Assembly (NCBI GenBank): GCA_022539475.1
Contig: VCMS01000037.1
Location: 212,822-276,821, forward strand
Source: Gracilaria domingensis
Lineage: Eukaryota > Rhodophyta > Florideophyceae > Gracilariales > Gracilariaceae
Direction: 5' to 3'
Length of the DNA stretch: 64,000 nucleotides
The translations under genes were made by a program, and so were the position numbers. Under the pieces are notes generated by a model. That model was not told the DNA's origin, did no database searches, and was given only the letters and a program-made list of their open reading frames with translations. Below, one piece after another: positions 1 through 64,000 of this stretch (its first letter is position 1; each line of letters begins with the position of its first letter).

Positions 1-1604
1 CGCGTCGGGCCGCACAGTCTTCTGAAGACGGTTTCGTCGCCGATGCGCGTCGTAAGCCGCATGCGCCCTTGATTGAAATCGGCGAACACCGCGCCGGCTC
101 GTGAGGTCGTGTGCACCAGGGTGCTGCTGTCGTTTTCGCGCGTTTCGAGATCGCCGCGGATGGCCGGACGGGCTCGTTGCGTCCTTTCCCACCATCGTTT
201 TAGGTTGTACGTCGCCTTTCTTCGCGATGAATCTGCGGCTTTGTCCACGTCGAGTTTGATCGCCACCGTGACGACCAAGTCGTCTGTCACGGTTCCGATG
301 CGCATGTCGTCGTCGCTCTTCATCCTTCTCCGCTCTTGTTCGTGCAAAATAACCTGACAGGACGCCAGCACAGCCAGTTCATCCACCGCGTGGAAGTCAT
401 GCTGTGGAAGGTCCGCGTCCACGTCGCAGTATACAGACACGCTACAAAGCTGCTCCTTCAGATGCTGTGCAAGCCTTCGTTTGCCGGCGACTTTTTTCAC
501 CCTTGCTATCAACACGCTGTTGACATTTCTTGCGATGATCAGCTCGTTGCGATTCATTTTCGTCAGAGCTATGTCGCCGGTGACCAACGCGTACGCTCGA
601 GCTGCGTCCGTCAGCTGAATCTCCGCGCCGACGCATTGCAACAAGTTTGCAAATCCGCATGTGAACAGATTGCAGTCGTACGGGTTTCTTTCATCGAAGT
701 GCAAGCTACTCCATTTATGGTCACCGGCTGCGACCGAAAGCGAGAGAGAGATAGCAATTCCCACCTTGTAGTCACTCCACTCCGCAACAGCCTTATCTCT
801 GTCGCTGGTCATGATGGCAAGTCCAGACAGAAACATGTCCAAAATAACTTCCTCCATCTCGTGTTTGTACTCGTACTTCTGGAGCATATCTGCAGGCATG
901 TAAAGAGCCTGCAGCGCGATGAGCAGCACTTCCTGAAATAGCACCCTGCTTACTAAGCCTTCATCCGCGAACGACATGGCGCTGAATCTCCACTCCAACC
1001 AGATCCACGGTCTATGCATATCAGCGCCACAAGCATGCACCATAGCAACGAGGACTACAGCGTATGGAAGTAAGCCGCGCACGAACCAGGCGCCATCAGA
1101 CGAAAGACCTTTCACCGCGCGATCTATCCATACCACGCACGTGTTGTCTGCCACAAAGCAAGTGTTGACTGCATTCGCCAGATACTTGCGTAGACGATCC
1201 GCCGTGAGCTGACTTACTGTTCTGCCGGAAGCGTCTGGAGTGTGACGGTAGCTCACTGCCAATGGTTCGATACCATGTGCGCAGCCGAAAAGAAGCGCTT
1301 GTACTCCTGCACGGAAAGCGGGACGAGCTGCGTTGAGAGAGGTGTGAAGATCTGTGACAGACAATTTTCGAAAGCCTTGACATAGTTTGAAGAGATCTTC
1401 GGGTGTGAGGAAATCAAGTGTGGTGACGACACGGGCGTAGACAGCGTCGGAACGAGAGGCAAAGCGGTCATAGTGTTTTGATGCTACGGCTTCGAAATGG
1501 TGCTTTGCGGCGTGGATGGTGGTGTGTTCAGTATACGGGTCGGCTGAGAGTAGGGTGTTGAAGAAGGAGACAAGTGCTGATCGAAGAGGGTTTAGTTGAG
1601 ACAT
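1..1604 (-). CDS. Unrecognised protein, C-terminus beyond window edge
   Basis: The minus strand is open without a stop from an ATG at 1604 to the left edge (534 codons), with protein-like composition. It begins MSQLNPLRSALVSFFNTLLS. The first half is alanine/leucine rich and looks alpha-helical; the second half is more charged, with a basic patch RKATYNLKRWWERT near residue 475. There is no signal peptide, membrane segment or motif that I can assign to a family. A second in-frame ATG at 1667 would add 21 basic residues (MFPRRKRHRFSSQ...), possibly a leader; I prefer 1604 because the extension is of low complexity. All plus-strand ORFs in this stretch are antisense shadows. The true end lies outside the window. 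Confidence 0.7.
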   Translation of the reverse strand, partial: MSQLNPLRSALVSFFNTLLSADPYTEHTTIHAAKHHFEAVASKHYDRFASRSDAVYARVVTTLDFLTPEDLFKLCQGFRKLSVTDLHTSLNAARPAFRAGVQALLFGCAHGIEPLAVSYRHTPDASGRTVSQLTADRLRKYLANAVNTCFVADNTCVVWIDRAVKGLSSDGAWFVRGLLPYAVVLVAMVHACGADMHRPWIWLEWRFSAMSFADEGLVSRVLFQEVLLIALQALYMPADMLQKYEYKHEMEEVILDMFLSGLAIMTSDRDKAVAEWSDYKVGIAISLSLSVAAGDHKWSSLHFDERNPYDCNLFTCGFANLLQCVGAEIQLTDAARAYALVTGDIALTKMNRNELIIARNVNSVLIARVKKVAGKRRLAQHLKEQLCSVSVYCDVDADLPQHDFHAVDELAVLASCQVILHEQERRRMKSDDDMRIGTVTDDLVVTVAIKLDVDKAADSSRRKATYNLKRWWERTQRARPAIRGDLETRENDSSTLVHTTSRAGAVFADFNQGRMRLTTRIGDETVFRRLCGPT

Positions 1605-1941
1605 GTCGCGGATACCAACGGGAGAAGGTTGAGACGAAAATCGGTGGCGTTTTCTCCTCGGAAACATTCTGCGGACGCGAATGCTCGACGGGCTAGAGTG
1701 GACGCATCGGCGCAATATGGCGCAAGCGCGCTTGCGCACGTTGTGTTGCTGCCGACGACACTGCCGGCAACAGTGGGCATGCTGTGCACAGGAGCATACA
1801 AAAAGTGATTACTGCTGCTCGTGGCACACTTTTCGCCGAAGCTGGATCGATAATAAATGAGGTGAGTTGCCGAAGGTTACGATCTGTGCTGAAAGCTGGC
1901 TTGCTCCATGTAGGATTGGTTCACTGTACAAGAGTTGTAAT

Positions 1942-1996
1942 GAATTCTGTCCACAATGCGAGCAAGCCAGGCTTGCTCGCATTGTGTACAGAATTC
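1942..1996. repeat. Palindrome, 27-bp arms, 1-nt loop
   Basis: Arms 1942-1968 and 1970-1996 pair over 27 bp with a single mismatch and a one-base centre (1969). Both outer ends are GAATTC. No gene lies nearby on either side. It could form a cruciform or a long RNA hairpin; it belongs to a class of palindromes seen repeatedly in this window's gaps. Confidence 0.9.
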
Positions 1997-2604
1997 CTTG
2001 CCTTCGCGGTATTTGAAACTTACTTGACAATGTGTGCATGAATGAAGTAAACTTGACTGCGATGGATTTGTATTTCCACCTCAGCATCTATGCAAAAGTC
2101 TCCTGTTCTATTGCTCCATTGAACCTCACTCGCTTTTGTTTGATGCAAAAGATGCGAGTTTCTCCACACCCACTCTTTCATTGAGACTGGCTCATCTCCA
2201 CGCTGAAACTGAAATTTGTGGGCGTCACCCCTCAGGTCATCGTTTGGCTACTGCACTCAATTCATATCGGAAATGATATCGATTTGTAAATCGCAAAGCT
2301 GACACAGTTCCTCTCAAGGCCCTAGTGCTAGTATTGCTTGTCTCACCTGTGCTTGTCGAACATTTTTCTTTGACGACTCAAAGCGGCATGTAATGGTGGG
2401 GTCAAGAAATTGTGTGTCCCAAGACGATATAAGATTTCAAAAGCTTGCTCTGACCGATGTAATCTTACGCAATCAAACAATGAGCTTCAGTGTTTTGCTG
2501 TTTAACGCGACAACAGTTGTCGTTTATAGAATGACCATTTGGTAAATAGCACACTTGCGCAAAGGACGTGAAGAAACTAAAACCCATACAGTGGGGTCTA
2601 CTCT

Positions 2605-2644
2605 ATGGTGCTACCCCATGCCACTGAAAGTGGCGTAGCACCAT
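2605..2644. repeat. Hairpin, 16-bp stem with 5-nt bulge
   Basis: ATGGTGCTAC at 2605-2614 pairs with GTAGCACCAT at 2635-2644, and GCCACT at 2620-2625 with AGTGGC at 2629-2634. The 5-nt CCCAT at 2615-2619 is an unpaired bulge and the loop is GAA. All 16 pairs are perfect. Confidence 0.85.
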
Positions 2645-2949
2645 TTAGGATCAGGAAATATATGCTGACCATTGGACCAGCACTGGTGGTAGACTTCAGT
2701 TGTTCTTTTCTCGCTCAATGTTCTTCTCACTTCCAGCTCATCTTGCTTCTCTATTCATCACTAAATCAATTTGGTATGTCAGCACGTAGCTCTACTCCGG
2801 GCTACTTACGAGGTTCCTTCTTCCTCTCTAGTATGGTCCTCTACTATTTATTTCGAAGTAGTGAGAGAGCTCATCGTTTTGGATGTAGCTCTCTCTCCTA
2901 AAAAAGGATGAGGTTTCTAAAGGACCCCTTCCGCAACACTTTTATAATC

Positions 2950-3060
2950 GAATCGTCACTACCTGCCTTTATGGGTGCGTTAGCCCTTAGTAACAAAGTG
3001 CAGGTTGTTTCTGTTTAACGAAACGTTCTCTTTCTAGGGAAGCCTAATGGAATGAGCTAT
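2950..3060. repeat. Dispersed repeat copy 1
   Basis: The stretch around 3005-3045 (GTTTCTGTTTAACGAAACG, then TTCTCTTTCTAGGGAAGCC) resembles 28540-28585 (GTTTCTGTTGAAAGAAACG, then TTCTCTCACTAGGAAGGCC), and both are preceded by a TTTATGGGT segment about 50 bases upstream. It is a diverged dispersed repeat of unknown type; boundaries are approximate. Confidence 0.5.
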
Positions 3061-3906
3061 GGTCGAATGCAGGATTTCGCGCTGGCGACCAACCTTTCTC
3101 TACTACGGCTTGTCTCTCTTTGTTTGTGTTGCTCTTGTTTATCGTAACGAAACTCCATTCATTCCGTTCGTGGATCCTTCTAAATTCCGCATGTAGATTG
3201 TAAGTGCTCATCCTTGGTTCTTTTTCCTTGTGTTATCTTCAGTACTTGCGTCTTCTTCCTTTTTAAACTCTCCCTTCTCCATCTCAACCGTCTTTGACCT
3301 TCACCGTCCTTTTGTCTGGATGTCATTATTACATCGATTAAAAAAGAAGAGTTCTTTTCCACTTCACCTTGGGGAGGACCTTTTAATGCTCACTTCTTTC
3401 TTTGAAATTTATTTCTCACATTTTTTTGTTTGCTGTTCCCATCTCTTCGAGCAAACAGTTTTTGTCAGTTCGTGATCTTCTTGAAGCCGTGGATTTTGTC
3501 GGAAAGAAAAGAACACTGACTGAGTCGCTCGCACTAGACGTCTATCGTTGGCTGAAACAACGAAACTACGAAACACTCTAGCTAGAGTTGTTTGTCTTCC
3601 ACAGCTTTCAAACAGACTTTGTGTGGGAATCAGATTGCTCGAAGAGAAGATTCAAAATCGAGTCTTCAAAAAGAGCGCCAAATAAACGTATGCCACGGAC
3701 CAGAAATTCAAAAGCGCGCCACCCCGGAACGGCCCAGTCTTCCGAAAACCGAAGGGTCTGCTCGCTGCCTCCGATCTCAGAACGTTCATCACTACCACGC
3801 CGCTCCAACCTTCCCCCGCTCTCTCCAACGCTCGCAACCTTGAGATTACACCCCTCTTGCAATTCTCCATCATCCGGGCTGTTTCCGTCCCCATATTCGG
3901 CCCGAA

Positions 3907-6212
3907 ATGGATGAGGTCTTATCACTGAAACCCAGTGCCGCTATCAGGCGATTGCAGACGGCTGTTCGCGAGTCGCAGGGCACTACTCGAGCTTCTTATG
4001 CCGCGAAAAACCGCCCCGAGTGGTGGAAGGAGAAAGTTAACGTCACTCTGCCGGATGGTACCATCGTGAAAACCGGAGCTTTTGTGTCCCATTCCAAGTG
4101 TGCTTGGAAGCCGGAGCAAGTACAAGCGGCGTTGATACTCTTTTTTCGAGATTTGAATGGAAAGAACACTTCTGAATCAAATTCATCTCCCCATTTGACT
4201 AGGAGCACTCCACCGAGAACCAAACCAAAAGCTGAACGAATTAAGCCTGAATCGCGGCCAGTCAGAACAAGATACAAAACGGAACAGACTCGTCTTCAAA
4301 GTGAAATTGCCCCTAATGGAACATCACAAAAGTTTGAATCAGAGCCTCTAACACGTTCAAGGAGACTACCCGAAAGGAAGAGAGGTGTTACGTTTCAAGA
4401 CGAACATGAGGCAAATATTCATCACACTCCGCCGCGTAATTTTCGGCGAAGGAAACGTGGTCCCATCAAGATAACTCCCGAATCAAGCGCAAAACGATCT
4501 CCAAGTGCCCATCCCTCATCTTCTCGTCTTGACGCGAAGGAAGAATTGAGCGAAGCGAAGCTTGAGTCTGAAATAGAGCGGCAACAGTCAAGTCCGTCTC
4601 CCTCACCCGTGCGAAGAGCAGCTCCTAGAAGAGTGGTAAAGAAGACGAGCGTGAAGGAGCTTCCAGGTCTTATCAGCTCCAGGGCCAAATCGACTCGAAG
4701 CACTTTGCCACGTTCTGTGAAGGAAGCGCCAACGTCCAACAAAGTCCATAAGGACAGTCGCCTAATTTTGAAGAAGAAAGGCAAGAAGAGGGTACATAGG
4801 ACCGCCGAGAGCGCTGCAAAACCTTCACCCGAACTACTTGTTACTGCTATAGATTCGTCACCTTCAGTTGCCTCTGCTGCCGAGAAGGAAAACACATCAC
4901 CCGGCGGAACAAAATCGAACAATCGAAGACGGAGCTCAAGACTTTCTGCGACGGGGAGCTTGACGCCTGAACAGATGTTTGGAGTGAAGAGAAACCTGGA
5001 TGAGACATTGTCGGAGAGTAGAACTCCTCTAGCTACAGTGAAGAATCATGAGAATACAAATGCTGTCAAAGTTGTGAAGCGGAGAAAGACCACTGGCAAG
5101 AAGGTTGCAGTCAGGAGCACCCGAAAGAGTAGCAGGAAAGCAAACGGTGGTACAGAGGTGATTGTGGACAACATCAGTAGTCAAGAGGAGGAGAACTTTC
5201 GTACTGGACATGAGAAAGGGAAGGGTGACAACGAAAGCAGCGACCAAGCTGTGTTGAGTGTACGGCACAGTCCCAGATTGCAATCAGCACGGCGAGTAAG
5301 TCATTCAGAAGATTTAGTTGACCCAGCGAACTTAGAAGACGTTTCAGTCGGAGAACCGAATGAAGACGATATTGGGCCGCATGAGAGCAATGATATTAAC
5401 GAAGAGGGAGAAGAAAGCGGCACAAATATGGAAGAAGAGCAGGAAATGGACGAAGAGGAGGCGAGGAACCACTGACGGAAGAAGAAAAGAAAGAGGAAAA
5501 CGAGGCAATCATGAAAGCAATTGCAAGTTTGGAGCGAGCGCGTGACGAATGCAGCGCGCAACTGGATGCCCGCGAACAGAGCCTGCTCAAGGACATGGAA
5601 AAGGAACTAGAACACAAGGTGGAGAAACTAAATCACGAGTACAAAATGAAGCTGATGCGTCTGAGCGAGCAGGAACTGTCAACATTGGTGGGACAAATGG
5701 TGTATGAACTTGGCGGCGACGTGAGTAATCTACTGGTGAAGGAGATGGAAAGCGTGGCAGACAGAATCCTGCAAGAAGACGGTGATGGAGCAGACACGCA
5801 CGGCGGCTCAGGCAGCACGCAAATGCAATTGGAAGCACTGAAGACACCCAAGGCGCGATCTCTACGCAGGGCGGTGGTGGCGGCAACCACGGAACGCAAG
5901 CGGGTGAATCGTGAGCGCTGCGTGGCCACTCGCGCAAGCGTGCGACGCTCGACGCGAAAGGCGGCCCAAACGGCCACGGCGCGCACGAGAGAGCTGTTCA
6001 CCAGCGCGGCGCGAAGCAAGGGCGCGGCGAGGGTGGCGGACGACGTGCAGAGCGTGGAGGGTGGAGATGACACGGAGGCAGATAATATGAGCGCTCCGGT
6101 GATGGCGGCGGTGGCGAACGAGATTGCTCGACTGAGGGGAATGGCGGATTCGAGGGAGGGGCTGCGCGCGTTCAAGGCGCAGCTGGACAGCGCGTTTGGC
6201 GAAATTGTATGA
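3907..6212 (+). CDS. Basic/acidic nuclear-type protein, frame broken near 5.46 kb
   Basis: Two ORFs in different frames read as one protein. The first (3907-5475, 522 aa) has a compact conserved-looking block at residues about 33-85 (RPEWWKEKVNVTLPDGT, then a tryptophan-containing KCAWKPEQVQAAL stretch), followed by a long S/R/K-rich disordered region and an acidic tail. The second (ATG 5511, open from about 5394) begins with an acidic segment that continues this tail (EEPLTEEEKKEENEAI), then a coiled coil (about 75 aa), a KTPKARSLRR motif, a basic region and a C-terminal helix. Coiled coil, TPK-type motif, basic middle and terminal helix are weakly reminiscent of borealin, a subunit of the chromosomal passenger complex; that is only a hypothesis. 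The break could be an indel near 5460 or an intron: GTAAGT at 5296 with an AG at 5464-5465 would remove 170 nt in phase 0 and join LQSARR to EPLTEEE. The removed part looks coding (acidic), so I favour an indel or assembly error. Confidence 0.65.
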
Positions 6213-6231
6213 GCGGTGGGCGCGTTGTCGT

Positions 6232-6833
6232 TTAGTGCGGCTGAGGTACAAACCCGTCTACGGCCATGTTTCTTGTGGCGGGCGGAAGCGTGACGCGCAT
6301 TCCCTGTAGTTGTTTCGAAAGCTTCACCTGACAACCGAGTCGCGATCTGCGCGTCAGGAGGGGGCGAAAACGTCATGTCAGTGGCAGGAAGTTGTGGCTC
6401 GCCATTGGACGCAAACGCACGCAAACGCAACTTACAGCTCGGAGAGAGCAAAGGCGAGATCCAGCATGTCGTTCTCGTCGTCGCACGGCTCGTCCAGCTT
6501 GTCGAACGAGGCGCGATCCAGGTAGACGTGGCAGGTGGAGCACGCCAGGCTGCCCTCGCACGCGCCCTCCAGGTCGATGCCGCGGCGGTGCGCCAGCTGC
6601 AGCAGCGACTCGCCCTCGCGCGCGCGCACCAGCTGCTCCGATCCGTCGCGGTTGACAAACGTGAGCGACAGCTCGGCGGCGGCGGCGGCCGGCGCGGCGG
6701 GCGCGGCGTCGTCGGGCGCGGCGCGGTGCTGGCGCGGCGGCGCGCGGCGCAGCGGCGCGGCGGCGGCGGCGGCGGCGGCGCAGAGCGCGCGGACGGCGCG
6801 CGCGCGCGCAGCCACTCGGGACACGGCCGACAT
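6232..6833 (-). CDS. Mitochondrial adrenodoxin-type [2Fe-2S] ferredoxin, two exons
   Basis: Electron carrier of the mitochondrial iron-sulfur cluster assembly pathway (Yah1/FDX family). Exon 1 is 6436-6833 and exon 2 is 6232-6346; the 89-nt intron (6347-6435) starts GTAAGT and ends GCAG. Splicing gives 170 aa. Residues 1-50 are Ala/Arg rich without acidic residues until D41, typical of a mitochondrial presequence. The cluster ligands are C92, C98, C101 and, only after splicing, C138 (SRLGCQV), spacing C-x5-C-x2-C-x36-C, as in the family. Without splicing the ORF stops before the fourth cysteine. The ATG at 6833 was chosen because the presequence starts there; the open frame upstream to 7088 is low-complexity GC-rich sequence. 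The gene converges on the preceding gene with only 19 bases between the stop codons. Identification is firm. Confidence 0.93.
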
Positions 6834-7170
6834 GGCGGCGGGCGGCGGGCGCGGCGGGCGCGGCGGGCGCGGCGGGCGGCGCTGCGCCGGCGCGCGGGCG
6901 CGACCCCAAGGCGGCGGAGCTGGCGGCGCGCCGGGCGGCGCGCTGCCGGGCGCAAGCTGGGCGCAAGCTGGCGGCGTGGACGACGGGGACAACGTGGGCG
7001 GCGCGGCGCGCCAGGCGGCACGCCGCGCGCGCGCACGCGGCGCGCTTGCATGACAGATCACAACGGCGCGGCTGCAAGCTTGCACCAAAAATAGCGCGGC
7101 ACACGCTCATACACACATACACACACACACGCACACGCGCGCGCTTCTCGTTTTGCTGGTTAAAAACTCT
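6834..7170. other. GC-rich spacer with CA/CG microsatellite
   Basis: The sequence between the ferredoxin start and the CK1 stop is extremely G+C rich up to about 7050 and then carries an alternating purine-pyrimidine tract (CA then CG dinucleotides, about 7105-7143). No gene is supported; the long ORFs on both strands are products of GC-rich, stop-poor sequence. It should contain the ferredoxin promoter and CK1 3' end. Confidence 0.6.
7105..7143. repeat. (CA)n/(CG)n microsatellite
   Basis: Alternating purine-pyrimidine tract running from CACA repeats into CGCG repeats, a sequence type that readily adopts Z-DNA. It lies just downstream of the CK1 stop codon. Confidence 0.85.
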
Positions 7171-8106
7171 CTACTTTCTAGACTTTCGCGAGCTGCGCAG
7201 CGACGACGACTCCATCCAGTCGAACACGCCGTCGTCCTGCAGCCCCCTCCGCTCCAGCGCCTTTCTGAACAGGCTTCGCAGGTACGAGTAGTCCGGCCGG
7301 TCCTCAAACTCCAGCCGGCGCACGTACCGGAAGTACTCCACCATCTGCGACGGCATCTCCCGACACAGCTCCCGCGGCGAGATGTTCATCTTCTTGTCCT
7401 TGATCTTGGCGTACTTTTGCTTCTTGTTCGCCGTCTTGATCCCCTGCCACGGCAGCATGCCCTTGTACAAGTACACCAGCACGTAGCCCAGCGACTCGAG
7501 GTCGTCGCGCCGCGCCTGCTCCACGCCCAGGTGCGTCGGCACCGACGCGTACCGCGCCGTGCCGGTCAGGTGCTTGCCCTCGCGATACGGCAGGTGCTGC
7601 TTGCTCACGTGATCGCGGAAGCGCTTGGCCAGCCCAAAATCCACCAGGTACACCGTGCTCACATCGTCACTGCCCATGAGCATATTATCGGGCTTGATGT
7701 CGCGGTGCAGAAAGCTGCGGCTGTGCACGTACTCGATGCGGCGCATGGCCTGGATGCCGATCATCAGCACCGACTTGAGGCTCAGCCGGCGGTGGCACTC
7801 GTTGAGGCAGTCCTCCAGACTGGGGCCCAGGTAGTCCATCACCAGCATGTTGTAGCTGCTCATCGTGCCGAAGAAGCGGCACTTGGGGATGCCGATCAGC
7901 TGCGACGAGCCGTTGTTCAACCACTTGTACACGCGGTGCTCATAGTACAGCTGCGGGTGCTTGCTGGAGGTGCGCTCCACCTTGACGGCCACATTGTGCT
8001 TGTTTTCCACGTCGACGGCGCTCCACACCTCGCCAAACGCGCCGGCGCCCAGCTTGCGTCCAAAGCGCCAGCGCCCGGCGATCAGCCGCTCGTTGTCCAG
8101 CGCCAT
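7171..8106 (-). CDS. Casein kinase 1 family Ser/Thr kinase
   Basis: 311-aa protein kinase of the CK1 family, consisting of little more than the catalytic domain. Motifs: glycine loop GAGAFGEVW (residues 20-28), catalytic lysine K42 in VAVKVE, HRDIKPDN (134-141), DFG at 156-158, the CK1 signature GTARYAS, RRDDLESLGY and PWQGIK. A short basic/serine tail (SSSLRSSRKSRK) ends the protein. Known members act in cytosol and nucleus in signalling, trafficking and clock control; substrates here cannot be inferred. The frame stays open upstream to 8466, but that extension has no ATG and encodes a His-Gln run from a CTGGTG hexanucleotide repeat, so the first ATG (8106) is taken as the start. It is transcribed in the same direction as PP4R3 and ferredoxin. 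Confidence 0.93.
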   Translation of the reverse strand: MALDNERLIAGRWRFGRKLGAGAFGEVWSAVDVENKHNVAVKVERTSSKHPQLYYEHRVYKWLNNGSSQLIGIPKCRFFGTMSSYNMLVMDYLGPSLEDCLNECHRRLSLKSVLMIGIQAMRRIEYVHSRSFLHRDIKPDNMLMGSDDVSTVYLVDFGLAKRFRDHVSKQHLPYREGKHLTGTARYASVPTHLGVEQARRDDLESLGYVLVYLYKGMLPWQGIKTANKKQKYAKIKDKKMNISPRELCREMPSQMVEYFRYVRRLEFEDRPDYSYLRSLFRKALERRGLQDDGVFDWMESSSLRSSRKSRK

Positions 8107-8198
8107 GTGCTCGGGGTGGTGCGCGGCGGCGGCTGCGGCGGCGTGGGGGGGGTCGGCGGGTGCGGCGAGGCGGCGGGGTCGGTCGTCGATCGGGCGGC

Positions 8199-8260
8199 GG
8201 TGCTGGTGCTGGTGCTGGTGCTGGTGCTGGTGCTGGTGCTGGTGCTGGTGCTGGTGCTGG
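8199..8260. repeat. (CTGGTG)n hexanucleotide microsatellite, about 10 copies
   Basis: Nearly perfect tandem CTGGTG units in the upstream region of the CK1 gene. In the frame of CK1 it would encode His-Gln repeats, but no ATG precedes it, so it is best seen as 5' UTR or promoter sequence. Confidence 0.9.
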
Positions 8261-8683
8261 CGGCGGCGATGGAGCGCGAGCTTGTTCTGAAGACGACGCC
8301 GCGCGCGCGGGCAGAGGTGTGCGGCGCGAGCTTGCGGCTCGTCGTCCGACACGGAGCGCGCACTGTGCGCGCTGGTGCCTGGCTGCGAGTGCTGCTGGTG
8401 CGTCGGACTGCTGAGCGGCGACAAAGCGGGCGCCGCGCACTCCGTGCACTTGGGGTTATCGCACACCAGCTTGGCGAGACGGCGAGACGGAGACGGACGG
8501 CGGTCGGGGCGAACGCGGGGGACGGCGACGGGGGCGGGGGGGGGGGGAAGGGGCGCGGGCGCGGGGTAAGGCGCGCGACGGCGGAGTGGAGCGGGAGGGC
8601 GGGGGGTGGCGACGGGCGCGCAGAGGAGGCGCGTTTAACAAGCGGTGAGCACTGCGCGCGCGGCCAGCCGTGGAACACCAACA

Positions 8684-8707
8684 CGCGCGCGCGCGCGCGC
8701 GCGCGCG
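8684..8707. repeat. (CG)12 dinucleotide tract
   Basis: Twenty-four bases of uninterrupted CG repeats within a G+C-rich zone; a strong Z-DNA candidate located about 580 bp upstream of the CK1 start. Confidence 0.9.
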
Positions 8708-9086
8708 GCGGGGGCGGCGCCACAAGCGGCGCGCGGCGGCGGCGGCGGCCCGAAATCGCGCGCGCGATGACCTGGCGCGCGCGCCGCCAATCACCGCACG
8801 CCCTCGGCCGTCGCGCGCGCGCACACGCGTCGCCGCTTCCCGCCGGGCGCGTCGCCGCCGCTGCCGCCGCTGCCGCCGCCGCGCTCATCGCTGTCGTCCT
8901 GCCACGCGCGCGCGTCGCGCGCGCGCCCCCCCCCGCCGCGCCGCCCGCCGCGCCGCCCCGCGCGCGCACCTCGCTCGACGACATCGACAGCCGCCCGCCC
9001 CGCGCCGCGTCCCCCTCCTCCTCTTCCCCCCCCAGCGCGGCCGGCTCCCCCCCCCCACCATCCCCCCGTCATCACCGCCCCCGTCA

Positions 9087-12000
9087 TCACCGCCCCCGTC
9101 CCAGCCCCCCCGCCCTGCCCCGCCCCACCGCGCCCCCGACCGCGCCCCCGACGACCGCGCCCGCCTTGTCCCACCCCCCTTCCCCCCGCAGCTCCTCCCA
9201 CCGCCGCCGCGCGTCGTCGTACACCCCGCTGTGCTGCGCGCTCCGCGCCAGCACGTCGCCGTACTGCTCCACCACCTCCCGCAGCACCACCCCCCGCCCC
9301 CGCCGCGTCACGAACGACACCAGCTCCAAAATCGCTGACTGCGTCAGATTGTCCCGTCCCCCGTTGCGCGCAAACACCTCCATCACCGACCCCACCAGCC
9401 CGCGCCGTACCACATACCCGTCGTACAGCTCCTCGCACATGCCGATGCACGTGCGCACGAACCGAATCGCCGCCAGCCGCACGTGCGCCCGCCGGTGCTG
9501 CAGCAGCGTGCATACCTTGGCGCCCACGTCGAACCCGATCACAAAGTACCTCGCGTGGTAGTCGTGATTTACCACGCAGAACGACAGCATGTCGCACAGG
9601 TACCCCACGTTCTCCACCACTGACGCCTCCACCTTCACTTCGTGCCATTGACCGGTCCAGACGATCGGATCCAGAAGCCGCTTTGCAAACTTTCCGTAGA
9701 AAACTTCCAAGAACTTGCCCTTATCCGCCACTCGCATCGTGATCGGGTCCACCAGAACGCGCACCATGTCCAGCATGCACAGCACGAGACCGCTCTCGCT
9801 GTCCTCACAGATCATTTTCATCATCATACTCAGCAGCGGAAAGTCCGTTTCGACACGCCACTTGGAGCGTCTTCTCTTCCGACATTCCTTGCTTTCCACC
9901 AGCGTCACGCAGTTCACCTCCCTTTCTCTTTCCCCCGCTTTGCTCACTCTGTTCCGCTCTCGCTCTCCGCTCTCTACCGCGTCATCACCATCACTCCTTC
10001 GTGAGACAGCCTCAATCGTGCTCATATTTTCAGCCGATCCAGCTCTATCACGCTTGTCGTTGCTCGCAGTACACGTCTGTGTATCTGTCATCATCGGCCC
10101 GGTCGTCTTGCGCTCCAACTTCGAGTCGTCGTTCCCAACTTGTCTGCGCGGCCCAGACGAATCTTGCTGTGTCACGTTCTTCAGGATTCGGTTCCTCACT
10201 TCACTTGGATTGTGAATGATCACAGCCGATAAAATGTCGCACGCCAAAGACCGAAGCCCATTGTCTTCTTCCTCCAAAAGAATCAACACTGCGTCCAGTA
10301 CCCCAAGCTCCAACAGCAATGAGTAGAACCTGTCCTTCAGCACAAGCTGCTGCCCGCGAACTATGCCACACAACTCCTTGAGAAACCCAAGTGTGCTCAT
10401 CAGCTCGCTGCGAGTGTCGACGCTGCGTTCGGAAGACTTCACATCACATGTTCCAGAATCATATACGTTTTTCTTTCCGCCTTTGTTATTGTGATTGGAA
10501 GACTTTCTCATGGTGGTAGAAGCTTCTCTTGACGACGTAATGTTCGTATCGCTCGCAGCCTCAGTCGCTCTGCTGCGGCTGCTATTGGCGCTAAAGGTGG
10601 CACTTGAGCAATGTTCACCCTTCTTTGTCTCGTCCGAAACCGCTTCTTCCCCAATTGTAGCTTGCGGTGTGCTGCTGCTGATATGTGCACCTTGAACAAC
10701 TTCGTGCTTCGCATCGTCCGAATGTGCCTGCACAGCGTCAGCATCACCACAATCGTCGTCTTGAGCGGAGCATTGCTTCTGATCATTTGAGCTAATACTA
10801 CCAAACCTTAGCTTCCTTCGTTGATCCAGTGCATGATTAAGACGTTCGAATACCTCTCTCAAAGCAATGTTTCCCCGGATAAAGTACATAATGATATCAA
10901 CGTTGTTGAATATAGTCAAGTTCGAAAGTGAGTTTGCTATAGTTTCGTCGTTTGCCCGAGAAAGAATAACATCCCGAATATAAGTTATACGATAGTTCTG
11001 ATGAATTTTGGAAACCACAGATGTATCTGTGATTGGGATAACCGACTTGTATAGTACCGTTCTCTCCAGAAAGTCTCGATGTCGACGGAGAACCAAAGGC
11101 TTATCCAAGTCCTGGCTACCCATGTTTCCGGACGAGGTTGTTCCTCGTCGTTGTTGTTCTTGGAAGATGGCGAGCTGCGCCTGACTACTGGCTTTGCCTC
11201 GTCAATCGCACTACTCATCATGATGTTCTCTTCTCCATCCTTGCGCGCTTTTCCATCAACGGCTGTTTCATCTACACCACCTACGCGTCCGTGCTCCTCG
11301 GGTCGAGTCGCAAGATGCTCAGATGACGCTTCTGTGACGTCGCCGTCTGATAGACTAACAAGCCCTGAAGGACTCACAGCTTGGGACTTGTCCTTCAGGC
11401 ACGGAGAGTCTGACTGACACTCTATCACGGTAGCCTTTGCATCCAGTGCATTTCGTGCACTTCGTGCATTACGTGCTCGCCCATGTTGTCGGTCGCTGCG
11501 GACGTGCGCCATGTCCGACGCGTTTTCGGCATTCTCTTTGACGGTGTTAGAACACTTCTTCTCCTCACGAAGCACGCGTTTTCGCTTCAATTCATTCAAC
11601 GCCCTGGAGAAGCGTGGGAGGTTCTGTTCATCATATTCCAGGCATCCAATAACATCTGTGAGACATTTTTCGCTGAGAAGCACCTCGAGCACGTTATTCG
11701 CACCAAGACGAAACAAAGAGCGTACAAGAATGTTTAGTGCGCCTAACAGCTCAACATCTCCTCTAACTTCAGTCTCGCGAAATGTCTTACAAAGCGACTC
11801 GATGAACTGCGATGCCGACGCCAGTCGGATAAACGCTTGGCGAAGATTCTGATTCTCCATCACCTTGGACTGCGCAAGTAGATGAACCAAAGTCATTATG
11901 CCGTCTCGATCCGGATCAGACATGGCCAATATCAGTTGCTCAACACCAATAAGACTGTTGGTCGCGTTCGGAGACATGCGAACGGTTGGCTGGGCGGTGG

Positions 12001-12694
12001 GCAAGCACATGAGATTAGCGCCTTCCTGGAACAACACATCCTCAAACGCGTCGCGATTCCAGGCGGAGTTGGGAATGTTGTCGTCAAACAAGCGCATCTC
12101 ATGCGTCGCTACTGCGGTAGACAGATCGGGCAAACGAAGGGGAGGATTAGGCGGATGATACTGATCGCGCGCATCAACGTCGCTTTTGGCGTCGCGCACA
12201 GTGTTGGTTTCACGAGGCGGCGACGCTCGTGCGCGCACTGGATGCAAAGCTTGCGACGACGGTTGCGACTCAGTGGCGGTCGGAGACGGCACGGCGGCAT
12301 CCGTTTGCGACTGCTGCTGGGCAGCGCGGTGCGGCGGCGAAGGCGGCATGAGGCTGTCCACCATAAGAATCTTTCGCCACAACTCGGCGCATGCGTCGGG
12401 ATCGGCAAACGACAGCGCGACCTCGGTCGGGGAGTTGGAGTCGGAGAAGGCGCGCTCATTCCACGAGATGATGTTCTGCTCGGGGCGACGGTAATACGCA
12501 TCGGCGGTGGGGCGCAGCTGCGAGGACAGCAGCAAGGCGCCGGTAGCCTCTGCCAGAACGCGCACGGTGAACAGCTTGGTGTGCGGGTCGGGGTGGCAGG
12601 TCAAGGAGCCGGTTCCGCGGTCGTCCCACTTGCCGTCATCGGTGAGCACGTACAGCTTGACGCGCCTGCCACCGGCGGCCGCATGGGTGGCCAT
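9087..12694 (-). CDS. Protein phosphatase 4 regulatory subunit 3 (SMEK/Psy2)
   Basis: Regulatory subunit of the PP4 phosphatase complex, acting in DNA-damage and stress signalling. The N-terminal part (start 12694, MATHAAAGG...) carries the EVH1/Ran-binding-like domain (RRVKLYVLTDDGKWDDRGTG) and the start of the SMK1 domain (SLIGVEQLILAMSDPDRDG ... GALNILVRSLFRLGANN). The second part, in another frame, continues the family's helical repeat region (HRDFLERTVLYKSVIPITD ... KIHQNYRITYIRDVIL, then SGLVLCMLDMVRVLVDP and DNLTQSAILELVSFV). Between them is a long charged insert absent from the usual family. A 77-nt GT-AG intron (11112-11188) restores the frame exactly, giving 1176 aa; a 2-nt insertion or 1-nt deletion between about 11120 and 11215 would do the same. 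Family members are usually about 800-860 aa; the excess is low-complexity inserts and a G/R/A-rich tail. Start chosen where family similarity begins. Confidence 0.9.
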
Positions 12695-13224
12695 GAGCAC
12701 GCCCAAGCCGCTGACATACGCGAGGCGCGGGCAAAGACAGCACCGGCGCGCGGGGGATGGGGGAAGGGGAGACGGCGCGCGGCAGAAGCGCGCAGCGACG
12801 TCAGTGGGGGGGGGGGAGGGGGAGGGGGAGGGGGTTGGGGAGTGGCGGGGCGGCGGCGGCGGTGGCGGCGGCGGCGGTGGCGGCGGCGAGGGCGGCGGCG
12901 ATGAGCAACGGCGGGCGTGGGGGGGGAGGCGGGGCGCGGTACATGGGGAAACAAGAAAGCACTTGCGCACGCAGCTGACGCGCGCTGTTGCCGACTTGCG
13001 ACGCGCGCGAAAAAGGGCGCGCTGGCAGCCGCGCGCGTTTTCAAAAAATCGGCCACGCATCGTTGCCCCCGTCGTCATGGCACCGCGCGCCTGCCACATC
13101 TGCGCTGCTCTCCGTCCGCCGTATTCGTCGCCCCGCAATCACCTTTCCTCTCTCCCCCCCCCCCCGTCCCCCACCGCCTTCCCCGCCCCCCATTCCTTCC
13201 TCACCCCCTCCCCCGCCCCCCACG
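12695..13224. other. Divergent promoter region PP4R3/MAPK, GC-rich
   Basis: 530 bp separate the two divergent starts. The part next to PP4R3 is a run of GGN trinucleotides and G-runs; the part next to the MAPK gene is pyrimidine rich (C-runs at 13155-13224). It should hold both promoters. No TATA box is evident and no gene is supported. Confidence 0.6.
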
Positions 13225-14526
13225 ATGCAGGTCGATTCCGACGTCGCCATCGCTGACCCTCACCATGCGCAAACGCAGCCGCAGCATCCACCGCAACCGC
13301 AACAGCCCCTCCAACCCCAGTCCAACGCCCAACCGCAGCCGCAGCCTCAGCCCCACCCCCCTCCAGCCGATGATGTCATCCAGCAAGTGCAGCCCCACCC
13401 CGCCGCCCCCGGCATGCCCGCGCCCCTGAGGCTCTACTACATCGCCGGATTCGAGTTCGAGTGCCCGCAGCGCTACACGGTCGACCGCGTCATCGGCCGC
13501 GGCGCCTACGGCATGGTCTGCGCCGCCATCGACCACGTCCGCAAGGAGATGGTCGCCATAAAGCGGATAAACGGCGTCACGCATGACGCAACCGACTGCA
13601 AGCGCACGCTACGTGAGATGCTACTACTCCGCCATTTTAACCACGAGCACATTGTAACTCTCAAGGACGTGTACCTTCCCACCAGAGACCCGTCTGATTT
13701 TCAAGAGGTGTATTTTGTCACCGACCTCATGGAATTCGACCTTCACCAGCTCATTGCCAGCAACCAGGCCATCAGCGCTGATCACACCCAATATCTCACC
13801 TACCAGCTGCTTAGCGGGCTCAAGTACATTCATTCCGCCGGCGTCATTCACCGAGACCTCAAACCGTCCAATATTTTGTTAACTCAACAGTGTCAGCTCA
13901 AAATCTGCGACTTTGGCTTAGCGCGCGATGCACCCCGTACGGAGGAAACCCAAGAAAGGATGACCGCCTATGTTGCCACACGTTGGTATCGCGCACCGGA
14001 AATCTTACTTGGTGGCCGATACTCCGAGGCTGTGGACGTGTGGAGTGTTGGCTGCATCCTTGCGGAAATCGTACTGCGAAGACCGCTTTTTCCAGGAACA
14101 ACCTTCCAGGAGCAGTTGGTGAGAGTGGCACAGACCATCGGCCCACCACCGGAGAGCATGGTATTCGACTTGTGCAGTCCACACGCGCGACTGTTCGTGG
14201 AGAGGCACCTGAAGCATTTACCACAGCGAAACGTGCGAGACCTGTTTCCCCACGTACCTCAACCACTAAGGGACATATTGGCACTCATGTTGGAATACGA
14301 TCCACGTAAGCGAATTACTGTGCTGCAAGCATTTCAGCACCCGTACCTCATTGCACTGCATGACGAAGATGATGAACCAACTTGTGAGAGAACATTTAGC
14401 GGTAATCTGGATCGATTCCCATTGCGTGATTTGGCGCACATGATCTGGCGAGAATCAGAATTGTACAGGGCTCGAAGAGAGGCAGAAGATAAGTCAGTAG
14501 ATTTCGATCCGCAGTCCTTGACATGA
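13225..14526 (+). CDS. MAP kinase with TAY activation lip
   Basis: 433-aa CMGC-group kinase of the MAPK family. After a 70-residue Pro/Gln-rich N-terminus come the glycine loop GRGAYGMVC (91-99), K113 in VAIKRI, HRDLKPSN (209-216), DFG (229-231), the activation lip MTAYVATRWYRAPE and the MAPK insert region before residue 360. MAPKs phosphorylate Ser/Thr-Pro sites after dual phosphorylation of a T-x-Y motif by a MAPKK. Here the motif is T247-A248-Y249, not TEY, TDY or TGY, so the activating kinase and class cannot be read from the usual code. Everything else needed for catalysis is present. 13225 is the first ATG in the frame; the open sequence upstream has none. It is divergent from PP4R3. 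Identification as MAPK is firm, subfamily is not. Confidence 0.93.
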   Translation: MQVDSDVAIADPHHAQTQPQHPPQPQQPLQPQSNAQPQPQPQPHPPPADDVIQQVQPHPAAPGMPAPLRLYYIAGFEFECPQRYTVDRVIGRGAYGMVCAAIDHVRKEMVAIKRINGVTHDATDCKRTLREMLLLRHFNHEHIVTLKDVYLPTRDPSDFQEVYFVTDLMEFDLHQLIASNQAISADHTQYLTYQLLSGLKYIHSAGVIHRDLKPSNILLTQQCQLKICDFGLARDAPRTEETQERMTAYVATRWYRAPEILLGGRYSEAVDVWSVGCILAEIVLRRPLFPGTTFQEQLVRVAQTIGPPPESMVFDLCSPHARLFVERHLKHLPQRNVRDLFPHVPQPLRDILALMLEYDPRKRITVLQAFQHPYLIALHDEDDEPTCERTFSGNLDRFPLRDLAHMIWRESELYRARREAEDKSVDFDPQSLT

Positions 14527-14549
14527 GCAAGAGGCGTGTGATAGCGAAT

Positions 14550-14780
14550 GTCGTGGTTCATTCGCACCCTCACGGAACAAACAGCGTCCAAGAATGCTCA
14601 ATGCGCCTAACTGCAACGCATCTCCTCCATTAGCAGCTCTGCGAAATACATCCAGTTCCTCAAGATGAGTAAGGATTGCTCTGATGCATATGAATACATT
14701 TGCACAAGCATATGACAAATGTTTCTCTCTGAAAATAGTACATTTCGAGAGGGCTCGCGACATTTGGACCAAAAGCAGGA
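14550..14780 (-). pseudogene. Decayed PP4R3 fragment (SMK1 region)
   Basis: On the minus strand the stretch LGALSILGRCLFREGANE matches LGALNILVRSLFRLGANN of the PP4R3 gene, and the DNA also matches over about 90 bases (for example CAAGAATG...AGTGCGCCTAAC near 11730 against CAAGAATGCTCAATGCGCCTAAC near 14590). Only this fragment is recognisable. It lies downstream of the MAPK gene, 2.9 kb from the parent sequence and in the same orientation. It could be a remnant of a tandem duplication or of a retroposed copy. Confidence 0.65.
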
Positions 14781-15479
14781 GATACGGCTAGAGAGATTTG
14801 ACAGCATTGCTACAAACGGTAATAATGGGGATACTGGTGGCAACTGGCCACTGGCAAGTGATGCTAGTGAAGCATAAGAACTTTGCCTTTGTCCTAGGCA
14901 TCACTATCGTTCTATGAATGGGGAAATTTGCTTTGTTTAACGCAAGTTTCCCCCTTGGTCGGATCTGGGTATGTCTTTGCCGGCACACGAACGCAAAACG
15001 GACTTGGTGGCAAGCGGCACTTGATACTATGAACGCCAGTTGGCCAGCAAGCATTGGCAAAAATTTGACGGGAACCTTATGGCTTTGGTGGTCGGTACGT
15101 GGGCTATATCTCCTGCGATGAGCGTGGATAAGAGGCTGAAAGAGCTTTGGTGCGCTTTAAGGCTTTTGGGATGGATTGTTTCAGGAAGTGGACACGCTAT
15201 ACAAAGAAGGAAAAGGAAGAGTATCAAGGGTAGTACTTTTTTGAAAACCTTTCAAAACCAATGAGCATTGACCCTTGATTGATCTTCCAAGGAAAGTTCC
15301 TCTCTTTCCCCTTCCTCTTTTTAAGCAGGGAGTGTTTAACTCGCAATAGCGTTGACAGTTGGAGGGTAAAAGGGAATGTTGAGAATCGTTGTTGACAGAG
15401 AGCGCGCCGTTGCAACATCATGTTCTTGCCCACATCACGCTCACAATAAAAGTACTTGCGCTTACATGCCAACAGAGCA

Positions 15480-16010
15480 TCAAAATTGTGCACGGCAGCC
15501 GTCACACCCTCGATATGCGGTCCGTCCGTGTACGAGGTCAGTCCGTCTCAATCGTGCTATGAAGCCGTTACTGCTGCTACCTTACTAAAAAGTCCTTCCA
15601 ACTGCGAAAGTTCCCACTGTCATTATTACCGTGCCTTGCATGCGGCGGGTCACGAGTCGTTCTGCATTCCATTGCATTCTTCGGACGAAACGTGAAAGCT
15701 TGTCCTGTTGCCAATAAGAACGTCGGTTTGCATCCGCCTCGAGCCCAACGGAATGGCACGTATGTGCGCTTGATCTTCCCAGCGATCGAGAAGTGTGATC
15801 ACAAGCTGCTTCCAAGAGCTAAATCTTTGCTCCTGCGCTCGGTGTTTGGTCCTGTGCCACTTTCAGATGTATTGCCACAGATTCCGCCGCTTGAGGCTGC
15901 TGCCATTTTGTTCGTGCACGGACCACAAGCAATACTTCTAACATTAGCGTGTGCCTACAGTTGGTCCGATTGAATCACGAATGCCGTCTGCTACCTTTCA
16001 TTAAATTAAC
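15480..16010 (+). pseudogene. Decayed 5' copy of the PA-TM-RING gene
   Basis: The stretch at 15692-15973 encodes PPRAQRNGTYVRL and later PQIPPLEAAAILFVHGPQA, matching PPRAQRDGMYVRL and PQIPLLETATISVRAQA in the RING gene 1.5 kb downstream. Weaker DNA similarity extends left to about 15480 (leader region) and right to about 16010. The copy is broken by stops and lacks the PA, membrane and RING parts. It is in the same orientation as the functional gene. Confidence 0.7.
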
Positions 16011-16137
16011 CAGAGTGTGCCAGTTCACCACTATGGTCCATCTACGTCACGCGATTACTCCTGTGTTGTAGAGCCACCGTCCTCTGTTGATCCTTGGCAA
16101 GCCTTTTGCTCGGGGAGGTTGCTCCACCCCGAGAGAT

Positions 16138-16157
16138 TGTAGACTTTCAAGTCTACA
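16138..16157. repeat. Short palindrome, 9-bp arms
   Basis: TGTAGACTT and AAGTCTACA separated by two bases. It lies in the gap upstream of the RING gene and is one of several short perfect hairpins there. Confidence 0.8.
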
Positions 16158-17143
16158 CACCCTTGGTTCACGGTAGAGTTACCATTCTAACAATCTCTTT
16201 AGTTTGTTGAGCTCCTTAACGAACAATGATGGCACATTAAACTGTAACTCGGACACATTTTGACCTCTTCAATGTGCAATGCACACTTGAGGTCCAATTC
16301 TTTTTCTTTTTTTCAAGTCTCGAGACGCAGAAGTGGCAAAAGAGTACTGCTCTCTCTAATAAGTTCGTTACCAAGATCGCAGGTACAGGTGCCCAGACTC
16401 GTAGCAAATCGTGAGATCTAAGTCTGTTGGACTTACTGTTCAGAGGACTTACTGTTCCGAGCACTTACTACAATAACGTATGTGTTTCGTGATTGCGACA
16501 AAATCGACGCTTGGACACTCGATACCCTCGAAAATACACGCATCAGCCAGAGCGATTGTAGAAGATAAAGATTGAAGGCAGGGAGTGGAGGGAGGGAGGC
16601 GTCTCTGGCCTGCAGCTTGGTGAGGAAGCTAATCGTCGGGCTTTAAACGGACAGATATACGTAGAGGCTCTACGGTAGAGCACGACTGTCTCTTCATGAT
16701 TCGCAAATCCCTAAGCCATTGTTATGTCAGATAAAGCGATGTCTTTTTAACCGTTTAACCTTCTCTCTCCCTTCAACTGGGACACAAAGGCCCTCCTGAC
16801 GGTATATGGATACCGTCGGTAAATATCTACAGGCAGCAGAACTGAGGAGGCGTCTGGTTTACGACCTCGCAGCGCAATCTGCGACCGGAGCACGGAAATG
16901 AAGGGCGGTAGAGGGCGAGCCGCACTGCTTGTGATGGCGCTATGTGGGCCATTACTCTACTCCGGTTTCAATTGCGCGATCAGCCATTGGCGCACAAGGT
17001 GACACGCGGCAACGATGCATCAGCTGCGCAGTCGCCCCCAAGCGCAACCGCCGAAAGCAGTGCGCACGGCACGCAACTCGCATCACCGTCTTCATCAGCA
17101 CCCATCCGCACACGAGCTCCTCCCCTCCCCCGTCGCCCGCGCC

Positions 17144-18640
17144 ATGCTGCCGCTGCTGCTCATTCTGCCGGTCGCCACCGCCATCATCATCACCGCACCG
17201 GAGGCGTGTGGCGGCTCGCGAGTCGTCAAGCATTCCACCGCATTCTTCGGACCGAGTGCGGATGATTCTGCTGTTGCCAATTCCAACGTACCTTTGTTTC
17301 CGCCTCGTGCGCAACGCGATGGTATGTATGTGCGCTTGACGTCGCGCGTCAGTCGGAAACAGGCGTATTCGCTGCGTTCAGCTGCAAAGTCGTTGTTTGT
17401 GGGTATGGTGTTTGGGCGTGTATCTGATGCAGTGTCGCTCTCAGATGCACCACCCCAGATTCCCCTGCTTGAGACTGCTACAATTTCTGTTCGTGCGCAG
17501 GCTACAAGCGATGCTTGGAAGACTGACCCGCAAAAGCCTGTACCTACCGTTGGTCCCACCGAATCGCCCATGCCTTCCTCTCACATGCGCCAGGTTACAG
17601 AAAGCGCTCCTTCTTATCAGTTCATTGCGTCGGCACCGCGGGAACATTCGCAGTCATCACCGTCAGCTGAATCTTCTGTGTTTGCTTTGTTTGATGCTTG
17701 TTGCCAACTTTCAGTGCCTGCAGATCTTCAAGCTGTGAAGGGCACCATAGCCGTTGTAGCTCGTGGAGTATGCGACTTTGCGCAAAAAGTGCGTTATATG
17801 CAAGACGCTGGAGCTCTTGGAGTCATTGTGGTAAACTTCAAGGACGAAGGCGACCACCTTGCCAATATGAAACTGAACCAAAGTAAGACCAACCCTGAGA
17901 TTAATATCCCTGCTGTAATGATAAGATATCGCGACTGGGCTAGAATCGCACCATGTTGGAATGAGACAAACGTTATTTTTACTTCTGAAGGAGAAGCTCA
18001 AGGCGACTACGGACATGATGCGCTCAACTGGGCAATGATGAGAGGAATGGCTCTATGGATTTTGTGTCAATGTGGCGTCAACGTTGTGAGATATAAACGC
18101 CGTGTCTCCGAATATCGCGCACGCGCCGATGCGATCGCCGCTCTCCCAGTGGAGACATATCACCGCCATGATCATCCTGAGCCTTCCTCCACCCAAGAAG
18201 AAAGTACCCCACTGCTTGCGGATACTTCCGAACCTGAAACACCACCAATTCAACATGTTGCTAACAAAGCTTCTGCCTCGCCTTCCCCATCATCTTCTGT
18301 AATGGATCATCATGCAGAGCGAGTTAACCTTATCTACCCCGAGTCGCGAGCGGGTCCTTCCTCTCCTCCTCCGCTCACATCTGCGCCGTCCTCATCATCC
18401 ACGGCAGCTCCCGAGGGTGAGGAAAGCGAAGAGGAAGAACCCATATGTGCTGTTTGCCTCGAGGAATTTGAATCTGGACAACAAGTGCGCTTACTGGCTT
18501 GCTCTCATCTATATCATAAATCTTGCATCGACCCATGGCTTCAATCAAGTTCAAACAGCTGCCCACTGTGCAAGAGAGAAATTCCAAACTTACCACCTCC
18601 TCCCACTCAGTTGCACTACGGATCAATGCTCATTTCTTAA
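17144..18640 (+). CDS. PA-TM-RING E3 ubiquitin ligase
   Basis: 498-aa membrane protein of the PA-TM-RING family (RNF13/GRAIL-like ligases and plant RMR sorting receptors). Order: signal peptide (MLPLLLILPVATAIIITA, residues 1-18), luminal PA domain (about 180-285; GTIAVVARGVCDFAQKV and AGALGVIVVNF), a short, weakly hydrophobic segment around 300-316, a Ser/Pro-rich cytosolic stretch, and a RING-H2 finger at 435-476 (CAVC, CSHLYH, CIDPW, CPLC). Such proteins ubiquitinate or sort cargo in the endosome/vacuole system. An in-frame ATG at 17015 would add 43 residues before the signal peptide; 17144 is chosen because it puts the signal at the N-terminus. A decayed copy of its 5' half lies 1.5 kb upstream. 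Confidence 0.9.
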   Translation: MLPLLLILPVATAIIITAPEACGGSRVVKHSTAFFGPSADDSAVANSNVPLFPPRAQRDGMYVRLTSRVSRKQAYSLRSAAKSLFVGMVFGRVSDAVSLSDAPPQIPLLETATISVRAQATSDAWKTDPQKPVPTVGPTESPMPSSHMRQVTESAPSYQFIASAPREHSQSSPSAESSVFALFDACCQLSVPADLQAVKGTIAVVARGVCDFAQKVRYMQDAGALGVIVVNFKDEGDHLANMKLNQSKTNPEINIPAVMIRYRDWARIAPCWNETNVIFTSEGEAQGDYGHDALNWAMMRGMALWILCQCGVNVVRYKRRVSEYRARADAIAALPVETYHRHDHPEPSSTQEESTPLLADTSEPETPPIQHVANKASASPSPSSSVMDHHAERVNLIYPESRAGPSSPPPLTSAPSSSSTAAPEGEESEEEEPICAVCLEEFESGQQVRLLACSHLYHKSCIDPWLQSSSNSCPLCKREIPNLPPPPTQLHYGSMLIS

Positions 18641-19741
18641 GATTTCTTTCCCGTACTTGGCAATATTGCAAAGGAAACGAACGTTGGTTTACACGCAATA
18701 TCTGTCACAGTTAATAACTACCTTCGTAGATCGAACCGCGCACAATCAATGCTTTTGCCTTCATTTTTCTCTACGACGATGCCACAAATACGTTGTCAGT
18801 CAACACGTCGAAGGTTTCCTGCATGTTTGTGCAGAAACATAGTTTGTCGACTATAACTCAACCTTTTCTGGAGCAGAAGTGTCACTTCTTAGCTTCGATT
18901 CTACCCACTGAACTGCAACAGCGGGTTGTTTTCGGGTCACGTATGCTACACGCTGGCACTCTTTCCGCTCACTCGGTTATCACCGTTCGGTTCAAACAAA
19001 TCTCGACAAAGTTACGGCTAATGCAGTGCAAACGACTATCGACTAATGAATGTGAGGTGGGAACAATAGGACTATCACAAGAGTTATATTAACTTAAGAA
19101 TGTGATATAGTATTAGGTCAGCTCGGTGTCACAATTTAAGGTTACAATATTCAGATACAAACCGACATTCAACATTGTGTCAGTGATCATTCGACCTTCT
19201 AACACTCTCGATCGTTCTTTCCAAGAAGCTGAAAGAGCATACACCCAATTCACCGACGGAAGCGCAACCTTACGTCAGTCGACACATTTCGAATATGAAA
19301 ATGAGTCAAGCCGAGTGATTCAGCACATACAGAAACTCCAAATGGTTTTCTTTCGCCATGACCCCCTTTCTATATATTTGTTGCAACAAGGGAGCGTAAC
19401 AAAAGAAAAAGATGAATCGCCTCGCTCGGCCGACTCCTTCAAACCCCAGAATAAATCAAACTTGCTATTCTCCATTGCATTCGAGAGGAAAGACCAATAT
19501 TCATCCTGCACAGACTGACACAGCAGAACATGTAGGGGAGTGATACTCACCCATGCTGAGTAACTTGGGCGACATTCCAATAACTTCATCGCCACCTGCA
19601 GCACATGCACGGAGGCAATAAGTCAATCTGTACGAATCCAAACGCCGATGCCATTCGACTAAGACCCCAGGAACTCAGAACTATCCCTCCCGCTTCAAGA
19701 AAGGCTGCATGAGCTTCCTGTGCTAGTTGTTTGGGATAGCA
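18641..19741. other. Intergenic, nothing recognised
   Basis: 1.1 kb between the convergent ends of the RING and VPS54 genes. A 130-codon open stretch (19126-19518, no ATG at its head) has no resemblance to any family and no membrane segment, so I do not call it. No repeat of note seen. Confidence 0.5.
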
Positions 19742-22700
19742 CTATTGCTTCAAGTCTTGGTGTGCTGCTGCAGTATGTTCTCCCCTAGATTGCTCGTCCA
19801 ACTGGCTATCATTTATCCTCTCCTGCTCGACATCTAGAATTTCTTCCGACCTGTAATCTTCTTTGATAACAATGTTTGGGTGTTGAGGCATATTGGATTT
19901 CAGGTTTCCTCCGTCTAAAAGTTCCTGAGAGGTGCGCTCTTGGAGCCCATTGGCACCAGTTCCATCGGCCGCTGCATGGCTGTCGTTGACTGATAAACTT
20001 TCCTTCTCTTCACTCTTTCCCTTGTCTGATCGTGCCTTCGAATACTCTTCAGGAGAATCCCCCTCATTTGTCTCACTTGTCACAACGTCGGAGCGATCTG
20101 CCAATAGCGTGACCAGGGAATCGCCAGTATGAGCAACATTTCTAGGCTGCGCATCCTCTTCCGCGCTCTCGGAAGTGGTCCCTTGCCGCAAATCTTTGGA
20201 TGCAGTTGGTACCAACGGGGATTTCCCTGGTATTGTCTCAGTGGTGCTTACCGTTTCGATCTTGGATTCGTTATAATTCTCTTTCGTCTTCTCAGAGCTC
20301 GTCGAAGTAGTACCGATTTTCACAGAACCCTGCAGTGAGGAATCATCTTGTACTTCAGGGGATGGGTGCGTTCTTGACTTCTCTTGCATTGAGGTCGACA
20401 TGACCTCAGATGGTGACTGCCCATTTTCCTGTAGGTTCCCAATACGATTCACAGCGCTTTCGCCGGTCGTTGCATCTTGAGATGAATTAAACGCACCCTT
20501 CTCTTCTAAGGAAACTTTTCGAACAGTTCCTGCAGATTTAGAGTCAATGTCTGACGAGTTTGTCGATTTCGGACCATTCTCTGTACGAGGAGTTATCCTT
20601 GATGAACCTTCGGAAATTTCCTTGTTCAAGGTCGAGCTGGAGTTGTCTTCAGAGTCTCTGACCTCTTTCGGTTCAACTGGGTACGTTCGCTTGGATTCAG
20701 AAGATTGCGGCTTAGCGGCAGACGAAGATTTCTTCGACTTTGGACTATTAGACGACAGCGGCGTTCCCGACTTGCGAGCTTCCTTAGACTTTGCCGCTGA
20801 TGCCACCTTTGTTCCTGTGCCAAAGAAATCCTTCGCAAAGCGGTTGTAGAGTCTAGATAGGGGTTTAAAGGAGGCAGGGTTTGACTTGAACACCTCCAAT
20901 GGTCTTAGTCTGTTGTGCAGACAAGACACATCGTTCGCAACCCTTACCCTTATCCACTCTTCGCCCCCATCCAAAGCCCCGTATGCTTCAGTGAGATGCG
21001 TTCCATATGCAGCACAGACACGCTGAAATATATCGAACACTTCTCTCTTTGGCAAAACAGACCAGAGAATTCGGTGCAAAACAGACGCCTCTTTCGCCAA
21101 AGTTACAGCATACATGCTTGGAATTTCGAACCGTTCCATCTCCTGCTGTTTACTCCAAGGTAGAGATTTCAAGGTCTTTTCGTGAGCGTCAAGACGATCC
21201 ATCATGATCGCCAGAATCTTTGCCAGTAACTGCGCATGATGATCTCGCAGGTCCTTCTCAGATTTCTTGACAAGTGGCAGGATTAGCTTAACTTGAGTAC
21301 CCGTTAGAACTTCTTCCAATGGTCGGTTTATGTGATTCGCCAATGCAGCCGCGAGGGCAATTGTACGTGAAGCAAGCGATAGATGCCTCGCTGTGATTGA
21401 CCGTAAAGCAGACCATTGCAAAGCGGCCGCACCAAGTATCGCCTTACCAACGAGTGAATTAAAGAGACGGCAAAAATCATTTCCGCGTCGACCAAACTCA
21501 GATCCTAAAGTTGGTGATTTCTCGGTTAGCAGCGAATACGCGCACATAGAACGAACATAACGCACACCTGTAGCAACCGTCTTAAATGCTTCATCACCAA
21601 TGATGATGGTTCCTTGCGGAACTTCTGATGATCCCTTTTTGGAAACCGGTGAGCTACTCGCTTTTTCCATACTCGCTGCTGTCGGAGGACCAACTACGGC
21701 CGTCAGCAACCGAGAGGCTGCTTCTGTTACCCGCACTTCTTGCCATCGATCTGACCGTATTGTTCTTGTAAGCGAATCAACATGCGCTTTATGAAAGGCG
21801 CCAAGAAATGCAATCTGTTTCTCAGATATCTTGGCTCGCAATGCACTTCTCCGCTTTTCTACGAAAAACGTGCCCTCAAGGTCTTCAGCCAGTTGTTCCA
21901 AACATCGCACTTCCTCTCCAAAACGTAGGGCAGCCTTGAACTCGTCAAAGCAGTTTTCCGCCGTAAGCTCGTTCTCGGGAGTAATAACAATGAATGCTCG
22001 CTCTTGAAGAGTATCCCGTACTGACCAGTTACCCAACATACGATCGACAACATTGGCCACTAGTTCATCAAGATCAGCGTGCGCTTCTCGCATTTGCGTT
22101 TTCCATGCCTCCGGAGGGTTTTTTCGAAACTCTTCTGCAGATAAATCGCCTTCCTTTCCGCAGTGGATAATGTTCACCAAAAGCACAGCACGAGATGCGC
22201 TGGCCTTTGCGTATTTCGCCGCTGCGCTCAAAGAATCAACGCCTGCCAGCTCTCTAGTCAATCCGCCCTTGATTTCCCGCATGAAATATCTGCTAAGCAA
22301 TGGCAGACGCCCCATTCGATTGACAAGGGAAACAACGTGGTTAAGCGTTAGTTCATTGTTGTCCATCAACGCCAGTCGGAACTGTTGCCGTAGAGCATTA
22401 TCAATTTGTTCCACCGACTGCGCAAGTCGAGCACGAACGGGACCCAGAGCTTTGAAAGCAGACAGATGAGGATGAGAAAGTGCGGCCTTCGCGTTTGCAA
22501 CTGTGTCAATCGCGGCTGAATATTCACCGCTATCCAGCAAAATAGATACATCCGCCGGGGCATTTGCAACGGTATGTACGCGATTGAGGGCTTCCTTCAG
22601 TGCGTTTAGATTGGCTTGAATCTGAGTTAAGCGCTGCACAGCAAGAATAGGAGACGTAACTGTGGGTATCAGCGTAGACGCTTTTTGCCGCGTCTCACGA

Positions 22701-23236
22701 AGTGCAGCGACCGTTTGTAGTATGTTCTGTCGTAAAGTGCGAATGTTAGAGATTGACTGCGCGATTTGGGCGGATTGGTTGTCAAGTTGTTTCTTGAGGT
22801 GGTACTCTAAAGTTGTCTGATACGTAGAAAGTTGATTGCGAAGTTGCGGAAGTTGCGGATGTTGTGAGAGTGCATTATGATGTTCTTGAAGTACAAGTAA
22901 ATGATGACTGGAAGCAGGGGCAAAATCGGTTTCGAAAAACTGGGATGGAACCGAATGAAGCTGCTGCGGTTCGGGCGGGGCACGTCTGTTCTCGCGTTGA
23001 AACTCGGCATGACGCGGGGCATACTTTCTCAAATACGATTCAAAGTGATTTATATCGCACGGAGTAGGTAAATCAGTCGGAGGAGATGAATTAAGGGAAA
23101 GCGACTTTGAAGAAAGTTCAAACGAAGAGACGTCCGGCAATTCGAGTTTGGATGCTCGCGGATTATGAAGAAGCTCTGTGATTGATTGCTTGGAGGGATT
23201 GGCCGCATGCCAAGGAAAGTTCTCATCCGCGGCCAT
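19742..23236 (-). CDS. VPS54: VPS54-like GARP tethering subunit
   Basis: 1164-aa protein resembling Vps54, the GARP complex subunit that tethers endosome-derived vesicles at the trans-Golgi. Residues 1-100 are disordered; PSQFFETDF is like the short motif that precedes the Vps54 coiled coil. Residues about 110-210 form a coiled coil (LRNQLSTYQTTLEYHLKKQL, RQNILQTVAALRETRQKAST), followed by helical rods (GEYSAAIDTVANAKAAL) and the Vps54 C-terminal domain (LQWSALRSITARHLSLASRT, then RDHHAQLLAKILAIMMDRLD) to about residue 790. The last 370 residues are Ser/Thr/Glu-rich, probably disordered, and unlike the usual Vps54, which ends soon after the conserved domain. ATG at 23236 with no in-frame upstream alternative noted. 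Divergent from the GT32 gene. Confidence 0.8.
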   Translation of the reverse strand: MAADENFPWHAANPSKQSITELLHNPRASKLELPDVSSFELSSKSLSLNSSPPTDLPTPCDINHFESYLRKYAPRHAEFQRENRRAPPEPQQLHSVPSQFFETDFAPASSHHLLVLQEHHNALSQHPQLPQLRNQLSTYQTTLEYHLKKQLDNQSAQIAQSISNIRTLRQNILQTVAALRETRQKASTLIPTVTSPILAVQRLTQIQANLNALKEALNRVHTVANAPADVSILLDSGEYSAAIDTVANAKAALSHPHLSAFKALGPVRARLAQSVEQIDNALRQQFRLALMDNNELTLNHVVSLVNRMGRLPLLSRYFMREIKGGLTRELAGVDSLSAAAKYAKASASRAVLLVNIIHCGKEGDLSAEEFRKNPPEAWKTQMREAHADLDELVANVVDRMLGNWSVRDTLQERAFIVITPENELTAENCFDEFKAALRFGEEVRCLEQLAEDLEGTFFVEKRRSALRAKISEKQIAFLGAFHKAHVDSLTRTIRSDRWQEVRVTEAASRLLTAVVGPPTAASMEKASSSPVSKKGSSEVPQGTIIIGDEAFKTVATGVRYVRSMCAYSLLTEKSPTLGSEFGRRGNDFCRLFNSLVGKAILGAAALQWSALRSITARHLSLASRTIALAAALANHINRPLEEVLTGTQVKLILPLVKKSEKDLRDHHAQLLAKILAIMMDRLDAHEKTLKSLPWSKQQEMERFEIPSMYAVTLAKEASVLHRILWSVLPKREVFDIFQRVCAAYGTHLTEAYGALDGGEEWIRVRVANDVSCLHNRLRPLEVFKSNPASFKPLSRLYNRFAKDFFGTGTKVASAAKSKEARKSGTPLSSNSPKSKKSSSAAKPQSSESKRTYPVEPKEVRDSEDNSSSTLNKEISEGSSRITPRTENGPKSTNSSDIDSKSAGTVRKVSLEEKGAFNSSQDATTGESAVNRIGNLQENGQSPSEVMSTSMQEKSRTHPSPEVQDDSSLQGSVKIGTTSTSSEKTKENYNESKIETVSTTETIPGKSPLVPTASKDLRQGTTSESAEEDAQPRNVAHTGDSLVTLLADRSDVVTSETNEGDSPEEYSKARSDKGKSEEKESLSVNDSHAAADGTGANGLQERTSQELLDGGNLKSNMPQHPNIVIKEDYRSEEILDVEQERINDSQLDEQSRGEHTAAAHQDLKQ

Positions 23237-23920
23237 TACGACGAAGTGGAGTGCTGTGGTTGCGGCGGGGATTCGACAGCGGGCAAAAGTTCGGAGCGGA
23301 TGAAGGCGATAGAGTTGTGATGTGGGCGAAGGGAATCAATCCGCTGGCACACGGCCAGTGGCAGCCATGCACATCAAGAGAATGCTTGCCGGGCAAACTG
23401 GCCATTTAGCTGTACAGTATCCTCCACTATCCGTCGCTCACCCTGGTGGCCGCCGCACGACGCCGAGCCGTGTTTGCCAGGTAGCCGGGGACTCCACGTA
23501 AACATGTGGCTGCCACGTGAATGAAAAAAAATTTTGCCAAAATATCCGGCAGACCGGCATAATGCGCAACCAATCAGAAGACAGCGACGAGCTCCGAGGT
23601 GGCGCCGCCTCAGATCGTGAACGGAATAAAGACCAAATCCACCGCAACGCAGGGGAATTTTTGTGGCGGGCGTGCGCCGTGGCACATGGCCAAAAAACCT
23701 TCATTCGCTGCCTTCATCTGCGCCATTCACTGATTCACTGAATCACAGTCGTCGCCCGTACGCCATATATCTTCATCACCATTTAACGTGAAGCCCACCT
23801 CCGGTTCGACTGCGCTTTTTGAGACTTCCCACCTTGAGCACCTACAGTTTTGTTCTCCAAGTTCAACTCCACCGTCAGCAGACCTTCCTCTTCACCCGCG
23901 ACGTTTCATCTCAAAGAGAA
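23237..23920. other. Divergent promoter region VPS54/GT32
   Basis: 684 bp between divergent starts, without a supported gene. The GT32 frame is open upstream from its ATG to about 23819 but starts there with TTG, so that extension is taken as 5' UTR. A near-palindromic CCACGTAAACATGTGG lies around 23494-23509. Confidence 0.55.
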
Positions 23921-26286
23921 ATGGGTTCTGCAGAAACACTTCCCGTCTCCATCGACGACCTCTTCTTGATCGATGTCAACAGGTTTGACATATGGGATCG
24001 ACGAGAATCAGCAGTAGCCAATGCCCATGCATGGAAAGCAGCTTGTGAAGAGTACAAGTCATCGTCCGAGTTCAAGTCAGGTATTCCTCTCAAAATGCAC
24101 CAGATATGGATTGGTTCCAGGCAACCTCCGTGCGTCTGGCTGGATACTTGGAGGATAGATTTCATGAACAAATTCGCTACCTGTGAGGCCTCAGAAAACC
24201 ACTGGCAATATATTCTCTGGGATAACGAAAAGGTTCGAGATATGCCAATGCTCAACAGGTACATTTTTGACAATGAAAGTGCCCCGCAATGCCAGGCAGA
24301 CATTCTGCGTTTGGAAGTCTTGTACCAGTACGGAGGCGTGTATGTCGATGCCGATATTGTGTCAACTCAGAGAGATTTACGACCAGCATTGGAGGCCGCA
24401 AAGGAAACTGGCTTCCTTATCACATACGAACCAGATACCAAAGACAAGCCATATTCAATTCTTGGTAACAGTCTTATTGCATGCACTCCAAGGCATCCAC
24501 TCATTCTTATGCTCATCTCGTACATCAAACAGATATATGGCTATAAGAGGGCTCACTACGGTGTGGAATGGGTGACCGGACCGCTTACTTACACTAAGGT
24601 TCTCACCCATACAGATATGCCTGTAACTATTCCCCCCTCGAAAGACTTCTATCCGGCATTTCACTACGTTCCAAATCCCTCTGCAATTGACGTTACCTCG
24701 TTTGACAGTTATTGCTTCCAGTTCGGGTAAGTTTCAAGAGCGATGTGAATTTGCAATAGTCTCTGCGTCCTAATCAAGTGTCTGACCTTTTCAAAACTAC
24801 CCCAACTACTGCGTCGCGGCACATACACAGATACACTTGTTCAGGACTGTCACAATGGGTGGCGGAAAACAATAAGTGCCGAAAGGCGCACCAGTGCAGT
24901 TATCATGCCAATATTGAGTACCCTCTGGGCAAGCTAAAACAGTTCCCCTCCCATTCTCCGATCGCTACTGAGGACGCAACCATTCCGCGAATAATTCATC
25001 AGTTTTGTTTCCAATCAGAATACCAACGACCGAAGCGTTGGTCTAACTCTTGGGAAGCAAAGTTTTGTCCTGCCACGAACTTTAAGTACGAACTCTGGAC
25101 GTGGGATCGTCTGAAAGAGGAGATCGGTCTCTTTTACTGTGCGAACTTGTATAAAAGGGAGCACATGGATAACGACTCTCTCAGAATGCTAGCTTTGGAG
25201 GTGCTGGAGAAGTTCGGTGGGTACTACGTTCCACTCACTACGGTTTTCATTGGGGATGAGAACGATCCAGAAGTCGTTGAACAGGTTTTTGGAACAGGCC
25301 AAGGTAGTTTCCATAAGGGCTCTATGTTTGGGGCTTCGCCAAAGACATGTGCTTCGAAGATTTTGAATTGGTACAACAAGGGTTCTGCTGAACCATCGGA
25401 TAGGTCATTACCATCAAGCCTGGTGGCGGACATGAGGATCGGTGATGACAAAGCTGCGTTTACTTCCTTCAAAGATGGCTCCCGATTTCTCGGCGCATCC
25501 CGAATCTATTACGTCTCGTCAGGACAAGAACACAAATCGAACTCTTCAGCGGCAGCAGCGATGGTGTGGGCTTATGACTGTCAGGTTCCGATCTTCAGTT
25601 TCGGTTCTGAGGAAGACACAATTTCCTCCGTGAATGAATCAGACGGCCGCGCGATTTTTATCACGGACTCCCTCTTTGGCGCCTTCTCTTGTGTGATCAA
25701 CGAGCTTCCAGGTGTCATGTATCGCTTTGACCAAGATGGAACAGACTGGGACTTCATCGTGTTCAACATGGAGTGGGAGGCGGACTCTGATGGCTTTGAA
25801 GTCTACAGTGCTTCGTGCCCCTTCCGGTCTCCCACGGCTCGATATCTTGGTTTCATTGCCAATGCCCACACGACGAAGGATATGTCTTCCATCAGCATTG
25901 ATCAAATCCTTGCCCGATTTGACTCAGGGAAAGTGTATGTTGCTTCTGAGAAGTCAAGACACACAGCAAAGCTGGCGTCGATCTTCCGCACTATGCCATC
26001 TATTGAATATGCTTGTCAGACACTAGCAGGGTACTTCCCCAGTTTCGCAAGAGATCACGACGAAGTTCATGATAACTTGTTGAGAGGATTCCGAAACGGG
26101 CAGGTCGCGTTTGAATTGCAGGTAGATGATGAGCAAAGAGTAATGTACAGGTCATGGGGTCACTCAGGGGCCATCGACTGTGAATGTAAGATCCAGCCCG
26201 GGATGAATGGTGTATCGGTAGAATTCTTGCGACAGTATGCAGATGGTCAAGTCATGCACGAGAGTGCTGGGAAGTTCCTTCGCTAG
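23921..26286 (+). CDS. Tandem GT32-like glycosyltransferase, two exons
   Basis: Exon 1 23921-24726, intron 24727-24830 (104 nt, GTAAGT ... ACACAG, with CTAATC as possible branch site), exon 2 24831-26286; 753 aa. The ORF in exon 2 has no ATG, and the intron joins the frames exactly at a glycine codon (QFG|YTCSG). Domain 1 (residues 55-230) is a DxD sugar-binding glycosyltransferase domain (GT32/Och1, Pfam Gly_transf_sug): KMHQIWIGS, ADILRLEVLYQYGGVYVDAD with D143 and D145. Domain 2 (318-410) repeats this plan (PRIIHQFCFQ, LRMLALEVLEKFGGYYVPLT) but has P-L-T where the DxD should be, so it is probably inactive. The last 300 residues are unrecognised. There is no signal peptide or anchor, unlike Golgi members. 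Possible role in wall or floridoside-type glycan synthesis is only inference. Confidence 0.85.
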
Positions 26287-26562
26287 AAACATAGAACTAG
26301 CTGGCTTTGCGTTCTTGTCGCCCACCATCTTCGTGTACGCATATACTCTTTCTGTTTCTATTGCTGGGTGATTAGTTGGGTAACCGGAAAACGTACGAAA
26401 TAGACCCCGGGCCCAATGGCATGCGGAACACGCAGCGATCACTCGTCGGCCCTGCCTGTACCTAGATTGATAGGTTCCTAAGTTGAAAATCTGTTATTCA
26501 TTTATCTCGTTCTGCTGTCGCCTATACAAAAGAGGAGCAAGTCTGTATCCTAAATTCTATTA
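26287..26562. other. Short convergent intergenic gap
   Basis: 276 bp between the stops of the GT32 and AI-2E genes; 3' UTRs only, as far as can be seen. Confidence 0.5.
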
Positions 26563-28014
26563 TCACTCTGCCACAGGCTGGCCCTGTTCACCAAGAACGG
26601 TTGTAGGTAGTGTCCGTTGCGTTCTCTCAGCATCATCCGTCATAATTGTCCTCAGTATATATACAGCGACTGGGACCGCCATCAAAAGACCAGGAATGCC
26701 GTAAGAATGTTCAGCAATATAAAGTACGACAAGAACCATAAACGGGTGTAGATGCAGATGAGCCGAGTATATTTGAGGGTTCAGCACATAAGCTTCTATA
26801 AGGTGCACCAGAATTACCATGACGATCACAGCCACCGCCTTTGCGACTCCATATTCACTTAGAGCGATGATACACATCGGAAGAGTTGAAACGAACACAC
26901 CAGCAACCGGAATAAATGAGCATACCAAGGTAACAACACTCAAGAAACCAACCCCAGGAATTGAAAGGACTAGCAGACCTGCAGTCGTTAGAGCGGTGTT
27001 CACGATGGCAATAAGTCCCTGAGCTTCAAAGCTCTTCCCGACTACGCTGCCAAACTTCGCAACTACTGGGGACAATTCTTCATAAGCGAAAGATAAACGA
27101 CTTGTCTTCAAACGCTTGACGCCACGGGAAATGACTGGAAGATCCCACATTATCATGAAACTGAAGATAAGACTGAGCACGGCCTTAAAAATCACCTTGG
27201 TGCTAGCGCCCAACAAACGGGTGATGAGAGTGATGGTAGCTGCAATGTAACTTCTGATACTCTTCTGCAATAGTATTCCTAAACGCCTAGAACGGGCTTC
27301 TGTCCAGACATCTGAATTATCTATCTTAGCGTCGAGGATAGCTAAAGGGGTTGGTTTTCCTGGTAAGGTACCCTTTGCGGCTGCTTCGGGCATTTCAACT
27401 GATGTCATAACATACGCTTCGAGTTTAGTGGTTAGATCATCTCCAAGAGCCTTTCGCATTGTATTTGCAACGTAGACATAAGGATTCTCAGATTGAATAG
27501 TGGATATGAAGTACTGCCCCTCCCGAACGACAGTGGGGATAGTCATAAGCGAAAACCCACTGATTGCAGTGATGATAAACGCATAAAATACACCCACCAC
27601 AAATCGCCTTGGTGCCCGACCCGCAGTGAGATTTGACATCCATCGAACGACAGAATTAGTCACATATCCAAGAATGAAAGTACCAAGAATGACGGGGAAA
27701 AACGATCGCAAAGCGTAGAGTACAAGTGCCAATCCAGCCCACGAAGCAACCCGTTTCGCATCAAGACTTTCTAGAGCCTTCTCAGACGTACGAACAGCAA
27801 CGCCGGCCAATTCACGACCAGACAAACATTGAATAGATGCGGCACGGCGCTTGCGACGTGAGCGGGGCCGTGCGTTGTAGCGCAGAGAGCGTGCATGTAG
27901 AAATTGTGTGGAACAATCACGTAGGAGGGGTCTTATAGGCTGCGGAGCGAGGAAGGCCATTGCGAGCGGGCCGTGGTGCATGAGACTGTCACGGGGAACT
28001 TTCCCAACCCACAT
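26563..28014 (-). CDS. AI-2E/PerM family permease, probably plastid-targeted
   Basis: About 483-aa multi-pass membrane protein of the AI-2E transporter (UPF0118/PerM) family, found in cyanobacteria, plastids and other bacteria. Hydrophobic segments: LALVLYALRSFFPVILGTFI, VVGVFYAFIITAISGFSLM, a pair around LSLIFSFMIMW, then a C-terminal bundle (ALTTAGLLVLSIPGVGFLSV, VTLVCSFIPVAGVFVSTLP, KAVAVIVMVILVHLIEAYV, family motif LNPQIYSAHLHLHPFMVLVV). The N-terminus up to the first segment is rich in Arg, Ser and Ala, consistent with a transit peptide. Three in-frame ATGs compete: 28014, 27981 and 27960; the last gives MAFLAPQPIRPLLRD and is the most transit-peptide-like, the first is given here because it is the most upstream. 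Substrate unknown. A perfect palindrome begins 31 bp upstream of the start. Confidence 0.85.
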   Translation of the reverse strand: MWVGKVPRDSLMHHGPLAMAFLAPQPIRPLLRDCSTQFLHARSLRYNARPRSRRKRRAASIQCLSGRELAGVAVRTSEKALESLDAKRVASWAGLALVLYALRSFFPVILGTFILGYVTNSVVRWMSNLTAGRAPRRFVVGVFYAFIITAISGFSLMTIPTVVREGQYFISTIQSENPYVYVANTMRKALGDDLTTKLEAYVMTSVEMPEAAAKGTLPGKPTPLAILDAKIDNSDVWTEARSRRLGILLQKSIRSYIAATITLITRLLGASTKVIFKAVLSLIFSFMIMWDLPVISRGVKRLKTSRLSFAYEELSPVVAKFGSVVGKSFEAQGLIAIVNTALTTAGLLVLSIPGVGFLSVVTLVCSFIPVAGVFVSTLPMCIIALSEYGVAKAVAVIVMVILVHLIEAYVLNPQIYSAHLHLHPFMVLVVLYIAEHSYGIPGLLMAVPVAVYILRTIMTDDAERTQRTLPTTVLGEQGQPVAE

Positions 28015-28045
28015 GGATTGACGAGATTGCCTCGAGGATGGGCTG

Positions 28046-28096
28046 AGATTTGCACCTCTGTACGTGCGAACTTCGCACGTACAGAGGTGCAAATCT
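28046..28096. repeat. Perfect palindrome, 25-bp arms, 1-nt loop
   Basis: Arms 28046-28070 and 28072-28096 are exact reverse complements around a single C. It lies immediately upstream of the AI-2E gene and one base from the next palindrome. Confidence 0.95.
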
Positions 28097-28097
28097 G

Positions 28098-28143
28098 CGA
28101 AGCAGTGCACTATCTACGGTAGATACAGTAGTGCACTGCTTCG
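28098..28143. repeat. Second palindrome, 15-bp perfect arms
   Basis: CGAAGCAGTGCACTA at 28098-28112 pairs with 28129-28143; the loop contains a further inverted repeat, TATCTAC/GTAGATA. Together with its neighbour it makes almost 100 bp of self-complementary DNA. Confidence 0.92.
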
Positions 28144-28301
28144 ATAATCTACCCCCACGTACAGGGGTAATGGACATTTTTTCATAAATCGTTCTTCTCG
28201 TTCATGACCGTTTGCTTTTGTCGACACATTTCTGGATCCGCCGCCTTGTCGTTCTGAAACGGGAAACAGCAAGGAGATATGGAACTTAGTTCAACTGACC
28301 T

Positions 28302-28340
28302 GCTGTGAATGATTCACAGCCTGTGATAGAACTTCTATCA
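28302..28340. repeat. Pair of small hairpins
   Basis: GCTGTGAA-TGA-TTCACAGC (28302-28320) followed three bases later by TGATAGAA-C-TTCTATCA (28324-28340). Both are perfect 8-bp stems. Confidence 0.85.
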
Positions 28341-28499
28341 TAGAAGTCGTATCCCTTTACTTTGGCTCAGGTAGATTATTTACCGTAGATATGACACCTC
28401 TTGACTTTGAGAACTGCGCGAGGACAACTTTCGCGTTTCTGGCTCGTTCATTGCAGTACTCCATTGAGACGACGCATTAAGCTCTTCTCTCTCTCTCTC

Positions 28500-28710
28500 T
28501 CTATTTATGGGTATAACAGCCTAATTCCGGCATGCTACATAAGGTTTCTGTTGAAAGAAACGTTCTCTCACTAGGAAGGCCAAAACGTTTTCCCCAGTAA
28601 GCTGTAATAGAATCGTTCCCACCCCCGAAAGAATCTTTTCCTTTTCATCCAACCTATCGAGGCCGACGACTCAGGGGCACACCACGATAGGACGTCTCAC
28701 ATGTACCACA
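28500..28710. repeat. Dispersed repeat copy 2
   Basis: Its left part resembles 2950-3060 (GAAACGTTCTCT with flanks) and its right part resembles 35035-35105 (a GAGG...CGAC/TCGGCT...GGGG block followed by ACACCACG). It therefore links the two other copies into one diverged family. Nature unknown. Confidence 0.5.
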
Positions 28711-30805
28711 TTGGCCACTCAAGAAACCATGAGCAGCGTCTTTTCCATCGAGTCCTCATATGATGGGCGAAACCGAGTGCTTGAACCAGTCTGTAGCCCA
28801 TCTGTATCGATTCGGCAAGCACGCTACCTGTAGCATTGCTCCCGGTTGGACATACTGTAACACTTCGAATAGAAAAACCCTCCTCTGAAGAAGTACCGAA
28901 CTTAAGTCGCGAACGGGAAAACAATTAAGTTGATGGAGAATGGGCTACGTTTCGGATATATTGTGCCGTAGAATTTGGCTGACCTACTACCTCTCTATGT
29001 TGATCGCCAGGGTATCTGAGATACCATATCTCTATGAGTAAATGCTGCGCCGAAGATCCACTCGAATTATCCATCGCCGCCGCCGATCATAGCCATTCCA
29101 GTCGTCGTGAATTCAAGCTTTGCATTTAACGATCTATAAATCCCCTTATGCTTATGGGACAACTTTTCTTTCATTCTCGAATAATAGAAAATACGATCAG
29201 CAGTGAATTGCCCGATATGAGTCTCCCAGATGATCAGAACTACTCTAATTCTCTGGTTTTCTTGGTGCAAAACGTCTGCGGTTCTATATTCAAGAGGGTA
29301 CAATTGTGCGATGCACCATTGTTTCCAAACTGGGAGCACATCGTACATTTCGGACTGTGAAGGATCGAGATCGGGATAAGGGTAAATTGAATAGGAAGGC
29401 GATGAGATCTTGCATCGGGAAGACAAATAGTACATCATGAGGTAACAAGCAATCCAGTTCGTCGATAACTGCAGAATGATGGGGATCACTCTTTGTTTTC
29501 TTGTTAAAGGCAGCATCCTCCATTGACAGTAGAAAGTATTTGGCTTTTACAGCGCCTTCGTACTTGGCAGTTGGATGGACGACAATGAACTATTTCGAAA
29601 GCAGCACGGCTGAGGATTCCCCGGCCATGCAATGTGGAGTAAAAACTCCAGGCAGTTAGTTTTGCTTCTGCAGTTCAGACGAAAGAGAGAGAAAGCGGAG
29701 CCCTGTCACTGGAAGCAAAAGGATATATATAGTCGCTCAAATCTCGCCTACACTTTTATCATCTGCGCAAAACCACGATTGACGTCGCTAAAGTCATCTG
29801 AACCTACCGCCATTGCAGGCCATGTTAATATTTTCATCACCTATCTTTTCAGTAACGTAATACAATGCAATTGAGATATTGACCAACAAAGACTTACATC
29901 TTCTTCTGATTCCCTCTACATATCAAGCGAGGAGATTTCGGCATATTTGATGGAACTTGAAACCTGAGAGAATTGCGCGAGTAGAGAAGGGAGAGTGTGA
30001 AATAAGCAATCTGCATACAACGGCTGAAAGGATATTGAGAAGGAGCCGCCCTCCAAAACGAATCTCCAAGGGCCCGAATGGAACGAAAACTGTTGAAAGC
30101 CTTTGTAAATGCACTCCAACAAGAGAGTACGGAATTTCAAAGGCCTCAGTCTTCGAGGCAAGTACTCTGATGGGTGGTACTGGTTCAATGTGAGGAGACA
30201 TGGAATGAATGGAAATACCAAGTTGGAGAGGGCAAATGCCTTTGCACAACAATAACCAGGGTTACTCGAGGAGAAGTATGTTCGTTTGTTTGCTCAGTCA
30301 CGAGCCGGTTCTTCTACGTGAGTTCCAAATGCTTTTGCTTCGTACTCATGCGGAAGACGCGCCATCTCCAGCAGGGTGATGTCTCAGAAAGCAATTCTAT
30401 TGTTCTAGGAAATGACGAGACAATGGCGAGTGAAAACTACAGTAGTTCTGCGATGAGTTCAAGCCAATTTCGGAAAGAGGAGCTTATCATATCTAGTACA
30501 TCATGACAACGAAGGAGCGAACGAATTTTGAAAAGGATGCACTCCGTATTTACTAACGGTAACCCTCGAACAGGGTGCGCTAAGACTGATCTTCGGTTCG
30601 GAGCTTGGGCACCGTCTCGAATCGGCCGTATACCGAAGGTAATAAAAACAGACCTACTGTTTAGAATTTTCACCATCAACCTGGCGAGTCGTCATCTGTC
30701 GTCAGATTAGATTGACGGTATTTCTAGAGAAATGGAAACAATATAACGCCTTCTGTTGCGCTTTGAGCAGTCGATTGAAGTTCGCTACGCCTTTCCTCCT
30801 TCCGC

Positions 30806-33445
30806 ATGCGCGACAATCCCAAACTTCATGTGGCTGGGGTACCAGTTCATTTTCCGTACGTACCATATCGCGCCCAAAACGCGCTTATGCACGCAGTTGT
30901 CACAGCTGTGAAGGGACGGAAACATGCTTTGATCGAAAGCCCAACTGGCACCGGAAAGAGTTTAGCACTTCTATGTTCTTCACTAGCAGTACAAAAGCAT
31001 TTCACTCAAGTACAAGGCGTTCAATCGAATGAGAAGACAGTAGAGCCTTTGGCGAAACCACCTTCATCACGAAGGGAGAAAGAAACACGAACAGCGCTAT
31101 CCAGTACCATCGCGGAGTCATCGAAATCAAAGGAGGAGGAGGAGAATGATATGGACTTTGCAACACCTAAGAAGTTTCGCGACACGTCTTGGCAGAACCC
31201 GATCCAGAAACGTACGGAAAATAGGTCAGATGAACAGCCCGAAAACGCCTTTATGTTGGAGAGGCTGCTGTCGATGCGTTCAGAAGTGCCACTAGATGAG
31301 TTGGATGATACGCAAATCGAAGAGTCAGAATCGAAACCCAAGATTCCGAGAATCTTCTATGCCACTAGGACGCATTCACAAGTTGCACAAGTCATTGGTG
31401 AACTGCGCAAGACCAAATATACTCCTTCTCTGTCCATCCTTGCTTCGAGAAAGGAATACTGCATAAATGATGTTGTCAAGGCTGCTCCCAACAGGGACGA
31501 GACATGCAAGCTTCTACTTTCTGCAAACAATGCTTGCCCCTTCTCATGCAGGTCTGAGACCCTTGCCAACAGCGAAGAACTTGATCACCAACCGTGGGAT
31601 ATTGAAGAACTCGTCGAGCTTGGCAAAAAGCATTCCGGTTGCCCATATTACGCGAGTCACCACCTTTATCAGAAGGCTCAACTTATTCTGTGTCCATACA
31701 GCTTCCTCATCGATCCCATCTGTCGGAAAGCACGAGGGATAAACGTATCTGGCGACATCGTAATCCTTGATGAGGCACACAACATTGAGAGCTATGCCCG
31801 GGAAAGTGCTACTTTCGAAGCTGACGTTGCAACCATGTCAAGAGCGGCAGAACAAATGAACAATATGCTTCTGCTGAACTGCAATGAGGACTTGAACATA
31901 GCATATTCGAGAATGAAGGATTTGTTGCACAAGTTCATCACAATGACCGAGAATATTGTGTCTTCTGGGGCATTGAAAGACAGAGATAGACAAGAGGATG
32001 CCGTTTTTGAACGAGATGAAATCTTCATCAAACTAAAAGCTGTGGAAATCTCGTTTTCTGAGGTAAAGAAATGGAAATCTGTGCATGAGTTCATTGCTAC
32101 CTATAGCGATGAGGACGGAAACCAAAGCAAGACTGGAAATCGCGAATGGGACGATCTCAATCCATCGATACAGACTTTATCTCCAACTCAACGCCAAAAA
32201 CCAAGTGGGAAGAACACCGAATCCGGAGCATTCTTCGGATACGGACGTGATCCAAATGTTTATACTACACGGAACGACGAGGAGAGCGCGTCTGTCCAAC
32301 CAAGAAAAGTGCGTCGCACGCAACGACGTCACAAGGCAGAACGTCGGAATGAAATGCAAGCATGGGTCTCCAGAGGTTTATCAATCATCAACCAAATGCT
32401 AGCAACCCTGGAGTATCTGTTTGAGAACCCAGATGATTTCGCAATGGTCGTCGTCAGACGTACAGTTAATTTCGTGACTGCCGTAAACATTCGCATCTGT
32501 TGTTTAAATGCAGCGATTTGCTTTCGCGAGATCTCGTCAAGAGCTCGCTCTATCATTGTCACTTCTGGCACGTTGACACCCATTCGATCCTTCGCTGGTG
32601 AGTTAGGTACAAGTTTTTCTATCTCCAAGGCCTTGCCACATGTCGTGAACGTCAAGAACCAACTTTTTGTCGGCGTAGTAGGGGAGGGACCAAAAAGGGT
32701 ACTTTTCGATGCAACTTTTCGGGGTTCTTCTACTTTCGCTTTCCAAGATGCTTTAGGTGACGCTCTTTCAGATTACTGTAATGCTATTCCAGGCGGCGTT
32801 CTTGTATTCTTCCCAAGTTATCGAATGATGGACCAAATCCAAAGAAGATGGAAAGCTTCTGGCGCCTGGGAACGGCTTGAAAATATCAAAGGTGTACTAC
32901 TAATGGAACCAAATCAAAGAGGAGAAGACTTTGATAACATTGTTGCCTCCTATCAGAGAGGCTCCAGCTCGGAAGACGGCGCACTGCTCCTCGCCGTTTG
33001 CCGCGGAAAGCTGTCTGAGGGAATTGACTTCAGAGATGAGACATCTCGAGGAGTAATTCTCATTGGAATACCCTTCCCCTACATTAGAGATGTGGTAGTG
33101 AATCGTAAAAAAGCTTGGAATGATCGAACCAGACACGAAAAAAAACGTGTTGAGTTACAGTCAGGGGGTGAATGGTATGAGATGCAGGCGTATCGGGCCA
33201 TGAATCAAGCGTTGGGAAGAGCTTTGCGGCATCGATACGACTACGGTGCCATTCTTTTGGTGGATCATCGCTTCCGACATAAACGAGTCTGCGGTCAATT
33301 GCCAGGATGGACAAGAGAAGCCATTGCAAGAACGAACAGTTCTCATGAGGACATAGTCCAAGGGCTGAAGCAATTCTACGCCACTGTTCAGCAAAAGATT
33401 GTGGAGCTTGCTGAAGATGATCAAAAACATCAGACAAGTTGGTAA
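30806..33445 (+). CDS. FANCJ/BRIP1-type Fe-S DNA helicase
   Basis: 879-aa superfamily-2 helicase of the XPD/FANCJ/DDX11/RTEL1 group, resolving interstrand crosslinks and G-quadruplexes in the nucleus. HFPYVPYRAQ then Walker A ESPTGTGKSLALLCSS (about 44-58), YATRTHSQVAQV motif Ia, cysteines between C219 and C279 (EYC ... C-P-F-S-C ... GCPYY) for a 4Fe-4S cluster, DEAH at 322-325 in VILDEAHNIESYARESA (closest to FANCJ among the group), SGTLTPIRSFAGELG, and motif VI QALGRALRHRYDYGAILLVD. It lacks the long C-terminal extension with BRCA1/MLH1-binding sites found in vertebrate BRIP1 (about 1250 aa). Start is the ATG at 30806, which leads directly into the conserved region. Convergent with TECR (154 bp gap). 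Confidence 0.88.
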   Translation: MRDNPKLHVAGVPVHFPYVPYRAQNALMHAVVTAVKGRKHALIESPTGTGKSLALLCSSLAVQKHFTQVQGVQSNEKTVEPLAKPPSSRREKETRTALSSTIAESSKSKEEEENDMDFATPKKFRDTSWQNPIQKRTENRSDEQPENAFMLERLLSMRSEVPLDELDDTQIEESESKPKIPRIFYATRTHSQVAQVIGELRKTKYTPSLSILASRKEYCINDVVKAAPNRDETCKLLLSANNACPFSCRSETLANSEELDHQPWDIEELVELGKKHSGCPYYASHHLYQKAQLILCPYSFLIDPICRKARGINVSGDIVILDEAHNIESYARESATFEADVATMSRAAEQMNNMLLLNCNEDLNIAYSRMKDLLHKFITMTENIVSSGALKDRDRQEDAVFERDEIFIKLKAVEISFSEVKKWKSVHEFIATYSDEDGNQSKTGNREWDDLNPSIQTLSPTQRQKPSGKNTESGAFFGYGRDPNVYTTRNDEESASVQPRKVRRTQRRHKAERRNEMQAWVSRGLSIINQMLATLEYLFENPDDFAMVVVRRTVNFVTAVNIRICCLNAAICFREISSRARSIIVTSGTLTPIRSFAGELGTSFSISKALPHVVNVKNQLFVGVVGEGPKRVLFDATFRGSSTFAFQDALGDALSDYCNAIPGGVLVFFPSYRMMDQIQRRWKASGAWERLENIKGVLLMEPNQRGEDFDNIVASYQRGSSSEDGALLLAVCRGKLSEGIDFRDETSRGVILIGIPFPYIRDVVVNRKKAWNDRTRHEKKRVELQSGGEWYEMQAYRAMNQALGRALRHRYDYGAILLVDHRFRHKRVCGQLPGWTREAIARTNSSHEDIVQGLKQFYATVQQKIVELAEDDQKHQTSW

Positions 33446-33599
33446 TGATTTTTGGAGTCACTCCGATCATCGATCATCGTTCATTATGCACACTGAGCTA
33501 AGTAAATTGTTTCTGCAATTCTTGTGACGGACGAAATGCACTTCGCGGAGATATGAGATTGAACTTGCTACCCAAGAGGCTTTTAAGGGTGAAACTATC
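33446..33599. other. Short convergent gap
   Basis: 154 bp between the helicase and TECR stops; no feature seen beyond 3' flanks. Confidence 0.5.
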
Positions 33600-34511
33600 T
33601 CAGTAGATGAACGGAACAAGAATCTTTCTCTTCGGCGGATACAAAGGACGATCGTCCTTTCCATCAAACTCTTTCCTGTACCGACGATGCTTCCCCTGGG
33701 CCCATAGGAGCATTTGAAATGCACCGGCAAGCATGAACAATACACCAGGTATGGTTCTTGTCATAATGTTGAACCCCAACCAGGACATGATCTCATACGT
33801 GTAGTTTGGGCACGAGACGAATTCGAACAAACCACCGCGAGGAATCTTCCTGATTTTTGTACCAGGTGGGCGCAAACTTCTAAGCGTCCAGTGGGCAGAG
33901 AAGTTGCCAACCTCCATGAAATAGAAGATGCACGTACCAACAACCATTAGTCCGACGGGTGGAGGTGTGTATAAGGGATGGTTTACAAAGTACGCAACAT
34001 AGGCTGCAAACCCCCAGTAGTACGAGCAGTTCTTGAACAAATTTCGAAGTGGCATAGTAGCATGTGAAAAACGGTGAACAAAAAGCGTTTCAAATTCCCT
34101 CTTGGCGTAATGAAACGACCATGCGATCAACGCAGCTAGCTGTACTTCTCTGGCCTCGGACGAAATTGGAGGGTAAGAAGAACCATAGATCCAAGAAGGC
34201 TGGCTATAAAACAAAGGATAGAGCAATAACGGACCAAGGTATTCCACGAGGAACACGGTCTTCCACAGAATCTGTGGGCCCAGATCTTTGAAGACAACAG
34301 TGGACCCGTCTGCCAATGAGTCTTCAGCAGAGAGAGCAATTGGCTTTTTGGCAGTACTGGGATCTTGTTTTGAATAGAAACGTTGTCGATCAGGATAGTA
34401 CTTGCTGTGAGCTTCATGAAAGGCCTTCTGGAGAACGGCAACTGTGCTTCCGTCCTTGAGCACAAAAGAGCCGAGATCGCGTCCACTTCGTGACTCGACG
34501 GAAACCTTCAT
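33600..34511 (-). CDS. Very-long-chain trans-2-enoyl-CoA reductase (TECR/TSC13)
   Basis: 303-aa ER membrane enzyme that performs the last reduction of the fatty-acid elongation cycle. The N-terminal 80 residues form the ubiquitin-like domain of this family (MKVSVESRSGRDLGSFVLKD), followed by the steroid 5-alpha-reductase-type membrane domain: ILWKTVFLVEYLGPLLLYPL, FHYAKREFETLFVHRFSHATMP, YWGFAAYVAYF, PRGGLFEFVSCPNYTYEI and WAQGKHRRYRKEF near the C-terminus, all hallmark segments. Length matches human TECR (308 aa). The ATG at 34511 starts the ubiquitin-like fold directly. Converges with the FANCJ gene. Confidence 0.95.
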   Translation of the reverse strand: MKVSVESRSGRDLGSFVLKDGSTVAVLQKAFHEAHSKYYPDRQRFYSKQDPSTAKKPIALSAEDSLADGSTVVFKDLGPQILWKTVFLVEYLGPLLLYPLFYSQPSWIYGSSYPPISSEAREVQLAALIAWSFHYAKREFETLFVHRFSHATMPLRNLFKNCSYYWGFAAYVAYFVNHPLYTPPPVGLMVVGTCIFYFMEVGNFSAHWTLRSLRPPGTKIRKIPRGGLFEFVSCPNYTYEIMSWLGFNIMTRTIPGVLFMLAGAFQMLLWAQGKHRRYRKEFDGKDDRPLYPPKRKILVPFIY

Positions 34512-35034
34512 AGTATGAGCTTGGCTACTCGACTTGGCGATAGCGGATGATCAGAGATGCGTATCGAAGGGAGAGCCTATAATCTCTTTTCAGGGACGAG
34601 ACTTGCTGCCAATCAGCGCCAGTAAGATTGGACCCAGAAGAGTATAGAGTTACCACGAAGTCGGAACTCCACACCTCGAACTGGATGTACGATGTTAAAT
34701 AATTACCCCAGTTTTTATTGCTGTTTTCAAAACAGTCAAAACAGTGTTTTGGTATCCGCTTAAACAGAATTTCTATTCTTCTTCTTCTTTATTATGAGCG
34801 TGATACGCTTATTGCTCGTATCACGTGGGGTTTTGCTAAGGACCCCCAGCACTTATAATGTTTTCCCTATCAACGTAGCTGCTGACTACAAATCTAATTT
34901 GTACCGTGTTACGCTCACTGAGCTTTGTGTGAGCAAAAGCATTAACCTCTAAAGTGTTCTCTCGTCTGCGTGAGCATTTCGTCACCGATGATTCAGCCTC
35001 TTCATCTCTCCTTCTTTTTGTAGTACGTCTTCTT

Positions 35035-35105
35035 TCTCTTGAGGTCATCGGCTAAGGGGTACACCACGGTAAGGCGCTCTGCACGTACCTCATTGCGCCG
35101 TACAA
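35035..35105. repeat. Dispersed repeat copy 3
   Basis: GAGGTCATCGGCTAAGGGG followed by TACACCACGGTAAGG matches GAGGCCGACGACTCAGGGG and CACACCACGATAGG near 28662-28693. A diverged repeat of unknown class; boundaries approximate. Confidence 0.5.
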
Positions 35106-35432
35106 GAGGTTGTGACGGTTCTCCTTCACTCAGTCCTCATTTCCTTGGCGACACCAGGCAAAGGAGCAGCCAGTCGCTTCACATCGTTCTTCGACCCTAG
35201 ACATGTGCGTAAAAGCTTTTACGAAGAAAAACCCTGTAGAAAACCGCCACATGGTTGCCTCCGTTGGATGTATCACACCATGGGGAGGGAAAGCCAGGGA
35301 AAACATCGGTAGGATCGTTCCCAGTGATCAGCTCGTGGCCTGCTGCTTGCGTGCAGCTAGTCGGGGGCCTTTTCACGACTTACCACCCAGGTCGACAATG
35401 GCGATCGGTAAGCAGACCAACCGTCCGGCCGA

Positions 35433-35672
35433 TTTTAGTGACTTCCCGAGTCTGGAGAGGCGCGCCGGTGCGCCGAGCGCCCATGCGAGTTTAACGACAT
35501 CCCGAGTCCGGAGCGGCGATCGGTGCGCCGATTACCGCGGCGAGTTTAGCGACTTCCCGAGTCCGGAGAGGCGTCGGTGTGCCGAGCGCCTATGCGAGTT
35601 TACCGACTTCCCGAGTCCGGAACAGCGATTGGTGCGCCAATCGCTGGGACGAGTTTAACGACCTCCCGGGTC
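35433..35672. repeat. Imperfect tandem repeats of about 55 bp, 4.4 copies
   Basis: Each unit starts TTTA(A/G/C)CGAC(T/A)TCCCGAGTC and ends with GCGAG or ACGAG; units start at about 35433, 35490, 35545, 35599 and 35653. The core is well conserved, the middle varies around GGTGCGCC(G/A)A. Because 54-57 is not constant modulo 3, the array is not kept in one frame, which argues against selection as protein, although FSDFPSPERR and similar peptides recur in one frame. Confidence 0.85.
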
Positions 35673-35810
35673 TTTCTGTACTTTTCGAGTCCACGTTTTA
35701 GTGCCGGGGATCTCTCAACGAAGTCTCGAATAAGAACGGCTTAAAACCGTCGGTAACCGTGAAGGCTTCTCCAGGTCTTCCATTATCACTCAGTTTGTTG
35801 CTAGCCAAAG

Positions 35811-37259
35811 ATGCTTCTCCATCCTAGGCCAAAACATAACATTTTGCCGTTTCTCAGGCGCGCGTTTTCCTCACCCACCCCAACTGGAACTTTGCCATTA
35901 CAAGTTGTACGAATCTACTTTAACACCGCAATCGTCCTGTACCATGCCGCATTTTACATTGCGTTTTCCCTTTCTTCGTCAGCCCCGGCCGATGCGCTCA
36001 TAAACGACTTTTCCTCAGTATCTGCAGTGTTGTTTCAGTTGGTGAACTTTGGGTTTCGGTACGGAGTGGATGCTTTCTTCTTTTTGAGTGGTTTCTGTTT
36101 GGCTCCCAAGTTGAAAGCATGTTTCCAAGAAGACGGACGTGAGATATCTCTGGGTGCGGTTGTTCGCTACATATATCTCCGGTGGCTCAGACTTGCTCCA
36201 ATGTACACCATTACATCCATGATTTATTCCTTTATTGGTAATTCGTTATGCCCCAACTTGTCGGAGATCTTGTTATTTGGGAATTTGCTCACAATTGCGC
36301 ACGACAGATGCCTTATAGAAGGATGGTCAACAATTGTAGACTTCCAAGCTCATATCGCGGTATGCATGTTGGCATTAGTCTGTCGTTCACTATCCAATCT
36401 TCAATTTGCATTGGGCATTTGCATTTTGTGCTCTGCTCTTGCTCGGATTGTGAAATGGTATGAAGCTGGATTCCCATCTTGGCCCCTTATGTTCAACGTT
36501 CAAGATGTCACAAAGACGGCATCCGCAAAGATCGCACTAGCCACGACGCATAAGTTACGCATGGGTGCCTTCGATGTCAACTCATACAATGCTGTGAGTC
36601 GAAGAACGATATTCCAAGCGTACTACCCTCTTTACTTCGAGACATGCTTCCGTCTGATTCCTTGTATGATCGGGTTTCTTGTGTGGTGTGAAATGCACAG
36701 GAAAGGACATTTGCATGTTGGTATTCTTCGACGTAAGGCTGCAGCTGTTACTACTGGGCTGTTGCTAATGATGTTAGATTTTTTTGCACTGTTCTACTTC
36801 CATCCCTCATCGAAAACTTTCAACGAATACTTTGGAGCCTTACACGAGGGATTCGGTTCAGCACTTGTGACAAGTGGACTTGGACTTATTGTGATGGCAA
36901 CCTGCACCGTAGATACAGACAAATTGGACGAGAAGCATCCCAGGAATGGAGTTGATTCCTCCCATGGATTAACATCTCTGCTCAACAACCGCGTAATATC
37001 TTTTTGGAGTCGAAGTTTATATGCCATTTATCAGCTGCACCCCATAATCATAAGGGTAGTTACATGGGTTGGTCCCGACATCACAGATGCAAATTATTCT
37101 CATGTAGTGGTCCTTGTGAAAGGTTTGATGCTGTATGCTTGTACAGTCGCTTTCTCTGTACCGGTGACCGTAGTAGAGCAGATGTTCTTGGAACTACGGT
37201 CTTACGCCAAAAGAAGATCGGAATCGTCATCGGCTGAGACTGGGAAGAAGGACTCATGA
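35811..37259 (+). CDS. Acyltransferase-3 family membrane protein
   Basis: 482-aa integral membrane protein of the acyltransferase-3 (NRF-6/OatA-like) family, which O-acylates sugars or lipids at membranes. The family's catalytic-type R-x10-H motif is present in the first membrane segment (R34 to H45 in VVRIYFNTAIVLYHAAFY). The next helices include FRYGVDAFFFLSGF, followed by YIYLRWLRLAPMYTITSM (typical 'R-L-x-R-L-x-P' element) and a total of about ten hydrophobic segments to AVAFSVPVTVVEQMFL. The C-terminus is charged and cytosolic. The ATG at 35811 is adopted; it leaves 30 residues before the first segment. Substrate unknown; polysaccharide or lipid acylation is possible. Convergent with the AHCY-like gene (105 bp gap). 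Confidence 0.78.
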   Translation: MLLHPRPKHNILPFLRRAFSSPTPTGTLPLQVVRIYFNTAIVLYHAAFYIAFSLSSSAPADALINDFSSVSAVLFQLVNFGFRYGVDAFFFLSGFCLAPKLKACFQEDGREISLGAVVRYIYLRWLRLAPMYTITSMIYSFIGNSLCPNLSEILLFGNLLTIAHDRCLIEGWSTIVDFQAHIAVCMLALVCRSLSNLQFALGICILCSALARIVKWYEAGFPSWPLMFNVQDVTKTASAKIALATTHKLRMGAFDVNSYNAVSRRTIFQAYYPLYFETCFRLIPCMIGFLVWCEMHRKGHLHVGILRRKAAAVTTGLLLMMLDFFALFYFHPSSKTFNEYFGALHEGFGSALVTSGLGLIVMATCTVDTDKLDEKHPRNGVDSSHGLTSLLNNRVISFWSRSLYAIYQLHPIIIRVVTWVGPDITDANYSHVVVLVKGLMLYACTVAFSVPVTVVEQMFLELRSYAKRRSESSSAETGKKDS

Positions 37260-37364
37260 TCCGAGGTCCATTACGTTTTATCTTTCTTCTCATGCTCCTC
37301 AATGCGAACAGGAAGTCAGGGATCCACATATGGAAGAAAACTGCAATCAACGCAAGTCTTTGCT

Positions 37365-38771
37365 TCAAATGGAGCTTTTGCCTGGTTCTGCTGGTTCAGT
37401 AAGTTGAGCGTCAATACAAGGAAGATGGTACAATGCTGCTTGTGCGTCTATTGTTCTGGGTGGAACAGACACGGTTGGTGGACCTTGACTGGTGTGTCGC
37501 TTTTCCCATAGAAGAATCTGCGTCAACACCTGAAGTGTGAAAGCTATGCTCATGACTACACTAGGGTTCCCAGTCCCACATATCAAGTTCAACAACTTTC
37601 CTTCTGCTAGTAGTGTTATAGAGTGACCATCTTGAAATACCCAGCGATGAATGTTGGGCTTTACTTCAACGGTCTTAATGCCTGGATACTTTCGCAAGCT
37701 GTCCAAATCGATTTCTCGATCAAAGTGACCCATGTTTCCCACTATTGCGTTTCTTTTCATCTTCAGCATGTGCTCAATGCGAATTACTCTGCTCGTTCCG
37801 GTAGCAGTGATAAACAAGTCTACTTCTGATACAACATTTTCAATAGTAGTAACTTGAAACCCTTCCATTCTTGCAATGAGCGCTCGAACAGGGTCAGTTT
37901 CCGCGACGATACACCTCGCCCCGGCCGCCATCATAGCCATAGCGCAACCCATCCCCACATCACCGAATCCACACACCAGAACTGTTTTGCCAGCGAGCAA
38001 GATGTCGAGTGCGCGGAAAAGTCCATTCGAAACGGAGTGCTTGATTCCGTATATGTTCTCGACCTTGCTCTTCATGATGCAGTCGTTTATGTTCATTACG
38101 GGAAACAGCAAACTTCCATTAATCTCCCTTTCCCGAACTCGATGAACTCCGGATGAGGTCTGCTCACAAACACCAACTACATTTTGAGCCAACTCACGCC
38201 AATAAGAACGGTCTTGCAAGAATTGTTCTTGAAGCACACTTTGCATTACGTCGCTTAGCTCACGTGTTTCACAGCGCAGATTGTCTGGCACAGTCTCTCG
38301 TCGCTCTCGGCTTGTTTCATACTCTACCCCAACATGGATGAGATAAGTGAGATCGCCTCCAGTGTCGAGAATTATGTCGGGCCCTTTGCCGTCCGGCCAT
38401 GTGCACGCCTTTTTGATACACCACCAATACTCGTGCAGCGTTTCGCCTTTCCATGCAAACACGGATGCAGATTGTGAGATGGCGATTGCAGCGGCGACAT
38501 TGTCCTGAGTAGAATGAGCATTGCTTGAACACCATCGCAGATCAGCACCAAGAGCATAAAGGGTGTCGATCAAGACAGCAGTCTGGGCTGTTACATGCAA
38601 GACTCCCGTTATTCGAGCACCTTTGAGAGGAGCGACAGGGCTGAGATGATTGCGACAAGCAACAAGACCGCCCATATTCCTTTGAACCTCATCGACAACT
38701 CGGCGTCCTTCTGCGGCGCGTTCCAAGACTGCAACTTTGCTCTCAAAATGGTGCTGACTCATTTTTCGCAT
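37365..38771 (-). CDS. S-adenosylhomocysteinase-like protein, catalytic residues altered
   Basis: 468-aa homologue of AHCY (SAHH), which normally cleaves S-adenosylhomocysteine with bound NAD. The fold is clear: PLKGARITGVLHVT, STQDNVAAAIA, FAWKGETLHEYWWC, the plant/bacterial-type insert of about 40 residues, GVHRV, VCGFGDVGMGCAMAM (NAD-binding glycine motif), GNMGHFDREID and LLAEGKLLNLICGTGNPS. Several normally invariant positions differ: DDGGD reads DTGGD; KSKFDN reads KSKVEN (Asp to Glu); EETTTG reads CEQTSSG; GHPS reads GNPS; and the terminal Lys/Tyr element (K-P-D-H-Y-R-Y type) needed for NAD binding is absent, the protein ending PAEPGKSSI. It is therefore probably a pseudoenzyme or an enzyme of changed specificity, like AHCYL proteins in animals though not their orthologue. 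Start at 38771 or 38759 (MSQHHF). Confidence 0.85.
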   Translation of the reverse strand: MRKMSQHHFESKVAVLERAAEGRRVVDEVQRNMGGLVACRNHLSPVAPLKGARITGVLHVTAQTAVLIDTLYALGADLRWCSSNAHSTQDNVAAAIAISQSASVFAWKGETLHEYWWCIKKACTWPDGKGPDIILDTGGDLTYLIHVGVEYETSRERRETVPDNLRCETRELSDVMQSVLQEQFLQDRSYWRELAQNVVGVCEQTSSGVHRVREREINGSLLFPVMNINDCIMKSKVENIYGIKHSVSNGLFRALDILLAGKTVLVCGFGDVGMGCAMAMMAAGARCIVAETDPVRALIARMEGFQVTTIENVVSEVDLFITATGTSRVIRIEHMLKMKRNAIVGNMGHFDREIDLDSLRKYPGIKTVEVKPNIHRWVFQDGHSITLLAEGKLLNLICGTGNPSVVMSIAFTLQVLTQILLWEKRHTSQGPPTVSVPPRTIDAQAALYHLPCIDAQLTEPAEPGKSSI

Positions 38772-39213
38772 CAGCTCCGAGGAGGATGAACTAACTCAGG
38801 TGCCACGGGAGAAAGTGGCTCGAGATCGAATGATGAGTGTTCGGAAGTTGACTTGTCCGGCTGTTAGTTGAAAGTGAAAACGCAGATACATGATGAGCAA
38901 AGTTCGAAACATGCAAATCTGGCAGCAGTCTCGCGAGCAACAAGTGAAATTTGGGCTTCCCTCCAAGATTATTCGTCATGTGGACGGAGCTGTGCAATAC
39001 TCTAGTGCACGACGACGACAGAAACGCAGATTACCACAGACCTCTGTAGTACCGTCGTACCTCCACTTGAAATCATACCAGTGACACAGTAACGTACAGT
39101 GCCCTAATGTGGATAATTCTATGTTCGATAGTCTGTTCTAGGCTCTGAATACGAAGACTCGGGCATGGCAGCACTCAGCTGTCCACGGGTCCCGCAGTCC
39201 CAGGGGTTGGTTC

Positions 39214-39333
39214 CAATCGATTGCTTGCGCAATCGATTGCAATCACCAATCGCAATCAGCGATTGCTTCAACAGCGAGTGATTGCAATCTGATTGCAGAT
39301 GGCAAGCCCAGTTGCAATCAGATTGCAATCGAC
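39214..39333. repeat. Cluster of GATTGCAATC-type repeats
   Basis: About nine occurrences of GATTGC or its complement GCAATC in 120 bp, including a hairpin with 11-bp perfect arms (39214-39224 and 39229-39239) and TTGCAATC(A/T)GATTGCA-type blocks. It may be a satellite-like remnant or a cluster of protein-binding sites. Confidence 0.8.
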
Positions 39334-39400
39334 TATACTGTTGACATCCGGAAAAGCCCCGTTCTAAAGAGCGTACCGCTCGTTAGCATGTTAGGCCGCT

Positions 39401-39722
39401 CCAACGACTGCGGCAGTCCACAACACTGAATTTTTAAGAAAGCAACAGCAAAACAATGGTAGAACTAAACGGTGTACATGCGGGACAAACGTCGAAAGGG
39501 ATGCAGACCACGTAGTCTTACGCTGCCCCTTGACAAGTGCCACACGTCGAGAAACACTCCCACCAGTAGCTGAGCGTCAAAACCTCTCTCTTCCCGACTT
39601 GATTAGACAATACCCACATAAATTGTTGGCCTTTCTGACGAGAGAAAACTTTCTGTAAGGATAGTTTTACTACATCTTAGGAATTAGAGGATGTTGTCCG
39701 CATTAAAGAAGAAGAAGAAGCA
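39401..39722 (+). mobile_element. 5'-truncated non-LTR retrotransposon tail
   Basis: A plus-strand frame ending with TAA at 39656-39658 reads KRCTCGTNVERDADHVVLRC and continues PLTSATRRETLPPV, the cysteine-histidine (C-x-C ... H ... C) motif found at the C-terminus of the reverse transcriptase ORF of many non-LTR elements. About 40 bp downstream the sequence ends in AAAGAAGAAGAAGAAG, a microsatellite-like 3' tail typical of these elements. The left end is lost, as usual for 5'-truncated copies. Element family not identified. Confidence 0.55.
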
Positions 39723-40509
39723 CCCAAATGAAGGGCCCAGTGTTAGGCTCAACTGTATCTACAATGGCATCTCAAACGATTTGAATCAAACCGTTCGATT
39801 GCTCTCCACAAAGCAAATGCAATACAGCTGATAAATGTCAGGGGCCACATTTTCGAGGATTCACAAACCCGAACACGCAAGTTTGTCACGCAGAGCGCAG
39901 ATCTCCGTTGCTGCTAATGATTCGACCATTCATACAACAAGCGGGACAGCTGAGACTTGTTATGCCCCTAGAAAGAGCCTCCAAGGTTTGAAACCTAACG
40001 CGTACTCAGGCCATGAACTTCAGAGTAGCGCATGCTCCAAGGCTTGCGATGGTGTCTTCACCCCTCCCGTAATCCTTAGTAACGGTCCTCGAGGTTTTGA
40101 AAGCCCTTCAGCCACTCACCACCTTCCCTTTGGCCTCTGAATTGATTTCGAGGCATGATGATGATGATGATGATAAACGCAATTAGTCTGTCCTTCTCTG
40201 CAGTTAATTTGTAAAAACTGGCTTTATGGAAGCTCACGTTTGTGAGAATGGCGGGTCAGTTTTTCGACACCTTGCTCACGAACTATTCACATACTAATTG
40301 GCGAAGCGACCGTACTGCCTCAATAGTCCTATTGACTAGTACCTAGACAAATGATGTGAGGCCGTGAGGCTCCCCTGAGACGAAAAGTGTTATCAGTTTA
40401 GTGTACCAGTGAGGCATAGAATGTTCATTTTCCAAGCTTCTTGATCAGTCAGCTTCACGACGCTGCTAATGATTAGCCGCGTTTCTTATCACAGTTACCA
40501 AGCGTTTTG

Positions 40510-41560
40510 TTACAATATCTCCAATGTAAACGCAGTCACAACCCGGACGAAGTCCCCAAAATTGTTGACAAAGTCAGCAGTCTTCTCTCGGATTTCGTCA
40601 GCATCTTCCAACCCGAGGAATACTCCAACCAAAATCCCCGTCCCGAATCCTAATCCAAACCCAAATGGTAGACACACTGACACAAAGAGAGCAAATGCGA
40701 CTGCACGCAATGCATTCACTCCGTGTAAGATTGCGAATGACATAACGAACACGCAGCCCATAGCCATGGAAGCGCTCACCCCGATCACAACAGCAGGTTC
40801 TAGACCAGAGATAAGCCCCACCCCAGCTCCGAGCAACACGCCCAACGCCATACTCATCGCAATGCTCACTCGCATTGCGTCTGTCACTCTAAAAGCTGCG
40901 CTCGCTTTCCAATCGATTGCTGTCATCGCCCTTCGCAAACCCCCAAATAACTCACTGACTGCCTCGGCCAACCTTGCGGAGATATTGCTCGCGTGAATGA
41001 TATAGCCCACCCATGTTGCCACAACGAAAGCCAGAAATCCCGTCGATAATGCCACCACCCGCTGTTTTGCACGTCTTGAAGGTGTTGTCAATGGAAGTAA
41101 GAAACCATTACCGTACGCGCTCCGAAAACCGGGAAGGTTGAGGAACATCGCATGCGATGCGGCCTCGACCCACTTGGTCGCGACCACAAAGGTCACAGTA
41201 GAGCTCTCGACCACCAGCGTCTTCTTGGTAAAGATATCACCTTATCAAACTTGATTGTAGAACGAAATTGCATATGGGCTGAGCAAAAGGTCTTGCAAAG
41301 CTCCTTCGGCCCGACAAAGAATTTAACCCGTCGGACATGTACAGTATGCGAAAAACCGCTCCAGTAGACATTAGAGGGTTTCAGATGGGACAGACGTAAC
41401 GCAGACGGGAATCGCTCGTAACGATGTTGAAACCAAAGTGCCGTGGCGAACAAGGCTACAAGCGCTAGGTTGCCCTTGACCAACACTTCATAACGGCAGC
41501 GGGGTCCACGGCGCGTACCAAAAGCTATCTCTTTTGTCCGAAGGTGATGGCTCGCAGTCC
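40510..41560 (-). pseudogene. Broken gene for a multi-pass membrane protein
   Basis: Two minus-strand frames without proper starts read through each other. The distal one (40510-41245) has VVALSTGFLAFVVATWVGYI and a long Gly/Ala/Val hydrophobic bundle (AMSMALGVLLGAGVGLISGL, VVIGVSASMAMGCVFVMSF, FALFVSVCLPFGFGLGFGTG). The upstream one (about 41193-41560) has LVKGNLALVALFATALWF and ends in another frame. The natural join is near 41245, where ...TIKFDK and GDIFTKKTLVVESS would be contiguous if one base were added or removed. No ATG heads either frame and a further frame break occurs near 41525. I do not recognise the family. Either a pseudogene or a gene with several assembly errors. Confidence 0.5.
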
Positions 41561-43684
41561 GGTGTCGTAATGCAAGCTACTCTCAAATCCGTTTTGTCTC
41601 CATTTCACGTGTCCCAGTCAGGAAGGGGTTTCGCTTCAAGCCGTCCCGTTGTGACCATGACCAAGCATATCTGTTCTGAGCTGTTCCACCAATACCGTGT
41701 CTCTCACTAGGTAGCTCTGTATGACATGGGAAGAGCGGTACAGCGCAGCCGTTCACACGGATCCTATGGCAGCCGATGTCTTCACAGTGGTTTACAAGAA
41801 ATCAAGGACGACTAGTCGCTCACTGATTGAATGAGGTAATCAGTGAGTGACCTTGGTACCAGATTTCACATTCACACATCGTCAACCGACAGTGTACTGT
41901 TTTACTCTCAGTAGGAGAGTGCCAGTGGCTGCTGTGAAACGTATTCCGGATATTGTTAGAATTATCGCATGCCGCCGTTCTAGTCAAAAGAGCGTCGCGG
42001 AACAACGTCTATAAAATAGATCACTGCCATGCCAACGAATATTTCCGCCCATGAGCTGGACTCTACCTTCACGCTGATCAAAAGCCTAAACGTACCCTCG
42101 CAATTCGATGCGGGTTGTCCGGATTTGGATGGTTAGAACGGCTCTGATCGTTCTCAGTTGTCCCCTTGTTCCTCGGCGGGGACCCAGTTTCCGCACGTCC
42201 AAACACCGGTTTTGTCCGTCCTCTCCAATGCGTCAAACAATCAGGGCCCGAGTTATGCCAATATCTACTGGGTCGGAGAGCATCTGAAGATAGGTCGAGA
42301 GATATTGAGCCTACGAGATGTGGAAAAAGGGACAACATATCGTCCCGGAGTTCCAGACGAAAAACGTGTGGCACAAAGCACAAAAACCGACACTCGGCGT
42401 GTCTATTCCTATGCAACCGCGGTCATGTCTGCTGCTTTGAGCAACATGCTTCAGAGCCTTGTATGTACAAATTCCGAGCCAAGATTAGATAGATTTGCAC
42501 GAACGTGAGAAAGTCGAAGACAAGAGCTGATGCATTTGCGTTTCAAATGCTTTCAACTTTTGATGAACATAAGACTACAACGGTAAGTACCAGTCTCAGA
42601 AACTTCGTCTACAAGGATATGTTGTGTAGCAACATAACCAAATAGAAATCGCTAATCCTTTTCTGTGGCCCGTAGGATTTCCTAGCATAGCTTTGCGAAC
42701 AACAAGAACGTAACAAGGCAATGAATTCGTTCGTTGCACGAAAGGACTTTTGTTCCGCAATGACACTTGCAGCGTTCATGAGAGGCACCAAGCCGGCAAC
42801 GCAAGAAAAAGAGAACAAGGCGAGCAGCTGCTTACCGTCATCCCTGAATCGAGTGACTTCTAAGCTTCACATTACGTGATGTTTTGTCTGCTGGAAGTCG
42901 TGCATGTGCCAGAAGACCCATTTAGGTCCAGACAAGAGTGTCCCATGCGCATGGGGTGGTGAGATTTGTGGAAGTTCAAACACCTTATCCCATTCAAAGG
43001 GAAAGAGGAAGGTTAAAACCCCTCAAAGGAATTGCCAACGCGCTGCTACGATATGAGCATCCATCCAGAGCGCGAGCAGAGAATCTTATGGATGAAATGA
43101 CCTCCTCAGTTGAATTGCGTATTGCCTTCCATTGTCTCAAGATCTTTCATCCGGAAGCGTGCAGTCTCGCAGGTGACAATAAAGGTTGAGAAACTTTCCG
43201 CTGAGCGTATCTCTTTCGATTACGAAACATCACCGTACCCCCTTGTTGTTCGGGCTTCGCCAGAGGGCGTGCTTTTATTTGTACTAGTGCTTGGACCTGT
43301 GCAAGGGGCTTGACGCGTCATTGCGAGACGCGATTCGTGACTCTTTTTACTCCTGCAGCCGTCTTCTCGATGTCATAGCACTTTGTTGTGATGAACAACT
43401 CATGAAGAGTTACGATTCGGAACCTACGAAGGTAATAATCTCAATAGTCAGCATGTGACGTTCAACCTTTGATACAGTAATTGATCCGAAATGCAAAACC
43501 AAAGAAGCAGATTTGGATTCAAAAGAAGATGCCCTTGTTACATGTACAGGCGTTGCGACTTGAATATCAGCCAGCATCCAAACGAACAAGGCCGCGCCAA
43601 CATCGTTTCGCGTGCTCTCTTCTGAGAGACGCCAGGAAACAAAACTGGCACCCGCCCCACTGGCCCCAGCCACCCTCTTCCACA
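41561..43684. other. Intergenic, nothing firm recognised
   Basis: 2.1 kb. A hairpin lies at 41815-41851. Short open frames at 42078-42508 (both strands) show no family resemblance. The region next to 43685 contains the promoter of the RRM gene; its frame is open upstream to 43481 but without an ATG. Confidence 0.5.
41815..41851. repeat. Hairpin, 14-bp arms, one mismatch
   Basis: GTCGCTCACTGATT (41815-41828) pairs with AATCAGTGAGTGAC (41838-41851); the loop is 9 nt. Confidence 0.88.
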
Positions 43685-44734
43685 ATGGCCACGCCCGCCC
43701 TGGCCGCTCAGACAAGTCTCTTCGTCGGCAACCTAGACCCCCGCGTCTACCGCCAGCTCCTGCATGAAGTTTTCTCCCTTGCCGGCCCAGTCACCCAATG
43801 CCACGTCGTATTCGACAAGAACACCGGAGTATCATCTGGTTTTGGTTTCGTCGATTACGCTGACCATGCCACAGCGCAAGCAGCCATGGAGAAGTTTCGC
43901 GGACGCTCCATGTATGGAAAGCTGTTGACGATCGACTGGGCTCGACCAACCGGCCCGGCTGCAGAATCTGCTGCACAACACTGCCTGTTTGTTGGGAATC
44001 TCTCCTCGGATGTCACGGATGAACAGTTGGTCTCTGCGTTCTCCCAATTTGGTGAAGTAACATCTGCGAAATGCGCTAAGGATCCAATTACTGGAAAGAC
44101 GCAGGGGTTTGCGTTTGTTTCTTTCAAGGAGAAGAATGAAGCTCACTCAGCTATGGACTCTATGAACGGCCAAGTATTGAACAATAGACCATTGCGAGTA
44201 GACTGGGCAAAGGGAAAGAACAACGACGACGATCATGAAAAGCGCACTACTTTCGAAACTATCTTAGCTCAAACGTCAGTGAACAACGTCACTGCGTACG
44301 TGTCCGGGCTCAGTGTCAACACCTCTGAGCAAGCCATTCGAAGCGTTTTTGAAGCTTATGGCGCGATTCGAGAGGTAAGGATTCCAGAGAGCATCAAAAT
44401 GCAAGCAAGCGAAACCATGTACGCCTTCGTTCGTTATTTCGAACACACCTCCGCGGCACGAGCTATATTCGAATGTCAGGGAGGAACTCAGGTGGAGGGA
44501 CGTAACGTCCAAGTGCACTGGGGACGCGAAAATGCGCGCAGAGCGCCCATGCAGCCACATCGTTCTGGATATCAACAACACTACTCCGGAGGGTTCTATC
44601 AGGGTGGCCCGTCCCATGGAGGCGGCTATCACCAGAGCTATAATCAAAGACCACCGTATGGGGGGCATTCTTACGGAAGAGCGCCTCCACCATCTCACCC
44701 TTCTGCATCACAACACCGATATCGGCCCTACTGA
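43685..44734 (+). CDS. Three-RRM RNA-binding protein (TIA-1/RBP45/Nam8 type)
   Basis: 349-aa protein with three RNA-recognition motifs. RRM1: SLFVGNLDPRVYRQLLHEVF with RNP1 SGFGFVDYAD (residues about 10-88). RRM2: CLFVGNLSSDVTDEQLVSAF with RNP1 QGFAFVSFKE (about 98-177). RRM3: TAYVSGLSVNTSEQAIRSVF with a weaker RNP1 MYAFVRYFEH (about 205-280). The C-terminus is Gly/Tyr/Gln/His-rich (YQQHYSGGFYQGG), prion-like, as in TIA-1 and plant RBP45/UBP1, which bind U-rich pre-mRNA and form granules. The start is the first ATG after the open but ATG-less upstream frame. It converges with Lon (74-bp gap). Confidence 0.92.
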   Translation: MATPALAAQTSLFVGNLDPRVYRQLLHEVFSLAGPVTQCHVVFDKNTGVSSGFGFVDYADHATAQAAMEKFRGRSMYGKLLTIDWARPTGPAAESAAQHCLFVGNLSSDVTDEQLVSAFSQFGEVTSAKCAKDPITGKTQGFAFVSFKEKNEAHSAMDSMNGQVLNNRPLRVDWAKGKNNDDDHEKRTTFETILAQTSVNNVTAYVSGLSVNTSEQAIRSVFEAYGAIREVRIPESIKMQASETMYAFVRYFEHTSAARAIFECQGGTQVEGRNVQVHWGRENARRAPMQPHRSGYQQHYSGGFYQGGPSHGGGYHQSYNQRPPYGGHSYGRAPPPSHPSASQHRYRPY

Positions 44735-44808
44735 AACCAAAATTTACTCAATGGCTTACCCGCTTGGGGCATTTGTACAAGTGCCAGCTCCGCAGTTACA
44801 TGTGTATG

Positions 44809-47631
44809 TCACAAACATCTTGATACTTTTAGCGCATCTGTTGCAGCCGCCATTCTCGACAGACTCACCGCCGTAGCTGAATCTGGTTTAACATCAGTTT
44901 CACTAAGAACTTGATTGTCGCCCTGCTCTTCACTTTCATCGGGTCCTTCTGCGAAGCAGAACCGGTACACATCGTCGTAATGTTCCGCGAAGTGAGGGGT
45001 GATATCTTTGGCCACATGATCAGGTAGCTCATCCCAATCTTTTCGATTGCCATTGGGCAAGATGATATGCTTAATGCCCGAGCGCTTCGCAGCGATTGTC
45101 TTTTCACGAATACCTCCCACGGGGAGAACTTGGCCGGTCAACGTGACTTCACCTGTCATCGCAACATGTTGTCGGATGGGTTTGTCCAGTGCCAATGATA
45201 GTAATGCACTCACCATCGTGCAGCCAGCGCTAGGACCGTCCTTCGGCGTTGCTCCCTCTGGAATATGCATGTGCAGGGAACAGGACTCGAAGAATGTGTT
45301 GCTTGGAGATATGTCTTTCACGTAGTTGCGTGCGTACGAGAGCGCAATATCTGTGCTTTCTTTCATGACATCCCCCAACTGACCGGTGACCTTCAGTGTG
45401 ACGTTGTTTTCGCTTGCGCCTTCGATTCGCACGCATTCGATGTATAGAGTCGCCCCACCCATTGAAGTCCAAGCAAGTCCAGTTGCGATACCGGGGGGTG
45501 TTTGCTCAAACAGCCGTTCTTTTGTGAACGGTTTCTTGCCCAAGTAGTCTTCCACATTCTTTGAGGTTATGACAGTCTGTTCAACTTCCTCAGACGCTTC
45601 GTCTTTGTTATCGTCATCCCCGGCTTCGGAAGGCCTGTCCTTGACGATACGAAGAGCTACTTTCCTGAATATCTTTTCGATTTGTTGCTTTAGACTTCGC
45701 ACACCAGCCTCTCTACAGTAATCCCGTGCAAGCGAAACCAATGCGTCCTCGGTTATTTTCACTTGCTCCTCAGTCAGTCCAGCCTCAGTTCTTGCTGTAG
45801 GTACGAGATACTTGTCAGCTATGGCCACCTTTTCCTCCAATATGTACCCACTGAGGGGTATTGATTGCATTCGATCTAGCAACGGCCCAGGTATTGTATC
45901 CAGAACGTTTGCTGTGCACAAAAACAGTACTTTAGATAAGTCAATAGGTACATCCATATAGTGATCAAGAAAGGAAGAATTCTGTTCTGGATCCAGAGCC
46001 TCCAACAATGCCGACGATGGATCACCAGTCCAACCCCTGCCCATCTTATCAATCTCATCAATCATAATAACAGGATTCGCAGCCTTGGCGTTCTTCAAAG
46101 CCTGGACAAACTTCCCTGGCATAGCTCCGACGTAAGTTCGTCGATGACCCTTTATCTCTGCTACATCACCCATACCACCCACAGAGAATCTGTAAAACTC
46201 GCGGTTAAGTGCTTTTGCAACACTCTTACCAATACTTGTCTTACCAACACCAGGCGGGCCTGACAACAAAAGAATCTTACCTTGAACGTTACCGCGTAGA
46301 CCGCTTACCGCAATAAACTCCAAAATACGTTCCTTTACATCCTTGAGACCGTAGTGCATTTCATCTAAGACTTTCTCGGCACGTGCTATATCGAGAGAAT
46401 CTTGACTGTACACGCCCCATGGTAGTTCAGTTAGCCAATCGAGATAATTGCGAGTTACGTTGTATTCCGAGCTTGAGGGTTCTAGGCTACTGAGCTTCTC
46501 CATTTCATCGTTGACAATATTGGATACGGCGTCAGGAACTACTTTTTGTTCCAATCTTGCCTTGAATTTTGTTAGCAACGTCTCTTTTTCATCCTTTTCC
46601 ATTCCCAGCTCGCGCTTTATCTGTTTCATTTGCTCTGTGAGAAAGTATTTGCGCTGTGACTTCGAAACGTTTTCTTCTATTTGTTTGTGAATTCGACGCG
46701 AAACACGAGTCGTTTCCAAATCCTTCTTAAGAAGTTCCAAGGTGAGTCGAAGACGCTCTGCAATGTCAGTCTCTTCGAGTACATCTTGCAGTGATGCGGG
46801 GTCCGCAGTTGTGAGACAAGCACCTAAGTCCGCAAGATGGTACGGATTGTTAACATCAACGCTTTCCAGCAGCAATTCCAACTGCTCCTTGTAAAAGGAT
46901 CCGAGACGCAATAATTCCTTCATTGTCTCAATAACACTCAACGAATAAGCCTTGATAAGATCACTACTCAAATCTGCCGGAGGTTCTGCAATCGGCTCGG
47001 TAGCAAGCGTCAAAAGCGGTTCAGAAGAAACGACACGGTTCCATCGAATGCGATGGTGGCACAAAAACGTAAGTTCAACACCCTTCTGTCTGGGCATAAG
47101 TCGAATTATCTCAGCCAGGACACCAACGCGATGTAACTGTTCCGCGTCGTTGTAAGGGTATGCATGATCGTTGGGGACAAGATCTATGCCCGCTTGCTTA
47201 TGAAGGAAAAGGCCAACGTGACGAAGACCAGTATCTCGCAATGACGCAAAAGCCTTACATGCAGCCGGATCGTGTACGATGATAGGCGCTATGATCTTGG
47301 GGAAATGCGGTCTCGTAAACAGTGGAATTGAGAGTAGATCCCGCGGCTCCATGACTGGACGGCGACCCACAACTTGCTCCGAAGAAGATGAGGGCGGTGT
47401 TGGCGGGACGATAATATCAGTGGGAGAAGTTGCGTCGTCATTTTTGGTAGCCTTTGAAGACTTATTATGCGACGGTGGCTTATTGTTGGCGCCGCCATCA
47501 GAGTCAGAAGAATTGGAACAAAAAGATCGAAGCGCGTTTCGAAACGATAGCGACACCGGCGCAAGCAGAGAACGAGGGCGAAACAGAGCGTGGGATAGCA
47601 CTGCTGTGCGAGAAAGCACAGCGGACGACAT
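44809..47631 (-). CDS. Mitochondrial Lon protease
   Basis: 940-aa ATP-dependent Lon (S16) protease of the mitochondrial matrix. Residues 1-40 (MSSAVLSRTAVLSHALFRPR...) are a mitochondrial presequence. The LON substrate-binding domain starts at IPLFTRPHFPKIIAPIIV and ends before LTEQMKQIKRELGMEKDEKE. The AAA+ module has Walker A GPPGVGKT (about 457-464), Walker B VIMIDEIDKMG, and GHRRTYVGAMPGK. The protease domain has the catalytic Ser in PKDGPSAG (about 802) and Lys in GIREKTIAAKRSG (about 845). The start at 47631 is the first ATG; the frame is open upstream to 47802 without one. All catalytic residues are intact. Confidence 0.96.
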   Translation of the reverse strand: MSSAVLSRTAVLSHALFRPRSLLAPVSLSFRNALRSFCSNSSDSDGGANNKPPSHNKSSKATKNDDATSPTDIIVPPTPPSSSSEQVVGRRPVMEPRDLLSIPLFTRPHFPKIIAPIIVHDPAACKAFASLRDTGLRHVGLFLHKQAGIDLVPNDHAYPYNDAEQLHRVGVLAEIIRLMPRQKGVELTFLCHHRIRWNRVVSSEPLLTLATEPIAEPPADLSSDLIKAYSLSVIETMKELLRLGSFYKEQLELLLESVDVNNPYHLADLGACLTTADPASLQDVLEETDIAERLRLTLELLKKDLETTRVSRRIHKQIEENVSKSQRKYFLTEQMKQIKRELGMEKDEKETLLTKFKARLEQKVVPDAVSNIVNDEMEKLSSLEPSSSEYNVTRNYLDWLTELPWGVYSQDSLDIARAEKVLDEMHYGLKDVKERILEFIAVSGLRGNVQGKILLLSGPPGVGKTSIGKSVAKALNREFYRFSVGGMGDVAEIKGHRRTYVGAMPGKFVQALKNAKAANPVIMIDEIDKMGRGWTGDPSSALLEALDPEQNSSFLDHYMDVPIDLSKVLFLCTANVLDTIPGPLLDRMQSIPLSGYILEEKVAIADKYLVPTARTEAGLTEEQVKITEDALVSLARDYCREAGVRSLKQQIEKIFRKVALRIVKDRPSEAGDDDNKDEASEEVEQTVITSKNVEDYLGKKPFTKERLFEQTPPGIATGLAWTSMGGATLYIECVRIEGASENNVTLKVTGQLGDVMKESTDIALSYARNYVKDISPSNTFFESCSLHMHIPEGATPKDGPSAGCTMVSALLSLALDKPIRQHVAMTGEVTLTGQVLPVGGIREKTIAAKRSGIKHIILPNGNRKDWDELPDHVAKDITPHFAEHYDDVYRFCFAEGPDESEEQGDNQVLSETDVKPDSATAVSLSRMAAATDALKVSRCL

Positions 47632-49650
47632 GACGCGGAACGACGGGGAGAGGCGCAGCACAGCGGAAGGACTCAGTTCATGTCGTGTTGAGAGCAGTGT
47701 GCTGCGGATGCGTCGGGCGGACCGGCGAGTTATCGCCCGCGCGCAGGCGGCGGAGATGGGGTAGGAGATGTCACGCACGGCGACGGTGGTGCTGGAAGGC
47801 ACATCGACATCGTCGGTGATCCTGATCCGTATTCATGGAGTTGTGTACAGCTCATCCACGACAGAAAAGTGTGACATTTTTCAAACCAGAGTCAATTCGA
47901 CACGTACAAGTACGTGTGCCCACGTCGTAATGATATTACACAATTTGTGATGTCATTACAAAAATTTTGTAAAGCTGTCAGAACTCCATGTACCTGTGGA
48001 TACGTGTAGAATTCTGGCAGCCTGGCCGAGTTTGTCCTCCGCGTTGTCGGTATCCTTAGCCTTCGGAGGGCTATCTTTATATCCATTAGAATCGATACCT
48101 TCAAACTTTGAAGTTCAAAGGGTACAATGATATTTTGCTTCTTTACATGCCTTTGGAGAGAAAAGAGTGCATTTAAGCCTCGGCTGACTTTCGCGCAGAA
48201 CTGTTCAGATAAGACAATTCGAATGCCGGTGAATTTCGAAGAAAGAGGACCAAATCGTGCTTTCTATGACATGCTTGCAATTATTGTGCATCAAACTTGG
48301 TGCCATCGCCAGTTTCAATAGTAACTGAATCTTCCGTTGGAATCGAAGACAGAAGTACCAAATATGCTGCACGCTTCGCAGCCTTATTGTCTTACTAGTA
48401 TGTACGTGTGTTGTTGGTAAGGCTCACCAGAACAATCAAATTCACGTGTACCATCTCTAGAGCTGCCTCACTGCACTTGCGAAAAAATTGCCTCAGGCAC
48501 GCGCAATGCGTCGGCAGTGGCGAAAAGCAGCTCTATCCTATCCTTGCAACCGAATAAAGGTTTTGCTCTGCATTGATTAATCTTGTAGATTCTACCTTCG
48601 TACAGGCTCTGGATAAATACTTACACTACTCCCTGCACGACATATAGTTGCAAATTATTAAAAAACCAATTGCTATAGTGAGAAGAATCTTTTAAAGTAT
48701 TCACGTGCAGGAGTTTTGAACTGGAAGACATCAATCCCCCTACCAAGGAATCAAGGGGTTCCCGTTTCTGGAAACAGTATCCTTTTGTTGAAGTTATGTT
48801 ACCATCATAGCACGATGATCGTACTCAAAGAACAAAAACAAGGGGAAAAGAACGCAATTGTTGCCGTCTTAATGCCTGTGCAGATATCAACATCATGCTC
48901 GGAACGAAGTTGATTCAATAAACGGAGCTCAAAAAACGCTGGCATGAGGAAAGACAATTACCTAAGCAAATTACGTAATATCTACAGGTGTCCGACCCCT
49001 CAGCGGTCTGCAAGGAATGTTTCCAGGCAGGTGTTGCACCAGACGATACGGATATTTCCCTTATCAGAGCTATAATCGATAAAACAATGCTGCGACCTCG
49101 GCAGCAACGTGACATGGTGGCATATTAAAACATGCCCACAGTGTGCGCATGTGCAGGACAAGAGTGCTGCGAATAGTTTCAAACGTCACACGAAAAGCCA
49201 CATTGTCTTTTCTTCCAGACTAAAAGGCCATCTTTGTCAAAACCAGAATACAGCCAGCGCGACATTAAAACCGACCCTCAGCAGCTTCATATTTTCTGCA
49301 TTGCACTGTCCTACCATGTGGATGGATTTGTTTCAAAGTTCAACTCCACATGCATCATTGTTAGCGAAAAACGATATCACGATGGCTAACGGGCTTAGCC
49401 GCACGCTTTTGACTCAAAAGTTTTGAGCGTACAGTCGAATTAGGGTTCGCTTCGCTTCTCGCACTTGCATTCGATGGAGGTACAGAACTATCGCTCGTTC
49501 TCGTACAACCTCATCGAGGGCACAATAGTAGCTCTCCTGGCGACCAGTTGGTCCTGAGCCCACTTGAATTAGACCTGAATATCCGAAATACATGGGCATA
49601 GCGGTGTGACTCACATTGACTTCGTTTCTTTGCAACTGCTTGTCACAGTC
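47632..49650. other. Intergenic, nothing firm recognised
   Basis: 2 kb between the Lon start and membrane protein A. Weak hairpins (CACGTAC-AA-GTACGTG near 47901) and a C2H2-like peptide (CPQCAHVQDKSAANSFKRH, then TKSH) encoded at about 49132-49200, which may be the trace of an old transposon or gene; no continuous frame supports it. Confidence 0.45.
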
Positions 49651-51369
49651 ATGAGTGAGCTCATTATACTTGAACGAGCACGGGACAGCTTCAGTGATAT
49701 TCCAGATTTCGTCATCCATGTTGATGAGCCGGTATGGAACGTTATTGTGTTCATTTGTCTCAATCTTGTGGCTCTGCCTGCCTTGGAGTTTCTCTCTGAT
49801 CTTCTGGTTCGCAAGACTGCCACTATGAAAGTGCTCAAGGATGAGAGAATCTTACTCTCAGATTCTAGACTTGGTATTCTATCCCTCTACTCAACGTATT
49901 ATGGACGATATCGATGCCTCATGTTCATGATACTCCTTGGAGTGATGGTCATTGTTATGGAGACATTCGCAGAATTCTGCAGTTCCTCAGCAGAGCTCAG
50001 TGAACAAACACGCGTAGATGTATGGAAAATTAACGAATGGCATAACTATTCCTACATTCATGGAGGCAGGGGCGGAAGTCGGGAAGGAGAAGGTCCTCAA
50101 GAATCGAACCAATCGAACCGTGAGATAGACGACTATGTTTCCGCGAAGGAAGTGATATTGAGAGAGGACAGGCTGGAATCAGTGATGCACTCGAAAGACT
50201 GTATATTTGGTGTAGAGAACTTAGTTCTTGGACTGAATGACTCTGGAAGCACCCTTGACGTTGAACCAGTTGTTCGTCCTCACTACATGGAGACACTATT
50301 GTCATCATCAAAGCTGTACCTGTCCAAAGATAACAGTAGCATCGTTTGTGATTATTTCAAATCGAGGCCAAGGGTGATCGAAGTATGGATGCCTGCCGTT
50401 GGCAGAGACAATGGCACATACTTCACTGCTCCTGCTCGCATTCATGCTCTGCGCAAGGGCTCCCGACCTCCTATCAACTGGTCTAAACGAGTAACAGTTG
50501 GCCAGTCGCAACATACTGCTTACGGGTTCCGCCATGGAAGGTTAGGTGTGAACAAAGAGAATGAGGATGCGTATACGTGTCTTCAAATGTTTGACGAAGA
50601 TAAATGCGAGGATACGTGTGAATCTGTAGCATGCGCTTTTTACGCTATTCGTAACTACACGCTGATGTTTGGTTTCGGAGAAGGCTCTATCCTGAGTACG
50701 GACGAGGGGCGCATTGTTGATATCAGACGTTGGAGAATGGAAAGCAGAAGTGATATAGATAACAACAAGGAGAAGGATAAGAGCAAGAGCAAGAGCAAGA
50801 GCAAGAGTACGAGTACGAGTGAGAAACAGTCTAATAAGGCTTCGAGCATAGTTCCTCTATCTGTACGAACGTTTCGATTTGTGGTACGCATGTATTTGGA
50901 AGGTTATATTTGGGCATCTCAGAACGAAGAAGTGGAAAAAAGACGAGTGGTTGCCATGACAAGATATGAACGAAGCCTAAGCAGTGAAGCGCTAGTGAAC
51001 GGAGAGCTTCGAGAACTGGAATCTACTTTCATTCAACCGCGGCCTGATTTCGTACGACAAGTACCAACAATAACGGCGCTTGCAGCAATTCCACTACTGC
51101 TGTTCCTGCTCGTCGTAATTTTTCAACTGCTTGTGCTCAGAAGACTGGAGCGAAAGATTAGAATGAGAAAAACGACGCGTTGTGTGACGAAAGGAGCTGC
51201 TAAAGTGGAGACTAGTATGCAATGGTTTCGAAGGGATTTTGTGAAATTGCTTGAGAGTCAAGGGTTTCACGCAGAGCTGGAGGACATATCGCTTCGGTTG
51301 GTGAGAACCAGCGGGAAGAGCCGGTTGGGTATCCTGCCGCGCATTGGTACGCACAACAAGCAGCCATGA
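49651..51369 (+). CDS. Membrane protein A of a novel three-member family
   Basis: 572-aa protein with no family I recognise, paralogous to the genes at 53224-54606 and 56355-57965. Plan: short N-terminus; TM1 at about 29-49 (WNVIVFICLNLVALPALEFL); a conserved loop RKTATMKVLKDERILLSDSR and LGILSLYSTYYG; TM2 at about 88-108 (LMFMILLGVMVIVMETFAEF); a large, presumably extracytosolic domain of about 350 residues with several N-x-S/T sites and a cysteine motif CEDTCESVACAFYAIRN; TM3 at about 475-497 (ALAAIPLLLFLLVVIFQLLV); and a C-terminal tail with VETSMQWFRRDFVKLLESQG. A Lys-Ser run (residues 370-390) comes from an AAGAGC microsatellite and is missing in the paralogs. The ATG at 49651 aligns with the start of protein C. 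Function unknown. Confidence 0.8.
   Translation: MSELIILERARDSFSDIPDFVIHVDEPVWNVIVFICLNLVALPALEFLSDLLVRKTATMKVLKDERILLSDSRLGILSLYSTYYGRYRCLMFMILLGVMVIVMETFAEFCSSSAELSEQTRVDVWKINEWHNYSYIHGGRGGSREGEGPQESNQSNREIDDYVSAKEVILREDRLESVMHSKDCIFGVENLVLGLNDSGSTLDVEPVVRPHYMETLLSSSKLYLSKDNSSIVCDYFKSRPRVIEVWMPAVGRDNGTYFTAPARIHALRKGSRPPINWSKRVTVGQSQHTAYGFRHGRLGVNKENEDAYTCLQMFDEDKCEDTCESVACAFYAIRNYTLMFGFGEGSILSTDEGRIVDIRRWRMESRSDIDNNKEKDKSKSKSKSKSTSTSEKQSNKASSIVPLSVRTFRFVVRMYLEGYIWASQNEEVEKRRVVAMTRYERSLSSEALVNGELRELESTFIQPRPDFVRQVPTITALAAIPLLLFLLVVIFQLLVLRRLERKIRMRKTTRCVTKGAAKVETSMQWFRRDFVKLLESQGFHAELEDISLRLVRTSGKSRLGILPRIGTHNKQP
50764..50825. repeat. (AAGAGC)n coding microsatellite
   Basis: AAGAGC repeats followed by AGTACG repeats inside gene A, encoding a Lys-Ser then Ser-Thr run in the extracytosolic domain. 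Absent from paralogs B and C, so it is a recent expansion. Confidence 0.85.
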
Positions 51370-52509
51370 GGGCATTGCCCTCAGTCTAACTGCTCCCTAT
51401 TCTCTGGTACAAGTAGTTCTGCCGGGGGTAAAGGGCTATCCACCTTCGTATGACCACAACAAAAAAAAGATGAGGTTGTTCGAGCACAGTTCCGGAAATG
51501 TATTACAATGCTCTATCTATAATCCATTCAGAATGTCCTCTCTGTGTCTCACAGACAAGAAATTGGCCTGAAAGTTTGGCGGAGATTTGAGTGTCAACTT
51601 ACTGCATGCCGCCACACGAACGCTTTATTGCTTGGCGGAAACTGCGCGGCAGCGAAGCGCCTGTGGTGGCACGCAGTGACAGCTTTCTATTGGAGATTTG
51701 TTTGCGCGTAGTGAGGCGCCACAAAGTTAATTCGGTTGGTGGCTGCCACAGCTTTCGTTGAGGAGCATAGGATCTGTGTCGTTTTTGGGGCTGAATTGCA
51801 CGATATCATACAAGATGTATACCCGTAGCGGCTCATCAAAACGTTCAGAATGAAAAGCATGGCCTCCCGAAATTATCGTTAGCTCTATCACGTAACCTTA
51901 CCTTTGGTACGAACAGGTACAACTATGAGACAGACCCTCATGAGTGCTTCCCATTCGAAGGTAAAGGCTTTATAAAGCCGAAAGCTCATTTTGGTTTCGA
52001 GACTTGTGCCTCTGGCCTCAGGAGAGGTCCTTGACCTCTCTTCGATGCCGCCGCTGCATTACGGTGAATTGACGGTAACGTTCGGTCACGTGTGTGACCT
52101 AGTTTCTATTTCACAGTTTCAACCGGGGAATAAAGACGTGCCGCTCACCTCACAACCTGTGTGAGTCACAAGGTGTGTCACAACGTTTTGACTCTGTTTG
52201 CCAGCCACCAACCTTCTGTGAGACAGAGCAAGAGAATGGCTCTGGAACAGCAAGCTTAGGGCAAGTGCTGCGACGATTATCTACAACTCATGCATGGGTG
52301 CGGCATGCACTGTCTTCCCATTAGGTCTATTACACGTAGAAGATTGGTCCGTGCTAACTTGAGCAACATCGCCATGAAAAAGTCTGAGGATGGAGTCATT
52401 GGGCGCACGAAGACCACCAAGATCCGCCTCGCTCCCTACATCACGCGTCGATGAGCACTCCGTGCAACAGTTACATGTGGGCTAGCTTCTGAGGTTGGAA
52501 GGCTATCAA

Positions 52510-52534
52510 GGCTAAGAGGGTGTCCCTCTTAGCC
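52510..52534. repeat. Hairpin, 11-bp perfect arms, 3-nt loop
   Basis: GGCTAAGAGGG (52510-52520), loop TGT, CCCTCTTAGCC (52524-52534). Confidence 0.92.
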
Positions 52535-52887
52535 CTGTTCCCTTGGTAACCATACCCGGTATCTAACAACTTTGTTTGGGTGGAGATCTTCGTGGTCCGT
52601 CATCGTCAAGATGTCATTGACATTATGATCGCCCCAATAAAATCAAATTTAATTCCGGCCCAACTGCTGTCAAAAGGTCGGCGGCACGTTTTCGTTTCAT
52701 TGTCACCAAACTAGTAAACGAGCAAGTGGAACAGAACTCGGAAGGGTGTAGAGACCTCTAGGAACTCATTTTGCTCTGTCCGTCGGCAGTCTGCAGCAGT
52801 GCAGCACGCACAGTACGAAGCTTCTATCATGTAAGCGTGATGTAAGATTGTAAGCCTGATAGATACACGCACGTACCGCCACCTCAT

Positions 52888-52934
52888 GCACACGAAAGCG
52901 GGCTACACGTACAGTGCAGACCGCTTTCGTGTGC
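52888..52934. repeat. Inverted repeat, 14-bp perfect arms
   Basis: GCACACGAAAGCGG (52888-52901) and CCGCTTTCGTGTGC (52921-52934) flank a 19-nt loop. The loop sequence is nearly repeated just downstream of the right arm, so arm and loop together look like a small duplicated module. Confidence 0.9.
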
Positions 52935-53223
52935 TTGCTCTACACGTAGAGTGCAGACTCTACATGTAGCCTTCTACCCTTGGTATACCCCTCTTTTCTT
53001 TGTCCAGTCCGGAATCGATTGCTCTCGGATACACTCTCGGAACACGTTCATTTCATTTGGAGGAGCTCAAAAGAAACAAACGTCTCCCTCTCTCCTTTGT
53101 GGGGTTAACATTATAAAAATATGTTCCAGGTTTTCCTGATGATGTACAAGTCACTCTCACACCAACGGTAGATGAATATATGCATGTTGAATAAACCTTC
53201 GGAAGACTTCGTTCTCTCAATGC

Positions 53224-54606
53224 TCACAAGTGCCGAGTTCCAAGTTTCACTTCCTCCGCAAGGCCATCCAACCCATTGCTCTTCAAATCCTCTACAGCAA
53301 TCTCCCTCATCCATTGCTTCGTCAGCTGAACTCTTCCAAAGTCTACCAGGCCTTCCACTTGTTTCTTCTGATGCGCCACCTTTGCCCGTAGGATTATGTC
53401 CGCAGTTAGCAACACCACCGCCAGCAAGATGAGGATGCAAAGCGGAATGGCAGCTATCGCCCTCACAGTGGCTGATTGTCTCGTGCCTTGAAAGATCGGT
53501 CGATCTACAGCATTCACACGCACTCCTGCTACTCCCTCCTCGATTGCAACATTCAAAAAGGTTTGTGCAACTTCTATGAAGGCCCTCCTCGTCAACGTCC
53601 TACGCGTTGCATTTCGACTCGAAATCCTTCGTCCTGGAAAGATGGCGTCATTTATACGCAAAGCAACCATTAACCGCCGTCGTCTGTTTCGATCGTTGAG
53701 CTTCTCCAAAGCTTCACCCGATGCTCGGAATGCAACGGATTCTAACTCGCTCAATTGCCCACTGGTGAACACTATCACAAACTTGTCGTCGCCCTCAACA
53801 ACAAGGCATGTCTCGTGCTCAAGCAAGCATATCATGCGCCTGCTTTCAAGAACGTGAATACCTTCCCTCTCAAGCAAAGGCACAGAGAGGTTGGAGAGTC
53901 TTGTCGCTTGCTGTTCGAACAAGCTCGACAGCCGGTCACAGCCCCGCGATTCCGAAACGAGTGCCAACCTATCGCTTCTGATCGTGCTACCTGGTATACC
54001 CAGACGTGGGAATTCAAACATGGCTTCCCTGTCCTTCATTGAAACGCCACATGGCACGGAAGTATTGTCCAAACCAAGATAGGGCCGCCGCATCATGAAA
54101 GTACCTTTCCATATATACCCTCTTCCCACGCCACATTGCACATTTTGTTCTTCCGGCAACATGTCACGCACTTGACCGCTACTGTTAAAACATCTATCTC
54201 CTATAGCCCACGGAAAAACAGAGGCTCGCAGGTCAAAGCCTTCAAGATCTTGGGATGTGATATCGCTATGTGCAGGTTGATTCCATACCTTCCTATCGAC
54301 AGAGGCAGGAAGCGTGACGGTTGAGAACGAGAAAGCAAACAGAATTTCGGTCATGATGACGACGGCTCCAAGCAGAAGAAGCAAGTTGCGATTTCGACGA
54401 CGTCCCCAGTACACAGAATGCAGGGACACTAGGCCATACCGGGAGTCAAACAAGTCAACCTTCTGGCCACGAAGAATGTCTAAAGTGGCTTTCGATGCCA
54501 ATACATTGTATAGAAGGAGCTCCAGCACGGTGTTGATGAAAAGCGTGAGAAACACATAGCTCATAACGTTCCATGTGGACGGGTGAATGTTGAGACTGGT
54601 CTCCAT
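53224..54606 (-). CDS. Membrane protein B of the novel three-member family
   Basis: 460-aa diverged paralog of proteins A and C. Same plan: TM1 (WNVMSYVFLTLFINTVLELL), loop with FDSRYGLVSLHSVYWG matching DSRLGILSLYSTYYG, TM2 (LLLLLGAVVIMTEILFAF), a large extracytosolic domain, TM3 (AIAAIPLCILILLAVVLL) and a tail with KQWMREIAVEDLKSNGLDGL matching MQWFRRDFVKLLESQGFHAEL. It lacks the double-cysteine motif and is about 100 residues shorter in the central domain. The first in-frame ATG is at 54606. It lies in reverse orientation between A and C. I do not recognise any outside relative. Confidence 0.78.
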   Translation of the reverse strand: METSLNIHPSTWNVMSYVFLTLFINTVLELLLYNVLASKATLDILRGQKVDLFDSRYGLVSLHSVYWGRRRNRNLLLLLGAVVIMTEILFAFSFSTVTLPASVDRKVWNQPAHSDITSQDLEGFDLRASVFPWAIGDRCFNSSGQVRDMLPEEQNVQCGVGRGYIWKGTFMMRRPYLGLDNTSVPCGVSMKDREAMFEFPRLGIPGSTIRSDRLALVSESRGCDRLSSLFEQQATRLSNLSVPLLEREGIHVLESRRMICLLEHETCLVVEGDDKFVIVFTSGQLSELESVAFRASGEALEKLNDRNRRRRLMVALRINDAIFPGRRISSRNATRRTLTRRAFIEVAQTFLNVAIEEGVAGVRVNAVDRPIFQGTRQSATVRAIAAIPLCILILLAVVLLTADIILRAKVAHQKKQVEGLVDFGRVQLTKQWMREIAVEDLKSNGLDGLAEEVKLGTRHL

Positions 54607-56354
54607 TCTCACAGGTTCGAAAGCTTTCCCTACTCTCAGGTTTGATGCAGTAACAAAGCTTTACCAATGAAAGCGAGTGTGACGTAGTGTGGAACTCGAA
54701 ACGGTAGTTGCGCCACGTCAAATGTCGAGGGCGAATGAAAGGAGGCGTGGCAAGAGTGTTACAATCATGGACAGAGATATGAATGGCAACAAGCCGCTGA
54801 TGGGATAAGGCCGATGGGGATTCGTGCAAAGGTAGCTCATGCTTGAGCAAGATTGCGGTAGTGGGGTGGCTCAAAATGCAGGTGCATTGATGGGCGCGAC
54901 AGTACTAGTACTGACGCTGCGGATGTCGGCAGTTTTAGCTCCAGTATCTACGAGTCGTACGACAGCACAGTACAAATAATCTGGCGAGAGCTTCTTGCGT
55001 GCGTTGGGGCTCTGGTCTCCGGTGTAAACTTACAACGTTCGTCAGAACTTTCAGTGGTTGTTATTTGTTTCGACGCAGATTTGTCCACACGCCCACGGAC
55101 TTCTCTACTGAACCCACGAGATGCATTGTCGAGTCCTCGTTGACCATACTATTTATTGACGTGGTGCTTGATGACCAAGTCTGGAGCACACTTCTAATGT
55201 TTATTTAAACGGTGTCATGTACGGGTTGGGAAACGTCCCTCCGAAGTTCTGGCTACATGTGGAAATAGTGGCCATGCGAGTTGCAGGAAACTATGTATCT
55301 AATCTTGGTACGGAACTTGCAGACGCTGGAAAAGGATAGAAGAATCTAAAGAGAGAGCTTGAGCCAAATAGCTAACCTTCTGTTGTTCCAAGCTTTTTGA
55401 ATGCAGTTGTTATCAACGAATGAATGGCAACGACTTCCAAGTCTTGACGTACCAGTGTTCTATCTTTCGCTCGTATGGCGAAGTTCGGAGAGCATTCGCT
55501 CTGAAGATGAAAAGTGCTCCTCGATTCAATCAAATCAGGAATGATTGGCTGGCATATGCTTAACTGTTACCTTTGACTCTCTTGTCATTGCGGTTTGGGG
55601 CTACGGGCTGAGAGCTTTTGTTTCTGTTGGATTTCATTGGTTGAATGAAATTATTCCACAAGAAAGCAGCCTTTTTGACAAAAGCAACGGTTCACAACTG
55701 ATTGATGAACACGTGACCCCAACGGCAGAACTGATCATTCGCAATACTTGTGACTACCCTTGTATGGTAGTCTGCCAGAACACTGATAGAATTGCATTGA
55801 TTGCTCTCTCGAGCGAGAAAATGCGCCCAAAACTTCTGACGTGCGTGCATGCATGCATGCACGTGCACCCCCAAAATGCAAAAAGGAATGAAATATATTC
55901 TTTTTTGGTCTGTAATTTCAAGCGTTTCGGATGGGGCAGCAGGAGATCCTATCCATCAGGATATCATCGACGATGACCAGGGGTACACGTGCCAGCCAGC
56001 AGGTCCGGTGACCGCGGTGAAAAAGGCCTCGAGTGGAGTGGTCTCGCGCGGTCGTCGTACGACTGTAATGTACGGCAATCGCAAGTGCGCCATCTTGGAG
56101 GCGATACTTCGACGCCACGTCACCTTAATCACATACAGGCACACGTGCTTGAGCAACGCCTAGCTACCATCATTCATATCGTGCGCAACGTTTTCGTCAC
56201 ACGTCAGGTTCCACTTCATTCGAAGGGAGCTGCATTTGCTAGTCTCTCTTCACATCAGGCGGATGTCTCTCGATGCTACCCTTGGTATTGCTGAGCTCTC
56301 TCGAGTTTTCAGTTTCGACCCCGAGCCCTTTCGCTTGGCGGTCTATGCGCCACC
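54607..56354. other. Divergent intergenic region B/C
   Basis: 1.75 kb between the divergent starts of B and C, so it should contain both promoters. A 14-bp palindrome CAGTACTAGTACTG lies at about 54900. Open frames at 55545-55976 and 55849-56163 are short, overlap each other and have no recognised similarity. No repeat family identified. Confidence 0.5.
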
Positions 56355-57965
56355 ATGAACAGCACAGTAATCCTTGAGCCCCCAAAGAAGTTTCTGAGCC
56401 ACATCCCACAGCTAGTCGTAAGCGTGGATGAACCGGTATGGAACGTAATCGTGTTCATATGTCTCAACCTCATCGCACTCCCCATCATGGAATTCCTTGC
56501 CGATCTTCTCGTGCGCAAAACGGCCTCCGCAAAGATCCTAAAAGACGAGAGCATCCTACTTGTTGACTCGAGACTGGGAATTCTTTCATTGTACTCCACC
56601 TATTACGGCAAACATCGAAATCTCTTCTTCATGATACTGCTTGGCACACTAGTAATTATCATTGAGACCTTTGCAGAGTTCTCTAGTTCTTCCACAGAGC
56701 TCAGGGAAAGAGTTAGCACGGATGTTTGGAAGATGAAAGCTGCACATAATCATTCTTACATTTTTGACGAACCACCTGGGAACGGAAATCGGTCTGATGA
56801 GCAGATCGTGCAGTTGCGAGATGAACGACTGGGGTCCATCATGCACTCTACAGATTGCGTTTTTGCGCCGGATCTGCACCTGCAAGCGAACGAAGCGAGA
56901 CCAGGTAGAGACCTGAATCAAGTTATCCGCTTTCACTCCGTTCTGACGAATGCATCTGTTCTGAAACTGTTTTTGTCCGCTGATAATTCTACCGTGGCTT
57001 GCGATTACTATTCGGAGAAGAGAAGACGACTACAAGTGTGGCTGCCAGCCGTGCGCCGACGAGATGATAGATATGTAACATCGGCATCACGATTTGGACT
57101 TCTTCGCAACAGCTCTTTTTTCGACATAAACTGGACAAGAAGAGTCAGAATTGGAGATACCATTTACAGCATGTATGGGTATCGAAACCAAATCCCTAGC
57201 TTTGACAGGATGTTTTCAAACGCGTTTACTTGTCTGCAAATCTTTGATGACGAAGAATGTGGCGATTCGTGCGAGTCGGTAGGATGCGCGTTCTATGCTG
57301 TCCGGAATTTCACGTATACTTTTGGATTTGGAGAGGGGTCTATTGTGAACCAAGAAGGCCAACAGACTGTGAACATTCGCAGATGGAGAATGGAAGCAAC
57401 TGGTAACACTGGAAGAGGAGAAGTGAAGCGTGACTCATTTGAAATCTCATATGAAGAGCAATCCATGCGTTTTGTGCTGAGAATGCATCTGGAAGCATAC
57501 ATATGGGCAACTAATGAGGAGCAAATAGAGGTCAGACGTGTCGAAGTCATGTCAAAATACTTGCTGGGCATGACAGGAGAAGCGCATATCAACGGAGAGA
57601 TTGGGGAGTTGAGAAACAAGTTCATACAGCCAAGTGCTGATAGAGTTCGTCAAGCACCGACAGTCACCGTGATAGCTATCATTCCGCTAGCCCTCTTCAT
57701 CTTGACCACGACGTTGCAATTGGTTGAGCTGAGAATGCTGCAGTTAAGAATCCGAAAAGGTAAAGATTCTAGACATGTCTCAAAGGGCGGGGCCGAGGTA
57801 GAGACCAGCATGCAGTGGTTTCGCCGCGACATGTTGAAGATGGTGAGAACTCTGGGCATCAAAGCCGAACTGCAGGACGTATCCCTGAGACTCGTCGCTC
57901 AGAATGGCAAACGGAGGTTGAAGTTTCTGCCAGACTTGAACAACTTGCCTCAAACGCCGTTGTGA
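56355..57965 (+). CDS. Membrane protein C of the novel three-member family
   Basis: 536-aa close paralog of protein A, alignable from residue 1 with no gap through TM2. TM1 at about 29-49 (WNVIVFICLNLIALPIMEFL), loop RKTASAKILKDESILLVDSR with LGILSLYSTYYG, TM2 at about 88-108, extracytosolic domain with many N-x-S/T sites and the motif CGDSCESVGCAFYAVRNFT, TM3 (VIAIIPLALFILTTTLQLVE), then VETSMQWFRRDMLKMVRTLG. The ATG has a CCACC context. Strong N- and C-terminal conservation against a variable central domain suggests that the membrane/cytosolic part does a fixed job while the outer domain diversifies. Function unknown. Confidence 0.8.
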   Translation: MNSTVILEPPKKFLSHIPQLVVSVDEPVWNVIVFICLNLIALPIMEFLADLLVRKTASAKILKDESILLVDSRLGILSLYSTYYGKHRNLFFMILLGTLVIIIETFAEFSSSSTELRERVSTDVWKMKAAHNHSYIFDEPPGNGNRSDEQIVQLRDERLGSIMHSTDCVFAPDLHLQANEARPGRDLNQVIRFHSVLTNASVLKLFLSADNSTVACDYYSEKRRRLQVWLPAVRRRDDRYVTSASRFGLLRNSSFFDINWTRRVRIGDTIYSMYGYRNQIPSFDRMFSNAFTCLQIFDDEECGDSCESVGCAFYAVRNFTYTFGFGEGSIVNQEGQQTVNIRRWRMEATGNTGRGEVKRDSFEISYEEQSMRFVLRMHLEAYIWATNEEQIEVRRVEVMSKYLLGMTGEAHINGEIGELRNKFIQPSADRVRQAPTVTVIAIIPLALFILTTTLQLVELRMLQLRIRKGKDSRHVSKGGAEVETSMQWFRRDMLKMVRTLGIKAELQDVSLRLVAQNGKRRLKFLPDLNNLPQTPL

Positions 57966-58491
57966 ATACAGGGGGGTACCGCAGTGTTCGGGCGTGCAAT
58001 GTCTGTAATTGTTATCTATCATAGCGTGACCAGCTCCGTCGAAACGAATGGCGTCGTTTCTCCTGGTTGTCGTAGGGCCTACACTTGTACTTTTCTTCTA
58101 TCTAACCAGTCAACATCAAATGTGTCAAAAATTGGACAGCGCGTAAAAAGGTGATAATTCAGGTACCTGTCGGTCGCTTCATACCTGAACAGGTATGTGA
58201 AAACGCCATTTTGGTGATGGCGTCGGCGGTTACAGCCGAAGGGGGCAAAAACGATAAAGATAAAGTTTGCTCTCGTAGAGTACCAGTCCAATCGGACAAA
58301 GAAGCACTAGCCAAATATAAGCTTACGTAGATAAGAGTGCGACAGAAGCCAAACAAAGCACGGACACAAGAACAGAAGAGGGATACCGAACGTGGACAAG
58401 AAGATAAAGAAGAACAAACAAGGATAATATATGTAATGAGATATGAATAGAAATGTGTCACACCTAAACAATGAAAAAAGAGACCTGTGCT
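57966..58491. other. Short intergenic gap
   Basis: 526 bp between convergent genes. One 8-bp-arm hairpin, CATACCTG-AA-CAGGTATG (58180-58197). Nothing else seen. Confidence 0.5.
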
Positions 58492-59010
58492 CTAAAAGAT
58501 AGTACTGTTCTTCTTTCTAAGTGTCGCACGATGACGGCGGCTTCTGTAGTGGACGCGCAGATTGTAGGCTTCAGAGAACCGGATCTCGCAAGCCTCGAAG
58601 TTAATATCTAGCTCGGTGTAGTTTTCACGGCGCAAAGCTATGCGATAGCGACGGCCGGCTTCATGGACTTCAAGCTGCCGCTGGCTCTGGACTTTGATGT
58701 CACAGACACGACAGCGTTTGAAGATTCGCTTACGCGGCGGACGGTTACGACGGCGCTTCTCCTTCTGAGTGGCTACGCGAAAGATATGGCGCTCGCGTGG
58801 CCCGTCAAGAGGCCGCAAAGCCGACTTCTTTATCTGCGGAACGGGATTGGGGACTTCTCCTAGACGCTCGTCCTGGTCGATTTCGGACGAATACTCGCTG
58901 GATGAAAAGAAAGACGTTGGCACTTGATTTGAAACAAACAAGAAGTTAGTAGTCAGACAAAATGCCAAAAGAGCAGCTGAGAACAACTTAGTCTTGAATG
59001 ATTGCCTCAC
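58492..59010 (-). CDS. Hydrophobic leader plus U1-type zinc-finger protein, 5' end uncertain
   Basis: About 172 codons, unrecognised as a whole. After a hydrophobic leader (KLFSAALLAFCLTTNFLFVS) comes a polar region, a strongly basic patch (KEKRRRNRPPRKR), then a finger-like CRVCDIKVQSQRQLEVHEAG and a second, degenerate one (CEIRFSEAYNLRVHYRSRRH) resembling the dsRNA/U1-type C2H2 finger (C-x2-C-x12-H). In the first the last histidine is lost, in the second the first cysteine. The frame has no ATG: it is closed by TAA near 59020 and could only begin with GTG. Since CTATTAAC-x10-AG precedes the leader, a 3' exon of a longer gene is plausible; the upstream exon is not found. A signal-type leader on a nucleic-acid-binding finger is odd. 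Confidence 0.45.
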   Translation of the reverse strand: MRQSFKTKLFSAALLAFCLTTNFLFVSNQVPTSFFSSSEYSSEIDQDERLGEVPNPVPQIKKSALRPLDGPRERHIFRVATQKEKRRRNRPPRKRIFKRCRVCDIKVQSQRQLEVHEAGRRYRIALRRENYTELDINFEACEIRFSEAYNLRVHYRSRRHRATLRKKNSTIF

Positions 59011-60340
59011 GGCCGTAGGTTAATAGGAAGTTTACGCCGATTCACACAGTGTGTCTAGCAACAACAGGTGCAAAGCAACACTATGTGAGTAACGGATGTA
59101 GAGCAAAACGCCCTTTTGTGGGGATGCACCGAGGTGCTTTTCATAGTTTGTTGATCCGTCATCGGCTTCGACACCTCAGGTTATGAGAGGCTACTGGGGT
59201 AGTGCCCTATTTTGGGTTATGCCTAGGAAGGGTAGTATTTCTGCACACGTGTGCCAAGTTGACCCGATAGCGGGTGCGCCGTGGCAAGCCTGCCACGGTT
59301 GCACACCTGTAGTGTATTGGCCGGCAGCGCCAGATAGTTAGATATTTTAATTGATATTTTCAAGTGCCGTATATAAGTGGCGGCACTTGCCGCCACTGTA
59401 CGGGAAGTAAACCTCAACGAGGCCTTTGGCTCTGATCTTCTTGCCGCTTGCGCACGGTCACCAGCCCCATCGTGGGGAATACCGCCGCAATTCCGGGCTG
59501 ATCAACCAACCTCCGTCCCTGAGGAGTACTAATCCGTCGTCACGGCACTTTTCTTATCTATTTTATTGTTTTCATTTCCGTCTTACGGCTTTCGCTACTC
59601 TGCCCTACATTGTAGGTTTGTTTTATTTGTCTCGGGAGTTTTCCCGCTTATCGCGAGTCAGTGCTCCGCAGTGCGGCTCGTTTGTCGATCTTTTGTCGTC
59701 CCATACCGTTGGGCTGGATACCCCCACTCGCTGTGGCTCGCCGGAACCATCCGGATACCTACGCCGATTCTACCCCTTTTACCTCCGACTGCACGCCCAG
59801 ATCGGGGCCACCCGGATTTACACCCGGCTCGTGTTGGCCCTATCGGAGGGTTCTGCCGCTCGACTGCCCTTCACAGGGAGCAGGGCCTGAACACCCTGAG
59901 GTGCTCGTCCGCGACGCGGTTTGTTGCTTCCCGTCGAGGGTTTTGCACCACAAACTGGTCTCCCGACCTAGAATCGGCTTTATTGGCCAACAATCGTTGG
60001 AGCTGGTTCGTTTGATTAGAGCCCAGATAGTTGGGAATATCCGTTCTTACGGTTCTCTCATTGTCCGTTTTCGGAAGTTGTTTTGGTTGCCCATTGGCCG
60101 ACTGTGTCGGTGAACGATGTCCTCCCGTCGCAGGAGTGGCGCGCCACGTGCCGCTTCTGTGCCCGGTTCGTCCGGCTTGCCGGCAAGTTTGCCTCCGTTG
60201 CCGAAGGACGCACTGGAGGTCCCAGGCAATGGCGACCCGAAACCGGCTTCCCGGGGCCGCCGTTCTGATAACGGGACCCACCCACTCGTGGGCCAACTGA
60301 AACCGCACCTGCGGCTGATGCCGCCGCAGCGGTTGACGTT
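59011..60340. other. LTR and leader region of the gypsy element
   Basis: 1.3 kb without a cellular gene. Contains a TATA box set in nested inverted repeats (59361-59397) and the possible primer-binding site at 60230. The overlapping ORFs between 59426 and 60300 in all frames have no domain and are likely incidental to leader sequence. Confidence 0.55.
59370..59376 (+). promoter_or_regulatory. TATA box in candidate LTR
   Basis: TATATAA lies in the loop of the inverted repeat CAAGTGCCG (59361-59369)/CGGCACTTG (59381-59389). A competing hairpin AGTGGCGG/CCGCCACT (59376-59383 and 59390-59397) follows. Transcription would start near 59400. Confidence 0.5.
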
Positions 60341-62125
60341 ATGTCGTCGCGGTCCGACGAGTATACCCTCCGTGAATTAGAGGCTCAAGTTCGCATTCTG
60401 CAGAACTCCCAAGTGGGCCTCATCCGGGATATTACGAAGCTCCGGCAACGGCTCGATGAAGCCGGTGTCCGGGATGTTTCGAGCGACGTCCGTGTTTTAC
60501 GGTCTGATGTCAACCAGATTATGGAACACCGACAGGTGTCGGCTGGTCTGCACGAGCAGGCTGCCGCACGCCTGGACCGCCTGGCTACCCGTCTGGAGAC
60601 GGTCGAGCAAATCATCGTATCTGATGCTGTTGCGCCGGGAGCCCCGGTTTCTGAGGGTTCTCAGCACTCGCGCCGTTCCCGGGATCGTCCGGCAAAGAAG
60701 AAGGTCAAGGTTGAGTCTGACTCGTCTTCTTCATCCTCTTCTGATGAGGAGGGCCCCAAAAAGGGATCGTCTACCGACTCTTCGGACAGCGCGGAAGAGC
60801 GCTCTCACTATCGTGCATCCCGTTCGCGGGCTACTGAAGCCACTTCTGGCGTTGCACGAGGCCGTACAAAAGGACGGAGACACCTCGGATTGAAGGAGTT
60901 GAAGCCGACAAACTTACTGTATCGGAAGCTGCTATCTTACCGATATTATCGGCTTGATGACACGACGCCACAGAGGACCCCACCTGGGACTGGCAAAGTG
61001 CGAAATCATCTCCGACAAATGGAGCTCACGCTAAAGCCCCACAAGTTCTCTGGGGAAGATCCAATTCTGGTCTTGGATTTTCTTAGCCGCTTCGTAGCGG
61101 AAGCCGATGTACTTCGGATGAGTGAGGCACAGGCCTACATCGCGCTGCCGTACTTTTTGACGGGTGTAGCCGAAGATCAATTCAATTCGGTTCGTGGGTC
61201 GTCTCGCGCCTCCGAAGGAGAAGTTACGTGCTGGCCGGAAGCGGTACAATATCTCCTGCGCTCTTACGCGACAGGCAATGCGATACAAGGTGCCATACTC
61301 GCGCTACGAGACACGAAGCAAGGAGCCGAAGAGTCGGAAACCGTTTATTCGACCCGCCTCAATAAGGCTTTCCACAGATGTGGCAACGTGTTCTCCGCAG
61401 CCGAGCGGTGTACGATGTTTGTTGATGGACTGGACCGATCAATTCGGACGTTGGTAGCCCATTATCGGGAGAACAAACGCCGGATTACCTATCTGGAACT
61501 CGTTCAATTTGCCCAAGCGGAGGGAGATGCAGCTCGAGCACGCACTGGCATCAAGGCGCGCACGCGCCGACTCCTTCATGTAGAAGGCCGAGACTCCTCA
61601 CTGCCTCATTCGCGAGGTTCTGTTCAAGGGGGTTATGATAACCTGCACCTGTTACAGGACGATGGTTCAATGCCGAGTTCGGAATTGCCGTCGACGACGG
61701 AGCAGTCTACAGTGGATGCAGACCCCGCTCTGTACGCCGGACGTCAAGTCCCGGCATTGCCCGTGCCGCACTCTGGCGGATATCGAAGCCAACGCCCTGG
61801 ATGGAGGGACCCGTATCCTCCTCGACAGGAGCGCCGGCCGCCCAACGCGGATCTTCTTCGTCACCTTATTTGTCATACCTGTTACAGGCCAGGGCACATC
61901 GCTCCGAATTGCTTAATGCCCATACGGGATATGGCGAAGATAGTGCCTCAGTATGAGTCGTTGACGCCCGCCGAGCGGGAACGTGTTCCCGACAAATCGT
62001 ACCTTCGTGCGAAGGCGGAGACTCAGCCTGGAAACCAGGAAACGGTGCCATCGAATGGTGGAACTGTAGCCGCCCCTGCGGAACCGCAACCTCCGCAGAT
62101 TGGCGGCGACGCTCAGAAAAACTGA
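60341..62125 (+). CDS. gag: Gypsy Gag polyprotein
   Basis: 594-aa capsid/nucleocapsid protein. N-terminal coiled coil (LRELEAQVRILQNSQ ... ITKLRQRLDEAG), a Ser/Lys-rich region, the retrotransposon gag domain (LTLKPHKFSGEDPILVLDFL through YREN near residue 380), and one CCHC zinc knuckle CHTCYRPGHIAPNC at residues 511-524. The ORF is intact, unlike pol. The product would assemble virus-like particles around the element RNA. The start is the ATG closest upstream of the coiled coil. The stop codon directly follows a slippery-type AAAAAC. Confidence 0.85.
   Translation: MSSRSDEYTLRELEAQVRILQNSQVGLIRDITKLRQRLDEAGVRDVSSDVRVLRSDVNQIMEHRQVSAGLHEQAAARLDRLATRLETVEQIIVSDAVAPGAPVSEGSQHSRRSRDRPAKKKVKVESDSSSSSSSDEEGPKKGSSTDSSDSAEERSHYRASRSRATEATSGVARGRTKGRRHLGLKELKPTNLLYRKLLSYRYYRLDDTTPQRTPPGTGKVRNHLRQMELTLKPHKFSGEDPILVLDFLSRFVAEADVLRMSEAQAYIALPYFLTGVAEDQFNSVRGSSRASEGEVTCWPEAVQYLLRSYATGNAIQGAILALRDTKQGAEESETVYSTRLNKAFHRCGNVFSAAERCTMFVDGLDRSIRTLVAHYRENKRRITYLELVQFAQAEGDAARARTGIKARTRRLLHVEGRDSSLPHSRGSVQGGYDNLHLLQDDGSMPSSELPSTTEQSTVDADPALYAGRQVPALPVPHSGGYRSQRPGWRDPYPPRQERRPPNADLLRHLICHTCYRPGHIAPNCLMPIRDMAKIVPQYESLTPAERERVPDKSYLRAKAETQPGNQETVPSNGGTVAAPAEPQPPQIGGDAQKN
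62116..62125 (+). promoter_or_regulatory. Candidate -1 ribosomal frameshift site at gag end
   Basis: The gag frame ends CAG AAA AAC TGA. The protease frame is open in -1 across this point, so slippage on AAA AAC would continue into pol. The heptamer G-AAA-AAC differs from the ideal A-AAA-AAC at its first base. A possible stem, GAGGC/GCCTC with loop TGCGAA, lies downstream near 62181-62196. Confidence 0.45.
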
Positions 62126-64000
62126 GCAAGGGAGCCTCCAGCAATGGAGAGGCGCCCCCAGCGACGGGGTTTAGTGCGCCTGAGGCTGCGAAGCCTCGCT
62201 CCCCGGTCACAATCCTTTCGAGGAAACTGGCCACTACAGACGTGGACTCTGAGCACCTTGGTGTCTTGCGTCGCCCGTGGATACGGTCTAAGAACAGCCG
62301 GTTCCCGGATAGAGTCCTGGTCATGGCGAAACGTAACTACAAAGTTTACGCCGACCTAGGTGTTTCCGACCAGTACATGGTTCGGCAGTTGTCCGTGCTC
62401 GATACAGGAGCTGGGCCAAACTTTTGGTTGAGTCTATGATTCCGCCGCACTTGCGGTCTCGCGTTCGTGCGGCGCCGCAGATTGATATAGCGGATGCGAA
62501 CAATCGGCCACTTTCGACTGTGGGAGTAATAGACCTGCTCGTCAGGCTTGGCCGCTACGTGGCGAAGCTCGATTTCTTGGTTTGCAAGCAACTCGCTGCG
62601 CCGGTTATCCTCGGCTGCGACTTCTGTGACCGCTTCGTCGATGCAATTCGACCGCGGAAGCGAACCATCGAGATGGAAGATGGGACTACTGTACCGTTCG
62701 GCGACCCCTTAGAAGGCTCTGAAGAAGCAAGTGCCATTGCCTGCTGCGCAGAAGCCTACAGCCGATGAACGGAAGTCTACAAAGCTCGAGTAGCTCGGCC
62801 CATTTCCATCCCGCCTGAATCACAGGTCTGGGTTACTGTGACCTCCCCACAATGTGGCTTACAAACGGTACAACCGTTGCCTGCGTTACAGGAGAAGCAT
62901 CAGCTTGCCCTCGCTAATGGGATTGTTTTCGTCGAACCCGAGAAGCCTTTTCAGGTGCTGGTTGCGAACTTCAGCCGTTTTTCTCAACGGTTGGTTAGGA
63001 GCCAAGTTATTGGTTCGTTGCTTCCGCATCCTGCGGCTATAGTGCCTACTCAGGTTTCTATTGCCGAGGTTCTCGGAATCCTCGAAGCTGAGGAGGGGGA
63101 GGCGGAACGGAAAATTCCGAAACGACTGGACCGAACAGTTCGTCGGAAGATGCTACGCCGACTTCGTCGGATGCAAATAACCGCAGCCTGTCGAAGGAGG
63201 CAATGCCGACCTCGTCGACAGTAATGATACGGACCTGAGTGCTGCTGACACGAAGGATAAGGCAGTACAGGAACTGGAGTCTCTGGATCTTGAACATGTC
63301 CCAGAGACTCACCGCGATAAATTGCGGCACATGCTTGAGGAGTTCACGCCCATGTGGGATGGCACTCTGGGTAAGATTGGTATTACCGAACATCGGATTG
63401 ATTTGCTACCGAATACTCGGCCCATTTCACAGCACCCTTACAGGGCAGGACCGACAGCTCGCAGGAGGAGAAAGCTCAAGTTGAGAAGATGCTCCGCGCT
63501 GGAGTTATCGAGCCAGGCCAGTCACCTTGGGCATCGCCGGTGTGCATCTCGCCCAAACTGATGGTCTTGGCGAATTTTGCACTATACGATAACCGCAAGC
63601 TAAACGGCGGCTACGGTCAAGGATGTGTATCCATATCCCACGAATGGAGAATGAATCGATTCATTTGGCGACGCGAAAAGTAGTTCCACAACCCTAGACG
63701 TCGAATTGGGCTATTGGCAGTACCGTGAGGGCTGAGGATGCGTGACAAAGACAAAGCCCTTCCGTTTTCATGAAGGTTTTACGAGTTCAATCGGATTGCC
63801 CTTTGAAAAACTACAGACTTCAAAATCGAACGCCGCCAGCCACTTTTCAACGAAGCTGTGGATATTTCTGCTAGCCCGCTTAATGGAAGACAGTCCTGGT
63901 AGACCCTGAGATGACATTATTGTCTTACTCCAGCAACCTGATGAGCACTGACCCACGTACGGGATGTGATGCGGAGTCCTACAGCGATGCAGCATTACGC
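62122..64000 (+). pseudogene. pol: Frameshifted gypsy pol (protease, reverse transcriptase)
   Basis: Aspartic protease with the catalytic motif DTGAG at 62401-62415, followed within ten codons by a frame change near 62420; the distal protease part continues to about 62760 (AAPVILGCDFCDRF). The reverse transcriptase starts around 63250 (MLEEFTPMWDGTLGKIGITE), changes frame near 63465, and shows further stops and indels (about 63590-63750). Near 63911 GATGACATTATTGTC preserves the Asp-Asp-Ile-Ile part of the RT active-site box, but the preceding residues are out of frame. RNase H and integrase lie beyond the window. The copy is therefore non-autonomous. Confidence 0.8.

Follow-up and report, generated by a model that had tools for sequence, protein, structure and literature searches.

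Paired genes for predicted three-pass membrane proteins belong to a large, diverged family in a red-algal genome and are candidates for surface recognition

Genes A, B and C, located in the 64,000-nucleotide stretch of DNA analysed here (the window), belong to a family of at least 37 intact single-exon members. Chained searches placed these on 24 contigs of the same 77.9 Mb genome, together with decayed relics. The preliminary description had regarded A, B and C as a three-member family that diversified locally; both the size and the spread of the family speak against this. The family itself, its constant layout, the signals of its topology, purifying selection and the co-duplication of two-gene pairs were computed directly. 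Tentatively, and with a little less than even confidence, we explain the family as lineage-specific hetero-oligomeric receptor or recognition proteins: a large, fast-diverging set of single-exon three-pass membrane glycoproteins. This seaweed membrane-protein family is apparently undescribed so far, as a literature search of titles and abstract openings revealed no family of such layout. To our knowledge, cell-surface recognition in red algae is little understood. The fixed topology, the co-duplicated heterotypic pairs and the ectodomains without a recognised relative provide concrete candidates for it.

Table 1. Positions of genes A, B and C and of their features in the window.
Feature	Position	Strand	Remarks
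Gene A	49651..51366	+	single exon, 572 aa, three-TM protein; ATG 49651 aligned with start of C
A TM1 (aa 31-49)	49741..49797	+	hydropathy 2.26
A TM2 (aa 89-107)	49915..49971	+	hydropathy; EFC follows
A CxxxCESVxCAFYA motif (aa 319-332)	50605..50646	+	
A TM3 (aa 477-495)	51079..51135	+	hydropathy
A tail QWFR	51220..51231	+	
Gene B	53227..54606	-	single exon, 460 aa, three-TM protein; head-to-head with C
B TM1 (aa 14-32)	54511..54567	-	hydropathy
B TM2 (aa 75-93)	54328..54384	-	hydropathy
B TM3 (aa 383-401)	53404..53460	-	hydropathy
B tail QWMR	53305..53316	-	
B/C intergenic region	54607..56354	.	1.75 kb between divergent starts
Gene C	56355..57962	+	single exon, 536 aa, three-TM protein; closest paralogue of A
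C TM1 (aa 31-49)	56445..56501	+	hydropathy
C TM2 (aa 90-108)	56622..56678	+	hydropathy
C CxxxCESVxCAFYA motif (aa 302-315)	57258..57299	+	
C TM3 (aa 439-457)	57669..57725	+	hydropathy
C tail QWFR	57813..57824	+	

The reading frames of all three genes are open and intact. Chance open reading frames were rejected as an explanation, since the paralogues keep the frame and pN is well below pS. As described previously, A and C can be aligned over their whole length (278/572 identical residues, 49%), and all three proteins have the DSRxGxxSLxSxYxG loop and the QWxR tail. The similarity of B to A covers 105 residues (32%, E 3e-15) and that to C covers 257 columns (25%, E 2e-17); the match of B to C over TM3 and the tail is weak (25/98 identical, E 9e-6). 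The reported absence of the CxxxCESVxCAFYA motif from B was confirmed, and of 38 sequences checked, A and C alone have CxxxCESVxC. A decayed copy on C91 carries a stretch resembling it. The stop codon of B falls short of the C-terminal end of its relatives; in tblastn, the alignments of C235p and C133m extend 45 and 42 bp beyond the end of the B coding region. Contigs C574 and C635 carry extra copies of B and C that run colinear with the window; the agreement is 99.8% and 99.96% over 9.9 kb and about 98% in the 4.0-4.5 kb that follow. Redundant assembly is the simplest explanation, and because of this colinear redundancy they were not counted as separate copies.

The intact members fall into at least five diverged subfamilies. 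Local hhalign comparisons gave profile homology between subfamilies IV and V over 447 columns (E 2.4e-9). Subfamilies I and III aligned with the other subfamilies along 94-108 columns (E 3.7e-9 to 2.3e-7); a global alignment forced on III and IV failed (E 0.61). Subfamily VI is joined through single-protein matches only (best E 1.4e-5). The TM1 motif [FWSLI]N[VIL], a pattern also used in choosing start codons, is found in 38/38 sequences, and TM2 ends with acidic-[FYL]-[SAC] in 37/38, B being the sole exception. Invariant in 26/26 members of subfamilies IV and V are N13, E86 (in TM2), C140, C170, C282, C311, W412 and W454, numbered by the first row of their alignment. The tree of subfamily I leaves the place of B inside the core unsettled, and long branches that meet in it (C113p with A and one other) drew a warning from the program. 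Relics on C235, C91, C109, C604, C190, C147, C72 and C74 and the fragments C42:315443 and C305:27266 were not counted, nor was C408 (two places score the same as C285). C42:302548-303690 was not counted as intact, its match beginning only at residue ~98-115, and C105m (one TAG) is in the tree and outside the 36 or 37 members. One relic, at one locus only, adjoins a TIR-NB-ARC-WD40 gene.

The order of elements is constant: a short N-terminus, TM1, a basic loop, TM2 with an ELxLEFS-like end, a cysteine- and sequon-rich ectodomain, TM3 and a short tail. Hydropathy predicts three TMs at matching positions in 36/36 analysed members. The three-pass count is a prediction, as 14/36 members have one or two extra hydrophobic windows above a lax threshold of 1.3 (highest 1.96). 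The loop has 21.2 Lys plus Arg per 100 residues, the tail 17.5 and the ectodomain 9.9. Compared with composition-matched shuffles, sequons are 2.2-fold enriched in the ectodomain (196 observed versus 88.4 +/- 9.0; 0/500 shuffles reach 196), depleted in the loop (2 versus 6.5) and at chance level in the tail (8 versus 10.1). This agrees with the diverse, glycosylatable outer domain proposed previously. The constant ends proposed along with it hold for one terminus: in 11/14 paralogue pairs conservation is highest at the N-terminus, but the C-terminal tail is not constant family-wide. TM3 and tail are less conserved than the ectodomain in 9/14 pairs, and only the tail Trp is constant throughout the family. 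In the A/C pair, TM3 and tail are slightly more conserved than the ectodomain (51% versus 45%).

A family neighbour within 6 kb is present for 26/37 intact members; for the other 11 (C137, C31, C154, C52, C118, C42, C258, C62, C50, C148 and C285) none was detected within this distance. With a pair defined as adjacent within 6 kb, and decayed partners taken in only at C235 and C105, there are 15 adjacent pairs, of which seven are head-to-head, five tandem and three convergent. Besides B/C, the head-to-head pairs include those at C133, C113, C292 and C187. At least four duplications carried a whole pair. Partner subtrees are congruent at C292/C187/C105 and at C61/C305. At C235/C133, one pair of partners groups as sisters in the tree, and the best match of the other partner, which is broken, is its counterpart. 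The head-to-head layout of B and C, which had been ascribed to inversion during duplication, also occurs at six further loci, one partner being broken at two of these, with matching duplications of both partners at several. A local inversion was thus rejected, and the orientation looks inherited along with the pair. A shared promoter sequence found no support: blastn comparison of five intergenic regions, namely B/C, A/B and those of three further pairs of subfamily I, detected no similarity.

Purifying selection acts on family members, with dN/dS of 0.12-0.52 in 12/14 pairs. There is no clear positive selection, as dN/dS stays below 1, like in housekeeping families. The tandem neighbours C349a/b and C206a/b are far more similar in their N-terminal part than in the ectodomain, synonymous sites included.

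The statement that the proteins have no recognised relatives holds within the libraries searched: Pfam, NCBIfam, PHROGs and PDB sequences gave no usable match. In NCBIfam and in PHROGs, 0/8 members matched at E<=0.01 (none of the eight from subfamilies III-VI). The Pfam rows GldD_lipo (E 2.4e-4, 1/26 members), DUF7144 (2.3e-3, 2/26) and DUF6085 (1.5e-3, 1/8) were judged chance because only one or two members matched each. A capsid protein (gene C, E 0.079) and ribosomal S4 (profile A2, E 0.15), both among PDB sequences, were likewise judged chance. Gene C and C61b, two of the 37 proteins, were compared with viral contigs, with no pattern match for gene C and six pattern matches but no relatives for C61b; C61b gave ten pattern matches and no relatives in prokaryote genomes. 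BFVD contained no match at E<=0.001. The structure model of gene C (8 sequences, pLDDT 47.1) was too poor and was set aside, so the description of the fold is based on the subfamily IV relative C61:96588-98099 (pLDDT 77.5, a fair model) rather than on A, B or C. In this model, the ectodomain is predicted to be beta-rich, with long strands suspending it between two TM helices. No significant fold match was found (0/855 at E<=0.001). The top Foldseek rows (avidin permutant, START, lipocalin-like barrels) have E 0.04-0.4 and probabilities of at most 0.25 in the best 50 and were not used.

A receptor or recognition family had been suggested earlier. Layout and diversity are consistent with such a family, not proof of it, and the receptor role is putative. 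The proteins would arrive at the cell surface, where the two members of a pair may act jointly as a hetero-oligomer. The putatively beta-rich, disulphide-bonded and glycosylated ectodomain would bind a ligand or partner. Binding could be relayed via TM2/TM3 and the conserved platform of TM1, basic loop and TM2, and the loop and short tail would hand the signal to cytosolic partners. The expected role would be sensing or recognition of the environment, microbes or other algal cells. A more far-reaching version is decidedly doubtful: dozens of three-pass surface glycoproteins, acting in linked heterotypic pairs, would form a new red-algal receptor system, the repertoire with which the seaweed recognises microbes, parasites or non-self algal cells. 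The beta-rich ectodomain would have a new fold, and partial gene conversion would keep the common signalling platform similar. Against the receptor reading, loop and tail carry no known signalling domain, pairing is not universal (11/37 unpaired) and the layout is not uniform. Furthermore, neighbours can co-duplicate neutrally, and the proteins may reside in an endomembrane such as the ER. Neutral duplication of endomembrane proteins, be it ER/Golgi cargo or proteins that handle wall polysaccharides or glycans, is an unlikely alternative.

That pairs build heteromeric ligand-gated channels of a new type, whose subunits have an additional N-terminal TM, is quite unlikely. TM2 and TM3 flank the ectodomain, as does the helix pair in P2X or ENaC-type channels, but the fold comparison was not significant, its weak rows seem from their ranges to be mostly helix alignments, no pore signature was noted and the basic TM1-TM2 loop is unlike a re-entrant pore loop. 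Sexual or somatic cell-cell recognition or fusion proteins (gamete-trichogyne, sporeling coalescence, parasite-host contact) would fit the diversified ectodomains and the pairing, and red seaweeds show coalescence and chimerism, according to the part of the source consulted (PMC5325190). This assignment is improbable; a term search of the main text of the Gracilaria UV sex-chromosome paper found neither 'membrane' nor 'receptor' (PMC12502185). A gene unit spread by mobile elements, with the pairs as cargo or degenerating insertions, would account for subfamily I pairs at different loci (four loci had no flanking ORFs in common within the flanks examined), for the numerous relics and for a gag-like ORF downstream of C that also lies ~3.4 kb from the C109 relic. 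However, purifying selection preserves the frames, the co-duplications are old (dS 0.75-1.31) and no transposase was noticed among ORFs >=200 aa at L044-L046. This origin is very improbable.

Among known systems, Wntless (8tzr_B) shows 8% identity, and the overlap is probably helical. Wntless is a larger multi-pass bundle, unlike the red-algal proteins with three predicted TMs. P2X and ENaC-type channels are trimeric, and two helices flank their ectodomain. The modelled ectodomain, beta-rich and strand-suspended between two helices, would resemble theirs; the red-algal proteins differ by the extra N-terminal TM and basic loop and by the absence of a significant fold or sequence match. Pfam scans contained none of the P2X, ENaC and Cys-loop channel families, and profile A6 matched no PDB sequence at E<=10. 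Paired plant NLR immune receptors, which are cytosolic NB-ARC proteins, are likewise encoded by head-to-head partners. The red-algal pairs resemble them as heterotypic head-to-head partners duplicated as units, but no NB-ARC, TIR or LRR match was found in Pfam scans of the members.

RLPs are defined by one or two TMs and the lack of a kinase domain, and several RLP classes are reported in Glaucophyta and Rhodophyta, in the part of the source consulted (PMC10834447). Pfam scans of 8 and 26 members detected no LRR, LysM, malectin, WAK or lectin ectodomain except Laminin_G_3, a concanavalin A-like model (1/26 members, E 0.05). Unlike plant RLPs, the red-algal family has three predicted TMs (36/36) and no recognised Pfam ectodomain; like the LRR-, LysM-, WAK-, malectin- and lectin-RLPs of plants, it combines a membrane-anchored ectodomain with family expansion and the lack of a kinase.

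Rechecking of the coordinates confirmed that genes A, B and C of the window are all intact. Each encodes an N-terminus, TM1, a basic loop, TM2, a cysteine- and sequon-rich ectodomain, TM3 and a short tail. A and C align end to end, as had been described, with 49% identity. B is a distant relative of A (105 aligned residues, E 3e-15) and shares 25% identity with C over 257 columns (E 2e-17), with an additional, weak match of TM3 and the tail. Its stop codon lies short of the aligned C-terminal end of its relatives, and the last tail segment may have been lost. The motif CxxxCESVxC, reported as missing from B, is exclusive to A and C among 38 sequences checked. The genes had also been claimed to lack recognised relatives, and Pfam gave no match above the cut-off for any of them. 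Viral and prokaryotic collections yielded no relatives for the two family queries used.

Locations of features (window numbering unless a contig or stretch is named)
Feature	Location	Strand	Remark
Window	G000:C37:212822-276821		genome of 77,892,253 bases, 680 contigs
Gene A	49651-51366	+	
Gene B	53227-54606	-	
Stop codon of B	53224-53226		
Gene C	56355-57962	+	
172-aa ORF	58492-59010		downstream of C; listed with GTG start
gag-like ORF	60341-62125		594 aa
Part repeated in contigs C574 and C635	51537-64000		99.8-99.96% over 9.9 kb
Subfamily VI member	C15:152761-154152		
TIR + NB-ARC + WD40 gene	L048:803-3889 = G000:C91:34299-37388	-	

Phycobiliprotein genes are present on contig C680 of the genome, and PDB chain 5tjf_B, from Gracilaria chilensis, is the best match of the allophycocyanin beta product encoded there (E 4.2e-101); this points to a red alga, probably one of the Gracilariales. 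Searches of the same genome, first with C and B and then chained through the members C133p, C113m, C113p, C137, C52, C206b, C206c and C15b, revealed at least 37 intact members on 24 contigs, search counts being lower bounds. Chaining led to a minimum of five subfamilies, designated I, III, IV, V and VI (II is unused). Subfamilies I (n = 8, among them A, B and C), III (n = 2), IV (n = 14) and V (n = 12) comprise the 36 intact single-exon members that were extracted, and the 37th represents the further type VI. Within subfamily I, A and C group together in a deep clade with full support. C105m has one stop codon, and decayed copies are present at C235 (frameshifted), C91, C109, C604, C190, C147, C72 and C74. 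Local profile matches link subfamilies I, III, IV and V. The matches I-IV (E 3.7e-9), I-V (1.3e-7), I-III (4e-8), III-IV (2.3e-7) and III-V (1.9e-8) each span 94–108 N-terminal columns, the IV-V match (2.4e-9) 447 columns. A forced global alignment of the III and IV profiles failed. VI is tied to the other subfamilies through single-protein matches only (best E 1.4e-5).

Hydropathy places TM1, TM2 and TM3 at equivalent positions in 36/36 members; one or two extra hydrophobic windows exceed a lax threshold in 14 of these (maximum 1.96). K+R per 100 residues amounts to 21.2 in the TM1-TM2 loop, 17.5 in the tail and 9.9 in the ectodomain. Sequons are enriched in the ectodomain (196 versus 88.4 ± 9.0 in shuffles), with two in the loop (6.5 in shuffles) and eight in the tail (10.1). 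These distributions support placing the ectodomain on the lumenal or outer side of the membrane and the loop and tail in the cytosol. Invariant residues across the 26 aligned members of IV and V are M1, F12, N13, E86, L89, C140, P150, C170, C282, C311, W412, L416 and W454 (numbering of the first row). III and VI lack the TM2 Glu and C113m lacks the tail Trp; in the scan for the latter, several rows show a first tail Trp other than the motif Trp.

The NG86 dN/dS is 0.12–0.52 in 12 of 14 paralogue pairs. Synonymous sites are saturated in A/C (pN 0.32 versus pS 0.81) and C235p/C133p. No convincing positive selection was found, with pN close to or slightly above pS in a few windows. The preliminary description proposed constant membrane and cytosolic ends. 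Across the family this is supported for the N-terminus, whose conservation exceeds that of the ectodomain in 11/14 pairs, but not for TM3 and the tail, which fall below the ectodomain in 9/14; A/C is one of the five exceptions. In the tandem neighbours C349a/b (stretches L052 and L070) and C206a/b (L051), the first ~100 codons share 93–100% DNA identity (pS ≤0.15). Beyond these, identity drops abruptly, reaching 54–65% in places in the ectodomain (pS mostly 0.3–0.9). This drop between tandem neighbours is most simply explained by gene conversion of the N-terminal third, with strong constraint acting at the DNA level as a possible alternative.

A family neighbour lies within 6 kb of 26/37 intact members. 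According to the coordinates, the 15 adjacent pairs are head-to-head in seven cases (B/C, C133, C113, C235, C292, C187 and C105), tandem in five (C206a/b, C305, C61, C73 and C349) and convergent in three (A/B, C206b/c and C15). One partner is decayed at C235 and one carries a TAG at C105. The subfamily IV tree divides the partners at C292, C187 and C105 between two separate clades of three genes that branch identically, (C292,(C187,C105)), with supports of 100/99 to 100/100. C305a/C61a and C305b/C61b are also parallel. C235p and C133p are sisters in the subfamily I tree (96/99), and all four sufficiently long pieces of the broken C235m match C133m best (45–58% identity; 45–193 bits, versus ≤67 for any other member). 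The dS values of the two C187/C105 comparisons (1.31 and 1.14) are similar, consistent with one event; those for C61/C305 are 0.75 and 1.11. No ORFs of at least 90 codons outside the family genes match between the four subfamily I loci (E≤1e-6, at least 1.5 kb per side). From these observations we infer that duplication involved two-gene units, and not just single genes, on at least four occasions. B/C has the layout of the other head-to-head pairs, and B belongs to the core of subfamily I. However, the divergence between A and C is too great for a matching pair history to be visible, and the subfamily I tree carries a long-branch warning.

Several neighbouring features were observed. The 172-aa ORF contains C2H2/zf-met zinc fingers and a hydrophobic N-terminus, which is unusual in a zinc-finger protein. 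The repeats of the B/C part of the window in the small contigs C574 and C635 reflect either redundant assembly or very recent duplication. A CCHC-type knuckle is visible by eye in the gag-like ORF, for which Pfam gave no match. Part of this ORF recurs ~3.4 kb from the relic at the end of C109, and its two occurrences suggest that retroelements lie close to family loci. On C91, a gene with TIR_2 (Pfam, 2e-18), NB-ARC (Pfam, 1.8e-13) and WD40 domains starts ~300 bp from a decayed family member. Its product is possibly a STAND/NLR-like protein in a red alga.

No description of such a family was found in the family-related literature searched, represented nearly throughout by titles and abstract beginnings, which is weak evidence for its novelty. 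Channel proteins, endomembrane proteins and mobile-element cargo remain as rival interpretations. This membrane glycoprotein family combines a fixed platform with a diverse ectodomain; its heterotypic partners were duplicated together, and its members are partly homogenised. On these grounds it would most resemble surface receptors or recognition proteins acting as hetero-oligomers.
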